Below are positions 1 through 64,000 of a DNA stretch of 64,000 nt, piece after piece. A model generated the notes under the pieces. It was not told where the DNA came from. It searched no databases and saw only the letters and a program-made list of their open reading frames with translations. A program made the translations under genes and the position numbers. The stretch covers positions 1 to 64,000 of the forward strand of contig NZ_CP115670.1 of NCBI RefSeq assembly GCF_027886475.1, written 5' to 3'. The number at the start of each line of letters is the position of its first letter. The first letter of the stretch is position 1. This stretch comes from Corynebacterium sp. SCR221107. Its GTDB lineage: Bacteria > Actinomycetota > Actinomycetes > Mycobacteriales > Mycobacteriaceae.

Positions 1-39
1 TTCACCTACCTGCTCATGCCGGTCCGGCTTCCCGGATAA
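1..39 (+). CDS. dnaN: DNA polymerase III beta clamp, C-terminal end (partial)
   Basis: Frame 1 reads FTYLLMPVRLPG followed by TAA at 37-39. This is the typical C-terminus of actinobacterial DnaN, the sliding clamp that holds the replicative polymerase on DNA. The rest of the gene lies outside the window. The stop is 15 bases before the recF start, as expected for the dnaA-dnaN-recF order at the chromosomal origin. Confidence 0.85.
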   Translation, partial: FTYLLMPVRLPG

Positions 40-54
40 AGCCAGGGGGCGAAC

Positions 55-1311
55 GTGTACATCCGTGAGCTCGGGCTCCGGGACTTTCGTTCGTGGCCCG
101 AATTGGAATTACAGCTCGAACCTGGTGTGACCGTGTTTGTGGGGCGCAACGGCTACGGGAAGACCAACATTGTCGAGGCCATCGGCTACGTGGCTCATCT
201 CGGCTCGCACCGGGTATCCAACGACGCGCCGATGGTGCGCCAGGGCAAGCCCAACGCGCGGATCTCGGCAACCGCGGTCAATCACGGTCGTGAGCTCACG
301 GCCCACCTGCTGCTTAAGGCTCAGGGGGCCAACCTAGCGCAGATCAATCGCACGAAGCTGGGTTCTGCGCGGGAGCTACTCGGTGTGGTCAAGACCGTGC
401 TTTTTTCGCCCGAGGATCTCGCCTTGGTGCGCGGAGAGCCCGAGCAGCGCAGGCGCTTTCTCGATCATATCCTGGCCACCCGTTTTCCCCGGATCGCCGG
501 CGTGAAGGCCGATTATGACAAGGTGCTACGTCAAAGAAACTCCCTGCTGAAGACTGCTGGCGGGGCCATGCGCAAGGGGTACGACGGCGGTGAGGATGCC
601 CAGGGGGCGTTGGCTACCTTGGATGTGTGGGACGCGCAATTAGCCACACTGGGGTCGCAGTTGATAGCCGCCCGGATGGACCTGGTGGCGCAGCTTAGTC
701 CGTTGGTCCACGAGTCCAATGCGCGCATCGCACCGGAGTCACGTCCAGCTTCGATCGCCTACCGAACCACAGTGTTGCCGGGGGAGACCGGGGATCAGGA
801 ACAGGCCCAGGTCAGCCCGGATTCCGCGCCGGAGGTGGCGATCTTGGAGGCTTTTATGCTTGCTGAACTGGGAAGAATGCGCAAAAGGGAGATCGAACGC
901 GGGATGAGCCTCGTCGGGCCGCACCGCGATGATCTGGACGTGCTGTTGGGAAGCTACCCGGCTAAGGGATTTGCCAGCCACGGCGAGACCTGGTCGATGG
1001 CCTTGGCTCTTCGGCTTGCGGAATATCAGCTTCTCAAACAAGACGGCACCGATCCGATCCTGATCCTCGACGATGTCTTTGCCGAGCTTGATGCGCGTCG
1101 CCGTGAGAAGTTGGTGGCCATCGCCAGCGAGGCCGAGCAAGTGCTAATCACCGCCGCAGTCGACGAAGATCTTCCCGCTAACCTCGATGACGCGGTGGTC
1201 CATCGCCACGTTGTCACGGTCAAAGACACCGGGGAAGGGCGCATCTCGCTCATGGATGAGGACGCAGCGGGCGAAGAATCTGCGCGCTTGGGTCAGGAGC
1301 AGGAAGAATGA
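55..1311 (+). CDS. recF: DNA replication and repair protein RecF
   Basis: RecF is an SMC-like ATPase that helps load RecA at single-strand gaps through the RecFOR pathway. The 418-residue product has a Walker A motif (GRNGYGKTN, near residue 30), an ABC-type signature (LVGPHRDDL, near residue 287) and a Walker B motif with D-loop ([11 protein letters not shown], near residue 340). It starts at GTG 55, just after dnaN and behind the GGGGGC purine-rich stretch. Its stop overlaps the ATG of the next gene (ATGA), so the two are translationally coupled. Length and order match actinobacterial recF. The last ~30 residues are acidic and probably disordered. Confidence 0.97.
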
Positions 1312-1886
1312 GCGAACGCCAAGGCACTCCTGCCGGGGATTCCCCGCAGGCCCCAGTCGATCCTATTGCTGCAGCTTTCCGGCAGATTCGCCAAGAGGCG
1401 ATCAAAAGAAACGGCACGGCGCCAGACCTCAGCCACCAGCTTCCGCGCCGGCGGCAAACGTCGGAAAGCAAAAATGCCATCCGGCGCAAGGGCATGCCTA
1501 CTGGACGTGACGGGCGGCGACTGCCGCGCCGCGACACGATGGAAGGCATCGGTTCGGTACTCAACACCGAAATCCACAAACGTGGCTGGCGCAAGGAAAT
1601 CGCTGGCGGCTGGATCATGACGCACTGGCCGGAGCTGGTCGGGGAGCGCATTGCGCAACACACGAAGGTGGAAATGGTCAAAGATAAGGCCGTATTCATT
1701 ACCTGCGACACCACGGCGTGGGCGACGAACCTGCGTATGATGCAACGCAATATTTTGCAATCCATCGCCGCCCAACTTGGCCCCGATATCGTCGCTGAGC
1801 TGAAGATTTACGGCCCGAAGACGCCTAGCTGGCGGCACGGGCCATTGCATGTCAAAGGTCGCGGCCCGCGCGATACCTACGGTTAA
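1308..1886 (+). CDS. DUF721 family protein (RecF-GyrB intergenic protein)
   Basis: This 192-residue protein occupies the recF-gyrB gap that in actinobacteria holds a DUF721 protein (Rv0004-like). The N-terminal ~70 residues are basic and low in complexity. The conserved part runs from about residue 80 to the end and includes the pattern [20 protein letters not shown] followed by a TWATNLRMM segment. DUF721 resembles the RNA-binding side of DciA, the bacterial helicase-loading factor, so a role in loading the DnaB helicase is plausible but inferred. The start ATG 1308 overlaps the recF stop by four bases. Confidence 0.9.
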
Positions 1887-4264
<2,378 letters not shown>

Positions 4265-4299
4265 ATCGCGTGCGCTCTGCGCTGCGATGAGGCCTAAAA

Positions 4300-4345
4300 A
4301 AAGGCGAGGTCACCTGCGAAAAGCAGGGTCGGCCTCGCCTTTGTT
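4300..4345 (+). terminator. Rho-independent terminator of gyrB
   Basis: AAGGCGAGG (4301-4309) pairs with CCTCGCCTT (4333-4341), with an inner CCTGC/GCAGG stem (4313-4317, 4323-4327). The 3' arm is followed by TGTTCTTTG. An A-run before the 5' arm would also give a T-run on the other strand. Confidence 0.85.
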
Positions 4346-4347
4346 CT

Positions 4348-4362
4348 TTGCTTGCCGACGCC
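4348..4362 (-). repeat. Dispersed 15-base motif, copy 1 (TTGCTTGCCGACGCC)
   Basis: First of about nineteen copies of TTGCTTKCCGACGCC or its complement in the window. Others lie near 9021, 9067, 12063, 12100, 13457, 13725, 16787, 22877, 23131, 29658, 33065, 34031, 34271, 37853, 48671, 48900, 52131 and 63802. This one begins three bases past the gyrB terminator. Confidence 0.6.
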
Positions 4363-4482
4363 TCACGGACCCGCGCCCAGGGGGTAAATTCTAGGCCGAC
4401 GGACACACTTTTTGTCCTATAGCCCGTGGCCTGTATTCGTGGTGGATGACGCGGCGAATGGTGGTTGTACGGCCATCATTTC

Positions 4483-4498
4483 TAGACAATGTTGTCTA
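4483..4498. promoter_or_regulatory. McbR-type operator, perfect palindrome
   Basis: TAGACAATGTTGTCTA is a perfect inverted repeat fitting TAGAC-N6-GTCTA, the operator described for McbR, the TetR-type repressor of sulfur metabolism in C. glutamicum. It lies 110 bases before the ssuD start, where it could cover a promoter. McbR binding is inferred from the motif only. Confidence 0.7.
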
Positions 4499-4519
4499 AA
4501 AGTGGTGAATTGAAGCATT

Positions 4520-4555
4520 AAAATATGCCATTTTCCACGTTAAATGGCATATTTT
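4520..4555. promoter_or_regulatory. Long perfect inverted repeat between two operators
   Basis: AAAATATGCCATTT (4520-4533) is perfectly mirrored by AAATGGCATATTTT (4542-4555) around an 8-base loop. It sits midway between the two McbR-type sites before ssuD. It could be a site for another dimeric regulator such as SsuR, or a hairpin in the leader. A terminator is less likely, because the stem is A/T-rich and no G/C core or T-run follows. Confidence 0.6.
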
Positions 4556-4582
4556 CACGGTGGAGGAAATTCTGTTCATAAT

Positions 4583-4600
4583 TTAGACCAAGTGGTCTAA
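4583..4600. promoter_or_regulatory. McbR-type operator overlapping the ssuD leader
   Basis: TTAGACCAAGTGGTCTAA is an 18-base perfect palindrome containing TAGAC-N6-GTCTA. It ends eight bases before the ssuD ATG and leaves no room for a Shine-Dalgarno sequence. A bound repressor would block either initiation of transcription or early elongation. Confidence 0.7.
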
Positions 4601-4608
4601 TTGTGGGC

Positions 4609-5868
4609 ATGGCTACAACACTCTTAGACAAAACCACCACGGCAACCGCATCGGATTCTCCCACCACTGGGGATACGAAGCCCCATGATCATGCCGCACG
4701 GGAGGCTACGAGCCCAGCCCAGGCACGAGACGTGACGCTGCACTGGTTCTTGCCCACCTACGGGGACTCCCGCTTTATTGAAGACGGCGGTCACGGAGCC
4801 GGCTTTGCCACGGGTCAGCTGCGCGAGACCAATCTTTCTTACCTCACCCAGCTTGCCCAGGCGGCGGAGGCCAACGGCTTTGAATCGGTGCTAGTACCCA
4901 CCGGCCAGTGGTGCGGGGACGCCTGGACCACGGCGGCCGCCTTGATCGCACGCACCACTCGACTGAAGTTCCTGATTGCCTTCCGCCCGGGTCTTGTTGC
5001 GACGCCGCTGTTGGCGCAGCAGGCGCAAAGCCTGCAGGACCTGTCCGGTGGGCGTATTAACCTCAACGTCGTCGTCGGCGGCGAGGATCACGAGCAGCGC
5101 GCCTTCGGCGATTACACCACTAAGGCGCAGCGTTATCGTCGCGCCGACGAGGCCTTAAGCCTTGCCAAGCATCTATGGACCAGCCCCGAGCCGATCTCCG
5201 TTGCGGGGGAGTTCGAAAAGGTTGAGGGTGCTGCCTCGGCGTTTCAGCCCGAGATCGTCCCGGGAATCTTCTTCGGTGGCTCATCCGAGGAAGGGATCGA
5301 GGTCGCCGCGAAGCACGCGGATGTGTACCTGACCTGGGGTGAGTTGCCCGAGGATGTGAAGGCCAAGGTTGATTATGTGGCGTCCCGCGCCGCAGAGCAG
5401 GGCAGGGAGCTTGAGTTCGGGCTGCGCGTTCACGTCGTTGCGCGTCCGACCGAGCAGGCTGCGTGGGATGAGGCACAGCGGCTTCTAGATGCCATCGATC
5501 CCGAGGACGTTGCGCGGATCCAGGAAGGCTTGGCTCGCTCCCAGTCGGAGGGGCAGCGCAGGCAGTCACAACTGCACCAGCGCGGAGGCAGTTTTACCCG
5601 CGAGACTAAGGCGCGCGACCTTGAGATCGCCCCCAATCTCTGGGCTGGAATTGGGCTGATCCGCGGCGGTGCCGGCACCGCGTTGGTGGGCAGTTATGAG
5701 CAAATTGCCGAACGTCTCGCGGAGTATCGCGCCGCTGGCATCAAACACTTCGTTTTGAGCGGATATCCGCATTTGGAGGAGGCCTGGCACGTGGGTGAGG
5801 GGATCGTGCCTGCCCTGCAAGACCAGGGCTTTGTCGTTGCCAATCACGACGCACGGGTACGTCGTTAA
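4609..5868 (+). CDS. ssuD: SsuD-type FMNH2-dependent sulfonate monooxygenase (copy 1)
   Basis: Predicted to cleave the C-S bond of alkanesulfonates with FMNH2 and O2, giving an aldehyde and sulfite. The 419-residue product has a divergent N-terminal ~40 residues, then the luciferase-like barrel with SsuD signatures HWFLPTYGD, ESVLVPTGQWCGDAWTTAAA, YLTWGE, LWAGIGLIRGGAGTALVGSY and the C-terminal HFVLSGYPHLEEAW. ATG 4609 is preferred over the in-frame GTG at 4603, although neither has a clear ribosome binding site; a short-leader or leaderless message is likely. It heads a ssuD-ssuC-ssuA-ssuB unit in which ssuC starts 27 bases downstream. The closest relative in the window is the product of 12239-13435. 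Substrate range cannot be read from sequence. Confidence 0.9.
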   Translation: MATTLLDKTTTATASDSPTTGDTKPHDHAAREATSPAQARDVTLHWFLPTYGDSRFIEDGGHGAGFATGQLRETNLSYLTQLAQAAEANGFESVLVPTGQWCGDAWTTAAALIARTTRLKFLIAFRPGLVATPLLAQQAQSLQDLSGGRINLNVVVGGEDHEQRAFGDYTTKAQRYRRADEALSLAKHLWTSPEPISVAGEFEKVEGAASAFQPEIVPGIFFGGSSEEGIEVAAKHADVYLTWGELPEDVKAKVDYVASRAAEQGRELEFGLRVHVVARPTEQAAWDEAQRLLDAIDPEDVARIQEGLARSQSEGQRRQSQLHQRGGSFTRETKARDLEIAPNLWAGIGLIRGGAGTALVGSYEQIAERLAEYRAAGIKHFVLSGYPHLEEAWHVGEGIVPALQDQGFVVANHDARVRR

Positions 5869-5895
5869 GCACAAAAAGAAAAGGGGCATGAGGCC

Positions 5896-6846
5896 ATGAC
5901 TACTCAACTTACAGTCAAGGAAAAAGCGTCTGCTGTCACTACGGCCGTCGACGATGGCATCGTTTCCGATGCCGCTGACGCGAGGGGAAACAACGAAACC
6001 ACGTCCTTAGTAGGCCACGGCTTCGCCTCGCGGGTGCGCCGCGGGGGAAAGTATTCGACCAGGCTATTGCAGCTGGCCAGTTTTGTTGGCTTGATAGCAG
6101 GCTGGTGGGCGGTTACGGCCTTCAGCGGGGTCAATCCGGTGGTGCTACCCTCCCCGCAGGCGGTTGCGGAGCAACTGATTTACACCAACACCTGCGAGGC
6201 GCCTTCGGATTATCCGGGCCGCACCGAGTGCGGTGTGCAGGGCTATTACCTGTGGCAGCACCTTGTGGCCACTCTGCAAAGAATCGGCATCGGAGTGGTG
6301 GCGGGCACGATCGTCGGCGTGGCGTTGGGCTGGTGGCTGGGAACGTCCAAGGCGGTGCGCGCTATCGTCGAGCCGTACCTGAGCTTCCTGCGCGCGCTGC
6401 CACCTCTGGGCTACATCGGTCTTCTCATCGTGTGGTTCGGCATCGGGGATCAGTCCAAGGTAGTGCTGCTTTTCTTGGCGGTATTTCCCACCGTTGCGGT
6501 GTCCACGCTTACGGGCGTGGTGGCGATCAAGCAAGACTGGATCAGGGCCGCGAAGACCCTCGGCGCCAAGCAGTGGCAGATCCTGACCAAGGTGACCATC
6601 CCCGCGGCATTGCCGCAGATCATCGTCGGTGTACGCCTGGGAACAGGCATGGCGTGGGCCGCCATCGTGGCTGCCGAGATGAACGACGGTATACCCGGCA
6701 TCGGCGGTTTGGCGTATATCTCCGGCACACAGCTTGATACGGCTTTGACGATTGCCTGCATCATCGTCATCGGGGTGACCGCTTTGGTGATTGATCAGCT
6801 GCTCATCCGGCTCGAGCGCCACTTCACCCCCTGGGTGGGCAAGTAA
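5896..6846 (+). CDS. ssuC: Sulfonate/taurine ABC transporter permease
   Basis: A 316-residue integral membrane subunit of the TauC/SsuC type. After a ~50-residue hydrophilic N-terminus there are about six membrane segments, beginning LLQLASFVGLIAGWWAV. The cytoplasmic EAA loop that docks with the ATPase is KTLGAKQWQILTKVTIPAAL near residues 218-237. The sequence PSPQAVAEQL after the first segment is typical of the family. It lies between the monooxygenase and the binding protein genes, so it very likely imports the substrate of the adjacent SsuD. An AAAAGG-type ribosome binding site precedes ATG 5896. Confidence 0.9.
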   Translation: MTTQLTVKEKASAVTTAVDDGIVSDAADARGNNETTSLVGHGFASRVRRGGKYSTRLLQLASFVGLIAGWWAVTAFSGVNPVVLPSPQAVAEQLIYTNTCEAPSDYPGRTECGVQGYYLWQHLVATLQRIGIGVVAGTIVGVALGWWLGTSKAVRAIVEPYLSFLRALPPLGYIGLLIVWFGIGDQSKVVLLFLAVFPTVAVSTLTGVVAIKQDWIRAAKTLGAKQWQILTKVTIPAALPQIIVGVRLGTGMAWAAIVAAEMNDGIPGIGGLAYISGTQLDTALTIACIIVIGVTALVIDQLLIRLERHFTPWVGK

Positions 6847-7031
6847 TTACCGCAACGCGAACGCACACCCCATCTCAAGAGCCAGATCGTGGCTTGGGTC
6901 GGGTTTGGTGTGTGCGGCATGGGCGCGGTGGGGGTGGGCAGCGTGACAGCGGTGGCCCACACATTAACGACAACCACCCTCGACGTTAGACAAATATCGA
7001 CTTATCAGAAACACAAAAAAGGAAAGAAATC

Positions 7032-8078
7032 ATGGTCAACTTCAAGCGCGTGAGCAAGAATTACTTCGCGTTAGCAGGAATCCTCACCCTGGGACTTCCG
7101 CTGAGTGCCTGCGTGGGGCAGGCCGCCAGCCAGTCGCAGGCCAGCTCTGAGACGACGTGTCCGGTTGCTGTCAACGAGGCCGAAGGCAGCGTGCGCATCG
7201 CCTACCTAGGCTCCCCGGCGCAGGACCTCTACGTCTACGACCAAGGATTATTAGACGCCTGCCTGCCCAATGTGAAGGCCGAGTGGACCCGTTACCCAAC
7301 TGGGCAAGACATCATCCAAGGATTCGCCGCGAACTCGGTTGATCTGGGAAACCTAGGTTCCACCCCAACCACCAAGACGCTTTCCGACGCCCTCAACCTT
7401 GACGTTTTTGTCCCTCGGGTCAACGCGGTCATCGGCGAGACGGAGGCGCTCGTGGCCAAGAACGCGACCAGCGTCGCAGAACTCAAGGGAAAGAAGATCG
7501 CCGTTCCATTCTCCTCCACCTCGCACTACAGCCTGCTTAAAGTCCTCGAAGCGGCAGGACTTGACCCAAAGACGGACGTAACCATCACGAATATCTCGCC
7601 GGATAAGCTGCCCGCAGCTTGGGCCTCCGACGACATAGAGGCGGCCTATGTGTGGGATCCAACGCTGCAGGTGCTCAAAGAGAACAGCAACGTGCTGGTG
7701 ACCTCCGAACAGGTGGCCAACGACGGCGCTCCCACCTTCAACAATGCCCTCGTGAGCCGGGCCTGGTCGAAGGACAATTCCTCCATCCTCGACACATGGT
7801 TGGAACTGCAGGACTGGGTAACCCAGAAGGCCATCAACGGCGACGCAGATTATGTGGAGTCCGTCGCGGCCGCTTCCGGAATGAAGCTTGAAGACGCCCA
7901 GCGTCAGGTCAAGGGACAGAAGTACGTGCCAGCCAGTGAGCAGCCAGAGCAGTTAAAGACTCTGGGCGAGGCGCTGCACTCGACCGCGGAATTCCTCGTC
8001 GAACAGGGAGAAATCCCGGCTGCCCACGACCAAGCCCACTATGTCGGAGCCACCACCGAGTACGGCTTCTACAAGTAA
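7032..8078 (+). CDS. ssuA: Sulfonate/taurine-binding lipoprotein (TauA-like)
   Basis: A 348-residue extracytoplasmic binding protein. The N-terminus is a lipoprotein signal, hydrophobic from ~13 to 26 with lipobox LSAC, so it should be lipid-anchored at Cys27. The body matches TauA strongly: YPTGQDIIQGFAANSVDLGNLGS, KKIAVPFSSTSHYSLLKVL, AAYVWDP and SEQVANDGAPTFN. This favours taurine or another small sulfonate as ligand, although the neighbouring enzymes are SsuD-like, so specificity is open. AAAGGAAAG at 7018-7026 is the ribosome binding site. The 185 bases before it contain an AGCCA-GATCG-TGGCT hairpin and only a poor half-match to the McbR motif at 6987. Confidence 0.88.
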   Translation: MVNFKRVSKNYFALAGILTLGLPLSACVGQAASQSQASSETTCPVAVNEAEGSVRIAYLGSPAQDLYVYDQGLLDACLPNVKAEWTRYPTGQDIIQGFAANSVDLGNLGSTPTTKTLSDALNLDVFVPRVNAVIGETEALVAKNATSVAELKGKKIAVPFSSTSHYSLLKVLEAAGLDPKTDVTITNISPDKLPAAWASDDIEAAYVWDPTLQVLKENSNVLVTSEQVANDGAPTFNNALVSRAWSKDNSSILDTWLELQDWVTQKAINGDADYVESVAAASGMKLEDAQRQVKGQKYVPASEQPEQLKTLGEALHSTAEFLVEQGEIPAAHDQAHYVGATTEYGFYK

Positions 8079-8094
8079 GGAAGGAAAAGGGCAC

Positions 8095-8928
8095 ATGATC
8101 AGCATCGAAAACGCTTCGAAGACCTTCATCACCGATGCAGGACTTATCGTCCATGCGCTGGATAATATTTCACTGCAGATACCCGACGGGGAGATTGTCT
8201 CCGTGGTCGGCCCCTCAGGTTGTGGAAAGTCCACCCTTCTCAAGCTCATCGCCGGATTCGAGGAGCCTACGGAGGGCGGAATCTTTGGCAACGACGGGGT
8301 GGAGCTTACTGAACCAGGCGTAGATCGTGGCGTCGTGTTCCAGCAGCCGAACTTGTTCCCGTGGCTTAACGTGCGTGCCAATGTGGAATTCGCTGCCACC
8401 GTTCGCGGTGGTACGGAGGCTGCAGAGATCAGGGCCGCGGCTGAGGAACTCATCGAGCTTGTGGGGTTAGGACCTGCGACGCGACGCTACCCGCATGAGC
8501 TTTCCGGCGGTATGCAGCAGCGCGCGCAGATTGCGCGTGTGTTGGCAACCAGCCCGGACGTGGTTCTCATGGACGAGCCCTTTGGCGCCCTCGATTCCTT
8601 TACCCGCGAGCACCTGCAGTCTGAGCTGCTGCGTGCCTGGCATCGCTATCGTCCGACGATCGTTTTGATCACCCACTCCGTGGAAGAAGCGCTGTTGGTA
8701 GCCGACAGGGTAGTCGTCATGGCGCCCAATCCGGGGCGGATCCTGGAGTCGATAGAGGTGCCCGCCGAGATTCGTGGGAGCTTATTGGGTCACAACATCG
8801 TCTCCGATCGCGATCGCCTGCGGGCTCGCCTGCGTGAAAATGCCGCTCACCCCACCCTCGTTGACTTGCGTCATGTGGTCAAGGAAGCCATCGCGCAGGC
8901 CCATAGCGAGCCCGAGCTGGCGGCCTAA
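8095..8928 (+). CDS. ssuB: Sulfonate/taurine ABC transporter ATPase
   Basis: The 277-residue ATP-binding subunit has Walker [11 protein letters not shown]-loop VVFQQPNLFPW, signature LSGGMQQRAQIARVL, Walker B VVLMDEPFGALDSFTRE and H-loop LITHSVEEAL, all typical of the TauB/SsuB subfamily. ATG 8095 is chosen because GGAAGGAAAAGG precedes it; a longer frame opens at 8041 inside the binding-protein gene but lacks this support. The C-terminal ~50 residues extend beyond the core, as is common in this family. It closes the transporter unit, and a strong hairpin follows. Confidence 0.92.
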   Translation: MISIENASKTFITDAGLIVHALDNISLQIPDGEIVSVVGPSGCGKSTLLKLIAGFEEPTEGGIFGNDGVELTEPGVDRGVVFQQPNLFPWLNVRANVEFAATVRGGTEAAEIRAAAEELIELVGLGPATRRYPHELSGGMQQRAQIARVLATSPDVVLMDEPFGALDSFTREHLQSELLRAWHRYRPTIVLITHSVEEALLVADRVVVMAPNPGRILESIEVPAEIRGSLLGHNIVSDRDRLRARLRENAAHPTLVDLRHVVKEAIAQAHSEPELAA

Positions 8929-8960
8929 AGGCCATCCCCTGTTGCGTCATCTTTCTTGAA

Positions 8961-9005
8961 AAACCGGCCACCGTAGCGCATGTTGCATGCCACGGTGGCC
9001 GGTTT
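8961..9005 (+). terminator. Terminator after the ssu transporter unit
   Basis: AAACCGGCCACCGT (8961-8974) is perfectly complementary to ACGGTGGCCGGTTT (8992-9005). The downstream T-run is short (TTTCG), so efficiency is uncertain. The A-run on the 5' side means it could also work on the opposite strand. Confidence 0.75.
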
Positions 9006-9233
9006 CGTCGGTGAATGCGTTGTGCGTGCCGACGCCCACAGGCAGCCAGGCTTACAGCGCGCCTTTGTTCGTCGGCACGCAAGCATCTACGAGGACGACC
9101 GGGGCGAATGTGTGGCCTCTCGGGAGACAAGGTTGGGGCGTAAGTCCGCTGTTAAGAATGTGTAAAACCGCAGGTTGATTGTTTCTTTCTTCGTGAAAGC
9201 AACCGTTGAATAGATCGTTTAGTCTTCCTAATC

Positions 9234-9249
9234 TAGACCGTGTTGTCCA
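9234..9249. promoter_or_regulatory. McbR-type operator with one mismatch
   Basis: TAGACCGTGTTGTCCA fits TAGAC-N6-GTCTA except for one base in the right half. It lies 101 bases upstream of the fusion gene, a spacing like that of the first ssuD site. Confidence 0.55.
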
Positions 9250-9303
9250 TTTGTGATCCTGGTAGGAAGGCCGGATCGCAGTGGCGAGAACAGAAAACAA
9301 AGA

Positions 9304-9331
9304 ACCGAGTACCGAGTACTGAGAACAGAGA
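9304..9331 (+). repeat. Four imperfect tandem 7-base repeats
   Basis: ACCGAGT, ACCGAGT, ACTGAGA and ACAGAGA follow each other in the purine-rich leader just before the ribosome binding site of the fusion gene. Role unknown; copy number could vary by slippage. Confidence 0.5.
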
Positions 9332-9349
9332 GCACAGGAAAGACAAGAA

Positions 9350-12037
9350 ATGACAGACTCCCACGACGCCACCGAGCAGGGGCGCACAATACTGTTTAAC
9401 GCCTTCGACATGAATTGCGTAGTCCACCAATCGCCGGGGCTATGGCGGCACCCGGACGACCACGCCCGCGAGTACAACACCATCGACTACTGGGTGAACT
9501 TGGCCAAGACGCTCGAGCGAGGCCTGTTCGACGGGCTATTCATCGCAGACGTGCTCGGCACCTACGACGTGTACGGCGATAGTAACGAGGCGGCGCTGGC
9601 AACCGGTGCCCAGGTGCCCGTCAACGACCCGATCCTGCTTGTTTCCGCGATGGTGCAGGCTACCGAAAACCTATGCTTCGGTATTACTGCCGGCACGGCC
9701 TATGAGCATCCCTACCCGTTCGCGCGCAGGCTGGCCACCATTGATCACCTTTCCAATGGCCGTGTGGGATGGAACGTGGTCACAGGCTACCTGCCTTCGG
9801 CCGCGCGCAACATGGGCGAGAAGGACCAGCTCCCGCATGACGAGCGCTACGATCGCGCCGACGAATACCTCGAGGTTATCTACAAGCTGCTGGAAGGCTC
9901 GTGGGAAGACGACGCGGTGGTCAATGACCGAGCCTCCGGCATCTTCACCGACCCCAACAAGGTTCACTCCATTAACCACCACGGAACCTATTTCGACGTG
10001 CCCGGCATCGCAATCACCGAGCCGAGTGTGCAGCGCACCCCGGTGATCTACCAGGCCGGAGCCTCCAGCCGCGGTAAGCGTTTCGCCGGCGAGCATGCCG
10101 AGGCTGTGTTTGTGAAGGCCAATAGTCCGGAGAAGCTCAAGGAGGTGGTCGCCGACATCCGTGCGGAGGCCGTGGCGGCCGGCCGTGAGCCGGGCGATAT
10201 CAAGGTCTTTGCGATGCTCACCATCATCACCGGTGCAACCGAGCAGGAAGCGCAGGCCAAATATGAGGACTATCAGCGCTACACCGACGTGCGCGGTGGT
10301 CTCACGCTCATGAGCGGGTGGTCAGGGGCGGACCTTTCCACCTTCGACCTCGACGAGCAGATCCGCGATATCAAGTCCAACGCCATCCAGTCCATTGCCA
10401 ACACCCTGACCAGCGAATACGGGGAGGCGCCGACGGTTCGCGAGCTGGGCGAGCGCACCGGTATCGGCGGTTTCGGACCCATCCTCGTAGGCTCCGGCAA
10501 GAAAGTGGCCCAAGAGCTGGCGGATCTGCAAGACGCCACCGACGTCGACGGCTTCAACTTTGCCTACGCCATTACCCCGGGATCCTTCGAGGACATCGTC
10601 GACTATGTTGTGCCCGAGTTGCAGGCGCTGGGACGCTACAAGACGCAGTACACCCCGGGCACGCTGCGCAATAAGCTCTTTGGGCACGGCGATCGCCTTC
10701 CCGAGCGTCATCGTGGCGCCCGCTACCGCGTCGGCGGGGATCTTTCCACCATCGATACCCCATGGAACCCACCATTGGAAAAGCCCACGGTCGAGGAGGT
10801 TCTCCAAGGACTCGAGCCGGTTTTTCATGAGATCGCCGCCACCGCTGCCGCGCGCGAATCGGATCGCAACTTCGATCGAGGCATCATCGCACAGCTGAAG
10901 GAGGCAGGTTTTACCCGGCTTCGCGTACCGGTCGAATACGGAGGCCTAGGCTTTAACCTAGAGGATACTTTCAAGGTATTCGTGGAACTGGCAGCCGCTG
11001 ACTCCAATCTCGCCCAGGGTCTGCGCCCCCACTTCCTAGCGGTGGAGTCGCTGCTTTCCGCGCAGGAGGAGGATCTTCGGTCTCGCTGGCTGCGCCGCAT
11101 CGGCTCCGGCGATATTGCGGTGGGTAACGCCCTCACGGAGGTGGGCAACCGCCCGAATGAGATCACCACGACGCTGACGCGCTCGCCGGAGCACCCCGGC
11201 TACTTCGTGTTGGAAGGGACGAAGTTCTATTCCACGGGGTCATTGTATGCGGATGCGATCTATGTGCGCGCCCGCATCGCCGAAACAGGCGAGGATGTGT
11301 TCCTCTTTGTCGATCGCGATGCCCCAGGTGTCGAGCTTTTCGATGACTGGGAGGGCTTTGGTCAGCAGCTTTCCGCCTCGGGCACCACGGTCTTTAACAA
11401 GGTCCTGGTCTCGGAACATGACGTGCTCCACCGCGACTACACCGCACCGTCGGTGGCGCAGTCTTTCGCCCAGGCGCATCACCTGGCGACGCTGGCCGGC
11501 ATTGGTACCGCGATCGAGCGCGATATCGCGGACTATGTGCGCGGGCGCACACGTATCTTTAGCCACGGCCTGGGCACGCTGCCGCGCGAGGATGCCCAAG
11601 TACAGCAGGTCATCGGCGAGGTCTCGGCGAAGGCTTATGCCGCGACAACCGTCTTGGAGGGCTTTATCCGCCACTTCGACCAGGCCCTCGTTCAGCTGGC
11701 CGACCTTCCTCACGACGCTGCTGGCCAGGCCGCTGCCGAGGATATTTATGCCCGTGTCGAGCTCGAAGCCTTTCGCGCGCAGCTGGTGATCGCGCCTGCG
11801 ATCTTGGAGGCGGCCACCCACGCCTTCGAGGTTGGCGGCGCGTCGGCGACGCTGAAGTCCACCGCCTTGGACCGTCACTGGCGCAACGCTCGAGTGCTGG
11901 CCAACCACAATCCACTCATCTACCGCGCGCGCCTTATCGGCGAGGACGTTCTGGGCGGCGGGCATCGCGCCATCCAGTACACGATCGGCTCCCAGGATGC
12001 TTCGGAGGCTACGCGCACACAACCCGCGCGCACCTAG
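9350..12037 (+). CDS. seuA-seuB: SeuA-SeuB fusion: NtaA/DszA-type FMN monooxygenase plus acyl-CoA-dehydrogenase-like domain
   Basis: One uninterrupted 895-residue frame contains two enzymes normally encoded separately. Residues ~1-450 are a luciferase-like monooxygenase of the NtaA/SnaA/DszA family (FNAFDMNCVVHQSPGLWRHP, GLFDGLFIADVLGTYDVYG, GWNVVTGYLPSAARNMG, PVIYQAGASSRGKRFA). Residues ~480-890 are an acyl-CoA-dehydrogenase/DszC-like flavin enzyme (KEAGFTRLRVPVEYGGLG, then VLEGTKFYSTGSLYADA). A Pro-rich linker (DTPWNPPLEKPTVEE) joins them. In C. glutamicum the seuA and seuB products act on sulfonate esters, so the fusion probably opens such substrates for SsuD to finish. The gene has its own regulatory region and a good ribosome binding site. 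No frameshift or internal stop is seen, so the fusion looks real. Confidence 0.88.
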   Translation: MTDSHDATEQGRTILFNAFDMNCVVHQSPGLWRHPDDHAREYNTIDYWVNLAKTLERGLFDGLFIADVLGTYDVYGDSNEAALATGAQVPVNDPILLVSAMVQATENLCFGITAGTAYEHPYPFARRLATIDHLSNGRVGWNVVTGYLPSAARNMGEKDQLPHDERYDRADEYLEVIYKLLEGSWEDDAVVNDRASGIFTDPNKVHSINHHGTYFDVPGIAITEPSVQRTPVIYQAGASSRGKRFAGEHAEAVFVKANSPEKLKEVVADIRAEAVAAGREPGDIKVFAMLTIITGATEQEAQAKYEDYQRYTDVRGGLTLMSGWSGADLSTFDLDEQIRDIKSNAIQSIANTLTSEYGEAPTVRELGERTGIGGFGPILVGSGKKVAQELADLQDATDVDGFNFAYAITPGSFEDIVDYVVPELQALGRYKTQYTPGTLRNKLFGHGDRLPERHRGARYRVGGDLSTIDTPWNPPLEKPTVEEVLQGLEPVFHEIAATAAARESDRNFDRGIIAQLKEAGFTRLRVPVEYGGLGFNLEDTFKVFVELAAADSNLAQGLRPHFLAVESLLSAQEEDLRSRWLRRIGSGDIAVGNALTEVGNRPNEITTTLTRSPEHPGYFVLEGTKFYSTGSLYADAIYVRARIAETGEDVFLFVDRDAPGVELFDDWEGFGQQLSASGTTVFNKVLVSEHDVLHRDYTAPSVAQSFAQAHHLATLAGIGTAIERDIADYVRGRTRIFSHGLGTLPREDAQVQQVIGEVSAKAYAATTVLEGFIRHFDQALVQLADLPHDAAGQAAAEDIYARVELEAFRAQLVIAPAILEAATHAFEVGGASATLKSTALDRHWRNARVLANHNPLIYRARLIGEDVLGGGHRAIQYTIGSQDASEATRTQPART

Positions 12038-12062
12038 CCTAGGGCTCTTGCCGGCCGCGTGT

Positions 12063-12114
12063 GAGGCGTCGGCGTGCCACAGCTGCTTTTCGTCGTTGAT
12101 TGCTTTCCGACGCC
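12063..12114. repeat. Facing pair of dispersed-motif copies
   Basis: GAGGCGTCGGCGTGCCA (from 12063) faces TTGCTTTCCGACGCC (12100-12114). GGCGTCGG and CCGACGCC can pair as an 8-base stem around ~37 bases, downstream of the fusion gene, so it may serve as a weak terminator. Confidence 0.45.
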
Positions 12115-12238
12115 CACAGGGCCGCTTCCTGCCGGGGACCTTCTTAGCTCGCCGAACAAGTGAATTAGTTGGAAATCCCCATGATGGAAGCTCACGTACA
12201 CATCCATGAAATCCCACGCCTAGTAAAGGACAATTCTT

Positions 12239-13435
12239 ATGACCGTCGACAATAACGCTCACACTTCAAACCAGGTAACCTTGCACTGGTTTCTTCCCAC
12301 CTACGGCGACTCCCGCGGCATCACCTCCGGTGGGCACGGCGCAGGTTTCCACACCGGCACCCGCGACGTGGACTTGGATTACCTCACCCAGATCGCCTTG
12401 GCCGCGGAGCGCAATGGCTTCGAATCCGTGCTGACCCCAACCGGTCTGTGGTGCGAGGATGCCTGGATCACCACCGCCGCGCTGATTTCGCGCACCAGCA
12501 AACTCAAGTTCCTCGTGGCCACCCGGCCCGGCCAGATAAGCCCCACCATCATCGCGCAGCAGGCCGCCGCCTTCCAGAAATTCTCCGGCAACCGGCTGGC
12601 CATCAACATCGTGGTCGGCGGCGAGGATCATGAGCAGCGCGCCTTTGCGGACTTTAGCACCAAGGAGCAGCGCTATCTCACGGCCGCCGACTCCTTGACC
12701 ATCCTGGACCACCTTTTCCACGACGAGGAGCCCTATTCCTATGATGGCTCCTACCTCAAGAGTGAAAATGCCCTGCTCAAACAGCGCCCGGAGGTGGCGC
12801 CACCGATCTACTTCGGAGGCTCCTCCGAACTCGGGATCCGGGTGGCGGCAGGACATGCCAACGTGTATCTGACCTGGGGTGAGCCGCTGGCGGCCGCGCA
12901 GGAGAAGATCGAGCGCGTGCGTGCTCAGGCGGCGGAGATTGGCCGTGAGCTCGAGTACGGTATCCGTCTGCACATCATTGCTCGTCCCACCGAGGATGAG
13001 GCGTGGGCGGTTGCCCAGCGCTTGTTGGATGGGATCGACCCGGAGGAAGTGGAAAAGATTCAACAAGGTTTGGCCCGTTCCCAGTCGGAGGGGCAGCGTC
13101 GCATGACGCAGCTGCACCAGCAGGGTCGGGGCTTTAGCCGGGGTCAAAGCGCCAGGGTCCTAGAGATCGAGGAGAACCTGTGGGCCGGCGTTGGGTTGGT
13201 CCGCGGTGGTGCCGGCACCGCGCTGGTGGGTTCCTATGAACAGGTCGCCGCGGCCATCAAGCGATACCATGATGCGGGCTTCGGTCACTTCGTCCTTTCC
13301 GGTTATCCGCACCTGGAGGAGATCTACTACGTGAGCGAGGGTGTGGTTCCAGCCCTGCAGCGCCGGGGTATCGGCGTGAAAAACCACGAGGATGCGCGCC
13401 CGGTTGCCGCCCAGACCCCGTTCGTTACCCGCTAG
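12239..13435 (+). CDS. ssuD2: SsuD-type FMNH2-dependent sulfonate monooxygenase (copy 2)
   Basis: A 398-residue paralogue of the first SsuD, without that copy's long N-terminal extension. It keeps HWFLPTYGDSRG, FESVLTPTGLWCEDAW, PPIYFGGSSELGIRV, VYLTWGE, NLWAGVGLVRGGAGTALVGSY and HFVLSGYPHLEEIYY. The predicted reaction is again desulfonation of alkanesulfonates with FMNH2 and O2. AAAGGA at 12227-12232 is the ribosome binding site. It follows the SeuA-SeuB fusion at 201 bases, much as ssuD2 lies beside the seu genes in C. glutamicum, so it may finish the products of the fusion enzyme. The divergence between the two SsuD copies suggests different substrate ranges. Confidence 0.9.
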   Translation: MTVDNNAHTSNQVTLHWFLPTYGDSRGITSGGHGAGFHTGTRDVDLDYLTQIALAAERNGFESVLTPTGLWCEDAWITTAALISRTSKLKFLVATRPGQISPTIIAQQAAAFQKFSGNRLAINIVVGGEDHEQRAFADFSTKEQRYLTAADSLTILDHLFHDEEPYSYDGSYLKSENALLKQRPEVAPPIYFGGSSELGIRVAAGHANVYLTWGEPLAAAQEKIERVRAQAAEIGRELEYGIRLHIIARPTEDEAWAVAQRLLDGIDPEEVEKIQQGLARSQSEGQRRMTQLHQQGRGFSRGQSARVLEIEENLWAGVGLVRGGAGTALVGSYEQVAAAIKRYHDAGFGHFVLSGYPHLEEIYYVSEGVVPALQRRGIGVKNHEDARPVAAQTPFVTR

Positions 13436-13678
13436 GGCACAAGCTTCCGGCCGTCAGGCGTCGGCAAGCAAGGCGCTACAGCGGCACGGCAGCCAGCAAC
13501 CAACGCGCAGGTGAAATGAATGCGGAATGTTGCGCGCAGCAGTGCGAACGCGTCTTTTATGTCACCTCGGTGAGGGCCCGCTTCGCGCCTGCGCGCACGC
13601 CAGGCGGGCACCATATAGGCAGCATGAAGGCATCATAAAGGCGCCGGGTAGGTACTAAAAAGACACCAAAAAAGATAC
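13436..13678. other. Gene-free stretch after ssuD2
   Basis: No coding frame with family features is seen. It carries a copy of the dispersed motif, GGCGTCGGCAAGCAA (13457-13471, plus orientation), 22 bases past the ssuD2 stop, and G/C-rich sequence with short inverted repeats. Confidence 0.5.
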
Positions 13679-13725
13679 GGCCACGAGGATGAGGTTAGCC
13701 TTGTATCCTCGTGGCCTTTCATTTT
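13679..13725 (+). terminator. Rho-independent terminator of ssuD2
   Basis: GGCCACGAGGAT (13679-13690) pairs perfectly with ATCCTCGTGGCC (13705-13716), followed by TTTCATTTTT. It lies 244 bases after the ssuD2 stop. Confidence 0.85.
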
Positions 13726-13739
13726 TGCTTGCCGACGCC
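13725..13739 (-). repeat. Dispersed motif copy directly past a terminator
   Basis: TTGCTTGCCGACGCC begins in the last T of the terminator T-run, the same placement as the copy after gyrB. Confidence 0.6.
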
Positions 13740-13889
13740 CTAGGCTCCGCCCGTGCGTAGGCCCTCTGGGTTGGCCCTAAGGAGCAGCTCATAGGTGCGC
13801 AATAGAGAGTTCACCCCTGAAGGGTGGTACCGCCTAGCAATGTGTTCCTGGTTGGCTTGGTTAAAGCAATCCGGCGATCGGCTGCGCAT

Positions 13890-13934
13890 AGAAAAACGCC
13901 CACGCTGATGCGATGAAACATGCGGGCATGGGCG
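13890..13934 (-). terminator. Terminator of ssuR (minus strand)
   Basis: On the minus strand CGCCCATGC (13934-13926) pairs with GCGTGGGCG (13905-13897) with one G-T wobble, then TTTTTC. It lies 17 bases beyond the ssuR stop. Confidence 0.7.
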
Positions 13935-13950
13935 GGCAGTACTGTGCTAG

Positions 13951-15135
13951 CTAGACAAATTGGAGGGGATCGGCGCGGAAGCGGTTGAGGGCGACCTGAA
14001 TGGCGGCGCGCGAGATGATGTTGTGTCCGGCCTGCTGGATGCGCAGACGGGTAGCGGTATGGGCGCAGTCGCGCAGACGGGCGACGGTGGATTTCAAGGT
14101 TGCTGGATCGAGAGTGAATGCCTCCCCGGCGAAGACGACAACCTCCGGGTCCACCACGTCGACGGCCGCGGCGACGGCGTCGCTTAAGACCACCGCGCGT
14201 TCCTCGAAGCGCTTGCGGATCGAAGGGGAATGGGCCGACAAGGCCACCAAATCGGCGAAGTTGGAGGCACGCAGGCCAAGCCTGGTTGCCTCATCGAGGA
14301 TGGGGGCAACACTCAGTGGCGAAGTTTGCTCGCCTGGTCCGTGAGCATCGAGGGCCCCGCGGCCGGCGAAAAAGGCGGAAGGGGCTTTGCCGGAATGCGG
14401 CTGGTGGACCACCCCGTTAAAGATCCAGGCGTGGCTTACTACCTCCCGGGCGTAGAAATACAAGGTGGAGGGCAACACCGGGTTCGCCCCCGGGGCGGGC
14501 AGGCCGTTGGCTTCGCTAAGCGGGGTGTCGGTGACCTCGGATCCTGCCATGGCCAACACGCCGGTGGTAACCGGTACGGGGCGGCCGAAGGCCTGTTCCA
14601 AGATGGTGGCGATGTCGACGTCGTGCCAGCCGTACTCGGTGGAGTTGAGCACCCCATCGCGGGTGACATGGGAGGAAAACGCCACACCGATATCAATGGG
14701 GTCGGCAAGATCGTGGCCTAAGGCAGCAAGCTCCCGGGCGACGGTATCAATTTGTTCCTCCGGGCTGCGGCGGGTGGTGGCTAAGGAGAGGCGCTTGTGT
14801 CTTAAAGTGCGGCCGCCGGCGTCGGCGATGACGATCTCCGTGGAAGAAACGCCGATGTGCGCGCCCCAAAACACGAGGTGACGCCCGTTGATCCCTAAAG
14901 TGATGCGCGGGCGTCCCGCGCGCGAGTCCACAACCGCCTTGGGGGAGGTTTCTTCGACTAGGCCGGCGTCGATAAGCGCGCCCACGTGGCGGGTAATGCT
15001 TGCTTGGGAGTAGCCGAGTTGCTTCTGGAGCAAGGTTCGGTCGGAGGTTGTCGTTCTAATCTGGTGGAACACCCGTGCCACTGGGGTGGAAGGAAAAGAA
15101 AAATAGACAGATCGGTTCTTTATTGCTGTTGTCAT
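13951..15135 (-). CDS. ssuR: ROK-family transcriptional regulator, SsuR-like
   Basis: A 394-residue ROK protein. An N-terminal winged helix-turn-helix (RTLLQKQLGYSQASITRHVGALIDAGLVEE, residues ~32-63) is followed by the ROK sugar-kinase-like domain (LGINGRHLVFWGAHIGVSSTEIVIADAGG onward). In C. glutamicum the ROK regulator SsuR, also encoded near the gyrase genes, activates sulfonate-utilisation genes when sulfate is scarce. Divergent placement against ssuI and proximity to two SsuD genes support the same role. The kinase Asp of true ROK kinases is not evident, as in many ROK regulators. ATG 15135 lacks a Shine-Dalgarno sequence. A degenerate McbR-type half-site lies just upstream at 15148. 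Confidence 0.88.
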   Translation of the reverse strand: MTTAIKNRSVYFSFPSTPVARVFHQIRTTTSDRTLLQKQLGYSQASITRHVGALIDAGLVEETSPKAVVDSRAGRPRITLGINGRHLVFWGAHIGVSSTEIVIADAGGRTLRHKRLSLATTRRSPEEQIDTVARELAALGHDLADPIDIGVAFSSHVTRDGVLNSTEYGWHDVDIATILEQAFGRPVPVTTGVLAMAGSEVTDTPLSEANGLPAPGANPVLPSTLYFYAREVVSHAWIFNGVVHQPHSGKAPSAFFAGRGALDAHGPGEQTSPLSVAPILDEATRLGLRASNFADLVALSAHSPSIRKRFEERAVVLSDAVAAAVDVVDPEVVVFAGEAFTLDPATLKSTVARLRDCAHTATRLRIQQAGHNIISRAAIQVALNRFRADPLQFV

Positions 15136-15147
15136 GGAATCGTAGTA

Positions 15148-15163
15148 TAGACAGCATGGTTCA
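15148..15163. promoter_or_regulatory. Degenerate McbR-type site before ssuR
   Basis: TAGACAGCATGGTTCA has an intact left half of TAGAC-N6-GTCTA and two mismatches in the right half, starting 13 bases upstream of the ssuR ATG. In C. glutamicum McbR is known to repress ssuR, which makes this weak site worth listing. Confidence 0.35.
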
Positions 15164-15213
15164 AAAACACATTAGGGCCCCGAAAAAACTTGAAAATAGC
15201 AGGTAAAAAGGGG

Positions 15214-15238
15214 GTATTTTGAAATACATTCTGAATGT
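15214..15238. promoter_or_regulatory. Two overlapping palindromes in the ssuR-ssuI gap
   Basis: GTATTTTGAAATAC (15214-15227) is a perfect palindrome sharing two bases with ACATTCTGAATGT (15226-15238). Both lie in the divergent promoter region and are candidates for SsuR binding. Confidence 0.5.
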
Positions 15239-15284
15239 AAATAACTCCATAACATTCACGATGAAAGGATTTCTAGCCAGTTTC

Positions 15285-15300
15285 TAGACCACATAGTCTA
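15285..15300. promoter_or_regulatory. McbR-type operator before ssuI
   Basis: TAGACCACATAGTCTA fits TAGAC-N6-GTCTA exactly and ends eight bases before the ssuI ATG, the same spacing as the proximal site at ssuD. Confidence 0.7.
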
Positions 15301-15308
15301 ATAGGGGC

Positions 15309-15866
15309 ATGACTACAGCACTTCTTCATCACGACACCCGCGTTCGGGATCTTCCCGCACATAAGAACGCAAACTTCCTAGACGATGCCCAAGAGGTCAC
15401 CCTCCGCGAGGCACTGCGACGAGTTCCCACCCCCATCACCTTCGTGGCCGCACAGATTGATGGCCAACCGGTCGGAATGGTTGTCGGCTCCTTCGTAGGT
15501 ATTAGCCTCGAGCCGGCGCTGGTGGGTATCTATACCCAAAAGTCCTCCTCGACCTGGCCTAGACTGCGCGCATTCCTCAACCAGGGTGGGGAGGTAGGCA
15601 TCTCCGTGTTGGGTATTGATCATCACGGGGAGGTCTACAAGCTGGCTGGCCCCCAAGAAACCCGCTTCGAGCGCGAATGGGGCATCAAGGGAACAAGCGC
15701 CATCTACCTCGATCGTGCCGATAGCTTCCTGCGTGCCAAGGCTGTGTCCATCTCCGAGGTGGGCGACCATGAGTTCGTGTTGCTGCAGGTCGAAAGCGCA
15801 CACGTGAGCGAGCGGGAATCGCAGGCGTTGGTATTCCACGAGTCTCGAATCGGGCTGGTCAACTAG
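15309..15866 (+). CDS. ssuI: NAD(P)H:FMN reductase for sulfonate monooxygenases
   Basis: A 185-residue flavin-reductase-like protein of the split-barrel FMN-binding type. Family features are REALRRVPTPITFVAAQIDGQPVGMVVGSFVGISLEPALVGIY at the start of the barrel and HEFVLLQVESAHV near the end. It would supply the FMNH2 consumed by the SsuD and SeuA-type oxygenases, as SsuI does in C. glutamicum. It diverges from ssuR and carries an exact McbR-type operator immediately before its ATG. No Shine-Dalgarno sequence fits between operator and start. A strong terminator follows. Confidence 0.88.
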   Translation: MTTALLHHDTRVRDLPAHKNANFLDDAQEVTLREALRRVPTPITFVAAQIDGQPVGMVVGSFVGISLEPALVGIYTQKSSSTWPRLRAFLNQGGEVGISVLGIDHHGEVYKLAGPQETRFEREWGIKGTSAIYLDRADSFLRAKAVSISEVGDHEFVLLQVESAHVSERESQALVFHESRIGLVN

Positions 15867-15932
15867 GTTGACAGCAAGGAAAAAACCACGCAAAGGTGTA
15901 GCCTCGGCAACGCCGATCAACCCCCGAATGCC

Positions 15933-15985
15933 AAAACCCCGGTTTCCTACAGTGGCAGTGACTGTGTGAAACCGGGGTTTTCTTT
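15933..15985 (+). terminator. Terminator of ssuI, possibly bidirectional
   Basis: AAAACCCCGGTTTC (15933-15946) and GAAACCGGGGTTTT (15968-15981) pair perfectly, followed by CTTTG. The mirror A-run allows use by the convergent gene ending at 16045. Confidence 0.85.
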
Positions 15986-16044
15986 GCGCTTCACAATCCA
16001 TACCCCTTTTACGGTGGGCATGGTCCTGAGCTAGGGGAGTTCGC

Positions 16045-16482
16045 TTAGTCCATATGCTTGACGATGAGCGCGCCAAGCTCCGGGAGAACTGGGTCGATGA
16101 AGTCACCGGCCTTGCCGCGGATGGCCTTATAGCCCTTGTCCAGGGCCGGGATGTTGGAGCTGGCAGCGGCCTTATCGGCAACGGAGAGGACGGAGGCTAC
16201 GACCTCATCCTTGTGAGCTGCCAGGTAGGCGCCGAAGTCGGCCTCGCCGGAGGACTGAAAGCCCTGCCACTGCGGGTCGAGGTTTGCGGCCAGCTCGGGA
16301 AGCAGGCGGTTGAGGCCCTTGGGAACGATGTTTCCATCAACCTTCTTCGCGGCCGAAACCAAGCCCTTGAGGGCCATGCCGGAGATGCCGGACTGATTGC
16401 TGACGGTGTTCTCCACGAGCGCGCTGAGGTCGGCGACCACGGCTTCGCGCTGCGGGCCGAGGAGATCATTAAGTGAGCTCAC
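16045..16482 (-). CDS. Small helical conserved actinobacterial protein
   Basis: A 145-residue acidic, helix-rich protein without signal or membrane segment, ending in ALIVKHMD. I associate it with a small family found in corynebacteria and relatives (possibly DUF6918) but cannot confirm this; function is unknown. The start is GTG 16482, supported by GAAAGG about ten bases upstream on the minus strand. Codon use matches the chromosome. It converges with ssuI across the shared terminator. Confidence 0.75.
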   Translation of the reverse strand: MSSLNDLLGPQREAVVADLSALVENTVSNQSGISGMALKGLVSAAKKVDGNIVPKGLNRLLPELAANLDPQWQGFQSSGEADFGAYLAAHKDEVVASVLSVADKAAASSNIPALDKGYKAIRGKAGDFIDPVLPELGALIVKHMD

Positions 16483-17240
16483 TATGTATGCCTTTCGAAA
16501 TAATTCTCGCGTGCGGGTGGAAGATAAGGATTGTGCATTTTTGTGGCCTCGCCTGGGTGTGGCGAATCCATGTCAAGCCTTAGTCCTGTCCTTGCAACGG
16601 TGATGGGATGTCCCCGCCACGCGACATGTACCCCCATATCCTAGCGTTTAGCAGGGTGGAGGCCTAAGTGTGGGCGCGGTGCGATTGGGTGCGCAGGAGT
16701 TGGGGCGATTTGCCACGCAGATGGGAAGCTTGGTGGAAGGGCAGATGTATGGGGAAATCGGTGGCCAGCCAAAGCCAATCGTTTCTTTGCTTTCCGACGT
16801 CTCCTGTCCGAACCCCTCAACGAAGCAGTGACGGTTACGGTGTAGCCAAGGCTTATCTAGCTTTGGTTTTAAAAATGCAAAGGCGCGATTCCAAACGTGG
16901 GAGGAACCCAGTATCGGGATGTTCCCACGATTGGAACCGCTCCTTATTTCGCGTTGTCATTCTTCCGCCGCAGTTAAAGACAATCCCGCGAAAATAGCTC
17001 AGGGCGTGTCTTCGCTTTTGGGTTCCGGGGGGTTGCTACAAAGAACGAGCTGCCGAAACGCAAGTGATATCACGAGAAACACTAATTAACTGCAATCACA
17101 ACAGTCACAGATACTACGGGAAGAAAAACGCTCACCGCAACCAAGAAGCGCCCCTAGTGATGACGGACTTTATCGATGACCTGCGCCGAACAGAGGTGGG
17201 AAGGGGTGAAAGTGGAGGTAAACCCTCGTCGAAGTCTCAC
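16483..17240. other. Gene-free 758-base stretch
   Basis: Several short open frames exist on both strands but none has a ribosome binding site, a recognisable family or sensible composition. A dispersed-motif copy, TTGCTTTCCGACGTC, is at 16787-16801 in minus orientation. The stretch from 17040 on is clearly more A/T-rich. It may be a decayed gene or a long promoter region for the 16482 gene. Confidence 0.5.
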
Positions 17241-17558
17241 TTATCTGCGGTCGTTGAGGGCGATAATGACACTGGCCACAACTGACGCGAAGGTGGCATT
17301 GCGATCGCTTAAGGGGGAAAGTGCAAGTGCAATTCTTTCCACCCCCCGGGCAAGGGTGAAAACATCCTCTGTGGTGGCAATACCGTGAAATCGTGCGGTA
17401 CTTGCCCCCGCGATGGCGGCTAGCGCCTGATAATCGCGGACTGTGCAAGAAAAGCGGGATGTCACAATATCGGCGATGGCTAGGACCTGTTCGGGACTTA
17501 GTCCGCGCAGAGTTAGGCCAGCAGGACGTGCTGTGTCAGTGGTCTGAGATGCGCTCAT
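17241..17558 (-). CDS. Doc/Fic-like toxin with degenerate active site
   Basis: A 105-residue protein whose layout follows death-on-curing (Doc) toxins: LSPEQVLAIADIV at the N-terminus, VRDYQALAAIAGASTARFHGI in the middle (Doc has VRD-LL-SAL-P-TFGG) and a final helix ASVVASVIIALND. The Fic motif, normally HPF-x-DGNKR, reads SPLSDRNATFA, so the catalytic His and the GNK are absent. Doc phosphorylates EF-Tu; this version probably cannot, or uses another chemistry. It is encoded 91 bases downstream of a ribbon-helix-helix gene on the same strand, the usual antitoxin-toxin order. Assignment is from pattern only. Confidence 0.55.
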   Translation of the reverse strand: MSASQTTDTARPAGLTLRGLSPEQVLAIADIVTSRFSCTVRDYQALAAIAGASTARFHGIATTEDVFTLARGVERIALALSPLSDRNATFASVVASVIIALNDRR

Positions 17559-17649
17559 TGTGTTCTTCGAGTCGCGGGATGAACGGGGATGGAGGGGGAA
17601 AGGGGCGGCGTGGAACCTGTGGGGCAGGTGAGTGAAGAACCTCCAGGAA

Positions 17650-17901
17650 TTAGGCCTGTGGCCGGCGGCCTAAGGGGTGGGGGCCGGTTTCGGCGCGGTG
17701 GGGCTTGAGTATTTCGGCGGTAGCGGCGACGTCGTCAAGCATGCTGATGGCAAGTTGGCGCACCTCCTCGTCGGCAAGCGTGCGGGCGGCGGTGGAGACG
17801 ATCGCGCGGGCGGCGGCCTCTTGCTTGCTGGTGCCGCTTACCTGGGCGAGCAAGGTGAGCGCGCGATCTTGTTCCGGGGTCAACCTCAAAGTCATAGCCA
17901 T
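17650..17901 (-). CDS. Ribbon-helix-helix (CopG-type) protein, putative antitoxin
   Basis: An 83-residue protein. MTLRLTPEQDRALTLLAQ followed by SGTSKQEAAARAIVSTAAR fits a ribbon-helix-helix DNA-binding domain, and the C-terminal part is a disordered Pro/Arg-rich tail that could wrap a toxin. It precedes the Doc-like gene on the same strand and would autoregulate the pair. Its start faces gyrA; an inverted GGTATCA-GAATGATACC sequence at ~17933-17949, just upstream, is a candidate operator. Confidence 0.65.
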   Translation of the reverse strand: MAMTLRLTPEQDRALTLLAQVSGTSKQEAAARAIVSTAARTLADEEVRQLAISMLDDVAATAEILKPHRAETGPHPLGRRPQA

Positions 17902-18150
17902 GTCCGCGATGCTAGCGCAGCCAGCCCCGTTTTGGTATCAGAATGATACCGCTTTGTGGTGGTGTGGGCCTCCAGCGGGCAAATGAGGGCTAAAAAAGGG
18001 TGAATAAAGATGTTTGTGGATGAAAAATAGCGCGATAAATAGGTCCTGGGCGCCCCCAGACGCCGGGCACCCCGGTAGAATGAGGGGGTCTGTGGGCGCG
18101 CCCGCTATGAACGGGTAGCGCCTTGTATGCCAAGAGGAAATAGGTGACAT

Positions 18151-20736
<2,586 letters not shown>

Positions 20737-20738
20737 GA

Positions 20739-21080
20739 ATGGCCAGTAACAAGGTAGCGATCCGCTACGTTTCCCCGGTGTCGGCATTTAAGACCGCACT
20801 TGCCATCAACCTGGTGGGATTGGCTGCCTGGGTGATCTGCGTTGTGTTGGTGTACTTCGGCCTTGATACTGCGGGCATCTGGGTACAGGTCAACGACATC
20901 ATCGGTGGCATCGGTGGGGAACAGGCCATCACCTTTGGCCTCGTACTCTCTGTTGCCAGCCTCATCGGCGCCATCGTGGCTCTGGCGCTGGCCGTTCTCG
21001 CGCCACTGGCCGCGATCGTCTACAACGCAGTTGTCGACCTTTTCGGTGGCGTTCAGGTCACCTTGAGGGACGAAGACTAA
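20739..21080 (+). CDS. DUF3566 membrane protein downstream of gyrA
   Basis: A 113-residue protein with two membrane helices (residues ~17-42 and ~65-95) and a short charged C-terminus. Actinobacteria regularly encode a DUF3566 protein directly after gyrA; function is unknown. ATG 20739 is chosen over the in-frame GTG at 20733 because GAGGAG (20728-20733), inside the end of gyrA, is correctly spaced for it. It is co-transcribed with gyrA and ends at a strong terminator. Confidence 0.9.
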   Translation: MASNKVAIRYVSPVSAFKTALAINLVGLAAWVICVVLVYFGLDTAGIWVQVNDIIGGIGGEQAITFGLVLSVASLIGAIVALALAVLAPLAAIVYNAVVDLFGGVQVTLRDED

Positions 21081-21101
21081 CTGAAGATACCTCTTCACAA
21101 T

Positions 21102-21143
21102 AAAGGCCCGGTAATCCCTGTATCCAAGGATTACCGGGCCTTT
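21102..21143. terminator. Bidirectional terminator between gyrA operon and hmp
   Basis: AAAGGCCCGGTAATCC (21102-21117) pairs perfectly with GGATTACCGGGCCTTT (21128-21143). A on the left and T on the right suit both convergent transcripts. Confidence 0.9.
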
Positions 21144-21161
21144 ACCCGTGTGTGAAACCTG

Positions 21162-22340
21162 CTAGCTGACTAGCCAATCGTTCGGGCTAAACAGCTCAAA
21201 GTGGATGCGCGCCGGGTCCACGGTGGCGGCCGTGAGCTGCTCGCGAATGTCTTGGAGGAATCCGTTGCCGCCGCAGAGGTAGATCTCCGCACCCTCGGGC
21301 AGGTGCTCTGCGATGCTGAGGCGGTCGCCTTCCTTGCGATAAGCAACGACCAGCTGGGCGTCGGCAAGCGAAGAAACCAATGCCGCGACGTGCTCGCGCT
21401 GCGCATAGGCCTGCTCGGAATCGTCGGCATGCAACACGGTGACGGCGCGGCGAGAACCCGTGGTGGAAAGGTGCTCAAGCATGCCGACCATGGGGGTCGA
21501 GCCAATGCCTTGGGAAACCAAGACGACGGGGGCGTCGGACTCGTCCAGCACGAGGTCACCGGCCGCGAGTGTGGTCTCGATCTGATCGCCAACCTGGACG
21601 TTATCGCGCAGGAAGGTGGAGACCTCGCCATCGATCTGCACGGCGATGCGGTAGCGGTTCTCGTCGCCGGTCAGCAGGGAGTACTGGCGCAGCTGACGGG
21701 CGCCGTCAGGCAACACCACGCCGACGGAAGTGTACTGGCCAGGCCGTGGGGCAACGAGCGCGCCGGAATCGCTGGTGAGCTCAAACTCGTAGACGTTGTC
21801 GGTCAACTGGCGCTTGGCCGTGACGGTGACCGGGCGGAAGACATCGCCAGCGGCAACGTCGTTGGAGGCGTAGAGAGCCTCTTCGTAGTCGATGAGCACG
21901 TTGGCCATCAGCCAATACACGGCATCCCAGGCCTCTGCAACATCCGCGGTGACCACGTCGGCGCCGAGGACCTCGACGATGGCTGCGAAGAGGTGATCGT
22001 GGACGATCTGGTACTGATCGCGGGTGATTCCCAACGAGACGTGCTTGTGCCCGATGCGGGCGAGCATCTCCACTGGATCTGGTGCATTCGGGTCAACGAG
22101 CATGCTGGCGAAGGTGGCGATCGAGGCTGCTAGCGCCTTTTGCTGATCGCCCTGCTTCTGATTGCCTCGGTTGAAAGTGTCCGCGATCAGCTCTGGGTGG
22201 GCGGCGAACATCTTCTGATAGAAAAGCGGGGTGATCTCGTTGATCTTGGAGCCGACCAAAGGCAGGGTGGCCTTGATGGTGGCTTCGTGCTCGGGGCTAA
22301 GCCGCGCCTGCTTGGTCTGCGGCTCGGAGGCGATGAACAT
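21162..22340 (-). CDS. hmp: Flavohaemoglobin (nitric oxide dioxygenase)
   Basis: A 392-residue protein converting NO and O2 to nitrate with NAD(P)H. The globin domain (residues ~1-145) has the distal Tyr (PLFYQKMF, Tyr41), the distal Gln region and the proximal His in IGHKHVSLGI (His100). The FAD-binding part has RQYSLL, and the NAD part has LVSQGIGSTPMVGML and EIYLCGGNGFLQ. The start ATG 22340 is preferred because AAGGA precedes it and the globin begins there; a longer frame to 22454 has no family support. No NsrR-type site is recognised in the 278 bases upstream. Confidence 0.95.
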   Translation of the reverse strand: MFIASEPQTKQARLSPEHEATIKATLPLVGSKINEITPLFYQKMFAAHPELIADTFNRGNQKQGDQQKALAASIATFASMLVDPNAPDPVEMLARIGHKHVSLGITRDQYQIVHDHLFAAIVEVLGADVVTADVAEAWDAVYWLMANVLIDYEEALYASNDVAAGDVFRPVTVTAKRQLTDNVYEFELTSDSGALVAPRPGQYTSVGVVLPDGARQLRQYSLLTGDENRYRIAVQIDGEVSTFLRDNVQVGDQIETTLAAGDLVLDESDAPVVLVSQGIGSTPMVGMLEHLSTTGSRRAVTVLHADDSEQAYAQREHVAALVSSLADAQLVVAYRKEGDRLSIAEHLPEGAEIYLCGGNGFLQDIREQLTAATVDPARIHFELFSPNDWLVS

Positions 22341-22618
22341 ATAGCAATCCTTGAATGGACGAGGAGTGCAGCCGCTGACAACAAAGTGACAGCGAATGCA
22401 GTTGATCGATTCACGAAAGGTGGCCAGGAGCCACGTCCGTGATTGTCGGCGCAAGTCGACGACACCCCACGGTACAGGAATCCGAACAGGTCATGCGTAA
22501 ACGCGTCTATCGGCACAAGGCTGCTGCCATGAGCATGAGTTAGGCCCCAGGAAATATGTGATTACCTGCTGATTTGCCAATGATTGAAATCAATGTGTAA
22601 AGTTCTATCTCGTTCCCA

Positions 22619-22692
22619 GGGCCTATAGCTCAGTCGGTTAGAGCGCATCGCTGATAACGATGAGGTCGCAAGTTCGATTCTTGCTAGGCCCA
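22619..22692 (+). tRNA. tRNA-Ile (GAT)
   Basis: A 74-base cloverleaf: acceptor GGGCCTA/TAGGCCC, D-loop AGCTCAGTCGGTTAGAGC, anticodon GAT in CTGATAA, T-loop GTTCGATTC, discriminator A. CCA is not encoded. It is 11 bases from the following tRNA-Ala, the usual pair after gyrA. Confidence 0.97.
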
Positions 22693-22703
22693 CAAGGAAC
22701 AAT

Positions 22704-22776
22704 GGGGCATTAGCTCAATTGGTAGAGCATCTGCTTTGCAAGCAGAAGGTCAGGAGTTCGATTCTCCTATGCTCCA
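22704..22776 (+). tRNA. tRNA-Ala (TGC), copy 1
   Basis: A 73-base cloverleaf: acceptor GGGGCAT/ATGCTCC (with one G-T pair), anticodon TGC in CTTTGCAAG, T-loop GTTCGATTC, discriminator A. It is identical base for base to the gene at 37679-37751. Confidence 0.97.
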
Positions 22777-22784
22777 CAGCCCAC

Positions 22785-22820
22785 ACACCCTAGCGGAAGA
22801 GATTTCGCTAGGGTGTTTTC
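22785..22820 (+). terminator. Terminator of the tRNA-Ile/Ala unit
   Basis: ACACCCTAGCG (22785-22795) pairs with CGCTAGGGTGT (22806-22816), followed by TTTCTTTG. Confidence 0.85.
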
Positions 22821-23393
22821 TTTGTCCTTAAGGGCTAGATTCCCGATACGCTTATTAGCCCGCATCCGGCATCATCATGCTTGCCGACGACGCCACGGCG
22901 GATGGCGGACGCCAAATTGCCCCCGATAGTGTGTATTCATGGGGTGGTCGTCAAATTGCTGAAAGCGCCACGATTGTGCAAAAAACTGCCCTGAAAAGGT
23001 ATTTTGTATTCAAAACCATTGTTGCGATGGGTTAGGGATAGCAGTGGTGTTAGGAGGAAGGGGGCGTGGGAAAGCAGTCTTGCAAGACGACCGCACGGAC
23101 GTAAGGAAGCGCTGGTCAAGGGGGCCTGTGTGCGTCGGCAAGCACCAACGACGCACACAGTGAACGCGCCTGCAGTAGAAAAAGATGACAATCCACGCAT
23201 CGCGGAAACGAGGGAAAGAGGCGAGAAGGCGATGGGGGAGCATCATTGGCTCCGCGGACGGGGCGCGAAGGAGGCCTCATGCCCGTTGTGGACGTGAGAC
23301 CCACAACCAATATTGGGCATAAAATGGGCCTTGTTGATGAAGTCTACATCACACTCCGGAGATGCTAAGTCCTATAACGAATAGAGGTGCATC
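22821..23393. other. Gene-free stretch between tRNA-Ala and the HdeD-like gene
   Basis: No credible coding frame. Two dispersed-motif copies are present: ATGCTTGCCGACGACGCC (from 22877, with a 3-base insertion) in minus orientation and TGCGTCGGCAAGCACC (from 23131) in plus orientation. The last ~80 bases are A/T-rich and likely hold the promoter of the next gene. Confidence 0.45.
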
Positions 23394-23963
23394 GTGGAAA
23401 TTTTCGTCTCCGATCTTCGCGAACAAGGTCGCGCCTATCTGATCATAAGGGGGTTTTTGGCCCTCGCGGCGGGCATTGCCATCATCATCTGGCCGGGCAT
23501 TTCGCTCGATGTCATTTCCTTCATTGCGGCCGTGTGGGTGGCCAGTGATGGATTGATCGCCATCTATGCCTACTTCCGGGCGCGTCGAATCTCCAAGCTA
23601 GGGCTTGGGCTTTTCCGCCCCAGTGGATTCATGCTGCTAGAAGGTATCTTGCAGCTTATGGTCGCCGTCATCTTCGTGATGATGCCCACCGTCTTTGGCG
23701 GAGTCATGCTTGTGTTCTTCGCGCTGTTTGCGATCTGGCTGGCGGTGGTGAACATGACGGTCGCGCTTGGTATGCGCAGCCTAGCGTTGCCACGCTGGTG
23801 GGTATTCTTCCTCGTGGCATTCTTGGCGCTGCTGGTGGCTGTCGTGTTCATCGTCTACCCGATGGAGTCCATCACATCCATCCTTTGGTTCGTGGGAATC
23901 ACGGTGATACTGCAGGGAGCCGCACTGCTGGCCGTGGCTTTTGCCGATGGTGGGGTGAAGTAG
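23394..23963 (+). CDS. HdeD/DUF308-family membrane protein
   Basis: A 189-residue protein with six membrane helices and short loops, matching the HdeD/DUF308 layout of three helical hairpins: YLIIRGFLALAAGIAIIIWPG, then an AAVWVASDGLIAIYAYF helix, and finally FVGITVILQGAALLAVAF. HdeD proteins are linked to acid resistance in E. coli, but in actinobacteria the role is unknown. It starts at GTG 23394 with GAGGTG close upstream. It is monocistronic with a terminator after it. Confidence 0.85.
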   Translation: MEIFVSDLREQGRAYLIIRGFLALAAGIAIIIWPGISLDVISFIAAVWVASDGLIAIYAYFRARRISKLGLGLFRPSGFMLLEGILQLMVAVIFVMMPTVFGGVMLVFFALFAIWLAVVNMTVALGMRSLALPRWWVFFLVAFLALLVAVVFIVYPMESITSILWFVGITVILQGAALLAVAFADGGVK

Positions 23964-24388
23964 GAGTCCCACTTGTGTGAGCTTAAGAAATAATTCCGGC
24001 CTTGAAGGAGATCCTGGTCGGAATTTTTCTCATTTCAGCGCAGATTCCTCACGCAAACCACTGCTGTCACTTGGCGGCGGAAAAATGCAATCCTCGCGGC
24101 TGGGTAGGCAAAGGATGCACTCGAATGCCGGAAAAGGACCGGCCAAGGACGCTAGCGGTACCGCCCACGGTGGTAGGGTGCCCCCATTCTCACAGTTAGC
24201 TAATGTGCGCCTTTCCTTGCGTGGTGAGTGAAAGTGCAGACACACGTCCAAGCGGCAAAGAATTTGCAAATTCTTCCAAGTTTCGTTCGCAATTGGTGTG
24301 AATAACTTGTTGCGGGCGACCGGTGTTTTCCCCATCATTGTGGTCATATTCATTAACAAAACAAACAAAACTACATGAAGGAGGAGGC
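23964..24388. other. HdeD-sucC intergenic region with terminator
   Basis: A hairpin ATTCCGGCC/GGTCGGAAT followed by TTTTTC (23993-24027) ends the upstream gene. The remaining ~360 bases have no credible gene and form the sucC leader. TGTGAATAACTT near 24297 resembles a promoter or CRP-like half-site but is not diagnostic. Confidence 0.55.
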
Positions 24389-25609
24389 GTGGATCTCTAC
24401 GAGTACCAAGCTCGTGACCTTTTTGAAGCCCATGGCGTGCCCACCTTACGCGGTATCGTAGCCACCTCGGCCGTCCAAGCTCAGGAGGCGGCTGAGAAGC
24501 TGGGCACCCCAATAGTCGCGGTAAAAGCACAGGTCAAGGTCGGTGGACGTGGTAAGGCCGGAGGGGTCAAGCTTGCCCACAGCCCGCAGGAGGCCGCAGC
24601 GGCAGCGGAGAACATCCTCGGGCTGAACATCAAGGGGCATACGGTGCGCAAGGTGATGGTGGCAGCAGGCGCCGACATCGCCGAGGAGTACTACTTTTCT
24701 ATCCTGTTGGATCGCACCAAGCGCCGCTATCTTGCCATGCTCTCCAAAGAGGGCGGTGTGGAGATCGAGCAACTAGCCGCCGAAAACCCATCCGCCCTCA
24801 TCCGCCGCAGCTTTTCTCCGCTGGATGGTCTCACCGACACCCTCGCCCGTGACATGGCCTACGAAGCGGGCTTTGCCGACAAGGATGTGGCCAAGCTCGT
24901 GCCGGTGCTCAAGAAGCTGTACCGGGTCTATACGGAAGAAGATGCCACACTGGTTGAGGTCAACCCGCTAGTCAAGACCTCAAGCGGCGAGATCATAGCC
25001 TTAGACGGCAAGGTCACGGTCGATGAGAATGCCAGCTTTCGCCAGCCTCAACATGCGAGCTTGAAAGATCACGGCGCCATCGATCCTCTCGAGGTCAAGG
25101 CGCAGAATATGGGGCTGAACTATGTCAAACTGGATGGCAATGTTGGTGTGATCGGCAATGGCGCGGGCTTGGTCATGTCTACCCTCGATGTCGTTGCCTA
25201 TGCGGGCGAAGACTTACCGGGCTGCCCCAAGCCAGCCAACTTCCTTGACATCGGTGGCGGTGCGAACGCTGAGGTCATGGCCAATGGGCTCGAGGTGATC
25301 TTGAGCGATAGCAATGTCCGTTCCGTCTTCGTCAACGTCTTCGGCGGCATCACGGCCTGTGATGAGGTGGCAAAGGGCATCGTGCAGGCCTTCAAGATCT
25401 TGGCGTCGGCGGGCATCGAGCCGAAGCCGCTGGTGGTGCGTCTCGACGGCAACAATGCTGAACTCGGGCGCCGGGTCCTCACCGAGGCAAACCTGCGAAA
25501 ACTAGAGCAGGTCTCCACCATGGATGCCGCCGCGCGCCGGGCTGCCGAGCTCGCCGCTGATAGTCAGCTCTTGGCCGAGACCGACCTTATTGGCGCGAAC
25601 GCACGTTAG
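24389..25609 (+). CDS. sucC: Succinyl-CoA synthetase (ADP-forming) beta subunit
   Basis: A 406-residue ATP-grasp subunit of the TCA-cycle enzyme that makes ATP from succinyl-CoA. It has [17 protein letters not shown] at the start, [19 protein letters not shown] for nucleotide binding, VEVNPLV, and the C-terminal flavodoxin-like domain ([27 protein letters not shown]). The start is GTG 24389 with a perfect GGAGGAGG five bases upstream, rather than the longer in-frame ATG at 24323. sucD follows after 16 bases, so the two form an operon. Confidence 0.96.
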
Positions 25610-25625
25610 AAAAGGATTACTCATC

Positions 25626-26564
25626 ATGGCTATCTTCCTTGATTCCAGCTCCCGCATCATCGTCCAGGGCATGACCGGTTCGGAGGGGCTCAAGCACACC
25701 AAAAGAATGCTCGAAGCCGGCTCCACCATCGTCGGTGGTGTCAACCCCCGCAAGGCTGGAGAGACCGTAAGCGTTGAGGGTTCAGACATCCCCGTTTTTG
25801 GATCCGTACGTGAGGCGATGCGGGCCACCGACGCCAACGTCACCGTCATCTTTGTGCCCGCTCCTTTTACCAAGCAAGCCGCGGAGGAGGCCATCCGCGC
25901 CCACATTCCATTGGTGGTCATCATCACCGAAGGCGTGCCGGTCAAAGACACCGCTGAGCTTTATGCGCTGGCGCGGGAATCGGATACCCGAATCATCGGC
26001 CCAAACTGTCCGGGGCTGTACTCCCCGGAGCAGTCCAACGCAGGCATTATCCCTGCCGACACCGCGCCGAAGGCAGGGCCGATCGGGCTGGTGAGCAAAT
26101 CCGGCACCCTGACCTACCAGATGATGTACGAGCTTGCGGACATCGGCTTTTCCACCTGCGTTGGTATCGGCGGCGATCCGATCATCGGCACCACCCACAT
26201 CACCGCGATCGAGGCTTTCGAAAACGATCCCGATACCGAGGTCATCATCATGATCGGTGAGATCGGTGGCGACGCTGAGGAATACGCGGCCGCCTACATC
26301 AAGGAACACGTCACCAAGCCGGTTGTTGCCTACATCGCCGGATTTACCGCACCGGAGGGCAAGACCATGGGACATGCCGGGGCGATTGTGTCCGGTAGCT
26401 CGGGTACTGCCCAGGGAAAGAAGGACGCGCTGGAAGCCGCCGGAGTAAAGGTGGGCAGAACCCCGTCCCAGGCCGCGCAGCTTGTTCGGGAGGTGCTGGA
26501 ACTCGGTGGAAAGTCCCAGCAAAAGGGGATAAAGACGCAGGAATTTGCCTCTTTGTCCACCTAA
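25626..26564 (+). CDS. sucD: Succinyl-CoA synthetase alpha subunit
   Basis: A 312-residue CoA-binding subunit partnered with SucC. It shows [21 protein letters not shown] at the N-terminus, [10 protein letters not shown], and the phospho-histidine loop GHAGAIVSG with His near 250. ATG 25626 is used because AAAGGA precedes it and the family begins there. The gene is the last housekeeping gene before the mobile island; 73 bases later the strand and composition change. No convincing terminator separates it from the convergent island gene, only TTTTGGCTATTTTTGGC repeats near 26622. Confidence 0.96.
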
Positions 26565-26637
26565 CACTCGAACCTATGTCACTGGGACAATTGACCAGCG
26601 TTTATGTTCGGTTTTTGACGGTTTTGGCTATTTTTGG

Positions 26638-27813
26638 CTATTTCCCATCTTCGTCCTCAAACAGAGTGGGGGGAGCGCTGAATTCAAGTGGGTGTCGAAT
26701 AGTCAGCCTGTTTGACTGCTTTAGAACACTTCCTTGAAAGTACACTTTGTCCGATGCTCGGAACCACCTGTAGAACTCATCAAGCCGCGCATTGTCAACA
26801 TCGTGGTGAACAACTTCAATGGTTGCACGACGACCTTCGCCCGGATTCTTTCCGCCGCGGTGTGCATCCATCACTGTGATTACAGATCCGTTGTCCTCTC
26901 GGATGATGCCCTTGATTATTCCATCGAGTGGCTCGGGCTCAGGCGCCGTCGGTTTGAAACGCTTGGATACTGACGTGAGAAGATCGCGCGCATCATTAGG
27001 AACAACGAATTCTGTAGGAAGGTTCTTGGCTTCTGGAGTGATTGAATGCGAAGGTGCCCATTGAAACTTTGCGTATGCATCGGAGCCGTCGGTTGGGATG
27101 AGGTCAGTTACGGCGGTCAGGAATTCTTTCGAAATACCAGATTCAACTAAGTCTCTGATGGCATCCCGACTCGTTGGCTCTTTATTCGGGTCAATGACTT
27201 TCTCAAACATTTTCTCGAATGCCAAGGCGACGGTTTGGGTTACCTTGCGGTATTCAGTCGGCACTACATGGGCTTGTCCACTCAGATCATGCGATGTCTG
27301 TGGATCTCCGACCTCAACGTAGACAGGTAGAACGTAAGACCCTTGTTCGGTGAAACCGGCTTGAATCTTATGGAAAAGCCTTTTCGATGAAGCCGGAAAA
27401 GCATCGCCAATTACTTCAGTAGGGCTCTGGCACGTGATTGAGGCTGCCCTGAAGATTCGACCAGTACCAGAAAACAGTCGGCTGACATCGCTTAGAGGGG
27501 CGGTAGATACTCCGAGGCTTTTTTCAAGATTGACATTGATCGCGAACCGTGAAATATCGACAGTCCTGAATTCGATTTCATTTCGGATGTCGAGTTCGGA
27601 CATTCTGAAATGGTCGCTTAGTCGCTTCAAAAGTCCAGAAACAGCAATTGGGTCGGTCTCAAAGTGCTGAGGAATACCTATGAGAGTTTCGAGTTGGGAA
27701 TCTTCCATCGGGCCCCAGAGCGCGCCCATTGGTCCCGTGGACTTTTCAGTCCAAGACTTCGAGGACAGCCAGGAGGTCAAACTTTCATTCGAGAGAAAAT
27801 GCTGATCAGTCAT
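26638..27813 (-). CDS. Unknown 391-residue protein coupled to a DUF4365 protein
   Basis: I do not recognise this family. The product is soluble, acidic and without signal or membrane segments. The N-terminal half has FSGTGRIFRAASITCQSPTEVIGDAFP and a beta-rich stretch SYVLPVYVEVGD. The last ~90 residues look like a small beta-barrel (GIIREDNGSVITVMDA, RRATIEVVHHDV, VYFQGSVLKQSNRLTI), perhaps OB-like. ATG 27813 is preferred over the longer frame to 27849: it overlaps the stop of the upstream gene by eight bases (ATGACTGA) and ACAGGAGACGGA lies ahead. The strict coupling to a nuclease-like DUF4365 gene in an island next to an integrase suggests a two-component defence cargo; this is inference. 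Confidence 0.75.
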   Translation of the reverse strand: MTDQHFLSNESLTSWLSSKSWTEKSTGPMGALWGPMEDSQLETLIGIPQHFETDPIAVSGLLKRLSDHFRMSELDIRNEIEFRTVDISRFAINVNLEKSLGVSTAPLSDVSRLFSGTGRIFRAASITCQSPTEVIGDAFPASSKRLFHKIQAGFTEQGSYVLPVYVEVGDPQTSHDLSGQAHVVPTEYRKVTQTVALAFEKMFEKVIDPNKEPTSRDAIRDLVESGISKEFLTAVTDLIPTDGSDAYAKFQWAPSHSITPEAKNLPTEFVVPNDARDLLTSVSKRFKPTAPEPEPLDGIIKGIIREDNGSVITVMDAHRGGKNPGEGRRATIEVVHHDVDNARLDEFYRWFRASDKVYFQGSVLKQSNRLTIRHPLEFSAPPTLFEDEDGK

Positions 27814-28333
27814 TTCCGTCTCCTGTTCCTGGTAGGCCGAAAGATTCAATCACGAGCGAGCGCCAGAGCGCAACCGAATTGGGTCCGATCGATTGATCTT
27901 TTGGAAAGTGAATGCGTCTCGCGGTCGTGCTTCCTGTGGCTAAGTGGTTTCGGGAAAAATCATCAACTCGAACCCAATGGGAGTCACATGTAAATAGAGT
28001 TCTGCTTTTCTCGAATTCTATCCACTTAGACCGTTCTTTTTCATGGATGACGGTGAGCACCAAGATGACAGGTATGCGAGATTGAGCCCACTTTTCCATC
28101 CACTCGTATTCGAGGTCGAACGCGTACATGCCTTTGGTTTGAATCGGCGATGCGGTTGACTTCAACTGAACCCGTAGGTCGGCCTCTGGAAAGGCAAAAG
28201 TGCAGTCTTTGGCGAGGTGATCTTGTCCGGGGCTAGTTAGCGACACCTCTACAGCGCTGTGCGCGGCAAGAGCGTATGCCAGCCCCTGACCGATTACCTC
28301 TTTACAGGCATCTTCAGACAAGACCGTGCCCAT
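27806..28333 (-). CDS. DUF4365-like protein, possible PD-(D/E)xK-type nuclease fold
   Basis: A 175-residue protein resembling DUF4365: an N-terminal helix (SEDACKEVIGQGLAYALA), an acidic residue before a strand (HLAKDCTFAFPEADLRVQLKST) giving a D...QLK core, then EYEWMEKWAQSRIPVILVLTVIHEKERSKWIEF, where DUF4365 proteins typically have a yl...P-vllV...W pattern. The D-x(n)-QxK core is what one expects of a restriction-endonuclease-like fold, so nucleic-acid binding or cutting is plausible. The start is ATG 28333, with GGGAGG seven bases upstream on the minus strand; a TTG at 28348 extends the frame but lies before that site. It is the first gene of a coupled pair. Confidence 0.6.
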   Translation of the reverse strand: MGTVLSEDACKEVIGQGLAYALAAHSAVEVSLTSPGQDHLAKDCTFAFPEADLRVQLKSTASPIQTKGMYAFDLEYEWMEKWAQSRIPVILVLTVIHEKERSKWIEFEKSRTLFTCDSHWVRVDDFSRNHLATGSTTARRIHFPKDQSIGPNSVALWRSLVIESFGLPGTGDGND

Positions 28334-28384
28334 AGCCCTGCCTCCCAAGTTCTATGTCGATGGAATATCAAAAGGACAGTATAT

Positions 28385-28413
28385 GGCAGGAATGGGCAGG
28401 ATTAGGCAGGATT
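28385..28413 (+). repeat. Three tandem 10-base repeats beside the integrase 3' end
   Basis: GGCAGGAAT (28385), GGCAGGATT (28395) and GGCAGGATT (28405) recur at exact 10-base spacing, one helical turn, and a fourth degenerate GGCAATA follows at 28416. They lie 22 bases past the integrase stop. Arm-type integrase-binding repeats near an attachment site would look like this, but no core could be identified. Confidence 0.5.
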
Positions 28414-28434
28414 GTGGCAATATACCCACAAACG

Positions 28435-29599
28435 TCACACTACTGCCATCGCCCCAATATCCGGCGCATCATCACCAACGTCGTTAGCCTCCGCCAACTG
28501 CTTGCGAGCCTCCTCTGCCGGCAATCCATCTCGCATCAAATCCAGCACATCGGCCACTTCATCCAAATCACCATCGAACAGCGACGCATACGTGTCCAAA
28601 ATCATCACAGCGGAGGCGTGCCCCAATTGCTTCTGCACGACCTTCACATTCGCGCCAGCCGACACCAAAAGCCCCGCCGCTACATGCCGCAACCCATGCG
28701 GGGTGATGCGCGCCGGGATGTCTCCGTTTGCCAGGCACTTTTCGACGGCAGCGGCAAACCATGTTTTGTGGCCGGGGGACCATGGGGCCGCCGTTTCGCC
28801 CAGGCCAGATTAAGACGTCGGGGTCAATGTCGGTGATGAGGTCGGCGAGCATGTTGCAGACGAAGGTAGGCCCGGCAACTGTGCGCTTTTCGTGTGTCTT
28901 TGGCTCGCCGTAGATGCGTTTGGAGTCGTCTCGAATCATTGCCCTCACGACCTTGATTCGACGCCGTTTGAGGTCGATATCGCGTGGCCGCAGGACGCAA
29001 AGTTCGCCCCATCGTAGTCCTGTGGTTGCGAGCACCCAGATGATCTCGGGGTATTTTGCGGCGCCCGCGAGCTTTGCCACCTGTTCGAGTGTGAGGAAGA
29101 CTTGGTCGGATTTCTTCCTCCTCGGTAGTCGCACGCCGCGGGCGGGGTTTGATGGGATGAGCCGGTCTTTGACACCGATTTCGAGGATCTGCGCGAGCAC
29201 ACTGTGACACCGCCTCACCGAGGACGCGGACATTTGTCCATCAAGGCTTGCGACCCATTGCTGGACTTGCGAGTGTCGGATCCGGCCGATCTCAAGATGT
29301 GACCAGGTGTCCTCGATGTGGGTGTGGTACGTGATGGTCATGAGATTTCGGGTGGAGATCTTCATGTGGGTTCGAGTGGCGAGCCATACTTCGCCGAGCT
29401 CGCCTACGGTGGTCTCGCCTAGGACTGGTTTGATGAAGGTGCCTTTGTTGACCTCTGACTCGACATCTGCGACGAATTCACGCGCCAATGCCTTTGTCCT
29501 AAACCCGCGTTTTTGTGAGGCGACACCATACTGGTCGACGTACTGGACTCGGTAGAGGGTGCCGTGTTTTTTCGTGGTGTACTCATGGATCGACGCCAT
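28435..29599 (-). pseudogene. Phage-type tyrosine integrase, frameshifted
   Basis: The frame from ATG 29599 encodes an N-terminal arm-binding AP2-like domain (YRVQYVDQYGVASQKRGFRTKALAREF), a SAM-like core-binding domain and the first catalytic Arg (TTGLRWGELCVL). It then runs into unrelated residues. The missing part (WFAAAVEKCLA, then ITPHGLRHVAAGLLVSAG with the H-x-x-R motif, and ILDTYASLF with the catalytic Tyr) is in another frame. One extra base in the run of five G at 28774-28778 explains the break; removing it restores 387 residues and reads MVPGHKTWF. Without that the enzyme lacks His, Arg and Tyr and is dead. A sequencing error in the homopolymer is possible. Confidence 0.85.
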
Positions 29600-29644
29600 T
29601 TTGGGTACACTGCTCCTGTCTGATCTCGTGTAGGGGTTGGACCG

Positions 29645-29683
29645 CCCTTCACCTGACTTGCTTGCCGGCGGACAGGTGAAGGG
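29645..29683. terminator. Hairpin between the ImmA gene and the integrase, with motif in its loop
   Basis: CCCTTCACCTG (29645-29655) pairs perfectly with CAGGTGAAGGG (29673-29683). The loop contains TTGCTTGCCGGCG (29658-29670), a variant of the dispersed motif. Confidence 0.65.
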
Positions 29684-29700
29684 TATTTGCTTTTGGTTGT

Positions 29701-30723
29701 CTATTGCTTATGCAGAGTTGTCACAGTTGCTAGACCTTCGTTCGTCAATTGATGATTTTTGATGTTGTTGGAAAGTAAGTCGATCGGGTTAATGTAGACG
29801 TTTTCAAGGAGAACGTCGACGGGTTCGGTGATGTTCCATCCGCGGCCTGCGATTTGCATTCGTAGGCTGCGGTAGCGTTTGTAGTCTATGAGTTCGAGTT
29901 CGTGGGCACGTCGGACGATTGCTTGGATGGAGTAGCCCCATTGAGCTTTGAGCTCGGCGTAGTCCTTTAGCGTGAGCTCTGGAGTAATTACAGGCTTGAG
30001 GAGAGCGCGTGGCATGAGGAAGCTGGCAGCGAAAATATCCGCCTCCTTTTCCATCTGGGATTTGTCGGAGCGGAGTGTGTTTGCGTGAAGTATCAGGTGG
30101 CCGAGTTCGTGTGCGAGACTGAATCGATAGCGGTCTCCACTTCGTTGTTGATTGAGCGCGATGATCCTCAAAGCCGAGTCGGTCGGCGTTGAAACTCCGT
30201 CAAAGTTGGTCCCTTCAACGACGTAGTCAGGCAGTGAGGTAACGAGGATTCCGTGGTCGTTCAACACTGTGGTGAGGTTTGGGATCATTGAATCTTGATC
30301 AATCCCAAAGTGATCCCGAGCTCGAGAGGCGAATTCTTCCAGCATGCGGAGGCTGAGGTCGCCTTCGAGATCAGCTTTCGGAATCGTGGGAAGGTCTGAC
30401 GTTACCTCGGGGTACTGTCGGCGGAGATAATGCTCAGTGATGGAAAAAGCTGTAGCTATCTTGTCTGCGTCTGCGCGGCCTTCGCGTGCTGAGCGGAAGA
30501 GTAGATCGGGTGCTGCGTAGAAGTGGATGGGTTCATCGAAATATTCGGCGCTGACTCCGGTTTGAAACCGCGCGGTGTTGATGAGCTTTGTGCTGGGGGG
30601 TCGGTTTTGTCGCTCGACGCTGCTTAAGGTGGATTGGGCGACGCCTAGTTGCTCGGCGAATTCCCCCTGGGATCGTCCGAGGAGCAATCGTAGGTGTTTC
30701 AGGTTCGAGCTGGGGGTTGGCAT
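29701..30723 (-). CDS. XRE regulator fused to an ImmA/IrrE metallopeptidase
   Basis: A 340-residue two-domain protein. Residues ~8-60 are an XRE helix-turn-helix (LRLLLGRSQGEFAEQLGVAQSTLSSVERQ). The ImmA/IrrE peptidase domain has the zinc motif HELGH (RFSLAHELGHLILH) followed by EKEADIFAASFLMP. Such proteins cleave or sense repressors and govern induction of mobile elements or toxin-antitoxin pairs. The upstream gene (30735-31298) ends 11 bases before its start, so they form an operon, probably autoregulated at the inverted repeat at 31313-31372. Confidence 0.88.
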   Translation of the reverse strand: MPTPSSNLKHLRLLLGRSQGEFAEQLGVAQSTLSSVERQNRPPSTKLINTARFQTGVSAEYFDEPIHFYAAPDLLFRSAREGRADADKIATAFSITEHYLRRQYPEVTSDLPTIPKADLEGDLSLRMLEEFASRARDHFGIDQDSMIPNLTTVLNDHGILVTSLPDYVVEGTNFDGVSTPTDSALRIIALNQQRSGDRYRFSLAHELGHLILHANTLRSDKSQMEKEADIFAASFLMPRALLKPVITPELTLKDYAELKAQWGYSIQAIVRRAHELELIDYKRYRSLRMQIAGRGWNITEPVDVLLENVYINPIDLLSNNIKNHQLTNEGLATVTTLHKQ

Positions 30724-30734
30724 GAGTTGGCTTT

Positions 30735-31298
30735 CTAGTTTCCGAAATCGAAGCGGGGCGAATCAGCGTGGGTAGGGATGAACATTGTAGTTGTCAGTGA
30801 TTCTGGTTTTGTGAGCAGCGGAATTTTCTCGGACAACATGGTGGCTTCTTCGAGAGGGCCTTCGTTGTCGAACATTTGGAGCGAGATCAGTTTGAGCGCA
30901 TCGGTTCCGGGCTTTGCATATTTCCAGAAGAGGACGATGCGAGATTGTCGCTCGATGAGTGGCCTTTGTGGGGATTCCTCGTTTGTTCCATGGCGGAACC
31001 CTTCTGGTCGGCGGAAGACGAGGGTGACGTCGTCGTCCTCGAAGCGGAGACTCAGTGGAAACATGGATTCGTCGATCTTGAGCCCACCGAGTCCGCTTTC
31101 GTGGAATTGCTTGTGAAAGGCTACCACCATGGGATCCCTGGTCAGGTTGCGGTACCGGTTGATGTATTCGCCGTAGGGGAGCAAGTCCCGCATGCGTCGT
31201 CCATCGGCCATTGCCTCCCGTAGGGCATCATGGTCAGCTTCAAGATTGCGGAGTACCCGCCTCATTGTGAACAGGTTTTCGTCGATCGTATGGGCCAT
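30735..31298 (-). CDS. Unknown 187-residue partner of the XRE-ImmA protein
   Basis: No family recognised. The N-terminal ~60 residues are helical and charged (MRRVLRNLEADHDALREAMAD), followed by mixed strands (DDVTLVFRRPEGF, SRIVLFWKYAKPG, LKLISLQMFDNEG). There is no signal or membrane segment. It starts at ATG 31298 with AAAGGA upstream, is followed at 11 bases by the XRE-ImmA gene, and has a pair of inverted repeats before it. By position it may be a toxin or substrate governed by the ImmA protein; this is inference from context only. Confidence 0.75.
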   Translation of the reverse strand: MAHTIDENLFTMRRVLRNLEADHDALREAMADGRRMRDLLPYGEYINRYRNLTRDPMVVAFHKQFHESGLGGLKIDESMFPLSLRFEDDDVTLVFRRPEGFRHGTNEESPQRPLIERQSRIVLFWKYAKPGTDALKLISLQMFDNEGPLEEATMLSEKIPLLTKPESLTTTMFIPTHADSPRFDFGN

Positions 31299-31312
31299 GC
31301 GACTATCCTTTC

Positions 31313-31372
31313 ATGTAACAGTGTGAGTGGAATTTTAAAACTACATCGAAAATATTACTCGAACTGTTACAT
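31313..31372. promoter_or_regulatory. Paired inverted operator-like sites
   Basis: ATGTAACAGT (31313-31322) and ACTGTTACAT (31363-31372) are perfect inverted copies, 50 bases between equivalent positions (about five helical turns). They flank the promoter region of the 31298 operon and suggest cooperative binding by its XRE protein. Confidence 0.65.
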
Positions 31373-31402
31373 ATTGGGGAGGAGGGCGGGATGTGGTGAA
31401 AG

Positions 31403-31870
31403 CTACCGATTCTTTTGCCGCTTCTCTAGCTGGCGTTGTCGTTTTAGCTCTGCTTTTACAAGGTTGATTTCTTGTTTCTCTTTAGCAACTTGTGGTCGTT
31501 GGTAAGACGATCCAATTCCCGCCGCTGTAAACATAGTGCCTGACAGGACCGCGACCAAAATGCCGTAAGTGGCATTTATGGTCACTCCCTCCAGGATCTT
31601 GGCCAGAAACTGTTGAAGGCTTTCGTAGTCATTCAGTTTGTAAGTAAGAAATCCTGCGAAAATTAGGGAAAGGCCAATTCCAATCAACTTGATTGTCTTT
31701 TTGTTTTCGCTCCGTCGCAAAGCTGATAGCAGCTCTTTCCGACGCTCTAACTCCGCTTCCAGCTCTCTAACTGAGAGTGATCGAATGTCTCGGGAAGCAT
31801 TGATGTTGTTTTGGTTGAAGTCGCCATGAAAACGTGCGTTGCCGAAGTTATTTTCAATATTTTGTCCCAT
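31403..31870 (-). CDS. Small two-helix membrane protein with Asn-rich N-terminus
   Basis: A 155-residue protein. Residues 1-25 are Asn/Gly-rich (MGQNIENNFGNARFHGDFNQ), followed by a charged coiled coil (VRELEAELERRKELLSALRR), membrane helix 1 (KLIGIGLSLIFAGFLTYKL), membrane helix 2 (GILVAVLSGTMFTAAGIG) and a basic coiled-coil tail. The N-terminal pattern recalls the short amyloid-like or RHIM-like signalling motifs of bacterial immune effectors, but the match is loose. ATG 31870 has GAACGAGAAA upstream; the longer frame to 32131 only shadows the next gene. It is third in a unit after an XRE gene and an ImmA gene. Confidence 0.7.
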   Translation of the reverse strand: MGQNIENNFGNARFHGDFNQNNINASRDIRSLSVRELEAELERRKELLSALRRSENKKTIKLIGIGLSLIFAGFLTYKLNDYESLQQFLAKILEGVTINATYGILVAVLSGTMFTAAGIGSSYQRPQVAKEKQEINLVKAELKRQRQLEKRQKNR

Positions 31871-31886
31871 TTTCTCGTTCCTTTGG

Positions 31887-32300
31887 TTAGTAAATCCGAC
31901 ACCAGGAATACATATCGATTTTCCCGGCTTCATAAAGCCTGCTCCATACCTCGAAGAGATCGGGCGTGACGCCGAGCTCCGCACAGATCTCCGACGGCGC
32001 CCACCCAGATTCATGAGCAATCCGCTCGACCTCGTCGTAGTCAATAAGCAGCTTCGCAGCGAACTCATCCGCCTCACGCTCTGCCCTCGGCGACGAGCAA
32101 TCATGGCCGGCATCTGCATGCCCGAGCTCATGAGCGATCGCGCACCGACGAGTCACCGGATCGAGACCCCACCGCACCACAATCGAGCGCGAATCAGCAT
32201 GCCAGCACGCATTCAAATCCACTCGAAGATCCGGGCGCTCAATGAGCTTCACGCCCATCCGCTCACACATCGCCTCCAAGCGATCTTCCACAGCAGACAC
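31887..32300 (-). CDS. ImmA/IrrE-family metallopeptidase
   Basis: A 137-residue single-domain peptidase with the zinc motif HELGH in CAIAHELGHADAGHDCSS and the downstream EREADEFAAKLLIDYD that supplies the third ligand. The C-terminal part (SEICAELGVTPDLFEVWSRLY) is helix-turn-helix-like. It begins at GTG 32300, eight bases after the stop of the XRE repressor gene. In ICEBs1, ImmA cleaves the neighbouring repressor ImmR to induce the element, and the same repressor-protease arrangement is seen here. Confidence 0.85.
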   Translation of the reverse strand: MSAVEDRLEAMCERMGVKLIERPDLRVDLNACWHADSRSIVVRWGLDPVTRRCAIAHELGHADAGHDCSSPRAEREADEFAAKLLIDYDEVERIAHESGWAPSEICAELGVTPDLFEVWSRLYEAGKIDMYSWCRIY

Positions 32301-32308
32301 AGCTGCCC

Positions 32309-32764
32309 CTAGCTAAAGCTTTCCTCAATCGGTGCCGTCCGTTTCTGAGCAGCTACCTTGAACTCGCCGGAATTGATCTTCGCGACGATCTCATCATCCG
32401 ACAGCTCTTCAGCTTCCTCCGCTGGAACATCAGCAACCACAACACGCTTCGCAGCGCGCCGGGCATCGAGCTCATTTGCAGGCTTTTCGACGGCCATCGT
32501 AGTTTTGCTATCTCTCTGAATTTCGCGTTCTGCAGCTTCCAGAATTTCGAACATCGAGATATCTAGGGCAGTGCAAATTGACTCGAATTCATCAATGGTG
32601 ATCGCACGGAATCCTCGAAGCTGCTTTGAAAGCTGACTCTGTGAAATGCCGGTGATGCTTTCGATTTGAGCTTGGGTCAACCTTTGATGTGCCTTACGGG
32701 CGTTTAGCTGGCGTGCAACAGCCTTTCCGAGGGCATCAACAGACACTCGTTTTTTAGTGCTCAT
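32309..32764 (-). CDS. XRE-type repressor of the island
   Basis: A 151-residue protein. The helix-turn-helix is at residues ~15-70 (RLTQAQIESITGISQSQLSKQLRGFRAITIDEFESICTAL); the rest is acidic and may be the ImmA target. ATG 32764 is preferred over the 32824 extension, which would run into the divergent promoter. On the minus strand TTGCAC and AATAAT hexamers about 16 bases apart precede it with a very short leader. It is divergent from a Cro-like gene, the usual immunity switch of phages and integrative elements. Confidence 0.85.
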   Translation of the reverse strand: MSTKKRVSVDALGKAVARQLNARKAHQRLTQAQIESITGISQSQLSKQLRGFRAITIDEFESICTALDISMFEILEAAEREIQRDSKTTMAVEKPANELDARRAAKRVVVADVPAEEAEELSDDEIVAKINSGEFKVAAQKRTAPIEESFS

Positions 32765-32817
32765 GCTGGCAATTATTCCGAAGTGGCTAAAAAGTGCAAT
32801 TGAACTATCTTGAGAAT

Positions 32818-33066
32818 ATGCCAAATGAACTAAGGTTCAGATCGGAGGCAGTGGCGATTGAGGTTCGAGCCGAACTCGCCAGGCAAGAAAAAACCATTAA
32901 TCAGGTCGCAGATTACGTCGGAATGCCGGTTTCGACCATGCGGCGCAGCGTCAAAGGGCAGCGACCATTCACGATCGACGAGCTTGGAGCAATCTCCGAG
33001 TTTCTGGGAATTGGAATTGTCCAGCTCTTGAAACGTTCCGATAGAGCGCCAGGCACCGCCGCCTAG
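32818..33066 (+). CDS. Cro-like XRE regulator
   Basis: An 82-residue helix-turn-helix protein: QEKTINQVADYVGMPVSTMRRSVKGQRPFTIDELGAISEFLGI. It would compete with the 32764 repressor for the 53-base divergent region. ATG 32818 is likelier than GTG 32794, which lies inside that promoter region. Its stop TAG overlaps the first copy of the island's spacer repeat, and the next gene starts 35 bases on. Confidence 0.8.
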   Translation: MPNELRFRSEAVAIEVRAELARQEKTINQVADYVGMPVSTMRRSVKGQRPFTIDELGAISEFLGIGIVQLLKRSDRAPGTAA

Positions 33067-33090
33067 GGTGTCGACAAGCAAACAGGAAGG
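33064..33090 (+). repeat. Gene-spacer repeat, copy 1
   Basis: A 27-base sequence beginning with the stop TAG of the upstream gene, then GGGTGTCGACAAGCAAACAG and GAAGG, which is the ribosome binding site of the next gene. Copies 2 and 3 are at 34030 and 34270. Confidence 0.75.
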
Positions 33091-33101
33091 AGGAACAGGT
33101 C

Positions 33102-33392
33102 ATGAGCTTCGTCGAGCAAGCTACCGAAAAAGCTCCGATTGTCTCCAGAGATTTCGACCTCGCTGAGTCGTTGGCTGCCTTTCAGGTGGTCAAGCGGATC
33201 AAGGAGGAAATCTTGGGCGGAAGGATTCCCGGGCTTGTTATCGATCAAGCGCTGAGCGAGTGCATCGAGTTTTCGGTTCCCTCAGCTCGTAAGCGCCAGG
33301 AAAGCGGTGCTGGACAGGTTGCCGGTCATGCCGGCAAGGGCACCGACGGTGAACGGGTTGATCCAGTTGTTGATGAAGGTGGTGAACCGTGA
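33102..33392 (+). pseudogene. Early gene split by a reverse-oriented gene, 5' part
   Basis: ATG 33102 with GGAAGGAGG upstream opens a small helical protein (MSFVEQATEKAPIVSRDFDL, KRIKEEILGGRIPGLVIDQALSECIEF). After about residue 60 the frame is merely antisense to the minus-strand gene ending at 33282 and reads low-complexity Gly/Arg sequence. The likely 3' end of the same gene, reading AHELKKRFQPAAA then TAG, sits at 33991-34032 just past the other side of that gene. So a ~700-base cassette appears to have landed in this gene. Confidence 0.55.
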
Positions 33393-33977
33393 TTCTTTGC
33401 CAGTCTTCTCGGTTTCGAACTTGGCGAGCGTCAGGGTTGCGGCAAGCTGCTGGAGGGCCTTCTCAAGTTCAAAATCTCCAACGGTCGCGTAATTGTCCAG
33501 GCACCAACGGATATGGAGAAGGAGGTTTTTCAGATGGCGTTGCAATGCAACATCCATAGCCTCTTCCGATGCAGTTTCCTCGATCTTGTCGAGGAACTCA
33601 CGGATGATCTTCGAGCCTTCTGGCTTAAGCACCGGAACTCGAAGCTGCATCAATTCTCCCAGGGCGTACAGCAACTCGAGATCTTCATTCTTAACCGAAT
33701 GGGGCTGGGGCTTTTCCCAACCATACGGGTAGAGGAAGACTCCTCGAGTCCAACGGTCGAGTGCTTGCTCCCACATTGTCGTATTAGACCCAGATTCCGC
33801 CATTCCCCGAATGAAGTCATCGATCGCCGACAAATGCATCGCAGCGATTCGGAGATTAGCTGTCGAAGCGGCGAGCTGGTCAGCATCGGAGGTGTTCAAC
33901 CCTCGGGAATCGCGAGCCAGTCGGTCGCTATTCCAAGCGGTGAGCATCGAATGAAGGGTCTGTGCTGGGTTTCCCAT
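33282..33977 (-). CDS. Reverse-oriented cargo gene: helical protein with C-terminal membrane anchor
   Basis: A 231-residue protein of unknown family. Most of it is helical (ANLRIAAMHLSAIDDFIRGM, EDLELLYALGELMQLRVPV, RHLKNLLLHIRWCLDNYA), and the last ~25 residues (INPFTVGALAGMTGNLSSTAFLALTS) form a possible membrane anchor. It runs against the surrounding early genes and splits one of them. On the minus strand TTATAT lies seven bases before ATG 33977, giving a leaderless promoter of its own. Phage cargo genes (morons) with separate promoters often encode exclusion or abortive-infection proteins; that role is inferred. Confidence 0.7.
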   Translation of the reverse strand: MGNPAQTLHSMLTAWNSDRLARDSRGLNTSDADQLAASTANLRIAAMHLSAIDDFIRGMAESGSNTTMWEQALDRWTRGVFLYPYGWEKPQPHSVKNEDLELLYALGELMQLRVPVLKPEGSKIIREFLDKIEETASEEAMDVALQRHLKNLLLHIRWCLDNYATVGDFELEKALQQLAATLTLAKFETEKTGKESRFTTFINNWINPFTVGALAGMTGNLSSTAFLALTS

Positions 33978-33990
33978 ATCTCAAATATAA

Positions 33991-34032
33991 GCACACGAAC
34001 TGAAGAAGCGATTCCAGCCCGCAGCGGCGTAG
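33991..34032 (+). pseudogene. 3' remnant of the split early gene
   Basis: This short frame reads AHELKKRFQPAAA and ends in a TAG that forms the start of spacer-repeat copy 2, exactly as the upstream Cro gene's TAG does in copy 1. It follows an in-frame TAA and cannot be translated alone. Confidence 0.45.
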
Positions 34033-34056
34033 GGCGTCGAAAAGCAAGCAGGAAGG
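34030..34056 (+). repeat. Gene-spacer repeat, copy 2
   Basis: TAGGGCGTCGAAAAGCAAGC followed by AGGAAGG; differs from copy 1 at three positions. It provides the ribosome binding site for ATG 34066. Confidence 0.75.
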
Positions 34057-34065
34057 TAAATCATC

Positions 34066-34338
34066 ATGGCGAACGAAATGACGGCCGACATTGATCTCAA
34101 CCGGCTGGCTCTAGAGATCGACGGCTTGGCCGACGAGGTATGCCGCCTGCTCGCAGAGGAGGATCGCGACCTCACGTGGATCGATCAGCTTGTCGCTCAG
34201 CGCCAGGCGCTCATCGCAAAGCGAGAAGCCTATATCAGTGAACTGCTCGCATCTTCGGGCGCCACGGCCCAGGGCGTCGAAAAGCAAACAGGAAAGAGAC
34301 AACCATGGACAAATTGGCCGAAGCCAAACTGTGACTAG
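34066..34338 (+). CDS. Small helical early protein with extended C-terminus
   Basis: A 90-residue protein, helical and charged (LALEIDGLADEVCRLLAEED, WIDQLVAQRQALIAKREAYI), with no known family. By comparison with spacer copies 1 and 2 its stop should have been the TAG at 34270-34272. Here it reads CAG, so translation runs through the spacer repeat (GVEKQTGKRQP) and ends 22 residues later, overlapping the next gene. The added tail is therefore accidental in origin. Confidence 0.65.
   Translation: MANEMTADIDLNRLALEIDGLADEVCRLLAEEDRDLTWIDQLVAQRQALIAKREAYISELLASSGATAQGVEKQTGKRQPWTNWPKPNCD
34270..34296 (+). repeat. Gene-spacer repeat, copy 3 (stop codon changed to CAG)
   Basis: CAGGGCGTCGAAAAGCAAAC followed by AGGAAAG. 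The first base differs from copies 1 and 2, which turns the upstream gene's TAG into CAG. Confidence 0.75.
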
Positions 34339-34652
34339 CCGAGGGTGCTCACCGAGTCGCGGATGCCGAGCTGACGCTCGCAGTCAAGCGCTATATCGAA
34401 ACTCTGGACAGCTACGTTGATCTGCTTGCAACCGGTAAGAGCGACGATGGGGCATTGGGCAAAGCACGCATTACATACAAGGTGGCTCGCAAGCGACTAG
34501 AGCGCGCTATCGATGTTGCGGTGTCTGCGCTGCGACGTCTACAGGAAGCGCAGGAACAGGTCGCAGCGCCGCAGGAACCACCAGGGAAACTGGACACGGC
34601 GCAAGTGGCCTTACTGCTCGTAAATCGAGGCATCGATTTTGGGGTCATTTAA
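34305..34652 (+). pseudogene. Small helical early gene with in-frame TGA at codon 10
   Basis: From ATG 34305, correctly spaced after spacer copy 3, the frame reads MDKLAEAKL, then TGA (34332-34334), then LAEGAHRVADAELTLAVKRY and on to GIDFGVI and TAA at 34652. Without the stop it would be a 115-residue helical protein (KRLERAIDVAVSALRRLQEA). A single substitution explains the loss. A restart at GTG/ATG codons near 34455 could still give the last 65 residues. Confidence 0.6.
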
Positions 34653-34738
34653 TGCCTGTCAAGTATGGAGATCTGAACAGTTTGCGGGGAAAGCCTCGCC
34701 GTGACTTTTATCGTCGATGTCACGACTCAATGCCAGGG
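34652..34738 (+). pseudogene. 5' fragment of a phage gene cut by cargo
   Basis: ATG 34652 overlaps the stop of the preceding frame (TAATG) and opens MPVKYGDLNSLRGKPRRDFY, which has the composition of a real gene start. After ~30 residues the frame becomes antisense to the minus-strand gene ending at 34739. Confidence 0.4.
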
Positions 34739-35431
34739 CTAGGTGATGTCGAAAACGTCGCGCTTGAAAATATCGAGGGATTTCACGAGCAACAGTTCAA
34801 TGTCACGCATCCTGTCATCGAGGCTCCACGATCCGTAGCTTCTGACGCTGTCTTGAAACCACTCGGGCACATCGAATTGGACTGTCCACCGGATATCTAC
34901 GCCATCGTTGGAATCAGGTTTGGCTCCGGGCACGGGGTAGATAGTCGCGATTTCCAGCTCCTCGTTGTCCCTGACGAGAGCATGGAACTGATCGCATACA
35001 CGAGTTCTCGTGGTGTCGACGAAGGCAGAGTCCACCTGGAGTTGAATGTTGATGATTCTCCAGACGAGAGCATGGCCGTGTCGGTGTCGATCGATTCGAG
35101 CGAGTTCGTGGATCCACCACAAGCCGCTGCCGGTGTGACCACCAGTCGCGTGGTAGGGCTGCATGCGTTCGATCATCGTGCGCGTCCGCTCTGACAGGCC
35201 TTTTGGATGGAACTTGGCGTCGAAAGCAGTTCTGTCTTTGAAGATCGGGAATTGCAGCCTTTCAGCATTTGGCGGCGGGTTCTTCCCGGTGTCGTGAGCC
35301 ACCAGCTCGTACAACAGGCCGTCGAGGAAAGCTCGTACATTGTAGAGCCACTCTCCGAAGAGGATGGAGAGCTCGGGTGGGAATGGCGCGGTTGCTTTCA
35401 GGTGCAAGGAAGCGTGGTCAGCGTGTTTCAC
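34739..35431 (-). CDS. Reverse-oriented cargo gene, unknown 230-residue protein
   Basis: The product contains a pattern common to a family of actinobacterial and phage hypothetical proteins: GEWLYNVRAFLDGLLYELV near residue 27, LQFPIFKDRTAFDAKF, RMQPYHATGG, and ELARIDRHRHGHALVWRI, where others read NLR-aLD...FPi...qPY...l-n-DKHR. Function unknown; the conserved Arg, Asp and His residues suggest a defined active or binding site. It is opposite in strand to the phage genes on both sides, and both are truncated at its borders. The start is GTG 35431, near the breakpoint, so the true start could differ. Confidence 0.65.
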   Translation of the reverse strand: MKHADHASLHLKATAPFPPELSILFGEWLYNVRAFLDGLLYELVAHDTGKNPPPNAERLQFPIFKDRTAFDAKFHPKGLSERTRTMIERMQPYHATGGHTGSGLWWIHELARIDRHRHGHALVWRIINIQLQVDSAFVDTTRTRVCDQFHALVRDNEELEIATIYPVPGAKPDSNDGVDIRWTVQFDVPEWFQDSVRSYGSWSLDDRMRDIELLLVKSLDIFKRDVFDIT

Positions 35432-35694
35432 AGCCCGCTTCCGCTGGCTACCTTGCCGAGGCGCTGTTTCTTGCAGCAGTCCCAGTGGAATCTGGGCAAC
35501 TAGCAGAGTCGACGGCGGTAGACGTGGAAATCACCAAACCCTACCCAGGGAGATCAAACCCGCGTTATACCGCAACTCTTCGTGTCACCGCCCCTTATGC
35601 GGCAGCTTTCGAATTCGGATTCAAGGCAAAAAACGGCAAGGAAGTCCCAGGACACCACCTGCTAGCGCAGGTCATCGAAGCCCTTTCCATTTAG
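35431..35694 (+). pseudogene. Phage head-tail completion protein, 3' fragment
   Basis: The last ~88 codons of this frame (SAGYLAEALFLAAVPVESG, then ITKPYPGRSNPRYTATLRVT and APYAAAFEFGFKAKNGKEVP) look like the C-terminal half of an HK97 gp10-like or neck protein. Sequence before 35431 in this frame is antisense to the cargo gene and not phage-like, so the 5' half is missing. Confidence 0.55.
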
Positions 35695-35703
35695 GAGAAT
35701 GCA

Positions 35704-36154
35704 GTGAAGCTCCCCACCGATATCACCCCGCGACCAGACATCGAAGATATCCTCTGCGATCTGCTCGAAAGTAAGGCCGCGGAAATCGAACCCACACCGC
35801 TGGTAGTCACTCAACTCCCGACCGACTACGAGCAAACAATCACGAGCACGCCAATCATGCACGAGCACGCCAATCATTACGGTAAGAAAGACCACCGGCG
35901 CAGGGACAACCGAGCACCAAGTTGATGCCAGCTTCATCGAACTCGCGGTAATCTTCCGCACCAGAAAAGAAGCATGGCAACTGCTCAATTACCTCGCCGC
36001 CTGGCTTCCCTCGCTGGAGGGGCGCACAGACATCATGCCTGTTCGCCTCGTACACATCGAGGAGATCAAATCACCCGTGATGCCGAAATGGATCGATCCG
36101 GAACACCGCCGCGTCCAAGCGGATTTCCGCATCCACATCCGACGCCCACGCTAG
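35704..36154 (+). pseudogene. Phage minor tail or tail-terminator-like gene broken by a 19-base duplication
   Basis: ATG 35704 opens MKLPTDITPRPDIEDILCDL. At 35841-35878 a 19-base unit (CACGAGCACGCCAATCAT plus one base) is duplicated in tandem, shifting the frame so that translation ends at 35925. Deleting one unit restores a 143-residue protein continuing TGAGTTEHQVDASFIELAVI, then LNYLAAWLPSLEGRTDIMPV and FRIHIRRPR with TAG at 36152. Size and place before the major tail gene fit a tail-completion protein. Confidence 0.7.
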
Positions 36155-36173
36155 GGCAGACCAATCACCTCTC

Positions 36174-36201
36174 AGACCCCGTGAATACCCCGGGGTCTTT
36201 C
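36174..36201 (+). terminator. Hairpin before the major tail gene
   Basis: AGACCCCG (36174-36181) pairs with CGGGGTCT (36191-36198), followed by TTCTG. It lies between the tail-terminator pseudogene and the major tail gene. Confidence 0.6.
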
Positions 36202-36238
36202 TGCACCCCGCGCGCCGGGGAGAAAAGGACTCATTGTC

Positions 36239-36913
36239 ATGCCTGAAAATCAAACTGTCGACTTTTACACGCTCAAGGACAAGAACGATTCACTGCTGCT
36301 GGCAGCACTGAACATCGCGATCTTGATGAAGCCATACGACGGCAATCACCTCGAACTCTCCGACATCATCGACGCTGAAAACAAGCTCAAGCAGCTCCCA
36401 GAAGGCTGGTTCACCGTCGGCGGGATCGAGAAGAAGGCCGGCGTCGACATGGCACCGGACATGAAGGTCGAAGAACCAGAAGGCTACGGCTCCCGCGGCC
36501 GACGCCGAGACTTCATCACAGACGAGTCATTCGGCATCGACTTCACCGCCCAAGAAGCTCGCCTGCGCACCATGGGAATCTACTACGATCTCGACCTCGA
36601 GGCGATGGTCTACGAGAACGGACAGTTCTTCGCAAAGAAGCGCCGCGCCGCAAAGATCCCCGAGTTCTCCACCCTCGCGATCGGCTACGACGGTGACCCA
36701 GGCAAGGAAATATACCCATTCTGGTACTTCCCGAAGACCTCCATGGAAAAGAAGGGCAAGCAGTCCCTGTCCGACTCCGACGTCCTGACCTGGCCGATGA
36801 GCTTCAACGCCAAGGACGACGAATCCTACGGCTCACTCTTTGGATTCGGCATCGCGGGCGCCGGATTCACCAAAGGAAATGGCTACCGCAATGGGTATCG
36901 CCCAGCCAGCTAG
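36239..36913 (+). CDS. Phage major tail tube protein
   Basis: A 224-residue protein like actinophage tail tube subunits: LLLAALNIAILMKPYDGNHL, then RRDFITDESFGIDFTAQEAR, GIYYDLDLEAMVYENGQFFA, YPFWYFPKTSMEKKG and DVLTWPMSFNAKDDESYG near the end. ATG 36239 is preceded by GGGGAGAAAAGGA. In this frame it stops at 36913 after an odd Gly/Tyr/Arg tail (GNGYRNGYRPAS). The natural C-terminal Ig-like domain continues in the +1 frame from 36876, so the mature protein may need a frameshift or the gene may be damaged. Confidence 0.8.
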   Translation: MPENQTVDFYTLKDKNDSLLLAALNIAILMKPYDGNHLELSDIIDAENKLKQLPEGWFTVGGIEKKAGVDMAPDMKVEEPEGYGSRGRRRDFITDESFGIDFTAQEARLRTMGIYYDLDLEAMVYENGQFFAKKRRAAKIPEFSTLAIGYDGDPGKEIYPFWYFPKTSMEKKGKQSLSDSDVLTWPMSFNAKDDESYGSLFGFGIAGAGFTKGNGYRNGYRPAS

Positions 36914-37175
36914 CTCCACCGGCACCACCAAGACCGTGACCCTCCCAGCAGGCACCACCGGCGGCACCTGGACCCTGATCATCGACGGCAAGACCACCGC
37001 CGGCATCCCATTCGACGCCGACGGCGCAGCAGTCACCAGCGCACTGGCAGCAGCACAGTCCACCGCCACCGCCCAGGGCTCCGCCGGCGGCCCATTCACC
37101 ATCACGGGCGCCACCAACGTTTCCGCCAACGGAAACAACCTGACCGGCGGCGACACCGCAATCACCATCAACTAG
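36876..37175 (+). CDS. C-terminal domain of the tail tube protein in the +1 frame
   Basis: From 36876 the +1 frame reads EMATAMGIAQPASSTGTTKT, then TVTLPAGTTGGTWTLIIDGK and FTITGATNVSANGNNLTGG to TAG 37175. It is a small beta-rich, Thr/Gly-rich domain of the type appended to phage tail tubes. The shift would occur at ACC AAA G-GAA (36869-36878). There is no separate ribosome binding site: AAAGGA lies only one base before ATG 36879. Confidence 0.6.
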   Translation, partial: EMATAMGIAQPASSTGTTKTVTLPAGTTGGTWTLIIDGKTTAGIPFDADGAAVTSALAAAQSTATAQGSAGGPFTITGATNVSANGNNLTGGDTAITIN

Positions 37176-37277
37176 ACGCGCACCGTCGCGCCGGGCCGGG
37201 GGAGTTCTTGGCAGGTCGCTTCCGGCCCCATCCCTTATTCGCAATCGACCTGCCTCATAGTTTTGAAAGGACCTGCC

Positions 37278-37520
37278 ATGGCTAAGAAAGTCGAGAAGGA
37301 AACTGATCAGTTCGAAGAGTTCCTCACTCGGGCGCAGGAGCTGGCGAAGAAGACCGGGAAGAAGCAGAACCCCACTGTCACTGATGATCCCTTCATCCTC
37401 GGTGAGGAGTATGGGTTTGAGCCGCAGATTGTGATCACGAAGCCGGTATTCACTGATCGGTTGACGTTGGCGCAGGCAGCGCAACGTCAGGACACGGTTA
37501 CCTGTTTGCGCGTGTGCTAA
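37278..37520 (+). CDS. Phage tail assembly chaperone-like protein, probably truncated
   Basis: An 80-residue frame from ATG 37278 (GAAAGGA upstream). A charged helix (EKETDQFEEFLTRAQELAKK) is followed by DPFILGEEYGFEPQIVITKP and RLTLAQAAQRQDTVTCLRVC. Position after the major tail gene and the sequence style fit the tail assembly chaperone that normally precedes the tape measure gene. It stops abruptly, and no tape measure follows; within 160 bases the chromosome resumes at tRNA-Ala. The last residues are probably foreign. Confidence 0.6.
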   Translation: MAKKVEKETDQFEEFLTRAQELAKKTGKKQNPTVTDDPFILGEEYGFEPQIVITKPVFTDRLTLAQAAQRQDTVTCLRVC

Positions 37521-37554
37521 CAGACTTAAGCCCACAACGCTGTGCGAGAGCCCT

Positions 37555-37587
37555 CGCCCCAGGAATTGTGCCACGAATTCCGGGGCG
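37555..37587 (+). terminator. Hairpin at the right end of the island
   Basis: CGCCCCAGGAATT (37555-37567) pairs with AATTCCGGGGCG (37576-37587), with one bulged A. No clear T-run follows, so it may be structural rather than a terminator. Confidence 0.45.
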
Positions 37588-37678
37588 GGGCGATGTCTAA
37601 AACAAGGGAGACGTTGGTGGTTCCAGGCGCAACAGTTTTGCACGGCACATGCAGGCTCGTGTACCATCAACGCCCACC

Positions 37679-37751
37679 GGGGCATTAGCTCAATTGGTAG
37701 AGCATCTGCTTTGCAAGCAGAAGGTCAGGAGTTCGATTCTCCTATGCTCCA
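37679..37751 (+). tRNA. tRNA-Ala (TGC), copy 2
   Basis: Identical over all 73 bases to 22704-22776; flanks differ. It marks the end of the mobile island. No tRNA 3' fragment was found at the island's left side, so insertion into this gene is not proven. Confidence 0.97.
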
Positions 37752-37758
37752 CAGGTCA

Positions 37759-37800
37759 AGCACCTAGGCGGACACAGTAGTCATTGCCTAGGTGCTTTTT
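37759..37800 (+). terminator. Terminator of the second tRNA-Ala
   Basis: AGCACCTAGGC (37759-37769) pairs with GCCTAGGTGCT (37786-37796), followed by TTTTCTC. Confidence 0.85.
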
Positions 37801-37852
37801 CTCAATTCCTATCCCACAGCGGAAGGCTGTGAGACCAGCGCGGCAACCGTCA

Positions 37853-37867
37853 GGCGTCGGTAAGCAC
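37853..37867 (+). repeat. Dispersed motif copy past the tRNA-Ala terminator
   Basis: GGCGTCGGTAAGCAC, 53 bases beyond the terminator and 100 bases before purL. Confidence 0.5.
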
Positions 37868-37967
37868 AAGCCTGAAAGTTATGGGGTGGGACGGTTCAAC
37901 AAACGCGGTGGGTACGGCTAGTGTAGTGGGTGGAAAAAGTCGCTGTACGAGGAAGGCCTGACCTAAG

Positions 37968-40900
37968 GTGCCAAAAGTAGACGCCCGTCTAGCAGTTCGC
38001 CGCAAACCGCAATTCCGCAACGAAGAAGAAGCGTTGCGTACCACCTTGAACAACCTTGACGCAGTCGCGCTCGACAGCGTCACGGTTATCAACGTCTACG
38101 ATGTTTTCGGCGCAGCCCCGGCCGACATTGATGCGCTGTTGGCCTCTGTCGTCGCCGACGAGCGCGTCGATGATGTCCTCGGCGTCGAAGAACTCGAGGC
38201 GCTTCTTGCCACCGCGCCAAGCAGCCTCGCCGTGGAGCCGCTGCCTGGCCAGTATGACCAGCGTGCCGACGCCGCCGAGCAGGCACTGCGCCTGCTGCAG
38301 CCAACAACAGAGGCTGCCATCTACTCCGGTGAGATCTACATCTTCAGCCCCGCACCCAGCGCCGAGGCCTATGCCCAGATCCAGGACTACCTCATCAACC
38401 CCGTCGAGGCGGGAAAGAAGGACCTCTCGGTGCTGCGCCGCCCGGAGATGGGCGATATCGAGCCGCTGGCAACCTACCCGGACTTCCTTGAGCTTGACGA
38501 CGAAGGCCTGTCCGCCATGATCCGCGAGGTGGGCATGGCCATGAACCTGGCAGACCTCAAGGTCACCCAGGAGTACTTCCGCGCCGAGGGGCGCACCCCG
38601 ACCGAGGTGGAGCTGTCCGCGCTGGATACCTACTGGTCCGATCACTGCCGCCACACCACCTTCAATACCGAGCTGACCAGCATCGACAACAACGACCCGA
38701 CCTTCGGCCCGCTGCTGGATCGCGCGCTTGCCCGCTACGAGGAATTGCGCGAGATCAACGGACGCACGGCCAAGCCGCGCACGCTCATGGACATGGGCAC
38801 CATCATGGGTCGCGAGCTGCGCCGCACCGGTGTCATGGATGACCAAGAGGTCTCCGAAGAGATCAACGCCTGCTCCGTCTACGTGGACGTGGATACTGCC
38901 GAGGGGGACAAGCAGCCGTGGCTGCTGATGTTTAAGAACGAGACGCATAACCACCCGACCGAAATCGAGCCCTTCGGTGGCGCCTCCACCTGCCTGGGCG
39001 GCGCAATCCGCGACCCGCTGTCGGGTCGCTCCTGGGTCTATCAGGCCATGCGCATCTCCGGCGCGGGGGACATCAACACCCCGCGCAACGAGACCATCCC
39101 GGGCAAGCTGCCGCAGGCGGATATTTCGACCCGCGCGGCGTTGGGTTATTCCTCCTACGGCAATCAGATCGGCCTGGCTACCACGGGCGTTCGCGAGCTA
39201 GTACACCCCGGCTACGTTGCCAAGCGCATGGAGCTGGGCGCGGTCGTTGCCGCAGCCCCGGTCGACAACGTCAAGCGCCTGGAGCCGCAGCCCGGCGACG
39301 TGGTGATCTACCTAGGCGGGCGCACCGGCCGCGACGGCGTCGGCGGAGCTACCGGCTCCTCCAAGGCTCACGACGAGGAGTCGCTGGCGCGCTCCGGTGC
39401 CGAGGTGCAAAAGGGCAACCCGGTCAACGAGCGTAAGATTCAGCGCCTGTTCCGCCGCCCCGAGGTCGCCCAGATGATCGTTCGCTGCAACGACTTCGGC
39501 GCAGGTGGTGTGTCCGTGGCCGTCGGCGAGCTGGCCGATTCCATCGACATTCACTTAGAGCGCGTGCCGCTGAAATACGCCGGCCTCAACGCCCGCGAGA
39601 TCGCGATCTCCGAGTCCCAGGAGCGCATGGCAGCGGTCGTGCGCGCCGAGGACGCCGCAGCCTTCATTGCCGCCGCCGAGACCGAAAACATCGAGGCCGT
39701 GCAGCTGGCGGAGATCACCGACACCGGGCGTCTGCGCATGTTCTTCCACGACGAGGTGGTCCTCGACCTCTCGCGCGCCTTCATCGACACCAACGGCGCA
39801 CACCGCGCCCAGGAGGTGGAGCTGGTCGCCGCCGAGGCTGTCGCCGCTACACACAAGCCCGCCACCGTCCTCGAAGCGTTGGCATCCGCATCCTCGGGTT
39901 CCCAGGAGGGCATGATCGAGCAGTTCGACTCCACCGTCGGACGCTCCACCGTGCTCATGCCTTATGGTGGTCGCACCCAAAAGACCGACGAACAGGCCTC
40001 CATCCAGACCCTGCCGGTTCCTGGTGGCACCTCCACGGCATCGGTGATGACCTGGGGCTACTCCCCGGCGCTGGCCGATAAGTCCCCGTTCCTCATGGGT
40101 GCTTATTCCGTGGTCGAGGCCATGGCAAAGCTCGTGGCCGCAGGTGCCCAGCCCACCGGTGCGTGGCTGTCGGTGCAGGAGTACTTCCAGCGCCTGGATA
40201 AGGATCCGAAGCGTTGGGGCGAGGTCACCCAGGCGCTGCTTGGCCTGCTGGAGGCCCAGGACGGCCTTCAGGTTGCCGCCATCGGTGGCAAGGACTCCAT
40301 GTCGGGTACCTACGGCGAGGACCTGCACGTCCCGCCGACGCTGGTCACCTTCGCCGTGGCCGCGATGGACGCTTCCCAGGCCGTCTCTGCCGCCATCCCC
40401 GCGGGCGAGTATGAGCTCTACCTCGTCGGCCACACCCCGCTTGCCGCGGGCGACCCGGATTACGCGCAGCTCAACAGCAATTTCGCGGCCGTGCGTGCGC
40501 TGGTAGCCGAAGACAAGATCGCTGCGGCATCCGCCGTGACCGAGGCTGGCCTGGCACCGGCGATCGTCAACATGGCGCTGGGTAACGAAGTTGGCTTCAC
40601 CGCCGCCGGTGCCTTCGCTTCCGCCCCGCTTGCCGACGTCGCCCTGGGCTCCATCATCGTCGCGGTCGCGCCGGGCACGGCCGTAGAAGGCACGCTGCTG
40701 GGCCGCACCAACACCTCTGGCACGCTGGAGTTTGGCGCGGAGTCCTTCACCATTGCTCAGGCGCTGGAGGCATCCGAGTCCGGTTACCGTGAGGTCTACC
40801 CGCTCAATGACTCCGCCGCCTACGCTGACGCCCACGACGAGCTGCCGGGGTTCGCCACCAGCCTGCCCGTGGCGGCTTCGGCCGTGGCCACCACGAATAA

Positions 40901-41738
40901 GGCCGCCGAAGCCGGCGCACCGGTGCATGTCTTGCTGCCGGTGTTCCCGGGCACCAACTCCGAGTACGACATGGCCGAGGCCTTCCAGGCCGCCGGTGCC
41001 ACCGCTGAGTTCCATGTCATCCGCAACCTCAATGCCGAGCTCCTTGAGGCCGATACACGCGCGTTCATTGAGAAGCTTGCCGACGGTAAGACCAGCATCC
41101 TGGCCTTCTCCGGCGGCTTCTCGCTGGGTGATGAGCCAGACGGCTCCGCGAAGTTCATCGCCGCGTTCCTGCGTTCGGCCGAGGTTGCCGAGGCGGTGAA
41201 GGCTTTTACCGCCCGCGACGGCCTCGTGCTGGGCATCTGCAATGGCTTCCAGGCGTTGGTGAAGTCCGGTTTCCTGCCGTATGGTGACCCGGCCAAGCAG
41301 ACGGATCAGTCCCCGACGCTGGCGCATAACCGCCAGCTGCGCCACATCTCCCGCATCGCGGAGACCCGCGTGGCCACCACCCCGGCGGCCTCGCCGTGGC
41401 TGTCCACCTTCACCCCAGGCCAGCGCCAGTTCGTGCCGGTCTCGCACGGTGAGGGCCGCTTCGTGGTCAGCGAGCAGGAGGCACAGGAGCTGTTTGCCAA
41501 CGGCCAGGTGGCCTTCCAGTACGTCGATGCCGAAGGCGTCCCGACGATGGAGGCACCCGCGAACCCCAACGGTTCTTCCTATGGCATCGAGGGCATCATC
41601 TCCGCCGATGGTCGCATCCTAGGCAAGATGGGTCACCCGGAGCGTTTCCGCGACGGCCTCATGCGCAACATCCCGGGCATCGAGGTTCAAGACATCTTTG
41701 CCAACGCCGTCAATTACGTGGCGGGCAAGCAGAGCTAA
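37968..41738 (+). CDS. purL: Phosphoribosylformylglycinamidine synthase, large single-chain type
   Basis: A 1256-residue enzyme of purine synthesis that turns FGAR, glutamine and ATP into FGAM. It carries all parts in one chain: an N-terminal PurS-like region, two AIR-synthase-like halves (DTYWSDHCRHTTF, KNETHNHPTEIEPFGGA, GKDSMSGTYGE) and a C-terminal glutaminase with LPVFPGTNSEYDM, nucleophile Cys1091 (LGICNGFQ) and His1223-Glu1225 (GHPERF). Corynebacteria known to me use a ~760-residue PurL with separate PurS and PurQ, so this large form is unexpected; Bifidobacterium has a similar one. It starts at GTG 37968 with GAGGAAGG upstream. No purQ or purS is adjacent. Confidence 0.95.
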   Translation: MPKVDARLAVRRKPQFRNEEEALRTTLNNLDAVALDSVTVINVYDVFGAAPADIDALLASVVADERVDDVLGVEELEALLATAPSSLAVEPLPGQYDQRADAAEQALRLLQPTTEAAIYSGEIYIFSPAPSAEAYAQIQDYLINPVEAGKKDLSVLRRPEMGDIEPLATYPDFLELDDEGLSAMIREVGMAMNLADLKVTQEYFRAEGRTPTEVELSALDTYWSDHCRHTTFNTELTSIDNNDPTFGPLLDRALARYEELREINGRTAKPRTLMDMGTIMGRELRRTGVMDDQEVSEEINACSVYVDVDTAEGDKQPWLLMFKNETHNHPTEIEPFGGASTCLGGAIRDPLSGRSWVYQAMRISGAGDINTPRNETIPGKLPQADISTRAALGYSSYGNQIGLATTGVRELVHPGYVAKRMELGAVVAAAPVDNVKRLEPQPGDVVIYLGGRTGRDGVGGATGSSKAHDEESLARSGAEVQKGNPVNERKIQRLFRRPEVAQMIVRCNDFGAGGVSVAVGELADSIDIHLERVPLKYAGLNAREIAISESQERMAAVVRAEDAAAFIAAAETENIEAVQLAEITDTGRLRMFFHDEVVLDLSRAFIDTNGAHRAQEVELVAAEAVAATHKPATVLEALASASSGSQEGMIEQFDSTVGRSTVLMPYGGRTQKTDEQASIQTLPVPGGTSTASVMTWGYSPALADKSPFLMGAYSVVEAMAKLVAAGAQPTGAWLSVQEYFQRLDKDPKRWGEVTQALLGLLEAQDGLQVAAIGGKDSMSGTYGEDLHVPPTLVTFAVAAMDASQAVSAAIPAGEYELYLVGHTPLAAGDPDYAQLNSNFAAVRALVAEDKIAAASAVTEAGLAPAIVNMALGNEVGFTAAGAFASAPLADVALGSIIVAVAPGTAVEGTLLGRTNTSGTLEFGAESFTIAQALEASESGYREVYPLNDSAAYADAHDELPGFATSLPVAASAVATTNKAAEAGAPVHVLLPVFPGTNSEYDMAEAFQAAGATAEFHVIRNLNAELLEADTRAFIEKLADGKTSILAFSGGFSLGDEPDGSAKFIAAFLRSAEVAEAVKAFTARDGLVLGICNGFQALVKSGFLPYGDPAKQTDQSPTLAHNRQLRHISRIAETRVATTPAASPWLSTFTPGQRQFVPVSHGEGRFVVSEQEAQELFANGQVAFQYVDAEGVPTMEAPANPNGSSYGIEGIISADGRILGKMGHPERFRDGLMRNIPGIEVQDIFANAVNYVAGKQS

Positions 41739-41759
41739 AAGCCGCCCGACGCTTAAAGT

Positions 41760-41812
41760 GTCAACCCGCCAACCCCGGCACGCAGGTGCTTGGGAGGTTG
41801 GCGGGTTGACTT
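41760..41812. terminator. Bidirectional terminator after purL
   Basis: GTCAACCCGCCAACC (41760-41774) pairs perfectly with GGTTGGCGGGTTGAC (41796-41810). It serves purL and the convergent SRPBCC gene ending at 41817. Confidence 0.85.
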
Positions 41813-41816
41813 GCGC

Positions 41817-42314
41817 TTAGGAGGCCTGATCCACCGGCAGTTCGAGGTAGGTCTTGAGCGAGCTAAGGATCATGGACCAGCCTTCGGTCACACCGTGGAG
41901 CATGACGGAGTCTTCGGAGTCGAAGCCGTCGTGGACGAGTTGAAGGCGCGCCCCCACAAGGCCGTCGGCAAGCGGGCTGATGTGGAATGTGACCTTGCTG
42001 CGTTCTGACAACGCCTCCTCGAAGGCCTCGTCGGAATCGAATAACCCGCGGTGCATCTCCTGGATCGGGTGCCAGGTGTACTGCAGCAGCTTGCCGGGAA
42101 TGGCCTGCAACACCACCTGACCCAAATCGTCGAAGCCGTCCTCAGGCATGGATTTCCACAGCACCTTCTCGCCCGGTACCCAGCTTGACTTCGGCCCGGA
42201 TCCTTGCAGGTAGATATCCATGTGCTCGCGCTGGGTAAGCGCGTCATAAACACGCTGCGCGCTGACCTGCCCGCCGTAGATGTAGGTGATGTAGTTAAAC
42301 TGTGGTGCGCTCAT
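41817..42314 (-). CDS. SRPBCC/AHSA1-family protein
   Basis: A 165-residue START-like protein: TYIYGGQVSAQRVYDALTQR at the start, then WVPGEKVLWKSMPEDGFDDL, LLQYTWHPIQEMHRG, SKVTFHISPLADGLVGARLQ and the closing helix GVTEGWSMILSSLKTYLEL. Such Aha1-like domains bind hydrophobic ligands; no substrate can be named. It starts at ATG 42314, with GAAGAGGAA upstream on the minus strand. Monocistronic. Confidence 0.85.
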   Translation of the reverse strand: MSAPQFNYITYIYGGQVSAQRVYDALTQREHMDIYLQGSGPKSSWVPGEKVLWKSMPEDGFDDLGQVVLQAIPGKLLQYTWHPIQEMHRGLFDSDEAFEEALSERSKVTFHISPLADGLVGARLQLVHDGFDSEDSVMLHGVTEGWSMILSSLKTYLELPVDQAS

Positions 42315-42736
42315 GGGCAGGAGTTCCTCTTCTCGTGGGGGTGGTGTTTCTTGCAGGGCGGATGGTGGTTTCTGCCCACTAGCCTAGCCATGTCAGGGTC
42401 GAGGGTGTGTGGGACGATGCGCTCCGAATAATGAGAGATATGCGCGAATTGACAAGTTGTCTGCGCAAAATGACAAGTCGACATGTGTGATCTAGGACAT
42501 AATGAACCCATGCCTTTGAGCGCGGTCTCGTGTCCTCCACGCTCAAAGGCATTAACTTTTCCTCTTTGCTTGTCCGCATCGGGTGCGTCGACCGTGCTCG
42601 TTGTTCTCACAGGGACAATTGAGGATCCTCCCATCAACCGCCCACCTTCCTGGAATGTCGGCGCGCTTTTCTTGAAGCACACGTTGAAATTGCGTCCTTC
42701 GAGACTCGCGAACAAGGTAAGGGGGTATAGGTATTT
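42315..42736. other. SRPBCC-CotH intergenic region with strong hairpin
   Basis: No credible gene. ATGCCTTTGAGCG (42510-42522) pairs perfectly with CGCTCAAAGGCAT (42540-42552) around 17 bases and is followed by TAACTTTTCCTC, a terminator-like structure with no obvious gene in front on the plus strand. It could be an attenuator for the CotH transcript or the remnant end of a lost gene. Confidence 0.55.
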
Positions 42737-44471
42737 ATGGTTGATGGGCATTCGGCAGGTAACGCTGCCTCCGTGCGGCGTCGAGTGATGGCAGGACTGG
42801 TTTATTGCCAGCCTGAGTGTGGGATTGGCAGCCTGCACGGCTCAAGACACTCAGACCACAAACACGGCAGCCGAGGCCGCCCTGGCCGCAACGATAGACG
42901 TGGGCGAGGACAATCTTTCGCTGTTTGATACCTCCACCAGCCACGACATCTCCCTCGAGATTTCGCAGGAGGACATCGATACGATGTTGTAGGCCTATCA
43001 GGACGACGATTCAAAGACTTGGGTTCCGGCAACAATTACCATCGACGGCACCAAGATTGAGCAGGTAGGCGTGCGCCTGAAGGGAAATTCCTCCCTGACC
43101 GCGCTGGGCGGCGACCTGCCGGGCGGCATGGGCAACATGCCCAATCCGCCAGAAGGTTTTGACCCGTCCAACCTGCCGGAGGGCTTCGATCCCTCCACCA
43201 TGCCCGAGCCGCCTGCTGATACTGCAGCCGACGACGCGGGCACGGATGGCACTGCCGATGCAGCGCAGGTAATGCCCGAGGGGCGTGCGGGTGGCATGGG
43301 CGGAGCGCGCTTGGGGGCGAGCATCGACGAGGACGATCCGACCACCTACCCGCTGTTGATCAGCTTCGATAAGTATGTGGACGGCCAGGTCTACCAGGGA
43401 ATTTCTGAGCTGTCCCTTCGTTCAGGAATTCCATCTCTGAACGAGGCGACCGCTTTGTCTGCATTGTCAATGACAGACCAGTCGACCCAGCGGTATAGCC
43501 ACGTAACCTATTCCGTTAACGGTGGCTCCACATTGAGCCGAATCGTGCTGGAAAACCCCGACGAGTACTACGCCGCGCGCTTGGGCGACGGCATCTTGAA
43601 CAAGGCGGATTCGGAGAGCTCGCTGACCTATCAGGGCGATGATCCGGCGACCTACACCGACCAGTTTAAGCAGGAGAAAGACAAGGACAACGAGAACGAA
43701 CAGCCGATCATCGACTTCCTCTCCTGGCTTGATAGCGCCGATGAGCAGGAGTTTGAGGACAATTTCGATAACTACGTTGATGTTGAATCCTTGGCTAAGT
43801 ACGTCGCGACCCAGAACCTGCTCATCAACTCCGATGACATGTCGGGCCCTGGGCGCAATTACTACCTTTGGTACGACAATTCCACAAGTAAGTTCACCGT
43901 CCTGGCCTGGGACATGGATTTGTCGCTCAACGGCAATAGTGAACTTAGCCCCGATTCCACCAACTCCATGGGCATGGGGCGCGGCGGCAAGAATGCGGCT
44001 GAGGGCAACGCCCCCGGAATGCCAGCAATGCCAGGTAGAAGCGCCGATACCACGCAGACAACCGGATCTACGCCAACTGAATCGGATAGTGCGACATCCA
44101 GTGCGGAAAGTGCAGACAATACCGAAACTCAGGCCACAGAGGAATACCGACCGGCCAGCAAGGACACCATGATGAGCTCGGGTGCAGATACCTTCAAGGA
44201 ACGCTTCCTTTCGAACGAGAAATTTAACGCGATCTATGAGGAGCAGTACTGGGAGCTTTATGATCAGCTCTTTACCAACGATGCGCTGGCTGACGTGGTC
44301 AACGAGTTGCGCACCCAGGTCCCGGCCACCGATGGTCTAAGCCAGGAAGAGATTGACTCCAGCGCGGATTCGCTGCTTGAGATCATCGAGCGGCGCAAGG
44401 AGTACCTAGCAGGCGTGCGAGGCGGCGAAACGGAGGAGTCACCAATTACGACGAGCCCGGTCACAAGCTAA
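42737..44471 (+). pseudogene. CotH-kinase-family lipoprotein gene with frameshift and nonsense
   Basis: The intact 3' part (from 43071, 466 residues) has CotH features: RLKGNSSLTALGG, then LENPDEYYAARLGDGILNKA, LAKYVATQNLLINSDDMSGP, NYYLWYDNSTSKFTVLAWDM with the Asp of the kinase-like site in WDMDLSL, and a variable Thr/Ser/Glu-rich insert. Upstream, ATG 42737 opens MVDGHSAGNAASVRRRVMAG; an extra T in 42801-42803 shifts the frame, after which IASLSVGLAACTAQDTQ gives a lipobox. A TAG at 42990-42992 (TML-stop-AYQ) then breaks it again. Restored, it would be ~578 residues, exported and lipid-anchored. Confidence 0.8.
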
Positions 44472-44696
44472 GGCTTATTATGTCACGTGATTGTTCTTTC
44501 GAGGCTGTCACAAGCTTTACGAGTGCTGTGGATGAACAGTTTTCCTATCCAAGGGTAGGAAGAATCGGGTGGTGTGCTAGCTCGATTGCGCCGACCCAAG
44601 GAAGTGTGGCCCAGGTCAGCAGCGTTCGCGTATCTCACAGGTCAGCGGGCGGGAACAGGGCTCCCTGCCATGTCAGATTCGGGGATAATGGCAGGC

Positions 44697-45188
44697 ATGG
44701 AGATCTCCTTGCCTTATGTTTTACCTGCTCACACCGCGCTGGCCCTCCGGGAGCAGGTTCCCGTGGCAGAAATCGCTGCCTTTTACGAGCGCACCTATGC
44801 CGTGCTTGACCGGGTGATGGGACACGCGCGGGTACAGCCTGTTGCGGTGCGGGGCTATTACCTTGCCCCGCCCGGTGCCACCTTTGACGTTGCGGCAGCC
44901 TTCGTTATTCCCGAATCCGCACGTCAGATTGTGGCGGACGTAGTGGAAGGAGGCCCCGGCTTCACGAAGGAGGGCGTGATGCTGATGGACTTCCCTGAAA
45001 CCCGCGCGCTAAAGACTGAGCTTTCGGGCGACTACGCCAAGCTTGGTCCGGCATGGGAAGAATTCTGTGCAAAGATTGTGCGCGATGGTTACGTGCCGGG
45101 TTCGTGGACCTGTGAGGATTATATAACCATGCCGGGTGCCGGGGATCCGGATTTACTTCGAACGGATTTGATCTCGGCTATTCGGTGA
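44697..45188 (+). CDS. GyrI-like/AraC effector-binding-domain protein
   Basis: A 163-residue protein of the GyrI-like small-molecule-binding type: LPAHTALALREQVPVAEIAA, an ERTYAVLDRVMGHARVQPVA helix, VRGYYLAPPGATFDVAAAFV, then VEGGPGFTKEGVMLMDFPET and PAWEEFCAKIVRDGYVPGSW. These domains bind drugs or amphipathic ligands. The start is uncertain: ATG 44697 begins the conserved fold, ATG 44688 is close, and a longer frame to 44574 has no support. No Shine-Dalgarno sequence is strong. Confidence 0.8.
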   Translation: MEISLPYVLPAHTALALREQVPVAEIAAFYERTYAVLDRVMGHARVQPVAVRGYYLAPPGATFDVAAAFVIPESARQIVADVVEGGPGFTKEGVMLMDFPETRALKTELSGDYAKLGPAWEEFCAKIVRDGYVPGSWTCEDYITMPGAGDPDLLRTDLISAIR

Positions 45189-45726
45189 CAGGTTCCGGGG
45201 TGGCAAGCAAATTGTTTTAATTGCACACCACTTAATTAGGCAGTGGCAATCGTTGTCTTACCTCGGTCATTCATCGCTGCGTGCAAGGCTGTGGTGTGCG
45301 CGTTCTTGAGGCCTCCCAGCTTGGGATATAGGCCCGTATTTCTGAGTCGAACGCGCCGTATATGATCATGCCTCCTGCGCTGAAAAATAACCATTGCGCA
45401 CAATATAAATAAAGCGTATGCTTACGGGTATACGGCAGAAATGTGTGACTTCGCCCTCCGATTCGAAATATCATTCTTTACAATGAGAATGAAAAATCCG
45501 CGGCCTTGTCACCATTGTTAGGTGCGATGGGAATGGAACGTCTGTGCAATGGGGCGTCATGGACGTCGTAAAGCAAGTGGACAACACCATCAAACGCGAA
45601 GAAAACTTCACCAAGTCGACAACAAAACAGCGAAGCCACGGCAGCGGGTCAGCAATGATCATGCATGATAGCCGCGGAAGACACGTGAAGGCGGCACTTC
45701 TTTGTGCTGCGGAAGGAAGGAAAGAA
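45189..45726. other. Gene-free stretch before the ferritin-like gene
   Basis: No credible gene. It contains TATAAATAAAGC-type A/T-rich sequence near 45405 and an iron-box-like palindrome at 45471-45492. The frame upstream of 45727 is open back to 45544 but has neither family features nor a ribosome binding site. Confidence 0.45.
45471..45492. promoter_or_regulatory. Palindrome resembling a metal-regulator box
   Basis: TCATTCT (45471-45477) and AGAATGA (45486-45492) are inverted around eight bases in a 22-base site resembling Fur/Zur-type boxes. Its place upstream of a ferritin-like gene makes metal control plausible; no DtxR consensus was seen. Confidence 0.4.
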
Positions 45727-46203
45727 ATGGTCGACAAGCAGCAAGAGATTCAGGCGCTTCAGACGGTGGTATCCGGGATTGCGGCGCAAAGCTATAGCCA
45801 CCGCATCCACAGCCTCGTCTTTGGGGTAAAGGGGCTTGGGGTGCTGGCGGACAAGTATGCGGCGCACGCACAAGAGGAAATTGATTGGGTGAAAAAGTTC
45901 GCCAACCGCATTCTGAATCTGGGTGGTCAACTAAAGATCGAGGCAGCCCCCGCGGCGGAGGTCTATGACGATATCGTTGAGTATCTGAAGAAGGAAAAGC
46001 GCACCTCGGAGGAGGGCCTGGCGCGAATTGGCGCCATCATGCCCTCCCTGGAGGGGGATTTCGTGGCTTATGAGGCCATGAAGGACTACATCATCGATGA
46101 AGATGGCGATCTCCAGGAGACCAACCAGGACTTGGAGCTCATTGAGCTCATCGGTCTGCAGAATTGGTTGGTCAAGAAGATGGCGGAGGCGAGCCAGGAT
46201 TAG
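45727..46203 (+). CDS. Ferritin-like di-iron protein
   Basis: A 158-residue four-helix protein with ferritin/Dps-type layout: helix A QEIQALQTVVSGIAAQSYSH, helix B with LADKYAAHAQEEIDWVKKFA ending ANRILNLGGQL (ferritins read E-xx-HA...R-x-LGG at this place), a long helix C, and helix D DLQETNQDLELIELIGLQNW. Candidate iron ligands are His and Glu of AHAQEE and the Asp/Glu residues of helix D; not all canonical ferroxidase ligands are evident. It would store iron or protect DNA. ATG 45727 follows GGAAGGAAAG. It converges with the OsmC gene, overlapping it by four bases at the stops. Confidence 0.75.
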   Translation: MVDKQQEIQALQTVVSGIAAQSYSHRIHSLVFGVKGLGVLADKYAAHAQEEIDWVKKFANRILNLGGQLKIEAAPAAEVYDDIVEYLKKEKRTSEEGLARIGAIMPSLEGDFVAYEAMKDYIIDEDGDLQETNQDLELIELIGLQNWLVKKMAEASQD

Positions 46204-46679
46204 CCACGGTCTTGATTACGGTTCTCGTAGCTGACCTGCGTTGGGTGTTCGATGGTGCGTGAGACCGTGCAGTCCCGGTCACGGGATAGGTTCATGAGGC
46301 GGCTCACCATCGATTGTGCCTGGCGGCCTTCGGGGGTATCGGGGAAGGTGACGTCGAAGGAAAGGCGCACGGCACCCAGACGGCTTGCACCCTCCTCGCT
46401 GATGCGGTCGCCCTCGGCGCGGACGTGAAATTTCTCCGGTTCGCTGCGGCGGGCGGTGACGACGTCGACGTCCACAGCGGCGCATCCGGCAGCAGCGGCC
46501 AGCAGAACCTCGACCGGGGAGAGTAGCCCCTCGCCCTGGCCGAAGTCGAAGCTGGCGCCAGCGGCGTTGGTGGCGCGGTAGTGGGTCAGCCCGACGCGGG
46601 TGACGTCGACCCCGTACTGCTTGGTGATTTCGGCCTGCGGGTTGCTTGAATCCTTGTGTGGGTTAGTCATGGCTTCCAT
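46200..46679 (-). CDS. OsmC/Ohr-family protein
   Basis: A 159-residue protein of the OsmC fold: YGVDVTRVGLTHYRATNAAG, then GLLSPVEVLLAAAAGCAAVD with the conserved Cys, VVTARRSEPEKFHVRAEGDR and LSFDVTFPDTPEGRQAQ. Family members reduce organic hydroperoxides with a Cys pair. Here the first Cys is in AAAGCAA and a second is in RDCTVS, where Ohr has its own, so activity is plausible. ATG 46679 is chosen because AAGGA lies five bases upstream; ATG 46670 is an alternative. Confidence 0.85.
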   Translation of the reverse strand: MEAMTNPHKDSSNPQAEITKQYGVDVTRVGLTHYRATNAAGASFDFGQGEGLLSPVEVLLAAAAGCAAVDVDVVTARRSEPEKFHVRAEGDRISEEGASRLGAVRLSFDVTFPDTPEGRQAQSMVSRLMNLSRDRDCTVSRTIEHPTQVSYENRNQDRG

Positions 46680-46807
46680 TATGTCCTTACACGGGGTAGC
46701 TGGTGGAAGGGGTGGGGTAAGTTCCAAGCGGGCACCCGCGCGTCACGCGGGGCAGCCCCCACATAACCGAAACTATTTACCACCCAGCATTCACCGTGGA
46801 GACCATC

Positions 46808-47530
46808 ATGACGAACAAGAAGACACTGTCCATCATTCTGGCCGTTGGAGCCGTAGTGATCATTATCGCGGCGGCCATCGCGCTGCCGCGGTTATATGCC
46901 GCCAATGAATCCAGCGATGTTGCCACACCGAGCCTGAGCACCGCAGCGTCGGAAAGCAGCGGTGCGGGGGCGGGCAATGCGGCGACCGACGGCGCACAGG
47001 CGGCCAGCTTCGACGGCGATATCGCTGGTACCTGGACCATTGGCGCGGGTTCCTATGCGGGCTATCGGGTGGAGGAGGTCCTCAACGGTGCGAACGTGAC
47101 CGTTGTGGGCCGCACCGAATCCGTCAGCGGCGACGCGATTATCGATACTGACACCCTCACCGCGGCGACGGTGACCGTGGATCTGGCAAGCGTCACCACC
47201 GATTCCGATCGGCGCGACAATTACTTCCGCACCAAGGCCATTGACACCAGCGTCAACCCGGCAGCCACCTTCACCGTGACCGAGCCGCTCACGCTGGAAA
47301 ACCTAAGCGCCACACCCCAAGATGTCACCCTTAATGGCGAACTCACCATCAATGGGCAAACCAAGCCCGCCAGCACGACCGCACAGGTTGCCGTGGTTGA
47401 CAATGCCCTGCAGGTGGCCGGTTCCATCCCTGTGACCTGGGCTGATTACGGGGTTGAGGCGCCTAGCCTCGGCTTTGTCAGCGTGGAAGACGCCGGCACA
47501 GTGGAGTTTCTTACCGTACTCACCAAGTAA
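46808..47530 (+). CDS. Membrane-anchored YceI-family protein
   Basis: A 240-residue protein with an N-terminal membrane helix (TLSIILAVGAVVIIIAAAIA), a Ser/Ala/Gly-rich linker (~35-70), then the YceI lipocalin-like barrel: IAGTWTIGAGSYAGYRVEEV, VVGRTESVSGDAIIDTDTL, DSDRRDNYFRTKAIDTSVNP and FTVTEPLTL. YceI domains bind isoprenoid lipids; a cell-envelope role is likely. ATG 46808 is preferred to GTG 46796, since GTGGAG serves as ribosome binding site. Monocistronic. Confidence 0.88.
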   Translation: MTNKKTLSIILAVGAVVIIIAAAIALPRLYAANESSDVATPSLSTAASESSGAGAGNAATDGAQAASFDGDIAGTWTIGAGSYAGYRVEEVLNGANVTVVGRTESVSGDAIIDTDTLTAATVTVDLASVTTDSDRRDNYFRTKAIDTSVNPAATFTVTEPLTLENLSATPQDVTLNGELTINGQTKPASTTAQVAVVDNALQVAGSIPVTWADYGVEAPSLGFVSVEDAGTVEFLTVLTK

Positions 47531-47571
47531 TCCAGCAATGAGAGGCCCGAGCACCACCGTGGCTGAGAACA

Positions 47572-48852
47572 TCAGCCCGCATAGGCCCACAGCACCGCAC
47601 CGAAGGGGTCGGTGATGGTGGCCTTCGGGTGCTCCGGGTCGGCGACCTCGAGGCTGATAAAAAGCTCCCGCTCGCCGGAATAGGCGCGGTAGCTGAGTGC
47701 CTGATTGGAAACGGCCGTAACCTCCGTGCGTGCGTCGACAAGCCAGCCCTGGGTACGTCGTAAAGCAATCAATGCCTTGTAGGCGTTGGTGATGTCATTA
47801 GCCACCGGGTGGGCGGTAAATGCCGGGCGGATGGCATCATCGCCGCGGAAGCGCTCCTCCTTGATCGCCTCAAAGCCCAGCTCATCGCCGTAGTAGACGC
47901 TCGGGATGCCGCCGACGGTAAACAGGATCGTCGCGGCCAGCAGCGCCTTCTTCGGCCCCACCTGGGAGGCGATGCGGGTGACATCGTGATTGCCGACAAA
48001 CGTCTGCGGGATGAAGGAGTCAAGGAACTCGTTGTGGCGCTTGAGGGTCCAATCCAATTCGAAGAAGTTCTCCTCCTTGAGCGAAGACCAGATCGCTTTC
48101 CACAGCTCATACTGCGTGAGGGTATCCATGCCGGCGGCGCCAACAATGCCCGCATAGTCGCCGTGGATGACCTCGCCTAAAAGCAGCGCGTCCGGGTGGC
48201 GGTCTTTTACCGCCGCGAGGACAGGCGCCCAGAAATCGGGGGAAACCGAGTATGCAGCGTCCAAGCGCCAGCCGGAAATACCCTTGTCAAGCCAGTAATT
48301 CATGACCTCCATGACAAATTCGGCCACTGCCGGGTTGGAATGATCGAAACGTTTGAGGTCGCCGTGTCCCTCAAAGACCGCCTCGGCATCGAGGAGCTCG
48401 GGGCGCACGAAGCTGGCCGCCGCATGCGAAAAGACCCCGTCGAACACAACCTTGATGCCGCGGTCGTTGCACGCGGCGATCAGCCGTTCCAGATCGGCGT
48501 TGGTGCCCAGGCGCTTATCGCACTGGAAGTAATCGACCGTATCGTAGCCATGCGTGACCGATTCGAACACCGGTCCCAGCAGCAGGCCGTTGAGTCCTAG
48601 GCTAATCAGATAATCCAGGCTTTCCCTCAGCCGGTCGATGCGGGCATTGTTGCTTGCCTCATCGTGGGCGTTGCTTTCCGACGCATCCCGGTCCCAGATC
48701 GGCGCGCCGCAAAAACCGAGCGGATACACGTGCCAGAAGCTCACCGTGCGCGCCCACTCGGGCAGTGTAGCGTGTGCGCTGGGCGTGGCGTTGGGCAGCG
48801 AGGCGGGCGAGGAAAAATGGTGAGGGGCAGCTTGCGGGGAATCGGCGCTCAT
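47572..48852 (-). CDS. GH13 alpha-amylase-family glycoside hydrolase
   Basis: A 426-residue enzyme without signal peptide, so cytoplasmic. The four GH13 regions are visible: I VVFDGVFSHAA, II GISGWRLDAAYS with the nucleophile Asp, III LLLGEVIHGDY with the acid Glu, IV FVGNHDVTRI. The fold starts at WARTVSFWHVYPLGFCGAP and closes with the short beta domain SYRAYSGERELFISLE. It likely cleaves alpha-glucans or maltodextrins inside the cell. The start is ATG 48852; a longer frame to 48987 has no family support. The N-terminal coding region includes a dispersed-motif copy (48671-48685), perhaps by chance. Confidence 0.9.
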   Translation of the reverse strand: MSADSPQAAPHHFSSPASLPNATPSAHATLPEWARTVSFWHVYPLGFCGAPIWDRDASESNAHDEASNNARIDRLRESLDYLISLGLNGLLLGPVFESVTHGYDTVDYFQCDKRLGTNADLERLIAACNDRGIKVVFDGVFSHAAASFVRPELLDAEAVFEGHGDLKRFDHSNPAVAEFVMEVMNYWLDKGISGWRLDAAYSVSPDFWAPVLAAVKDRHPDALLLGEVIHGDYAGIVGAAGMDTLTQYELWKAIWSSLKEENFFELDWTLKRHNEFLDSFIPQTFVGNHDVTRIASQVGPKKALLAATILFTVGGIPSVYYGDELGFEAIKEERFRGDDAIRPAFTAHPVANDITNAYKALIALRRTQGWLVDARTEVTAVSNQALSYRAYSGERELFISLEVADPEHPKATITDPFGAVLWAYAG

Positions 48853-48899
48853 ACCTATCAACAATAGTTGCGCTTTCGGCTGTCTGGAGGGGGAATGTC

Positions 48900-48914
48900 T
48901 TGCCTGCCGACGCC
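48900..48914 (-). repeat. Dispersed motif copy between amylase and sugar ABC genes
   Basis: TTGCCTGCCGACGCC in the ~300-base divergent gap (48853-49151), which holds no other recognised element besides A/T-rich promoter-like sequence near 49090. Confidence 0.5.
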
Positions 48915-49151
48915 CACCGGCAAAACATCGGGCGCATCGCCAGCGGTGCACGAGCGGAAACGACTGCGCGATTGATTGTGACCACAATGGAGGAAAATGT
49001 GTGGGCCCCTGGGGTTGTTACATGGCTGTCGGTTTGCCCACAAACGCGCAACGCCCTTGCTTCCTTAACACCCAGCTTAACAGTGCTTAATCGATAAACA
49101 AGCAGGTCAGATGGTTTGACCAAGGTGGGGGTAGTGGGTGACTATGCACTT

Positions 49152-50153
49152 GTGAGAAAACTTTCCCAGAGTCTAAAGATCGCCGCGGCCGCCGTGATGG
49201 TGGCCGTTTTAGGCGCATGTTCCTCCACCGGCGGTGCCCCGCGAAATGATGAAGCCAGCGGCTCCGCTGGTGGCGTGGATACCCCGCGCTACGTGGTGGC
49301 CATGGTCACCCACGGCGCGCCGGGCGACACCTACTGGGACCTCGTTCGCAAGGGGGCCGAGGACGCGGCCAAGAAGAACAACCTCGAGCTGCGTTACTCC
49401 TCCGACCCGCAGGCACCGAACCAGGCCAACCTAGTTCAGTCCGCCATCGACTCCCAGGTTGACGGCATCGCGGTGACCCTGCCCAACGCCGAGGCCATCG
49501 GCCCGGCCGCGCGAAAGGCTGTGGAGGCGGGTATTCCCACCGTCGGCCTGAACGCGGGCATGGATTCCTATCAAAACTATGGCCTGTCCGCCTTCTTCGG
49601 GCAGGAGGAAAAGGTAGCGGGCACCCAGGCGGGCCAGCGGCTGGCGGCCGAAGGCGCCAAGCACGCCCTGTGCGTTATCCACGAACAGGGCAACTCCTCC
49701 CAGGAGGCGCGCTGCGCGGGACTGTCGGACGGGCTCGCCGCCAGCGGCGGCCAGGTCGAGCTGCTCTACGTCAACGGCCAGGACCTCACCGCCGCGCAGG
49801 CGACCATGCAGGCCAAGCTCTCCCAAGATTCCAGCATCGACTGGATCATGGGGCTGCAGGCACCGGTTGCCATGCGCGCGATCGACGCGGTGGGGGACGC
49901 GGGCTCGCAGGCGAAGATCGCCACCTTCGACACCAACTCCGAGCTCGTTGAAGCCATCGCCGACGGTCGGATCGCCTGGGCGGTGGACCAGCAACCCTAT
50001 CTCCAGGGCTACCTGGCCATCGATTCCCTGTGGCTGGCCAAGCGCAACGGCACCGTGTTAGGTGGCGGGCGCCCGGTGTACACCGGCCCGAGCTTTGTGG
50101 ATGCCTCCAACGTGGCGGGCATCTCTGAGGCTGCGAAGGCTGGCCTGCGATGA
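49152..50153 (+). CDS. Sugar ABC transporter substrate-binding lipoprotein
   Basis: A 333-residue binding protein of the ribose/galactose type. The signal is VRKLSQSLKIAAAAVMVAVL with lipobox LGAC, so it is lipid-anchored. The PBP1-like fold shows YVVAMVTHGAPGDTYWDLVR, then QSAIDSQVDGIAVTLPNAEA, GIPTVGLNAGMDSYQNYGLS and WIMGLQAPVAMRAIDAVGDA. GTG 49152 is chosen because the signal peptide starts there; the frame is open to 49116, and no ribosome binding site settles the question. The permease ATG overlaps its stop (ATGA). The ligand may be a pentose, hexose or polyol. Confidence 0.88.
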   Translation: MRKLSQSLKIAAAAVMVAVLGACSSTGGAPRNDEASGSAGGVDTPRYVVAMVTHGAPGDTYWDLVRKGAEDAAKKNNLELRYSSDPQAPNQANLVQSAIDSQVDGIAVTLPNAEAIGPAARKAVEAGIPTVGLNAGMDSYQNYGLSAFFGQEEKVAGTQAGQRLAAEGAKHALCVIHEQGNSSQEARCAGLSDGLAASGGQVELLYVNGQDLTAAQATMQAKLSQDSSIDWIMGLQAPVAMRAIDAVGDAGSQAKIATFDTNSELVEAIADGRIAWAVDQQPYLQGYLAIDSLWLAKRNGTVLGGGRPVYTGPSFVDASNVAGISEAAKAGLR

Positions 50154-51241
50154 CACATGCCACCAAGGTCGTCGATGAAAACGACGAACCAACAGCAACC
50201 ACCGCACCTGCGGGAGAGGCCGTTGCCGGTGAGGACCGCCTGCGCCGCCGCACCGGCTTTGCGCGGCTGATCCGCCGCCCGGAGCTGGCCAGCCTTTTGG
50301 GTGCGATCCTCATCTTCGTGCTCTTTTTCAGCGTCGCTCCGGCGTTTAGGTCCCTCGACGCCTTTTCTACCGTGCTCTATGCCAGCTCGACGCTGGGGAT
50401 CGTGGCCTTGGCCGTCGGCCTGCTCATGATCGGTGACGAGTTCGACCTCTCCTCCGGCGTGGCGGTGACCTCCAGTGCGCTGGCTGCGACGATGCTCAAC
50501 TACAACCTCCACCTCAACTCGTGGGTGGGCGCTGGCATCGCGCTGGTGATTTCTCTAGGCATCGGCGCGCTCAACGGCTATCTGGTCACCCGCACCGGCA
50601 TCGCCAGCTTCCTTATTACCCTGGCGGCCTTCCTCATGCTTCAAGGCCTCAACCTCGCGGTGACCAAGCTGGTCACCGGCCAGGTGGCAACCCCCTCGAT
50701 TGCGGACATGGAGGGATTCGACTCCGCTCACGCGGTGTTCGCGGGCACGATTCACCTGGGCGCGCTGAATCTGCGCGTGACGGTGATCTGGTGGCTGGTG
50801 TTTGTGGCGCTGGCCTCCTTCCTGCTGTACAAGACGCGCTTTGGCAACTGGATCTTCGCCGTCGGCGGCGATCAGGATGCCGCCCGCGCCGTGGGTGTTC
50901 CGGTGCGCCGCACCAAGATCACCTTGTTCATGTTCGTCGGCTTCGCCGCCTGGTTCGTGGGCATGCACACCCTGTTCGCCTTCGATTCCATCCAGGCCGG
51001 TCAGGGCATCGGCAACGAGTTCCTCTACATCATTGCGGCCGTCATCGGCGGGTGCGCGCTCACCGGCGGCCGCGGCACCGCACTGGGTACCGCCATCGGC
51101 GCGCTCATCTTCGGCATGACCAACCAGGGCATCGTCTACGCCGGCTGGAACCCGGACTGGTTCAAGTTCTTCCTCGGCGCGATGCTTTTGTTCGCGGTCT
51201 TTACAAACACGTCCTTTGCCAACCTCACCAGTAAGCGTTAA
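50150..51241 (+). CDS. Sugar ABC transporter permease (RbsC-like)
   Basis: A 363-residue membrane protein with 8-10 helices in the BPD_transp_2 family: LASLLGAILIFVLFFSVAPA, then GLLMIGDEFDLSSGVAVTSS, IGALNGYLVTRTGIASFLIT, FAVGGDQDAARAVGVPVRRT and AAVIGGCALTGGRGTALGTA. The first ~35 residues are hydrophilic. It overlaps the binding-protein gene by four bases and is followed after three bases by the ATPase gene, a tight three-gene operon. Confidence 0.92.
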   Translation: MTHATKVVDENDEPTATTAPAGEAVAGEDRLRRRTGFARLIRRPELASLLGAILIFVLFFSVAPAFRSLDAFSTVLYASSTLGIVALAVGLLMIGDEFDLSSGVAVTSSALAATMLNYNLHLNSWVGAGIALVISLGIGALNGYLVTRTGIASFLITLAAFLMLQGLNLAVTKLVTGQVATPSIADMEGFDSAHAVFAGTIHLGALNLRVTVIWWLVFVALASFLLYKTRFGNWIFAVGGDQDAARAVGVPVRRTKITLFMFVGFAAWFVGMHTLFAFDSIQAGQGIGNEFLYIIAAVIGGCALTGGRGTALGTAIGALIFGMTNQGIVYAGWNPDWFKFFLGAMLLFAVFTNTSFANLTSKR

Positions 51242-51244
51242 GCC

Positions 51245-52003
51245 ATGGCGATTATTGAACTGCAAGAAATCACGAAGTCCTACGGCACCTTCGACGCGCT
51301 GCGCGAGGTCAACCTGTCCGTCGCCGCCGGTGAGGTCACCTGCGTGCTCGGTGACAACGGCGCCGGCAAGTCCACACTCATCAAGGTCCTAGCCGGGTTA
51401 CACTCCCCCACATCGGGGCAGTTGCTTATCGACGGCGAGCCGACCACCTTCAGCTCCCCGCGCGACGCGCTGGACTGTGGTATCGCCACGGTCTACCAGG
51501 ACCTGGCGGTGGTGGGATCGATGTCGGTGTGGCGCAACTTCTTCCTCGGCCAGGAGCTCACCGGCGCCTTCGGGACCTTAAAGACCGAGGAAATGAAAGA
51601 GATCACCCGCCAGCAGCTACTGACGATGGGCATCGACCTAGCCGATGTTGATGTTGAGGTCGCCAGCCTTTCTGGTGGTCAGCGCCAGGTGGTGGCCATC
51701 GCCCGCGCCGTCTACTTCGGCGCCCGCGTCATCGTCCTCGACGAGCCCACCGCAGCCTTGGGTGTCAAGCAGTCGGGCATGGTCTTGAAGTTCATCGCTG
51801 CCGCCCGCGACCGCGGCATCGGCGTGGTGCTCATTACCCACAATCCGCATCACGCGTACCTGGTGGGTGATCACTTCACCATCCTCAACCTCGGACGCCA
51901 GATCCTTGATAAGCCCAAGGCTCAGGTGACCCTCGAGGAGCTCACCCAGCAGATGGCAGGCGGTGGCGAGCTTGAGGCGCTCAGCCACGAGCTGGCCCGC
52001 TAA
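51245..52003 (+). CDS. Sugar ABC transporter ATPase, single-domain
   Basis: A 252-residue ATP-binding protein: Walker A GDNGAGKST, Q-loop VYQDLAVVGSMSVWRNFFLG, signature LSGGQRQVVAIARAV, Walker B VIVLDEPTAALG and H-loop LITHNPHHA. RbsA-type ATPases are often ~500-residue tandem proteins; this is the single-domain version, so two copies would pair with the permease. It completes the operon. Confidence 0.92.
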   Translation: MAIIELQEITKSYGTFDALREVNLSVAAGEVTCVLGDNGAGKSTLIKVLAGLHSPTSGQLLIDGEPTTFSSPRDALDCGIATVYQDLAVVGSMSVWRNFFLGQELTGAFGTLKTEEMKEITRQQLLTMGIDLADVDVEVASLSGGQRQVVAIARAVYFGARVIVLDEPTAALGVKQSGMVLKFIAAARDRGIGVVLITHNPHHAYLVGDHFTILNLGRQILDKPKAQVTLEELTQQMAGGGELEALSHELAR

Positions 52004-52007
52004 CCCT

Positions 52008-52070
52008 CGACAAAAAACCCCTTTCGGAGCCTTAGGTGAATAGACCTTGGGTGCCAGAGGGGGATTTGTC
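52008..52070 (+). terminator. Imperfect hairpin after the sugar ABC operon
   Basis: AAACCCCTTT is partly complementary to AGAGGGGGATTT, with an inner CCTTAGGT/ACCTTGGG stem, followed by GTCTATG. Moderate terminator; a variant dispersed motif (GGTCTTCGGCAAACAAGG, 52131-52148) follows. Confidence 0.5.
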
Positions 52071-52149
52071 TATGCGGGCAATAGGTTGAGGTGAGTTACG
52101 TGGTGTTAGTGTCCAAGGCGAGCAGGCTGGGGTCTTCGGCAAACAAGGG

Positions 52150-53397
52150 CTAGGCGCCAAGCAGACTCAACGGGACAACGGCGACGCCGTCTTTGCGGCG
52201 ATACGCGCGCTCGCTGGTGGAAATGACCACCATGTCCACAGTGTCCTCTGGGAATTGCTGTCTAAACCAATGTAGGTGGCGGACGTCATCATCTTTGATG
52301 TTCGCTGAAAGTTTGACTTCAATAGGGATGAGCTGGCCGTCGGAGCCTTGAACAACGAGGTCGACCTCGCGGTCTCCTTTGATTCCACGCAGATGGCCAA
52401 CGGTGGCGAAGTTGGCATCTGCGGCAACGCGAACCGAGAGGGTAGCCAGTGACTCAAAGAAAGGACCAGACAGATGCTTGAAGCGGCCATGGGTCAGACC
52501 ATTATCGGGAATGCTGAGTAGCCGAACTGCCAACGCTGGATCAGCCAGTTGGTGCTTGGGGGACTTTGCGAGGTTGCCGAGCGGAGAGCGTGCGAAGTTC
52601 CATGCGGGAACCGGGTCTAACATCCAGATTTCTGCAAGCTTTTCTCGATACTTCATGGTGGTTGATTTCGCAGGCTTTGTGCCATGTCCTGCAGTGGCAG
52701 CATCCAAGATCTCTGAGTAACCGGTAGTGGTGGAGCTGGCAGCGGCGTAGGCAGCCAGCCATGCCATAAGTCCTGACTTGTCACGCACTGAATATCCCTG
52801 ATCCGGCAGGTCCCGATCGACAATCCTTTGAATGTATGAGTTCAGTTGCTGATTGCGGACGAGAGGTGGGAGCTCGGTGATACTAGGGAATCCACTGGCC
52901 ACGATTGCATTCATGTAATCGGCAAGATTCCAAGATGTCTTCCCCGATACAGCAGATTCGCCCGATAGTAGGTTTCCAAGGCTTATGGAAGCATGGCCAT
53001 CGTGGCGTTCGAAGATCGCCATTGGTCGCATTCTTAGGCTCAAAATTCGGCCCGCACCGCTATGCGTGTCCACTCCCGCGGTTGGGGTGGCCGAGCCTGT
53101 GAGCAAAAATGAGCACTTCCGCGTTCGATTGTCCACAGCTCGTCGCACGTAATCCCAGGATTGAGGCAGTTTTTGCCACTCGTCGATGAGGATCGTTTGT
53201 CCATCGAAGGCGCTGAAGGTGGGATCCGCGTCCACGATTGACCGGTCATCTTCACTATCGAGGTTCAGCACTGCGCTGGACCGCCTCATAGCTGTTTCAG
53301 TCTTGCCCACAGCCTTAGGTCCCTCAATGGCGATTGCACTTACGTGGGGTAGAAGCTGGTCCAACTGCAGGTCCACTGCTCGGTGAAGATAATTCAT
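52150..53397 (-). CDS. AAA-type ATPase with DUF4143 domain
   Basis: A 415-residue protein of the AAA_14/DUF4143 type. Walker A is EGPKAVGKTETA near residue 25, Walker B TILIDEWQKLP near 70 and sensor LLTGSATP near 100. The C-terminal DUF4143 part includes HLSGPFFESLATLSVRV and a nuclease-like core GDREVDLVVQ...IPIEVKLS. These widespread, patchily distributed ATPases have no settled function; many lie in accessory regions. It stands alone, and its 5' flank is unusually T-rich. Confidence 0.88.
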   Translation of the reverse strand: MNYLHRAVDLQLDQLLPHVSAIAIEGPKAVGKTETAMRRSSAVLNLDSEDDRSIVDADPTFSAFDGQTILIDEWQKLPQSWDYVRRAVDNRTRKCSFLLTGSATPTAGVDTHSGAGRILSLRMRPMAIFERHDGHASISLGNLLSGESAVSGKTSWNLADYMNAIVASGFPSITELPPLVRNQQLNSYIQRIVDRDLPDQGYSVRDKSGLMAWLAAYAAASSTTTGYSEILDAATAGHGTKPAKSTTMKYREKLAEIWMLDPVPAWNFARSPLGNLAKSPKHQLADPALAVRLLSIPDNGLTHGRFKHLSGPFFESLATLSVRVAADANFATVGHLRGIKGDREVDLVVQGSDGQLIPIEVKLSANIKDDDVRHLHWFRQQFPEDTVDMVVISTSERAYRRKDGVAVVPLSLLGA

Positions 53398-53577
53398 TCT
53401 TACCTGCTCAGAGTGTATATGCTACTAATTTTCCGTCTCCAACGATACTTTTTTTCCGCCTTCAACGCTACTTTTTCTCCCCCGTAAGCGAGAGCGCGTG
53501 GTCGCTAAGGAGCGCGGAAGTCGGTTGCTGGAGCACAGTCTGGGGAGGGTGCTCCCATTTCACCTTCTCCAGATATC

Positions 53578-54036
53578 TCAATCCGGCCTCAGTCTGTCTC
53601 TCGTTGCAATGGCGTAGTTGCCGGTGACGGCGTCGATGAGGATGCGCTCGCCACCTTCGGCGACCACGAGCCAATTCGGTTTGTAGAGCGGGTCGATGAC
53701 TTCTACCGGTGTGGCGTCGAAGGTTCGGCCCAGTTTCCAGCGCTTTCTTAATCCTGCCGACAGCGCACCGTAGGCGTCGGAAAGCACCTGCTTAAGAGGC
53801 CGCGCGGCGACCTCCTGCACGCAGGCGGCGCCATCAAGGGGCGAAAGCAGCCACGGGTAGCAGGTCACCGCGCGCCCGCCCGCCGGATCCACCACAACGT
53901 ATGCCTCATCGCAGCCAACGGCAAAGCGCACGCCCACCATCGGGTAGGCGAAAAGGCGCGGGGGAGCAGGGCAGGTAAAGCCCAGCCCGCGTGCGCGCAG
54001 ACGTGCCGCCTCCGCATCCAATTGGGGAGTCAGCAT
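53578..54036 (-). CDS. Unknown 152-residue protein downstream of the symporter
   Basis: No family recognised. It is soluble, with beta-rich segments (FAYPMVGVRFAVGCDEAYVV, RAVTCYPWLLSPLDG, WLVVAEGGERILIDAVTGNY). ATG 54036 overlaps the symporter stop as TGATG, indicating coupling; GTG 54057 would add seven residues. Because the gene is coupled to the sodium:solute symporter it may serve the same substrate, but nothing in the sequence names it. Confidence 0.65.
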   Translation of the reverse strand: MLTPQLDAEAARLRARGLGFTCPAPPRLFAYPMVGVRFAVGCDEAYVVVDPAGGRAVTCYPWLLSPLDGAACVQEVAARPLKQVLSDAYGALSAGLRKRWKLGRTFDATPVEVIDPLYKPNWLVVAEGGERILIDAVTGNYAIATRDRLRPD

Positions 54037-55586
54037 CAAGGATTCGGCATCTGACACAGCAGTTGCGCATCCTCTTCACGGGCAAGACGGGCGGCCGAGG
54101 TGTTCTTCGTAGAACCCGGGGCGGCTGCAGCAAGCGTGATCGCGCGGGTGATGGTGTCCGGAACCGGGTGGGACTTCTGCGTTGCGAGCGAGCCCAGCAC
54201 CATCGCAAGCGTCGAAGCACCCAGCCCCGCGACCATCGGGTCGAGGTTGGTGGCGGCGGTCAGCCCCACCACATCCCACGATACCGAGGCCACCGCACCG
54301 GCGATAATCGAGGCCAGCGCGCCCACCGAGTTCGCCTTCTTCCACCACACCGCGCAGATATACGCCGGCGCGAAGGAGCTACCCAGGATCGTGGTTGCAT
54401 ACAGCGCCATCGACAACACGCTCGGCGGCTGCCACAGAGCCAGGGCGATCGCCGCCGCACTCATCGCCAACACCGTCACCCGGGAGACCCACACATGCGT
54501 GCGGGGGCTCATGCTCGCAGGAAGGAAACGGCCTGCGATATCGCGGGAAACGATCGTGGACGCCTGCAGCAACAACGCGTCCGCCGTGGACATGATCGCC
54601 GCCATCACCGCCGCCATGACGATACCCACCGCGAATGTGGGCAGCACCACCTTCGAGACCTCGAACAAGGCCAGCTCCGGGTTGGCAAGCCCCGGCACGA
54701 TCACCAGCGCCAACACGCCGATGAGGTAGGGGCTGGGGATGAACAGGAAGTTGAAGATCATCGAGTAGACGCTGGCCTTGCGGACCACCGTCGGCGAGCG
54801 CATGGCCATATGCGAGACCACCACGTGCGGCCAACCCATATAACCGATGGAAAACACCAACAAAGCGCCCAGGATGAGGCCCCATTGGCCCTCGTACTGG
54901 CGCTGCGCGCCGAACATCGACAACAGGTTTTCATTGAGCGTGCCGACGGCTACGTTGCCGGCCTGAAAGCCACCGACGTGGGCCACGGTGGCAACAAGGA
55001 TCCACACCATGCCCACCACCATGACGATGGCCTGCACGAAGTCGGTGTAGGCCACCGCCAGGTAGCCGCCTAGGAACGTGTAGGCGACGATAATGCCCGC
55101 AGAGATCAGCAGCGCGGCCTGGAAGTTGATTCCGGTGACCGCCGCCAACCCCGAACCGCCGGCGACGAACTGCGCCAGCAGGTACAAGAACAGGCCCACC
55201 AAGGCCACGACGGCGCCTACCTGCTGCACCAGCCGCGAGTTATAGCGATTGCCGAGGTACTCGATCGAGGTCACCGACCCGAGCATCTGGGAGAGCCTGC
55301 GCATCCGGCGCCCGATGATCGACAGGTTCAATATGCCGCCGCCGAGGTCGCCCAGGGCGTACCACATGCCGAAATAGCCCTGGGTATAGCCGAGCGAGCC
55401 CGCGCCCTGGAACATATACCCCGACATAGACGAGGACTGCAGGCGCAGCGCGGTCACCGCAGGACCGAGGCTACGCCCGGCCAGCAGGAAGTCCTCCTCG
55501 CTGGCGGAGGCGCGCCGGGTCGCCCACAGCCCGATGAGCAGCATGAGCAGGAAATAACCGATAAGGAAGTAGATAGCTGTATTCAT
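54036..55586 (-). CDS. Sodium:solute symporter family protein
   Basis: A 516-residue SSS transporter with ~13 membrane helices: FLIGYFLLMLLIGLWATRRA, the family hallmark DFLLAGRSLGPAVTALRLQS, then SGYMFQGAGSLGYTQGYFGM, VLLVFSIG-type helices, the IMSTADALLLQASTIVSRDI segment that carries Na+ ligands in PutP/vSGLT, and FAPAYICAVWWKKANSVGAL. Substrate (amino acid, pantothenate or monocarboxylate) cannot be told. It starts at ATG 55586; its ribosome binding site GGAAGG lies in the end of a 44-codon membrane ORF immediately upstream. Confidence 0.9.
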   Translation of the reverse strand: MNTAIYFLIGYFLLMLLIGLWATRRASASEEDFLLAGRSLGPAVTALRLQSSSMSGYMFQGAGSLGYTQGYFGMWYALGDLGGGILNLSIIGRRMRRLSQMLGSVTSIEYLGNRYNSRLVQQVGAVVALVGLFLYLLAQFVAGGSGLAAVTGINFQAALLISAGIIVAYTFLGGYLAVAYTDFVQAIVMVVGMVWILVATVAHVGGFQAGNVAVGTLNENLLSMFGAQRQYEGQWGLILGALLVFSIGYMGWPHVVVSHMAMRSPTVVRKASVYSMIFNFLFIPSPYLIGVLALVIVPGLANPELALFEVSKVVLPTFAVGIVMAAVMAAIMSTADALLLQASTIVSRDIAGRFLPASMSPRTHVWVSRVTVLAMSAAAIALALWQPPSVLSMALYATTILGSSFAPAYICAVWWKKANSVGALASIIAGAVASVSWDVVGLTAATNLDPMVAGLGASTLAMVLGSLATQKSHPVPDTITRAITLAAAAPGSTKNTSAARLAREEDAQLLCQMPNP

Positions 55587-55594
55587 GGTCTGGC

Positions 55595-55729
55595 CTAGCC
55601 TTCCATCGTTTCGGACATGGCACCGTCAGACCAGTTGCGGCTGCGGTAGAGGAAAACGAACGTGTAGGCGATCCAGAAGATACTGACCGCGCCGAGGATG
55701 GCGACGGTTTCGAGTGGAAGTCCAAACAT
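55595..55729 (-). CDS. 44-residue membrane protein preceding the symporter
   Basis: A short frame reading MFGLPLETVAILGAVSIFWI then AYTFVFLYRSRNW, ending METMEG-like (MSETMEG). It has one membrane helix and a basic stop-transfer, stops eight bases before the symporter start, and its last codons supply the symporter's ribosome binding site. Small single-helix subunits commonly accompany SSS transporters in actinobacteria, so this is probably a real accessory subunit. No Shine-Dalgarno sequence is seen before its ATG. Confidence 0.65.
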   Translation of the reverse strand: MFGLPLETVAILGAVSIFWIAYTFVFLYRSRNWSDGAMSETMEG

Positions 55730-55871
55730 CTTAATGACAAAGAGGGGAAGGTGGGCTTATGAGAAAGCCGTGCCGGAGGCCGAAGTACCACGCATCCAAG
55801 GGTGGGGATGCGAGCCAGGCCACTAGTAGCTACATATCTTGCACCCTCAATGTGACCTAAGGCAACACAGA

Positions 55872-56966
55872 TCAACCCTTTACCGATCCATCGATCCGCT
55901 GGCCGCTAGCAGGGTCGAAAAGCAGAACATGCTCTCGGGCTGCGTTCACGACTAGGGTCTGCCCGGTTTTCACGCTGCTGGAGTGATCAAAGACCACGAT
56001 GCGCCCGAAGTTGTTGCTCGTGTTGCTCAGCCGTGGGTGTGAACAATACGCATAAGACTCGTGGCCTAGCTCCTCAACATGTTCAATGGCGAGACTGAGT
56101 CCCTCGTCGGATGCGAAGAAGTGTTCTGGCCGGATGCCAACGATCACCTTCTCGGCTGCCGCCGATCGTTCGGCTGGGGTCATCGGAATGACCAAGGTGT
56201 CGAGCTGACAGCCCTGCTCGGTTACCGGGGCCTCCACGAGATTCATGGCCGGAGAGCCGATGAAACCCGCGACGAAGGCGTTGGCAGGGTTTTGATAGAC
56301 CTCCTGGGGAGAGGCGACCTGCTGGAGCACCCCTGCCTTGAGTACTGCGACGCGGTCGCCCATGGTCATGGCCTCTACCTGGTCGTGGGTGACGTAGACG
56401 GTGGTAATGCCGAGGCGGTTTTGCAGCGCCGAAATCTGGGAACGGGTGGATACTCGGAGCTTGGCGTCGAGGTTTGACAGCGGCTCGTCCATGCAGAAAA
56501 CCGCGGGGTTTCGCACGATCGCCCGCCCCATTGCCACACGCTGGCGTTGTCCACCGGACAGCTGTGCTGGTTTACGGTCCAAGAGGTCGGTCAACTCGAG
56601 CATGGCGGCCGCCTCCTTGACTTTCACTGCGGTATCGGCCTTGCTCATACCCATGTTGCGAAGGGCGAATCCCATGTTTTGGGCGACGGTCATGTTGGGA
56701 TAGAGGGCGTAGTTTTGAAAAACCATCGCGATGTCTCGACCCATGGGGGTCAGCCCAGTAGCATCTCGTCCGTCGATGAGAATTCTTCCATGGTCGGTAG
56801 GCTCCAGGCCGGCCAGCATGCGCAGTGACGTCGACTTCCCGCAGCCAGAAGGACCAACCAGCACAACAAACTCGCCATCGGCGATATCCAAGTGAAGCTT
56901 ATCCACCGCAGGAGGATGATTCCGTTGATAGATGCGGCTTACTTCTTCAAATTGGACGGTTGCCAC
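55872..56966 (-). CDS. ugpC: sn-Glycerol-3-phosphate/carbohydrate ABC transporter ATPase
   Basis: A 364-residue MalK/UgpC-type ATPase: Walker [11 protein letters not shown]-loop [13 protein letters not shown], signature [17 protein letters not shown], Walker [17 protein letters not shown]-loop [10 protein letters not shown], then the regulatory OB-fold domain (residues ~240-364, [11 protein letters not shown]). Last gene of a four-gene minus-strand operon ugpA-ugpE-ugpB-ugpC; it starts 36 bases after ugpB. Confidence 0.92.
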
Positions 56967-57002
56967 TGGATGACCTTTCTGGTGGGGAGGAGGACGAGGG
57001 GT

Positions 57003-58328
57003 TTAGAGGTTTGGCTTGATCTGGACGTCGTAGATAGCCTGGACATCCTTTTGCAGCTCATTCATGGTCTCGGTGACATCGGCACCCTGAATGAGAATTT
57101 TTTCGAAGGCACCGCCGATGCGCGTGTCCGCGCCGGGGATGAACACGCGAGCGTAGTCTTGCGAACGGGTGTGCGGAAGCTGGTCGATTGCGGTCTGGTA
57201 GTTCGGGTTCTCCTCGAGGAACTTCTTCTGTTCCGTGTCCTCAGAGGGGTTTGAACGTACCGGCATGTAACCGACCTCCCGTGACCAATAGCCGGTGTTC
57301 GTGGTGTTGGTGATGAAATCGATGAACTTCACCGCTGCCAGCTTGCGCTCTTCGCTGATGCTTGCCGGGATGGCAAGACCCGCGCCGCCGGTGGGGCATC
57401 CGCCGGTGCCGAGTGGGTTCGGCAGGGCAGCGGTTCCGACCTCGAAGGTGGCATCCTGCAAGATGCCACTCAAGTCGCCGGTAGAACAGATTGCAGAGGC
57501 AGCAATTCCAGCGGCGAAGTCCTGGGCGATGTTGTTGGAGACTACAGCGTATCCATTGTCGCCTGCGGTCGACTTAAGCCATTCGACAGCCTTGATGGTG
57601 GCTGGGTCGTTGAACTTCAGATCCCATTCGTTGGAGTAAGCGCCACCGAGGGTCCACATTGGTCCTTCGAAGGTCCAGGCGAGGTAGTCGGTGGCATTGC
57701 CCCAAGCGTGCGCCTTCTTGTTGCCATCGAGGTTGGCCTGAATCTTCTTGCCCCACTCGTCCATCTCGGCCCACGTCTCCGGGCCACGGTCAGGCAGCCC
57801 TGCCTTGGACCACTCGTCTTTGTTGTAGTAGAACAGCGGGGTAGAGCGTGCGAAAGGCATGGCGTAGTAGCTATCCCCGAGGTGGTAGTCCTCATACAGG
57901 GAGGTGACATAGCTTGAAGTGTCGATCCCGGCCTTCTCCGCGAGCTCATTGACGGGGGCAATTTGCTTGTTCAGCGCGAAGTTGAACCACCATACATCAG
58001 AAAGCACCACGATATCCGGCAGATCGGTTCCGGTGAGCGCAGCATTGAACTTCTGGGCAAGCTCTTCGTAGTTCTTTCCACCGTCAACCAAGTTAATCTT
58101 CACGTCTGGGTTTTCTGCTTCGAAGCGCTTGATGAGCTCCAGCTCGACGTCCTTGGATTTACCCGGATGATTGGACCACCAGGTCAAAGTGGTGGTGCCG
58201 CTGGGGGAATCGGAGGTGGTGCCGGAATCAGCGGTGGTGGAGGAGGTGCCCGCGCATGCTGCGAGGGTGACGGAGGCACCGGACAGGCCCATGAGGGCGA
58301 GGAAGTTACGACGGGTGAACTGAGACAT
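57003..58328 (-). CDS. ugpB: UgpB-like substrate-binding lipoprotein, Tat-type signal
   Basis: A 441-residue family 1 binding protein. The signal FTRRNFLALMGLSGASVTLA with lipobox LAAC combines a twin-arginine motif with a lipid-attachment Cys, so it is probably exported folded. The body has TLTWWSNHPGKSKDVELELI, then NAALTGTDLPDIVVLSDVWW, FARSTPLFYYNKDEWSKAGL and GPMWTLGGAYSNEW. The order permease-permease-binding protein-ATPase and the sequence match ugpAEBC of C. glutamicum, which takes up glycerol-3-phosphate. Confidence 0.9.
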   Translation of the reverse strand: MSQFTRRNFLALMGLSGASVTLAACAGTSSTTADSGTTSDSPSGTTTLTWWSNHPGKSKDVELELIKRFEAENPDVKINLVDGGKNYEELAQKFNAALTGTDLPDIVVLSDVWWFNFALNKQIAPVNELAEKAGIDTSSYVTSLYEDYHLGDSYYAMPFARSTPLFYYNKDEWSKAGLPDRGPETWAEMDEWGKKIQANLDGNKKAHAWGNATDYLAWTFEGPMWTLGGAYSNEWDLKFNDPATIKAVEWLKSTAGDNGYAVVSNNIAQDFAAGIAASAICSTGDLSGILQDATFEVGTAALPNPLGTGGCPTGGAGLAIPASISEERKLAAVKFIDFITNTTNTGYWSREVGYMPVRSNPSEDTEQKKFLEENPNYQTAIDQLPHTRSQDYARVFIPGADTRIGGAFEKILIQGADVTETMNELQKDVQAIYDVQIKPNL

Positions 58329-58373
58329 GGGAAAACTCCATTCCTTCTGAAATAAGTGGGTACTCGAAAGCGA

Positions 58374-59195
58374 CTAGCCTTTGACAGCGCCGGTAGTCAG
58401 GCCCTTGATCATGTACTTCTGTAGAGCGAGGAAGATGATGAGCACAGGCACGATAGTCAAGATGGTGGCGGCCATTACCGGACCCCAGTTGGTCACACCG
58501 TCGTTGTTTTGCAACATGGTGAGACCGATCGGCAAAGTGGCGACCTTTTCTGTGTCCGACATGATGAACGGCCACAGATATTGGTTCCACTCGTTGACCA
58601 TGGTGATGACAGCGAAGGCCGAAAGCGTGGGAAGGGAAATCGGAAGCAGGACCCGGGTCAGTGTCTTGATAGGCCCAGCACCGTCTACCCGCGCAGCCTC
58701 GATGATCTCCACGGGAAGTGAGAGGAAGTGATTGCGCATGAGGAATGTCCCGAAAGCGACTCCCGCCAAAGGCACGATGATGCCTTGGAAGGTGTTTCGC
58801 CACCCCAGGGCATTGACCAGCGCATAGTTGGAGATAACCGTGATCTCGCTGGGCACCATGAGCGCCGAGATCACGATGATAAATACTAGGTTCCGGCCTG
58901 GAAAGCGCAAGATAGCGAGCGCATAGGCTGAAAGCACCCCGAGGATGACCTTGATGATGCACAGGGTGGCCGTGATGATGATCGAGTTCCGCAGATAGGT
59001 CCAGAAAGGAACGTCGTTCATGGCCACCGAGTAGTTGTCGAACTCGAAGGCCGACGGCCACCATGTCACCGGTTGAGTGTAGATTTCTTGGCGCATCTTC
59101 AGGCTGGTCAAGACAATCCACAACAGTGGGAGCCCGACCATGATGAGGGCGAGGAACATCGCCACGTAGCCAGCGACTTTCTTGAGGATGATCAT
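58374..59195 (-). CDS. ugpE: UgpE-like ABC transporter permease
   Basis: A 273-residue permease with six helices. The EAA docking loop is VEIIEAARVDGAGPIKTLTR near residue 185. Features are MVGLPLLWIVLTSLKMRQEI, LSAYALAILRFPGRNLVFII and NYALVNALGWRNTFQGIIVP. Its ATG overlaps the ugpA stop by four bases. Confidence 0.92.
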   Translation of the reverse strand: MIILKKVAGYVAMFLALIMVGLPLLWIVLTSLKMRQEIYTQPVTWWPSAFEFDNYSVAMNDVPFWTYLRNSIIITATLCIIKVILGVLSAYALAILRFPGRNLVFIIVISALMVPSEITVISNYALVNALGWRNTFQGIIVPLAGVAFGTFLMRNHFLSLPVEIIEAARVDGAGPIKTLTRVLLPISLPTLSAFAVITMVNEWNQYLWPFIMSDTEKVATLPIGLTMLQNNDGVTNWGPVMAATILTIVPVLIIFLALQKYMIKGLTTGAVKG

Positions 59196-60100
59196 CGATG
59201 CCCCTTATCCATGATGCGAACCTGAATCAACGTGATGACCAGCAGGATGAGAAACAACACGGTGGCTACCGTGGCGCCATATCCGGCACGGAAGTTGTGG
59301 AAGGTTTCGAAGTAGACCTGAAAGACGAGAGTCTGGGTTCCATTACCTTGCGGGCCTCCGCGGGTCATCACGTTGATGATGTCGAAGACCTGAACGGAAT
59401 TGAGGAGGACGGTGATGGAAAGAAAGAAGGTGGTAGGGCGCAGCTGTGGCATGGTCACCTTCGTGAACTTTGTCCACCACTTAGCCCCGTCGATGCAGGC
59501 AGCTTCGTCGAGATCCTTACTGAGGCCTTGCAACGCGGCGAGATAGATGACGAAGGTATAACCCAGGTTCTTCCACACGAAGGTGAACGTCACCATCACC
59601 ATGGCCCAGAACGGGACCTGATAGAAGTTGGGCGATTCGACGCCGATGCGCGCAATCAAGTCTTGGACCAGTCCAAAACTTGGGTCGAAGATGAACTGGA
59701 ACGCGATGCCCACCGCCGCTCCAGAAATCGCGAAGGGGGCGAAGACCGCAGAGCGGACAAAATTTCTGCCCTTGAGCTTCTGGTCGAGTAGGAGTGCGAG
59801 GGCCAACCCCAACACCATGGAGCCAATAACGGCGAAGAACGTGAAGAAGAGGGTATTGCCCAACACGACGAGCGTGTCGGGGCGATGAATCCACTCACGG
59901 TAGTTATCTAGACCGATAAAGGTAGAGGTCGGGCTGGAGATATTCCACTCAAAGAAGCTCAGACGGATGTTATCGATCAGCGGTCGGTAGGTAAACACCG
60001 CAAGCAGGACGAGGTTGGGCAGCAGGAACAGGGCTGCGAGCAACCACTCCATCCGGCGCACATAGCCGGAGTTGTTTTGATGCTTGGGTTTTGCAGACAC
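59192..60100 (-). CDS. ugpA: UgpA-like ABC transporter permease
   Basis: A 302-residue permease, first gene of the ugp operon. It has six helices (WLLAALFLLPNLVLLAVFTY first) and the EAA loop SKDLDEAACIDGAKWWTKFT. GTG 60100 is preferred to TTG 60106 because GGCAGG is nine bases ahead of the former; the TTG would leave only three. The ~170 bases upstream contain a TTAATGATAC sequence that may be part of the promoter; no Pho-type repeat was recognised. Confidence 0.88.
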   Translation of the reverse strand: MSAKPKHQNNSGYVRRMEWLLAALFLLPNLVLLAVFTYRPLIDNIRLSFFEWNISSPTSTFIGLDNYREWIHRPDTLVVLGNTLFFTFFAVIGSMVLGLALALLLDQKLKGRNFVRSAVFAPFAISGAAVGIAFQFIFDPSFGLVQDLIARIGVESPNFYQVPFWAMVMVTFTFVWKNLGYTFVIYLAALQGLSKDLDEAACIDGAKWWTKFTKVTMPQLRPTTFFLSITVLLNSVQVFDIINVMTRGGPQGNGTQTLVFQVYFETFHNFRAGYGATVATVLFLILLVITLIQVRIMDKGHR

Positions 60101-60231
60101 AAGCAACGAGCCTGCCAGCGTAAGGTTGACGGATCGTTTCGAACAGGTGAAACCTCAGGTACCAATTTGTAGTGCAAGGTGGCCGGTTGGTTAATGATAC
60201 TAGGCGGTTGATGCAGGCGGCCTCGTCAAAA

Positions 60232-60263
60232 ACTCATGGCGCCCCCAAGGGGACGCCATGAGT
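60232..60263 (-). terminator. Terminator of the coiled-coil membrane protein gene
   Basis: ACTCATGGCG (60263-60254 on the minus strand) pairs with CGCCATGAGT (60241-60232), followed by TTTTTGACG on the minus strand. It lies 13 bases past the stop at 60276. Confidence 0.85.
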
Positions 60264-60275
60264 GCAATTGAGAAA

Positions 60276-61157
60276 CTAGCTCTCTTCGTTTTCGGAACGA
60301 TGCTCATTGAGCTGCTTTTCCAGGGCGTCGAGGAGCTCGTCGTCGCGCTCGGTGGCGCCTTCCTCGGAGGAAGGAACGTGGTTGGGGTCGTAGTTCTCAT
60401 CGTCCGGCGTCTGGGTGGAATACACCAGGCGTGACTCCTCCTCGGGCTTGGCGTAGTCATCGACCTGCGGCGGGGTAGCCGCAACCGGCTTCTTGCGCTT
60501 GGCGATGATCGCATACACCACACCCGCGAGGGCGGCGAGCAGCGCACCGATGAGCCCGGCACGCAGCCCCTTGGACTTCTGAGAAGACGTGGTCTTCTTC
60601 AGCTTCCCGCTGGCAAGCTCGCGCTGCTGCTTGGCGGCAACCTCGGTGGGGATCACGGAAATCACCGACTGGGCAACCTTGGAGGCCTTCGCCTGCTCGA
60701 GGGTCTCGCCAAGGGAGGCGGCGGCGTCAGCAACCGGGGAATCAGCGACCGCCTGCTTGAGGTCCTTGGCCTTCTTAGCTTGCTTCTTGGCAAGCTTCTT
60801 CGAATGTTTGTGAAGCTTTGTGGCAGCGGCGGCGACCTGTTGTTCCTGCTCCTGCTTACGGGCGTCGGCAAGCTTGCGTGCCTGTTCGAGGCGGGCACGG
60901 TACTGATCGGCAAGGGTGGCAACGTGTGCGGAGGAGGTTTGGTACAGCTCGGCGAACTCCTGCTTGGACTTAGCCTTGCCCTTGGTGATGCCCTGGGCGA
61001 GGTTATCGCGCACCGAGTCGGCGACATCATCATAGGATTGGGCGGCGCTGACTAAGGCCTCGTAGGCCTCGGTGGTCTTGCGCTCGCGGTAATCGGCGAA
61101 GGTGCCATAGGCCTTCTTGGCCACGATGAGGGCACCGCGGATCGTTGCGGTATTCAT
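60276..61157 (-). CDS. Coiled-coil protein with one membrane helix
   Basis: A 293-residue protein, unknown in function. Residues ~20-150 are Lys/Glu/Ala-rich coiled coil (KQEQEQQVAAAATKLHKHSK, KKLAKKQAKKAKDLKQAVAD). One membrane helix follows at ~209-228 (GLIGALLAALAGVVYAIIAK), then an acidic tail (EESRLVYSTQTPDDENYDP). The layout suggests an envelope-associated or nucleoid-tethering protein. It is monocistronic, diverges from ppiA and has a strong terminator. Confidence 0.8.
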   Translation of the reverse strand: MNTATIRGALIVAKKAYGTFADYRERKTTEAYEALVSAAQSYDDVADSVRDNLAQGITKGKAKSKQEFAELYQTSSAHVATLADQYRARLEQARKLADARKQEQEQQVAAAATKLHKHSKKLAKKQAKKAKDLKQAVADSPVADAAASLGETLEQAKASKVAQSVISVIPTEVAAKQQRELASGKLKKTTSSQKSKGLRAGLIGALLAALAGVVYAIIAKRKKPVAATPPQVDDYAKPEEESRLVYSTQTPDDENYDPNHVPSSEEGATERDDELLDALEKQLNEHRSENEES

Positions 61158-61306
61158 AAAGTCTCCTCGCTTAAAAAGGGCGTACGTGCTCCCACGGCAA
61201 TGGATAAGGCAAAACGCGCTGCGACTGTGGTGCTAAGGCAGGGTGTACGGCCACCGCGTGGGGTTGCTATACCCAACCAGCGTAGCGAGGTTTCGCCTTG
61301 CGCGCC

Positions 61307-61320
61307 TAAGATAGTCTGCA
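61307..61320 (+). promoter_or_regulatory. -10 box for leaderless ppiA mRNA
   Basis: TAAGAT (61307-61312) lies seven bases before ATG 61320, so transcription could start at the A of the start codon. No Shine-Dalgarno sequence is present. Confidence 0.5.
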
Positions 61321-61844
61321 TGAGTTTCAAGACTGCAACCGCAATCATGCACACGAACCGCGGCGATATCACGATCGAGCTCTTCGGCAACCACGCTCCG
61401 AAGACCGTCGAAAACTTCGTCACCCTGGCAGATGGCACCGCTGACTACAGCACCAAGAACGCTCAGGGCACCGATGAGGGTCCGTTCTACGACGGCGCCA
61501 TCTTCCACCGCGTCATCGATGGCTTCATGATCCAGGGCGGCGACCCGACCGGCACCGGTACCGGCGGCCCAGGCTACCGCTTCGCCGACGAGTTCCACCC
61601 GGAGCTGCGCTTCGACCGTGCCTACCTGCTGGCCATGGCTAATGCCGGCCCCGGCACCAACGGTTCCCAGTTCTTCATCACCGTTGTTCCTACCCCGCAC
61701 CTGAACAACCACCACACCATCTTCGGCGAGGTCACCGACCCGGCCTCCCAGAAGGTCGTCGACGCCATCGCCACCACCGCCACCGATCGCTTCGATCGCC
61801 CGGTGGAGCCGGTTGTCATCGAGTCCATCGAGATCACCGAATAG
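61320..61844 (+). CDS. ppiA: Cyclophilin-type peptidyl-prolyl isomerase
   Basis: A 174-residue cytoplasmic cyclophilin that speeds Xaa-Pro isomerisation during folding: MHTNRGDITIELFGNHAPKT, then FYDGAIFHRVIDGFMIQGGD with the catalytic Arg in FHRV, LLAMANAGPGTNGSQFFITV and LNNHHTIFGEV. ATG 61320 is chosen because the family begins with the TATAIMHTN strand; a longer frame to 61200 would include the promoter. Orthologues sit next to rhomboid genes in corynebacteria, as here. Confidence 0.96.
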   Translation: MSFKTATAIMHTNRGDITIELFGNHAPKTVENFVTLADGTADYSTKNAQGTDEGPFYDGAIFHRVIDGFMIQGGDPTGTGTGGPGYRFADEFHPELRFDRAYLLAMANAGPGTNGSQFFITVVPTPHLNNHHTIFGEVTDPASQKVVDAIATTATDRFDRPVEPVVIESIEITE

Positions 61845-61857
61845 GTTGGTCTTCCAC

Positions 61858-61975
61858 GTCGGCCGTGCTGTACCCCGGCCGACTTTTCTTCCTTACGCAG
61901 CCCTCTACAAGGGCGCATTTGTTAACCCCGCACATGCCCGCAGCGCTGACCTGCCACATGCGCGGGGTTCGTTGT
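61858..61975 (+). terminator. Two consecutive terminators after ppiA
   Basis: GTCGGCC/GGCCGAC (61858-61864, 61877-61883) is followed by TTTTCTT. A second stem, AACCCCGC (61924-61931) with GCGGGGTT (61962-61969), is followed by CGTTGTTTTC. Confidence 0.75.
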
Positions 61976-62082
61976 TTTCATTCATGTATTTAATCCGGTT
62001 GTGAGGGTTCAACCTGCGTCTTTATCCCGTACACTAGGGTCCACAGTGATGGTCCTGTGAAAAGGCTTATATGAGGTTGACC

Positions 62083-62778
62083 ATGCCAGTTCCGGTGAAA
62101 GAGATTGAACAGCCCGGTTTTTGGCGTGGCCTGCGCGACACCCCCGTCACGGTGGTTCTGCTTGCCGGCTTGCTCATGGTCTATGCATTTACTTCCTACT
62201 AGTCGGCCGATGCCATCCACAACGTCAGCGGGTCCTGGTTGGCCTCGCAACTGTGGCTCGAGCCAGCCCGGCCATGCACGGCACTGTGCCTGCCGCGGGT
62301 TGTTGGCGCTCCCTTGCTGGCCTTCGGCCCGTTGAACTTGATCTTCGGCGGGAGCGCCTTGTTGGTGGTGGGCCGTCAGCTCGAAGGGCACATGGGATCA
62401 GAGCGTTTCCTCGTGGCCTACCTCGTGGCAGCCTGCGGTTCGGCGATGGCGGTTGCGCTTTTCGAACCCCATGCGGTCACCGGCGGCCCAGAGGCGGTGG
62501 TGCTGGGATTGTCGGCGATCCTGGTTATCATCGCGCTGCGCGCCCGTATGCGGTTTCGGTTCACGGGCCTGTTGGTGCTGCTTATTCTGGGTTACTTCGC
62601 GGCAGTATTTACCGCCAGCACCTCTTTTGTCAGTTTTGTTGGTGGATGCGTCGCGTGCTGCTTGCTGGCGTGGCCGCTTCTTGCTTGGCGACGCACCGCG
62701 CGCCAAAGCTTCGTCGGGGTGTTCTTGACGGTGGTGGGGTTTGCCACGTGGCTTAGCCCAAGCCTCGTTGCCCACTGA
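62083..62778 (+). pseudogene. Rhomboid-family protein, degenerate and interrupted by TAG
   Basis: From ATG 62083 the frame reads MPVPVKEIEQPGFWRGLRDT and a first membrane helix (VTVVLLAGLLMVYAFTSY), then TAG at 62200-62202, then SADAIHNVSGSWLASQLWLE and five more helices to 62778. A restart at TTG 62239 would give 179 residues without the first helix. The usual rhomboid GASG is GPEA here and the catalytic His is not evident, so even the repaired protein would be an inactive homologue. It lies just before an intact rhomboid. Confidence 0.7.
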
Positions 62779-62980
62779 GGTCGCCCCACAAGTATGCCTT
62801 CGCACCAGCTTCTTGTAGCGCTTCGGTGGGCGCCTTGATGTTTCGGAGTCGGCGTAGAATTTCACGGTGTAAGCCGGTTGCGGAAAACCACGTGACCGGC
62901 CGCGGTGCTAGTGAAGGCATCGATGGCCCGCTGCGTCCTCGGGACGTGGGGAGGAATGTAGGGGAAAGGATTTAGCACGG

Positions 62981-63673
62981 GTGGCAAACCGCAGTGGGAG
63001 TGGGATAAGGCGCAGTGTTCAGGGGGCGCCCGCGACGTTGGCGATCCTTATTGCAACGCTTGTGGTTTTCGTGGTGACCGCCATCCAGTCGCGTTCGATC
63101 GGGGACAACCTTGTCTTTTCCTCGTTAGGGGATAGCTGGATCCTATTCCCGCCGGAGATGCACACCCCGCTGAGCCTGTTGCGGGCAGTGGGGGCGATGT
63201 TTGTTCACATCGGCCCCACCCACCTGCTGCTCAATGGCATCATGATCTTCTTCCTTGGACGAGAGATCGAGCGGGCGTTAGGCACCGCCCGGTTCGTCAT
63301 GGCCTATTTCATCTCCGGCGTGGGTGCGTCGCTCATGGTGATGCTCGTCGACCCGATCTCGCGCACCGCCGGCGCCTCCGGGGCTGTGTATGGGCTGATG
63401 GCCGTCATTTTGGGGCTGGCCCTGCGTAACCGCACCGACATTCGCGCTCCCTTAACCCTGATCCTGGTGAACTTGGGGTATTCGATTATCGCCACGAATG
63501 TCTCCTTGTGGGGACACGTAGGCGGGCTGGCTGCCGGAACCATTCTTGCCTGGCCGCTGATCGCGTGGAAGCCGGCCGCGCGCAATGGATTCGCACTTGT
63601 CATGTTCGCCGCCGAATGGGCGGCGATCTGGTTGGTGGGGCAGCAGCTTTACGCACCCGCGCTTGGGTTGTAG
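62981..63673 (+). CDS. Rhomboid-family intramembrane serine protease
   Basis: A 230-residue membrane protease with six helices. The catalytic dyad is Ser133 in GASGAVYGL and His178 in WGHVGGLAAG; the first part has HIGPTHLLLNGIMIFFLGRE, where rhomboids place conserved His/Asn residues. It cleaves membrane proteins within the bilayer; its substrates are unknown. GTG 62981 has GGGAAAGGA eleven bases upstream. It follows ppiA and the broken paralogue. Confidence 0.93.
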   Translation: MANRSGSGIRRSVQGAPATLAILIATLVVFVVTAIQSRSIGDNLVFSSLGDSWILFPPEMHTPLSLLRAVGAMFVHIGPTHLLLNGIMIFFLGREIERALGTARFVMAYFISGVGASLMVMLVDPISRTAGASGAVYGLMAVILGLALRNRTDIRAPLTLILVNLGYSIIATNVSLWGHVGGLAAGTILAWPLIAWKPAARNGFALVMFAAEWAAIWLVGQQLYAPALGL

Positions 63674-64000
63674 AAGATGTCCGCACCCCTTTCTCGCTGG
63701 TGCGTCTCTAGCTACTGGTTTCTCTCCACCCCAGCTGTCTCTCGTGCAGCCTTTTTGTCGCTGTATCTGGCACGTCGCGCCGGGTGCGGCGGTGTGGCTG
63801 CATGCTTTCCGACGTTTCCAGGTCGGTCTCCTTCAACCGTCCCCTATGACGGGGCACGCGTGTAGGGCGTTTGTTCTTTTGGCGGCGCAGTGTGGCTGCT
63901 GCTTGGGTGCGGCGTTGTGCTTGGCGTTATGTGCGGTCCTGTGCTGGGGGATTTGTTGAGGTGAAGGGGTGGGATACGAACGTTGTGATTTTTCATGAGG
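63674..64000. other. Gene-free end of the window
   Basis: No supported gene. A dispersed-motif copy ATGCTTTCCGACGTTT is at 63802-63817 in minus orientation. Short open frames here have Cys/Trp-rich, non-coding-like composition. Confidence 0.4.

Follow-up and report, generated by a model that had tools for sequence, protein, structure and literature searches.

A nuclease-like DUF4365 gene and its partner in a Corynebacterium prophage remnant: a divergent PDC-M02 pair with relatives beside thrS

The window analyzed here is a single stretch of 64,000 nucleotides from Corynebacterium sp. SCR221107. It carries two coupled genes, designated A and B, whose coordinates are collected in Table 1 together with those of their predicted functional elements and of the neighboring integrase. 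Both reading frames and the overlap between them were confirmed from the sequence as initially annotated. The two genes had also been taken to share one ribosome-binding context, but B does more than use that of A, since it is preceded by its own AGGAG. Several of the relatives found beside thrS (described below) overlap by 4 bases at ATGA, as judged from the ends of tblastn alignments.

Table 1. Coordinates of the A-B pair, its predicted elements and the adjoining integrase in the window
Feature	Position	Strand	Description
Gene A (PDC-M02A)	27806-28333	-	175 aa; ATG at 28333, TGA at 27806; DUF4365 (DREN-type PD-(D/E)XK) nuclease-like protein
Gene B (PDC-M02B)	26638-27813	-	391 aa; ATG at 27813; partner of A, no Pfam family
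Overlap of A end and B start	27806-27813	-	8 bases, from sequence
Shine-Dalgarno AGGAG of B	27820-27824	-	Within 3' part of A, six bases ahead of the ATG of B; from sequence
Predicted active site of A	28160-28207	-	Codons D43 28205-28207, Q56 28166-28168, K58 28160-28162
B signature G-x-T-x-x-G-S	27337-27357	-	Residues 153-159; alignment of 29 loci
Predicted OB-fold-like barrel of B	26695-26934	-	Residues 294-373; AlphaFold2 model
Tyrosine integrase, in two frames	28435-29599	-	phrog_1 positions 116-396 in ORF 28568-29599, 398-457 in ORF 28435-28692

The A protein matches Pfam DUF4365 (PF14280) with an E-value of 1.4e-10 and 41.8 bits, above the curated cut-off of 24.3 bits, and the match stops at residue 159 of 175. 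The D...QLK core and PVILV pattern that had suggested this family are both present, with D43, Q56 and K58 in the D...Q-x-K arrangement that is catalytic in DUF4365/DREN nucleases. In PMC12205087 DUF4365 is equated with DREN, a nuclease of the PD-(D/E)XK type that acts as the SPARDA effector and whose catalytic residues are D41/Q60/K62, and PMC10810196 describes degradation of DNA upon activation of a DUF4365-APAZ/Ago complex. When 29 A proteins were aligned, the one from the window included, D43 and Q56 were found in all 29 and K58 in 27 as aligned. The two loci scored as lacking the lysine (L044 and L048) are those in which the aligner set Q56/K58 on QIA although QVK comes after it. Note that several A sequences in this alignment are stop-to-stop translations, which may include extra N-terminal residues. 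A profile built from 17 A proteins was compared with 177,635 distinct PDB sequences, and its top two matches were the DUF4365/DREN entries 9qbq (E 0.0019) and 9jsb (E 0.017); these E-values are weak taken alone, and the catalytic motif is in register in both. The single A protein of the window, used as query against the PDB sequences, found neither entry. On the basis of family and motif, A is likely to be a small DUF4365/DREN-type member of the PD-(D/E)XK nucleases.

The B protein had been described as belonging to no recognizable family. This holds for Pfam, NCBIfam and PHROGs, in which no match was found at E ≤ 1, but not for PADLOC-DB, whose PDC-M02B models do match B. Twelve members of the B family gave four single weak matches in Pfam and no clue to the fold, and B profiles compared with PDB sequences gave chance-level matches or none. 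A strongly conserved stretch is evident in the alignment of 29 loci, where G153 is found in 27, T155 in 26, G158 in 29 and S159 in 27. An AlphaFold2 model of B (m25618d9a3aba; built with five sequences) has a mean pLDDT of 66.9 and a pTM of 0.48, with residues 116-157 and 169-184 below pLDDT 50. The C-terminal region, for which a small beta-barrel had been proposed, is modeled as three strands followed by a helix and a series of short strands, which is near the order of an OB-fold. Block pLDDT values in this region are 61-85, with one block at 47. The model thus supports, at modest confidence and short of proof, an OB-like barrel at the C-terminus of B.

When compared with PADLOC-DB, A matches PDC-M02A (E 8.8e-12; 14 PDC-M02A models at E ≤ 1) and B matches PDC-M02B (E 4.9e-29; 15 models at E ≤ 1). 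The two genes are adjacent on one strand with an 8-base overlap, which fits PDC-M02 if adjacency is assumed to be PADLOC's rule. The initial annotation proposed a new defence module, but the pair has been in PADLOC-DB 2.0.0 (2023) as PDC-M02A/PDC-M02B. Rather than a new kind, the window pair represents a divergent member of an already catalogued phage-defence candidate.

An integrase gene does adjoin the pair, as had been reported, though it is split into two frames that break at about 28.7 kb, next to A. Because of this split the element looks defective and has probably lost the ability to excise on its own, although the split may instead stem from a sequencing error. The split integrase upstream of A is followed by repressor-type genes and, judging by eye, by a few further phage-like genes; a sucD-like gene (also by eye) lies 3' of B on the opposite strand. 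The prophage remnant extends from about 26.6 to 37.7 kb with few structural genes (also by eye) and ends near a tRNA-Ala gene (37679-37752). A search for direct repeats of at least 18 bases that would connect the two ends of the remnant found none. Overall, the element resembles a decayed Corynebacterium prophage whose two-gene cargo, A-B, is intact. Within the remnant, a 41-base repeat is present in three copies (33052-33092, 34018-34058 and 34258-34298) with 73-100% identity to the reference copy. A gene encoding an HTH domain and an M78 peptidase (29701-30723, minus strand) matches PADLOC RmrA models (E 2.1e-57) and the transcriptional regulator PHROG 2439 (E 4.9e-79), and the neighboring ORF 30735-31298 matches phrog_32170 (E 1.1e-120).

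Homologous pairs were then compared across several sets of loci. B was found in 5 of 242 Corynebacterium genomes, with A directly 5' of it in all five. DUF4365 was detected in nine of the same 242 genomes: five of these ORFs are short (175-251 aa) and are exactly those with an adjacent B, and the remaining four are longer (310-950 aa, one of them under the cut-off) and have no B in the region examined. In C. kefirresidentii (L009) the pair lies between phage-type regulator genes and an integrase, and in an IMG/VR prophage contig (L059) A is directly 5' of B in the same type of setting (both settings judged by eye). A and B are adjacent in ten of 11 accessory actinobacterial loci (L044-L054); at the eleventh, L052, which is at a contig edge, the profile finds A and not B. 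A further locus taken as accessory (L056, from genome G680) has neither gene. Of 15 plasmid records that matched, 12 were opened, leaving out three near-duplicates (H10, H15 and H17), and A is directly before B in 11 of them. On a Pigmentibacter plasmid (L095:5633-7095) B is intact and a transposase fragment, as judged by eye, occupies the place where A would be. The plasmid copies were found with other B proteins as queries; the window B itself gave no match at E ≤ 0.01 in tblastn searches of phage and plasmid records, and a scan of viral records with query A7 found nothing. Plasmid homologs in four phyla, those of Gluconobacter albidus (L097) and Phaeobacter inhibens (L099) among them, rule out that the pair is unique to the island in the window.

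The distances among A proteins and among B proteins of 29 loci are correlated (r 0.85, Spearman 0.64; best of 2000 permutations 0.24). As a converse comparison, 14 extra DUF4365 loci were inspected, and none of them has a strong A-profile match without B. Ten of these came from Streptomyces-like genomes: the two strong matches (L122 and L123) have B, and three weak matches and five non-matching loci lack it. Weak A-profile matches without B (L119, L120, L121 and L124; E 6e-5 to 2e-3) do exist, so the border of the A subfamily is not sharp. Co-occurrence elsewhere, on which the initial proposal had been staked, was found in 5/5 Corynebacterium, 10/11 accessory, 11/12 plasmid and 49/50 thrS-linked loci. 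The pairing is beyond chance. It is also supported that A belongs to a nuclease family and is tied to a partner of its own, with the pair recurring in prophages, plasmids and some defence islands.

Near-constant pairing and a tight overlap would also be expected of a toxin-antitoxin-like addiction module in which A is a nuclease toxin and B an antitoxin, the pair being retained since loss of B kills. Such a module could explain why B persists without A (beside the transposase fragment in L095, and alone in L060 and L061) and why no strong A-profile match among the 14 extra DUF4365 loci lacks B. However, B is large and is the second gene, and the weak A-profile matches do lack it. We consider an addiction module quite improbable, and the losses beside thrS described below bear on it as well.

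Neighboring genes were inspected, and chosen ones compared with PADLOC, for 28 loci that are not linked to thrS, namely the window, L009, L010, L011, L055 and L059; the accessory loci L044-L051, L053 and L054; and the plasmid loci L094-L105. Defence-gene neighbors were found at ten of the 28 (by group 3/6, 4/10 and 3/12). This count is a lower bound, since it covers 29 chosen neighbors plus three from the window, and it leaves out weaker or partial matches (helicases in L098 and L105, and the window regulator matching RmrA). The matches beside the pair are drmD and drmMI (L044), drmA and drmB (L047), drmD (L048 and L053), type III restriction-modification genes (L011 and L055), a Fic protein (L010), DruH3 (L103), Cas3e (L104) and AbiD (L096). 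Among the same chosen neighbors, no defence gene was confirmed by PADLOC at 6/10 accessory actinobacterial and 9/12 plasmid loci. Integrase or phage-like genes adjoin the pair in the window and, by eye, in L009 and L059.

The presence of type III restriction-modification and DISARM genes beside some mobile copies is compatible with a restriction-like system, in which B would be a DNA-reading subunit that guides A to particular (e.g., modified) sequences, so that invading DNA is cut directly and no cell killing takes place. The architecture is compatible with it too, as a small protein of the PD-(D/E)XK family is combined with a larger one whose C-terminus is modeled as OB-like. The pair includes no methyltransferase, however, neither a methylase nor a recognition domain was detected in B with Pfam, NCBIfam or PHROGs, and the B profiles gave at best chance-level matches in the PDB. 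A restriction-like system is therefore unlikely in our estimate, though not negligibly so.

A second chromosomal setting was reached via two distant relatives of the pair and lies in a family that is termed Streptomyces-like here, a label inferred from kinship. B was found in 69 of 120 relatives of one Streptomyces-like genome and, at no less than 52% identity, in 63 of the 73 listed members of its genus, a few of them partial (by row count). B of either type is present in 165 of 249 genomes and 11 of 17 genera of the family. The position relative to thrS was checked in 50 loci, comprising the 30 best matches of the 120-relative search and 20 chosen from the 249-genome search. The order A-B-thrS is seen in the former, A being missing only at one contig end, and in 20/20 of the latter, which come from ten other genera. 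Overall, B is directly before thrS in 50/50 loci from 11 genera and A is before B in 49. The A-B-thrS blocks are at L058:7786-11673 and in L012-L041 and L062-L081.

B is one open frame in all 50 loci and A in 48; A of L069 is in two frames and A of L030 runs off the contig end. The two Asp, the Gln and the Lys of the active site are kept in 48, 49, 48 and 48 of 49 thrS-linked A proteins, respectively. Within the 30 best loci, the median dN/dS of A is 0.14 over 406 pairs; over 435 pairs each, it is 0.27 for B and 0.22 for ThrS residues 1-321. These values were calculated by the simple Nei-Gojobori method with no pair dropped among loci having the gene. Distances among A and among B proteins track those of ThrS (r 0.71 and 0.79; best of 1000 permutations 0.35 and 0.24).

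In twelve genomes without an intact B (11 unmatched plus G680), the 1.5 kb before thrS is without the pair. In G680 a B-like remnant is present before thrS (L137:1000-1095; 32 residues, 53% identity, E 1.2e-4), which points to secondary loss and shows that the pair is not always retained. That both genes are gone at 12 thrS loci, one with a B remnant, indicates that loss is tolerated, which argues against the addiction module, although the order of loss cannot be told. The only two thrS-linked rows in our tree group with copies not linked to thrS (98/99) under a midpoint root, with one long-branched row in that group. This looks as if the thrS-linked copy had been domesticated, a direction that a midpoint root does not prove.

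Since the pair recurs beside thrS across the Streptomyces-like family, it is unlikely to serve as defence cargo alone, and the thrS-linked copies suggest that one branch or more uses it for a cellular function. A rival reading makes A-B a housekeeping nuclease pair, with a part in the quality control, repair or processing of nucleic acids, which mobile elements also pick up and for which defence is secondary or absent. The near-invariant position, the intact frames, the breadth across the family, the low dN/dS of A with its active site kept and the agreement with ThrS distances are what such a pair would show. Against it, the pair is missing from about one third of the sampled family genomes, with a remnant in one. 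It is sparse elsewhere, as in Corynebacterium, and occurs in prophages, plasmids and some defence islands, and the tree places the two thrS-linked rows among non-thrS copies. A housekeeping pair is decidedly improbable in our estimate.

Note that the “defence candidate” label also falls on the Streptomyces-like chromosomal copy. Models used for counting defence systems also match a gene pair that is carried by roughly two thirds of the genomes sampled from one family and that occupies the same position at each locus of this type that was checked. Either defence counts in Streptomyces-like genomes may be inflated by one, or the family has inherited an immune nuclease beside a tRNA synthetase. 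The thrS-linked result matters more than the window pair, which is itself one more divergent member of the candidate.

Observed directly are the two genes and their coupling, the conservation of the active site, the co-inheritance of A and B and their mobile, partly defence-rich contexts; the earlier model of a nuclease plus a sensor remains a reasonable reading of them. We put at slightly better than even the chance that A-B is a PDC-M02 unit in which B binds and restrains the nuclease A, reads a trigger and unleashes A, and which in the window is the cargo of a decayed prophage. In this mechanism B would be an obligate partner that binds A and holds it inactive, the complex and the inhibition being inferred along with the nuclease activity of A. 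Acting as a putative sensor, B would detect a trigger via its conserved core and the C-terminal OB-like barrel, the simplest trigger being phage nucleic acid or nucleoprotein. A might then be freed or assembled and would degrade nucleic acid, that of the invader alone or all that is in the cell. Protection from phage would follow, presumably by clearing of phage DNA or by cell death. The occurrence of the pair beside thrS in many genomes, which is unlike most defence genes, speaks against a model of defence alone. The loci at which no defence neighbor was confirmed and the two phage contigs that have B and no A weigh against the model as well.

Two near-identical IMG/VR contigs, representing one lineage, carry B without A (L060:1426-2430 and L061:955-1959). 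Their B is an open frame of 335 codons that ends inside the barrel region; by eye, a pentapeptide-repeat gene precedes it and an ERF-type recombination gene lies further downstream. On the plain reading this solo phage B is a relic, and on the boldest it is a decoy. In a wider scheme built on the latter, PDC-M02 would be a nuclease-sensor unit domesticated by one family, in whose Streptomycetaceae-like genomes it would stand guard permanently next to thrS with its nuclease active and under constraint. Phages would counter mobile versions with a truncated solo B (that of L060/L061, which lacks the C-terminal barrel) that captures A without firing. Under this scheme the barrel would serve as the trigger domain of B, and inhibition would fall to the remainder of the protein. 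We offer this scheme as a speculation that is distinctly unlikely to hold in full. Three features give experimental access to the restraint and release of the nuclease, namely that the pairing is constant, that the active site is conserved and that a phage has a truncated solo B.

Published work on the pair was sought as well. A full-text literature search, outside of which most subscription journals lay, found no mention of “PDC-M02”, and no anti-phage assay of PDC-M02 was found in the literature searched. Searches on DUF4365, on PADLOC phage defence candidates and on PADLOC with Streptomyces returned nothing on the pair, judging mostly by listings. The word PDC is absent from the PADLOC web-server paper, and one paper on PADLOC phage defence candidates names other PDC sets in its available part. 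Relative to the catalogued PDC-M02 set, nothing differs in membership as tested, and the window B is 37-39% identical to its nearest relative. That set is itself a candidate only, and its PDC-M02B models also match the thrS-linked B (E 3.9e-184).

DISARM differs in that its gene set is not known to include A-B, and no drm gene was detected in the vicinity of the window pair. Elsewhere, A-B is directly before drmD on the same strand at two loci (L044:7578-12630 and L048:4978-10069) and near drm genes at two more (L047 and L053); certain DISARM loci may include it as an accessory component.

SPARDA is a further close comparison for A. D41/Q60/K62 of its nuclease DREN, as given in the available text of the source, correspond to D43/Q56/K58 of A, and the two belong to the same nuclease family. 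This kinship would be accounted for by a degenerate or unrecognized Argonaute-like system, with B in place of the short pAgo and APAZ and loading a guide as SPARDA does. A has only 175 residues and a DUF4365 match that ends at 159, leaving no room for APAZ, and no MID, PIWI or APAZ match was found in B with Pfam or PADLOC at E ≤ 1, nor any Argonaute among its PDB profile matches. An Argonaute-like system is extremely improbable on these grounds, and A and B were rejected as SPARDA parts. SPARDA has APAZ fused to DUF4365 plus a short pAgo (MID-PIWI), whereas A is without APAZ and B is not a recognizable pAgo; the trigger of the A-B unit must therefore differ from that of SPARDA.
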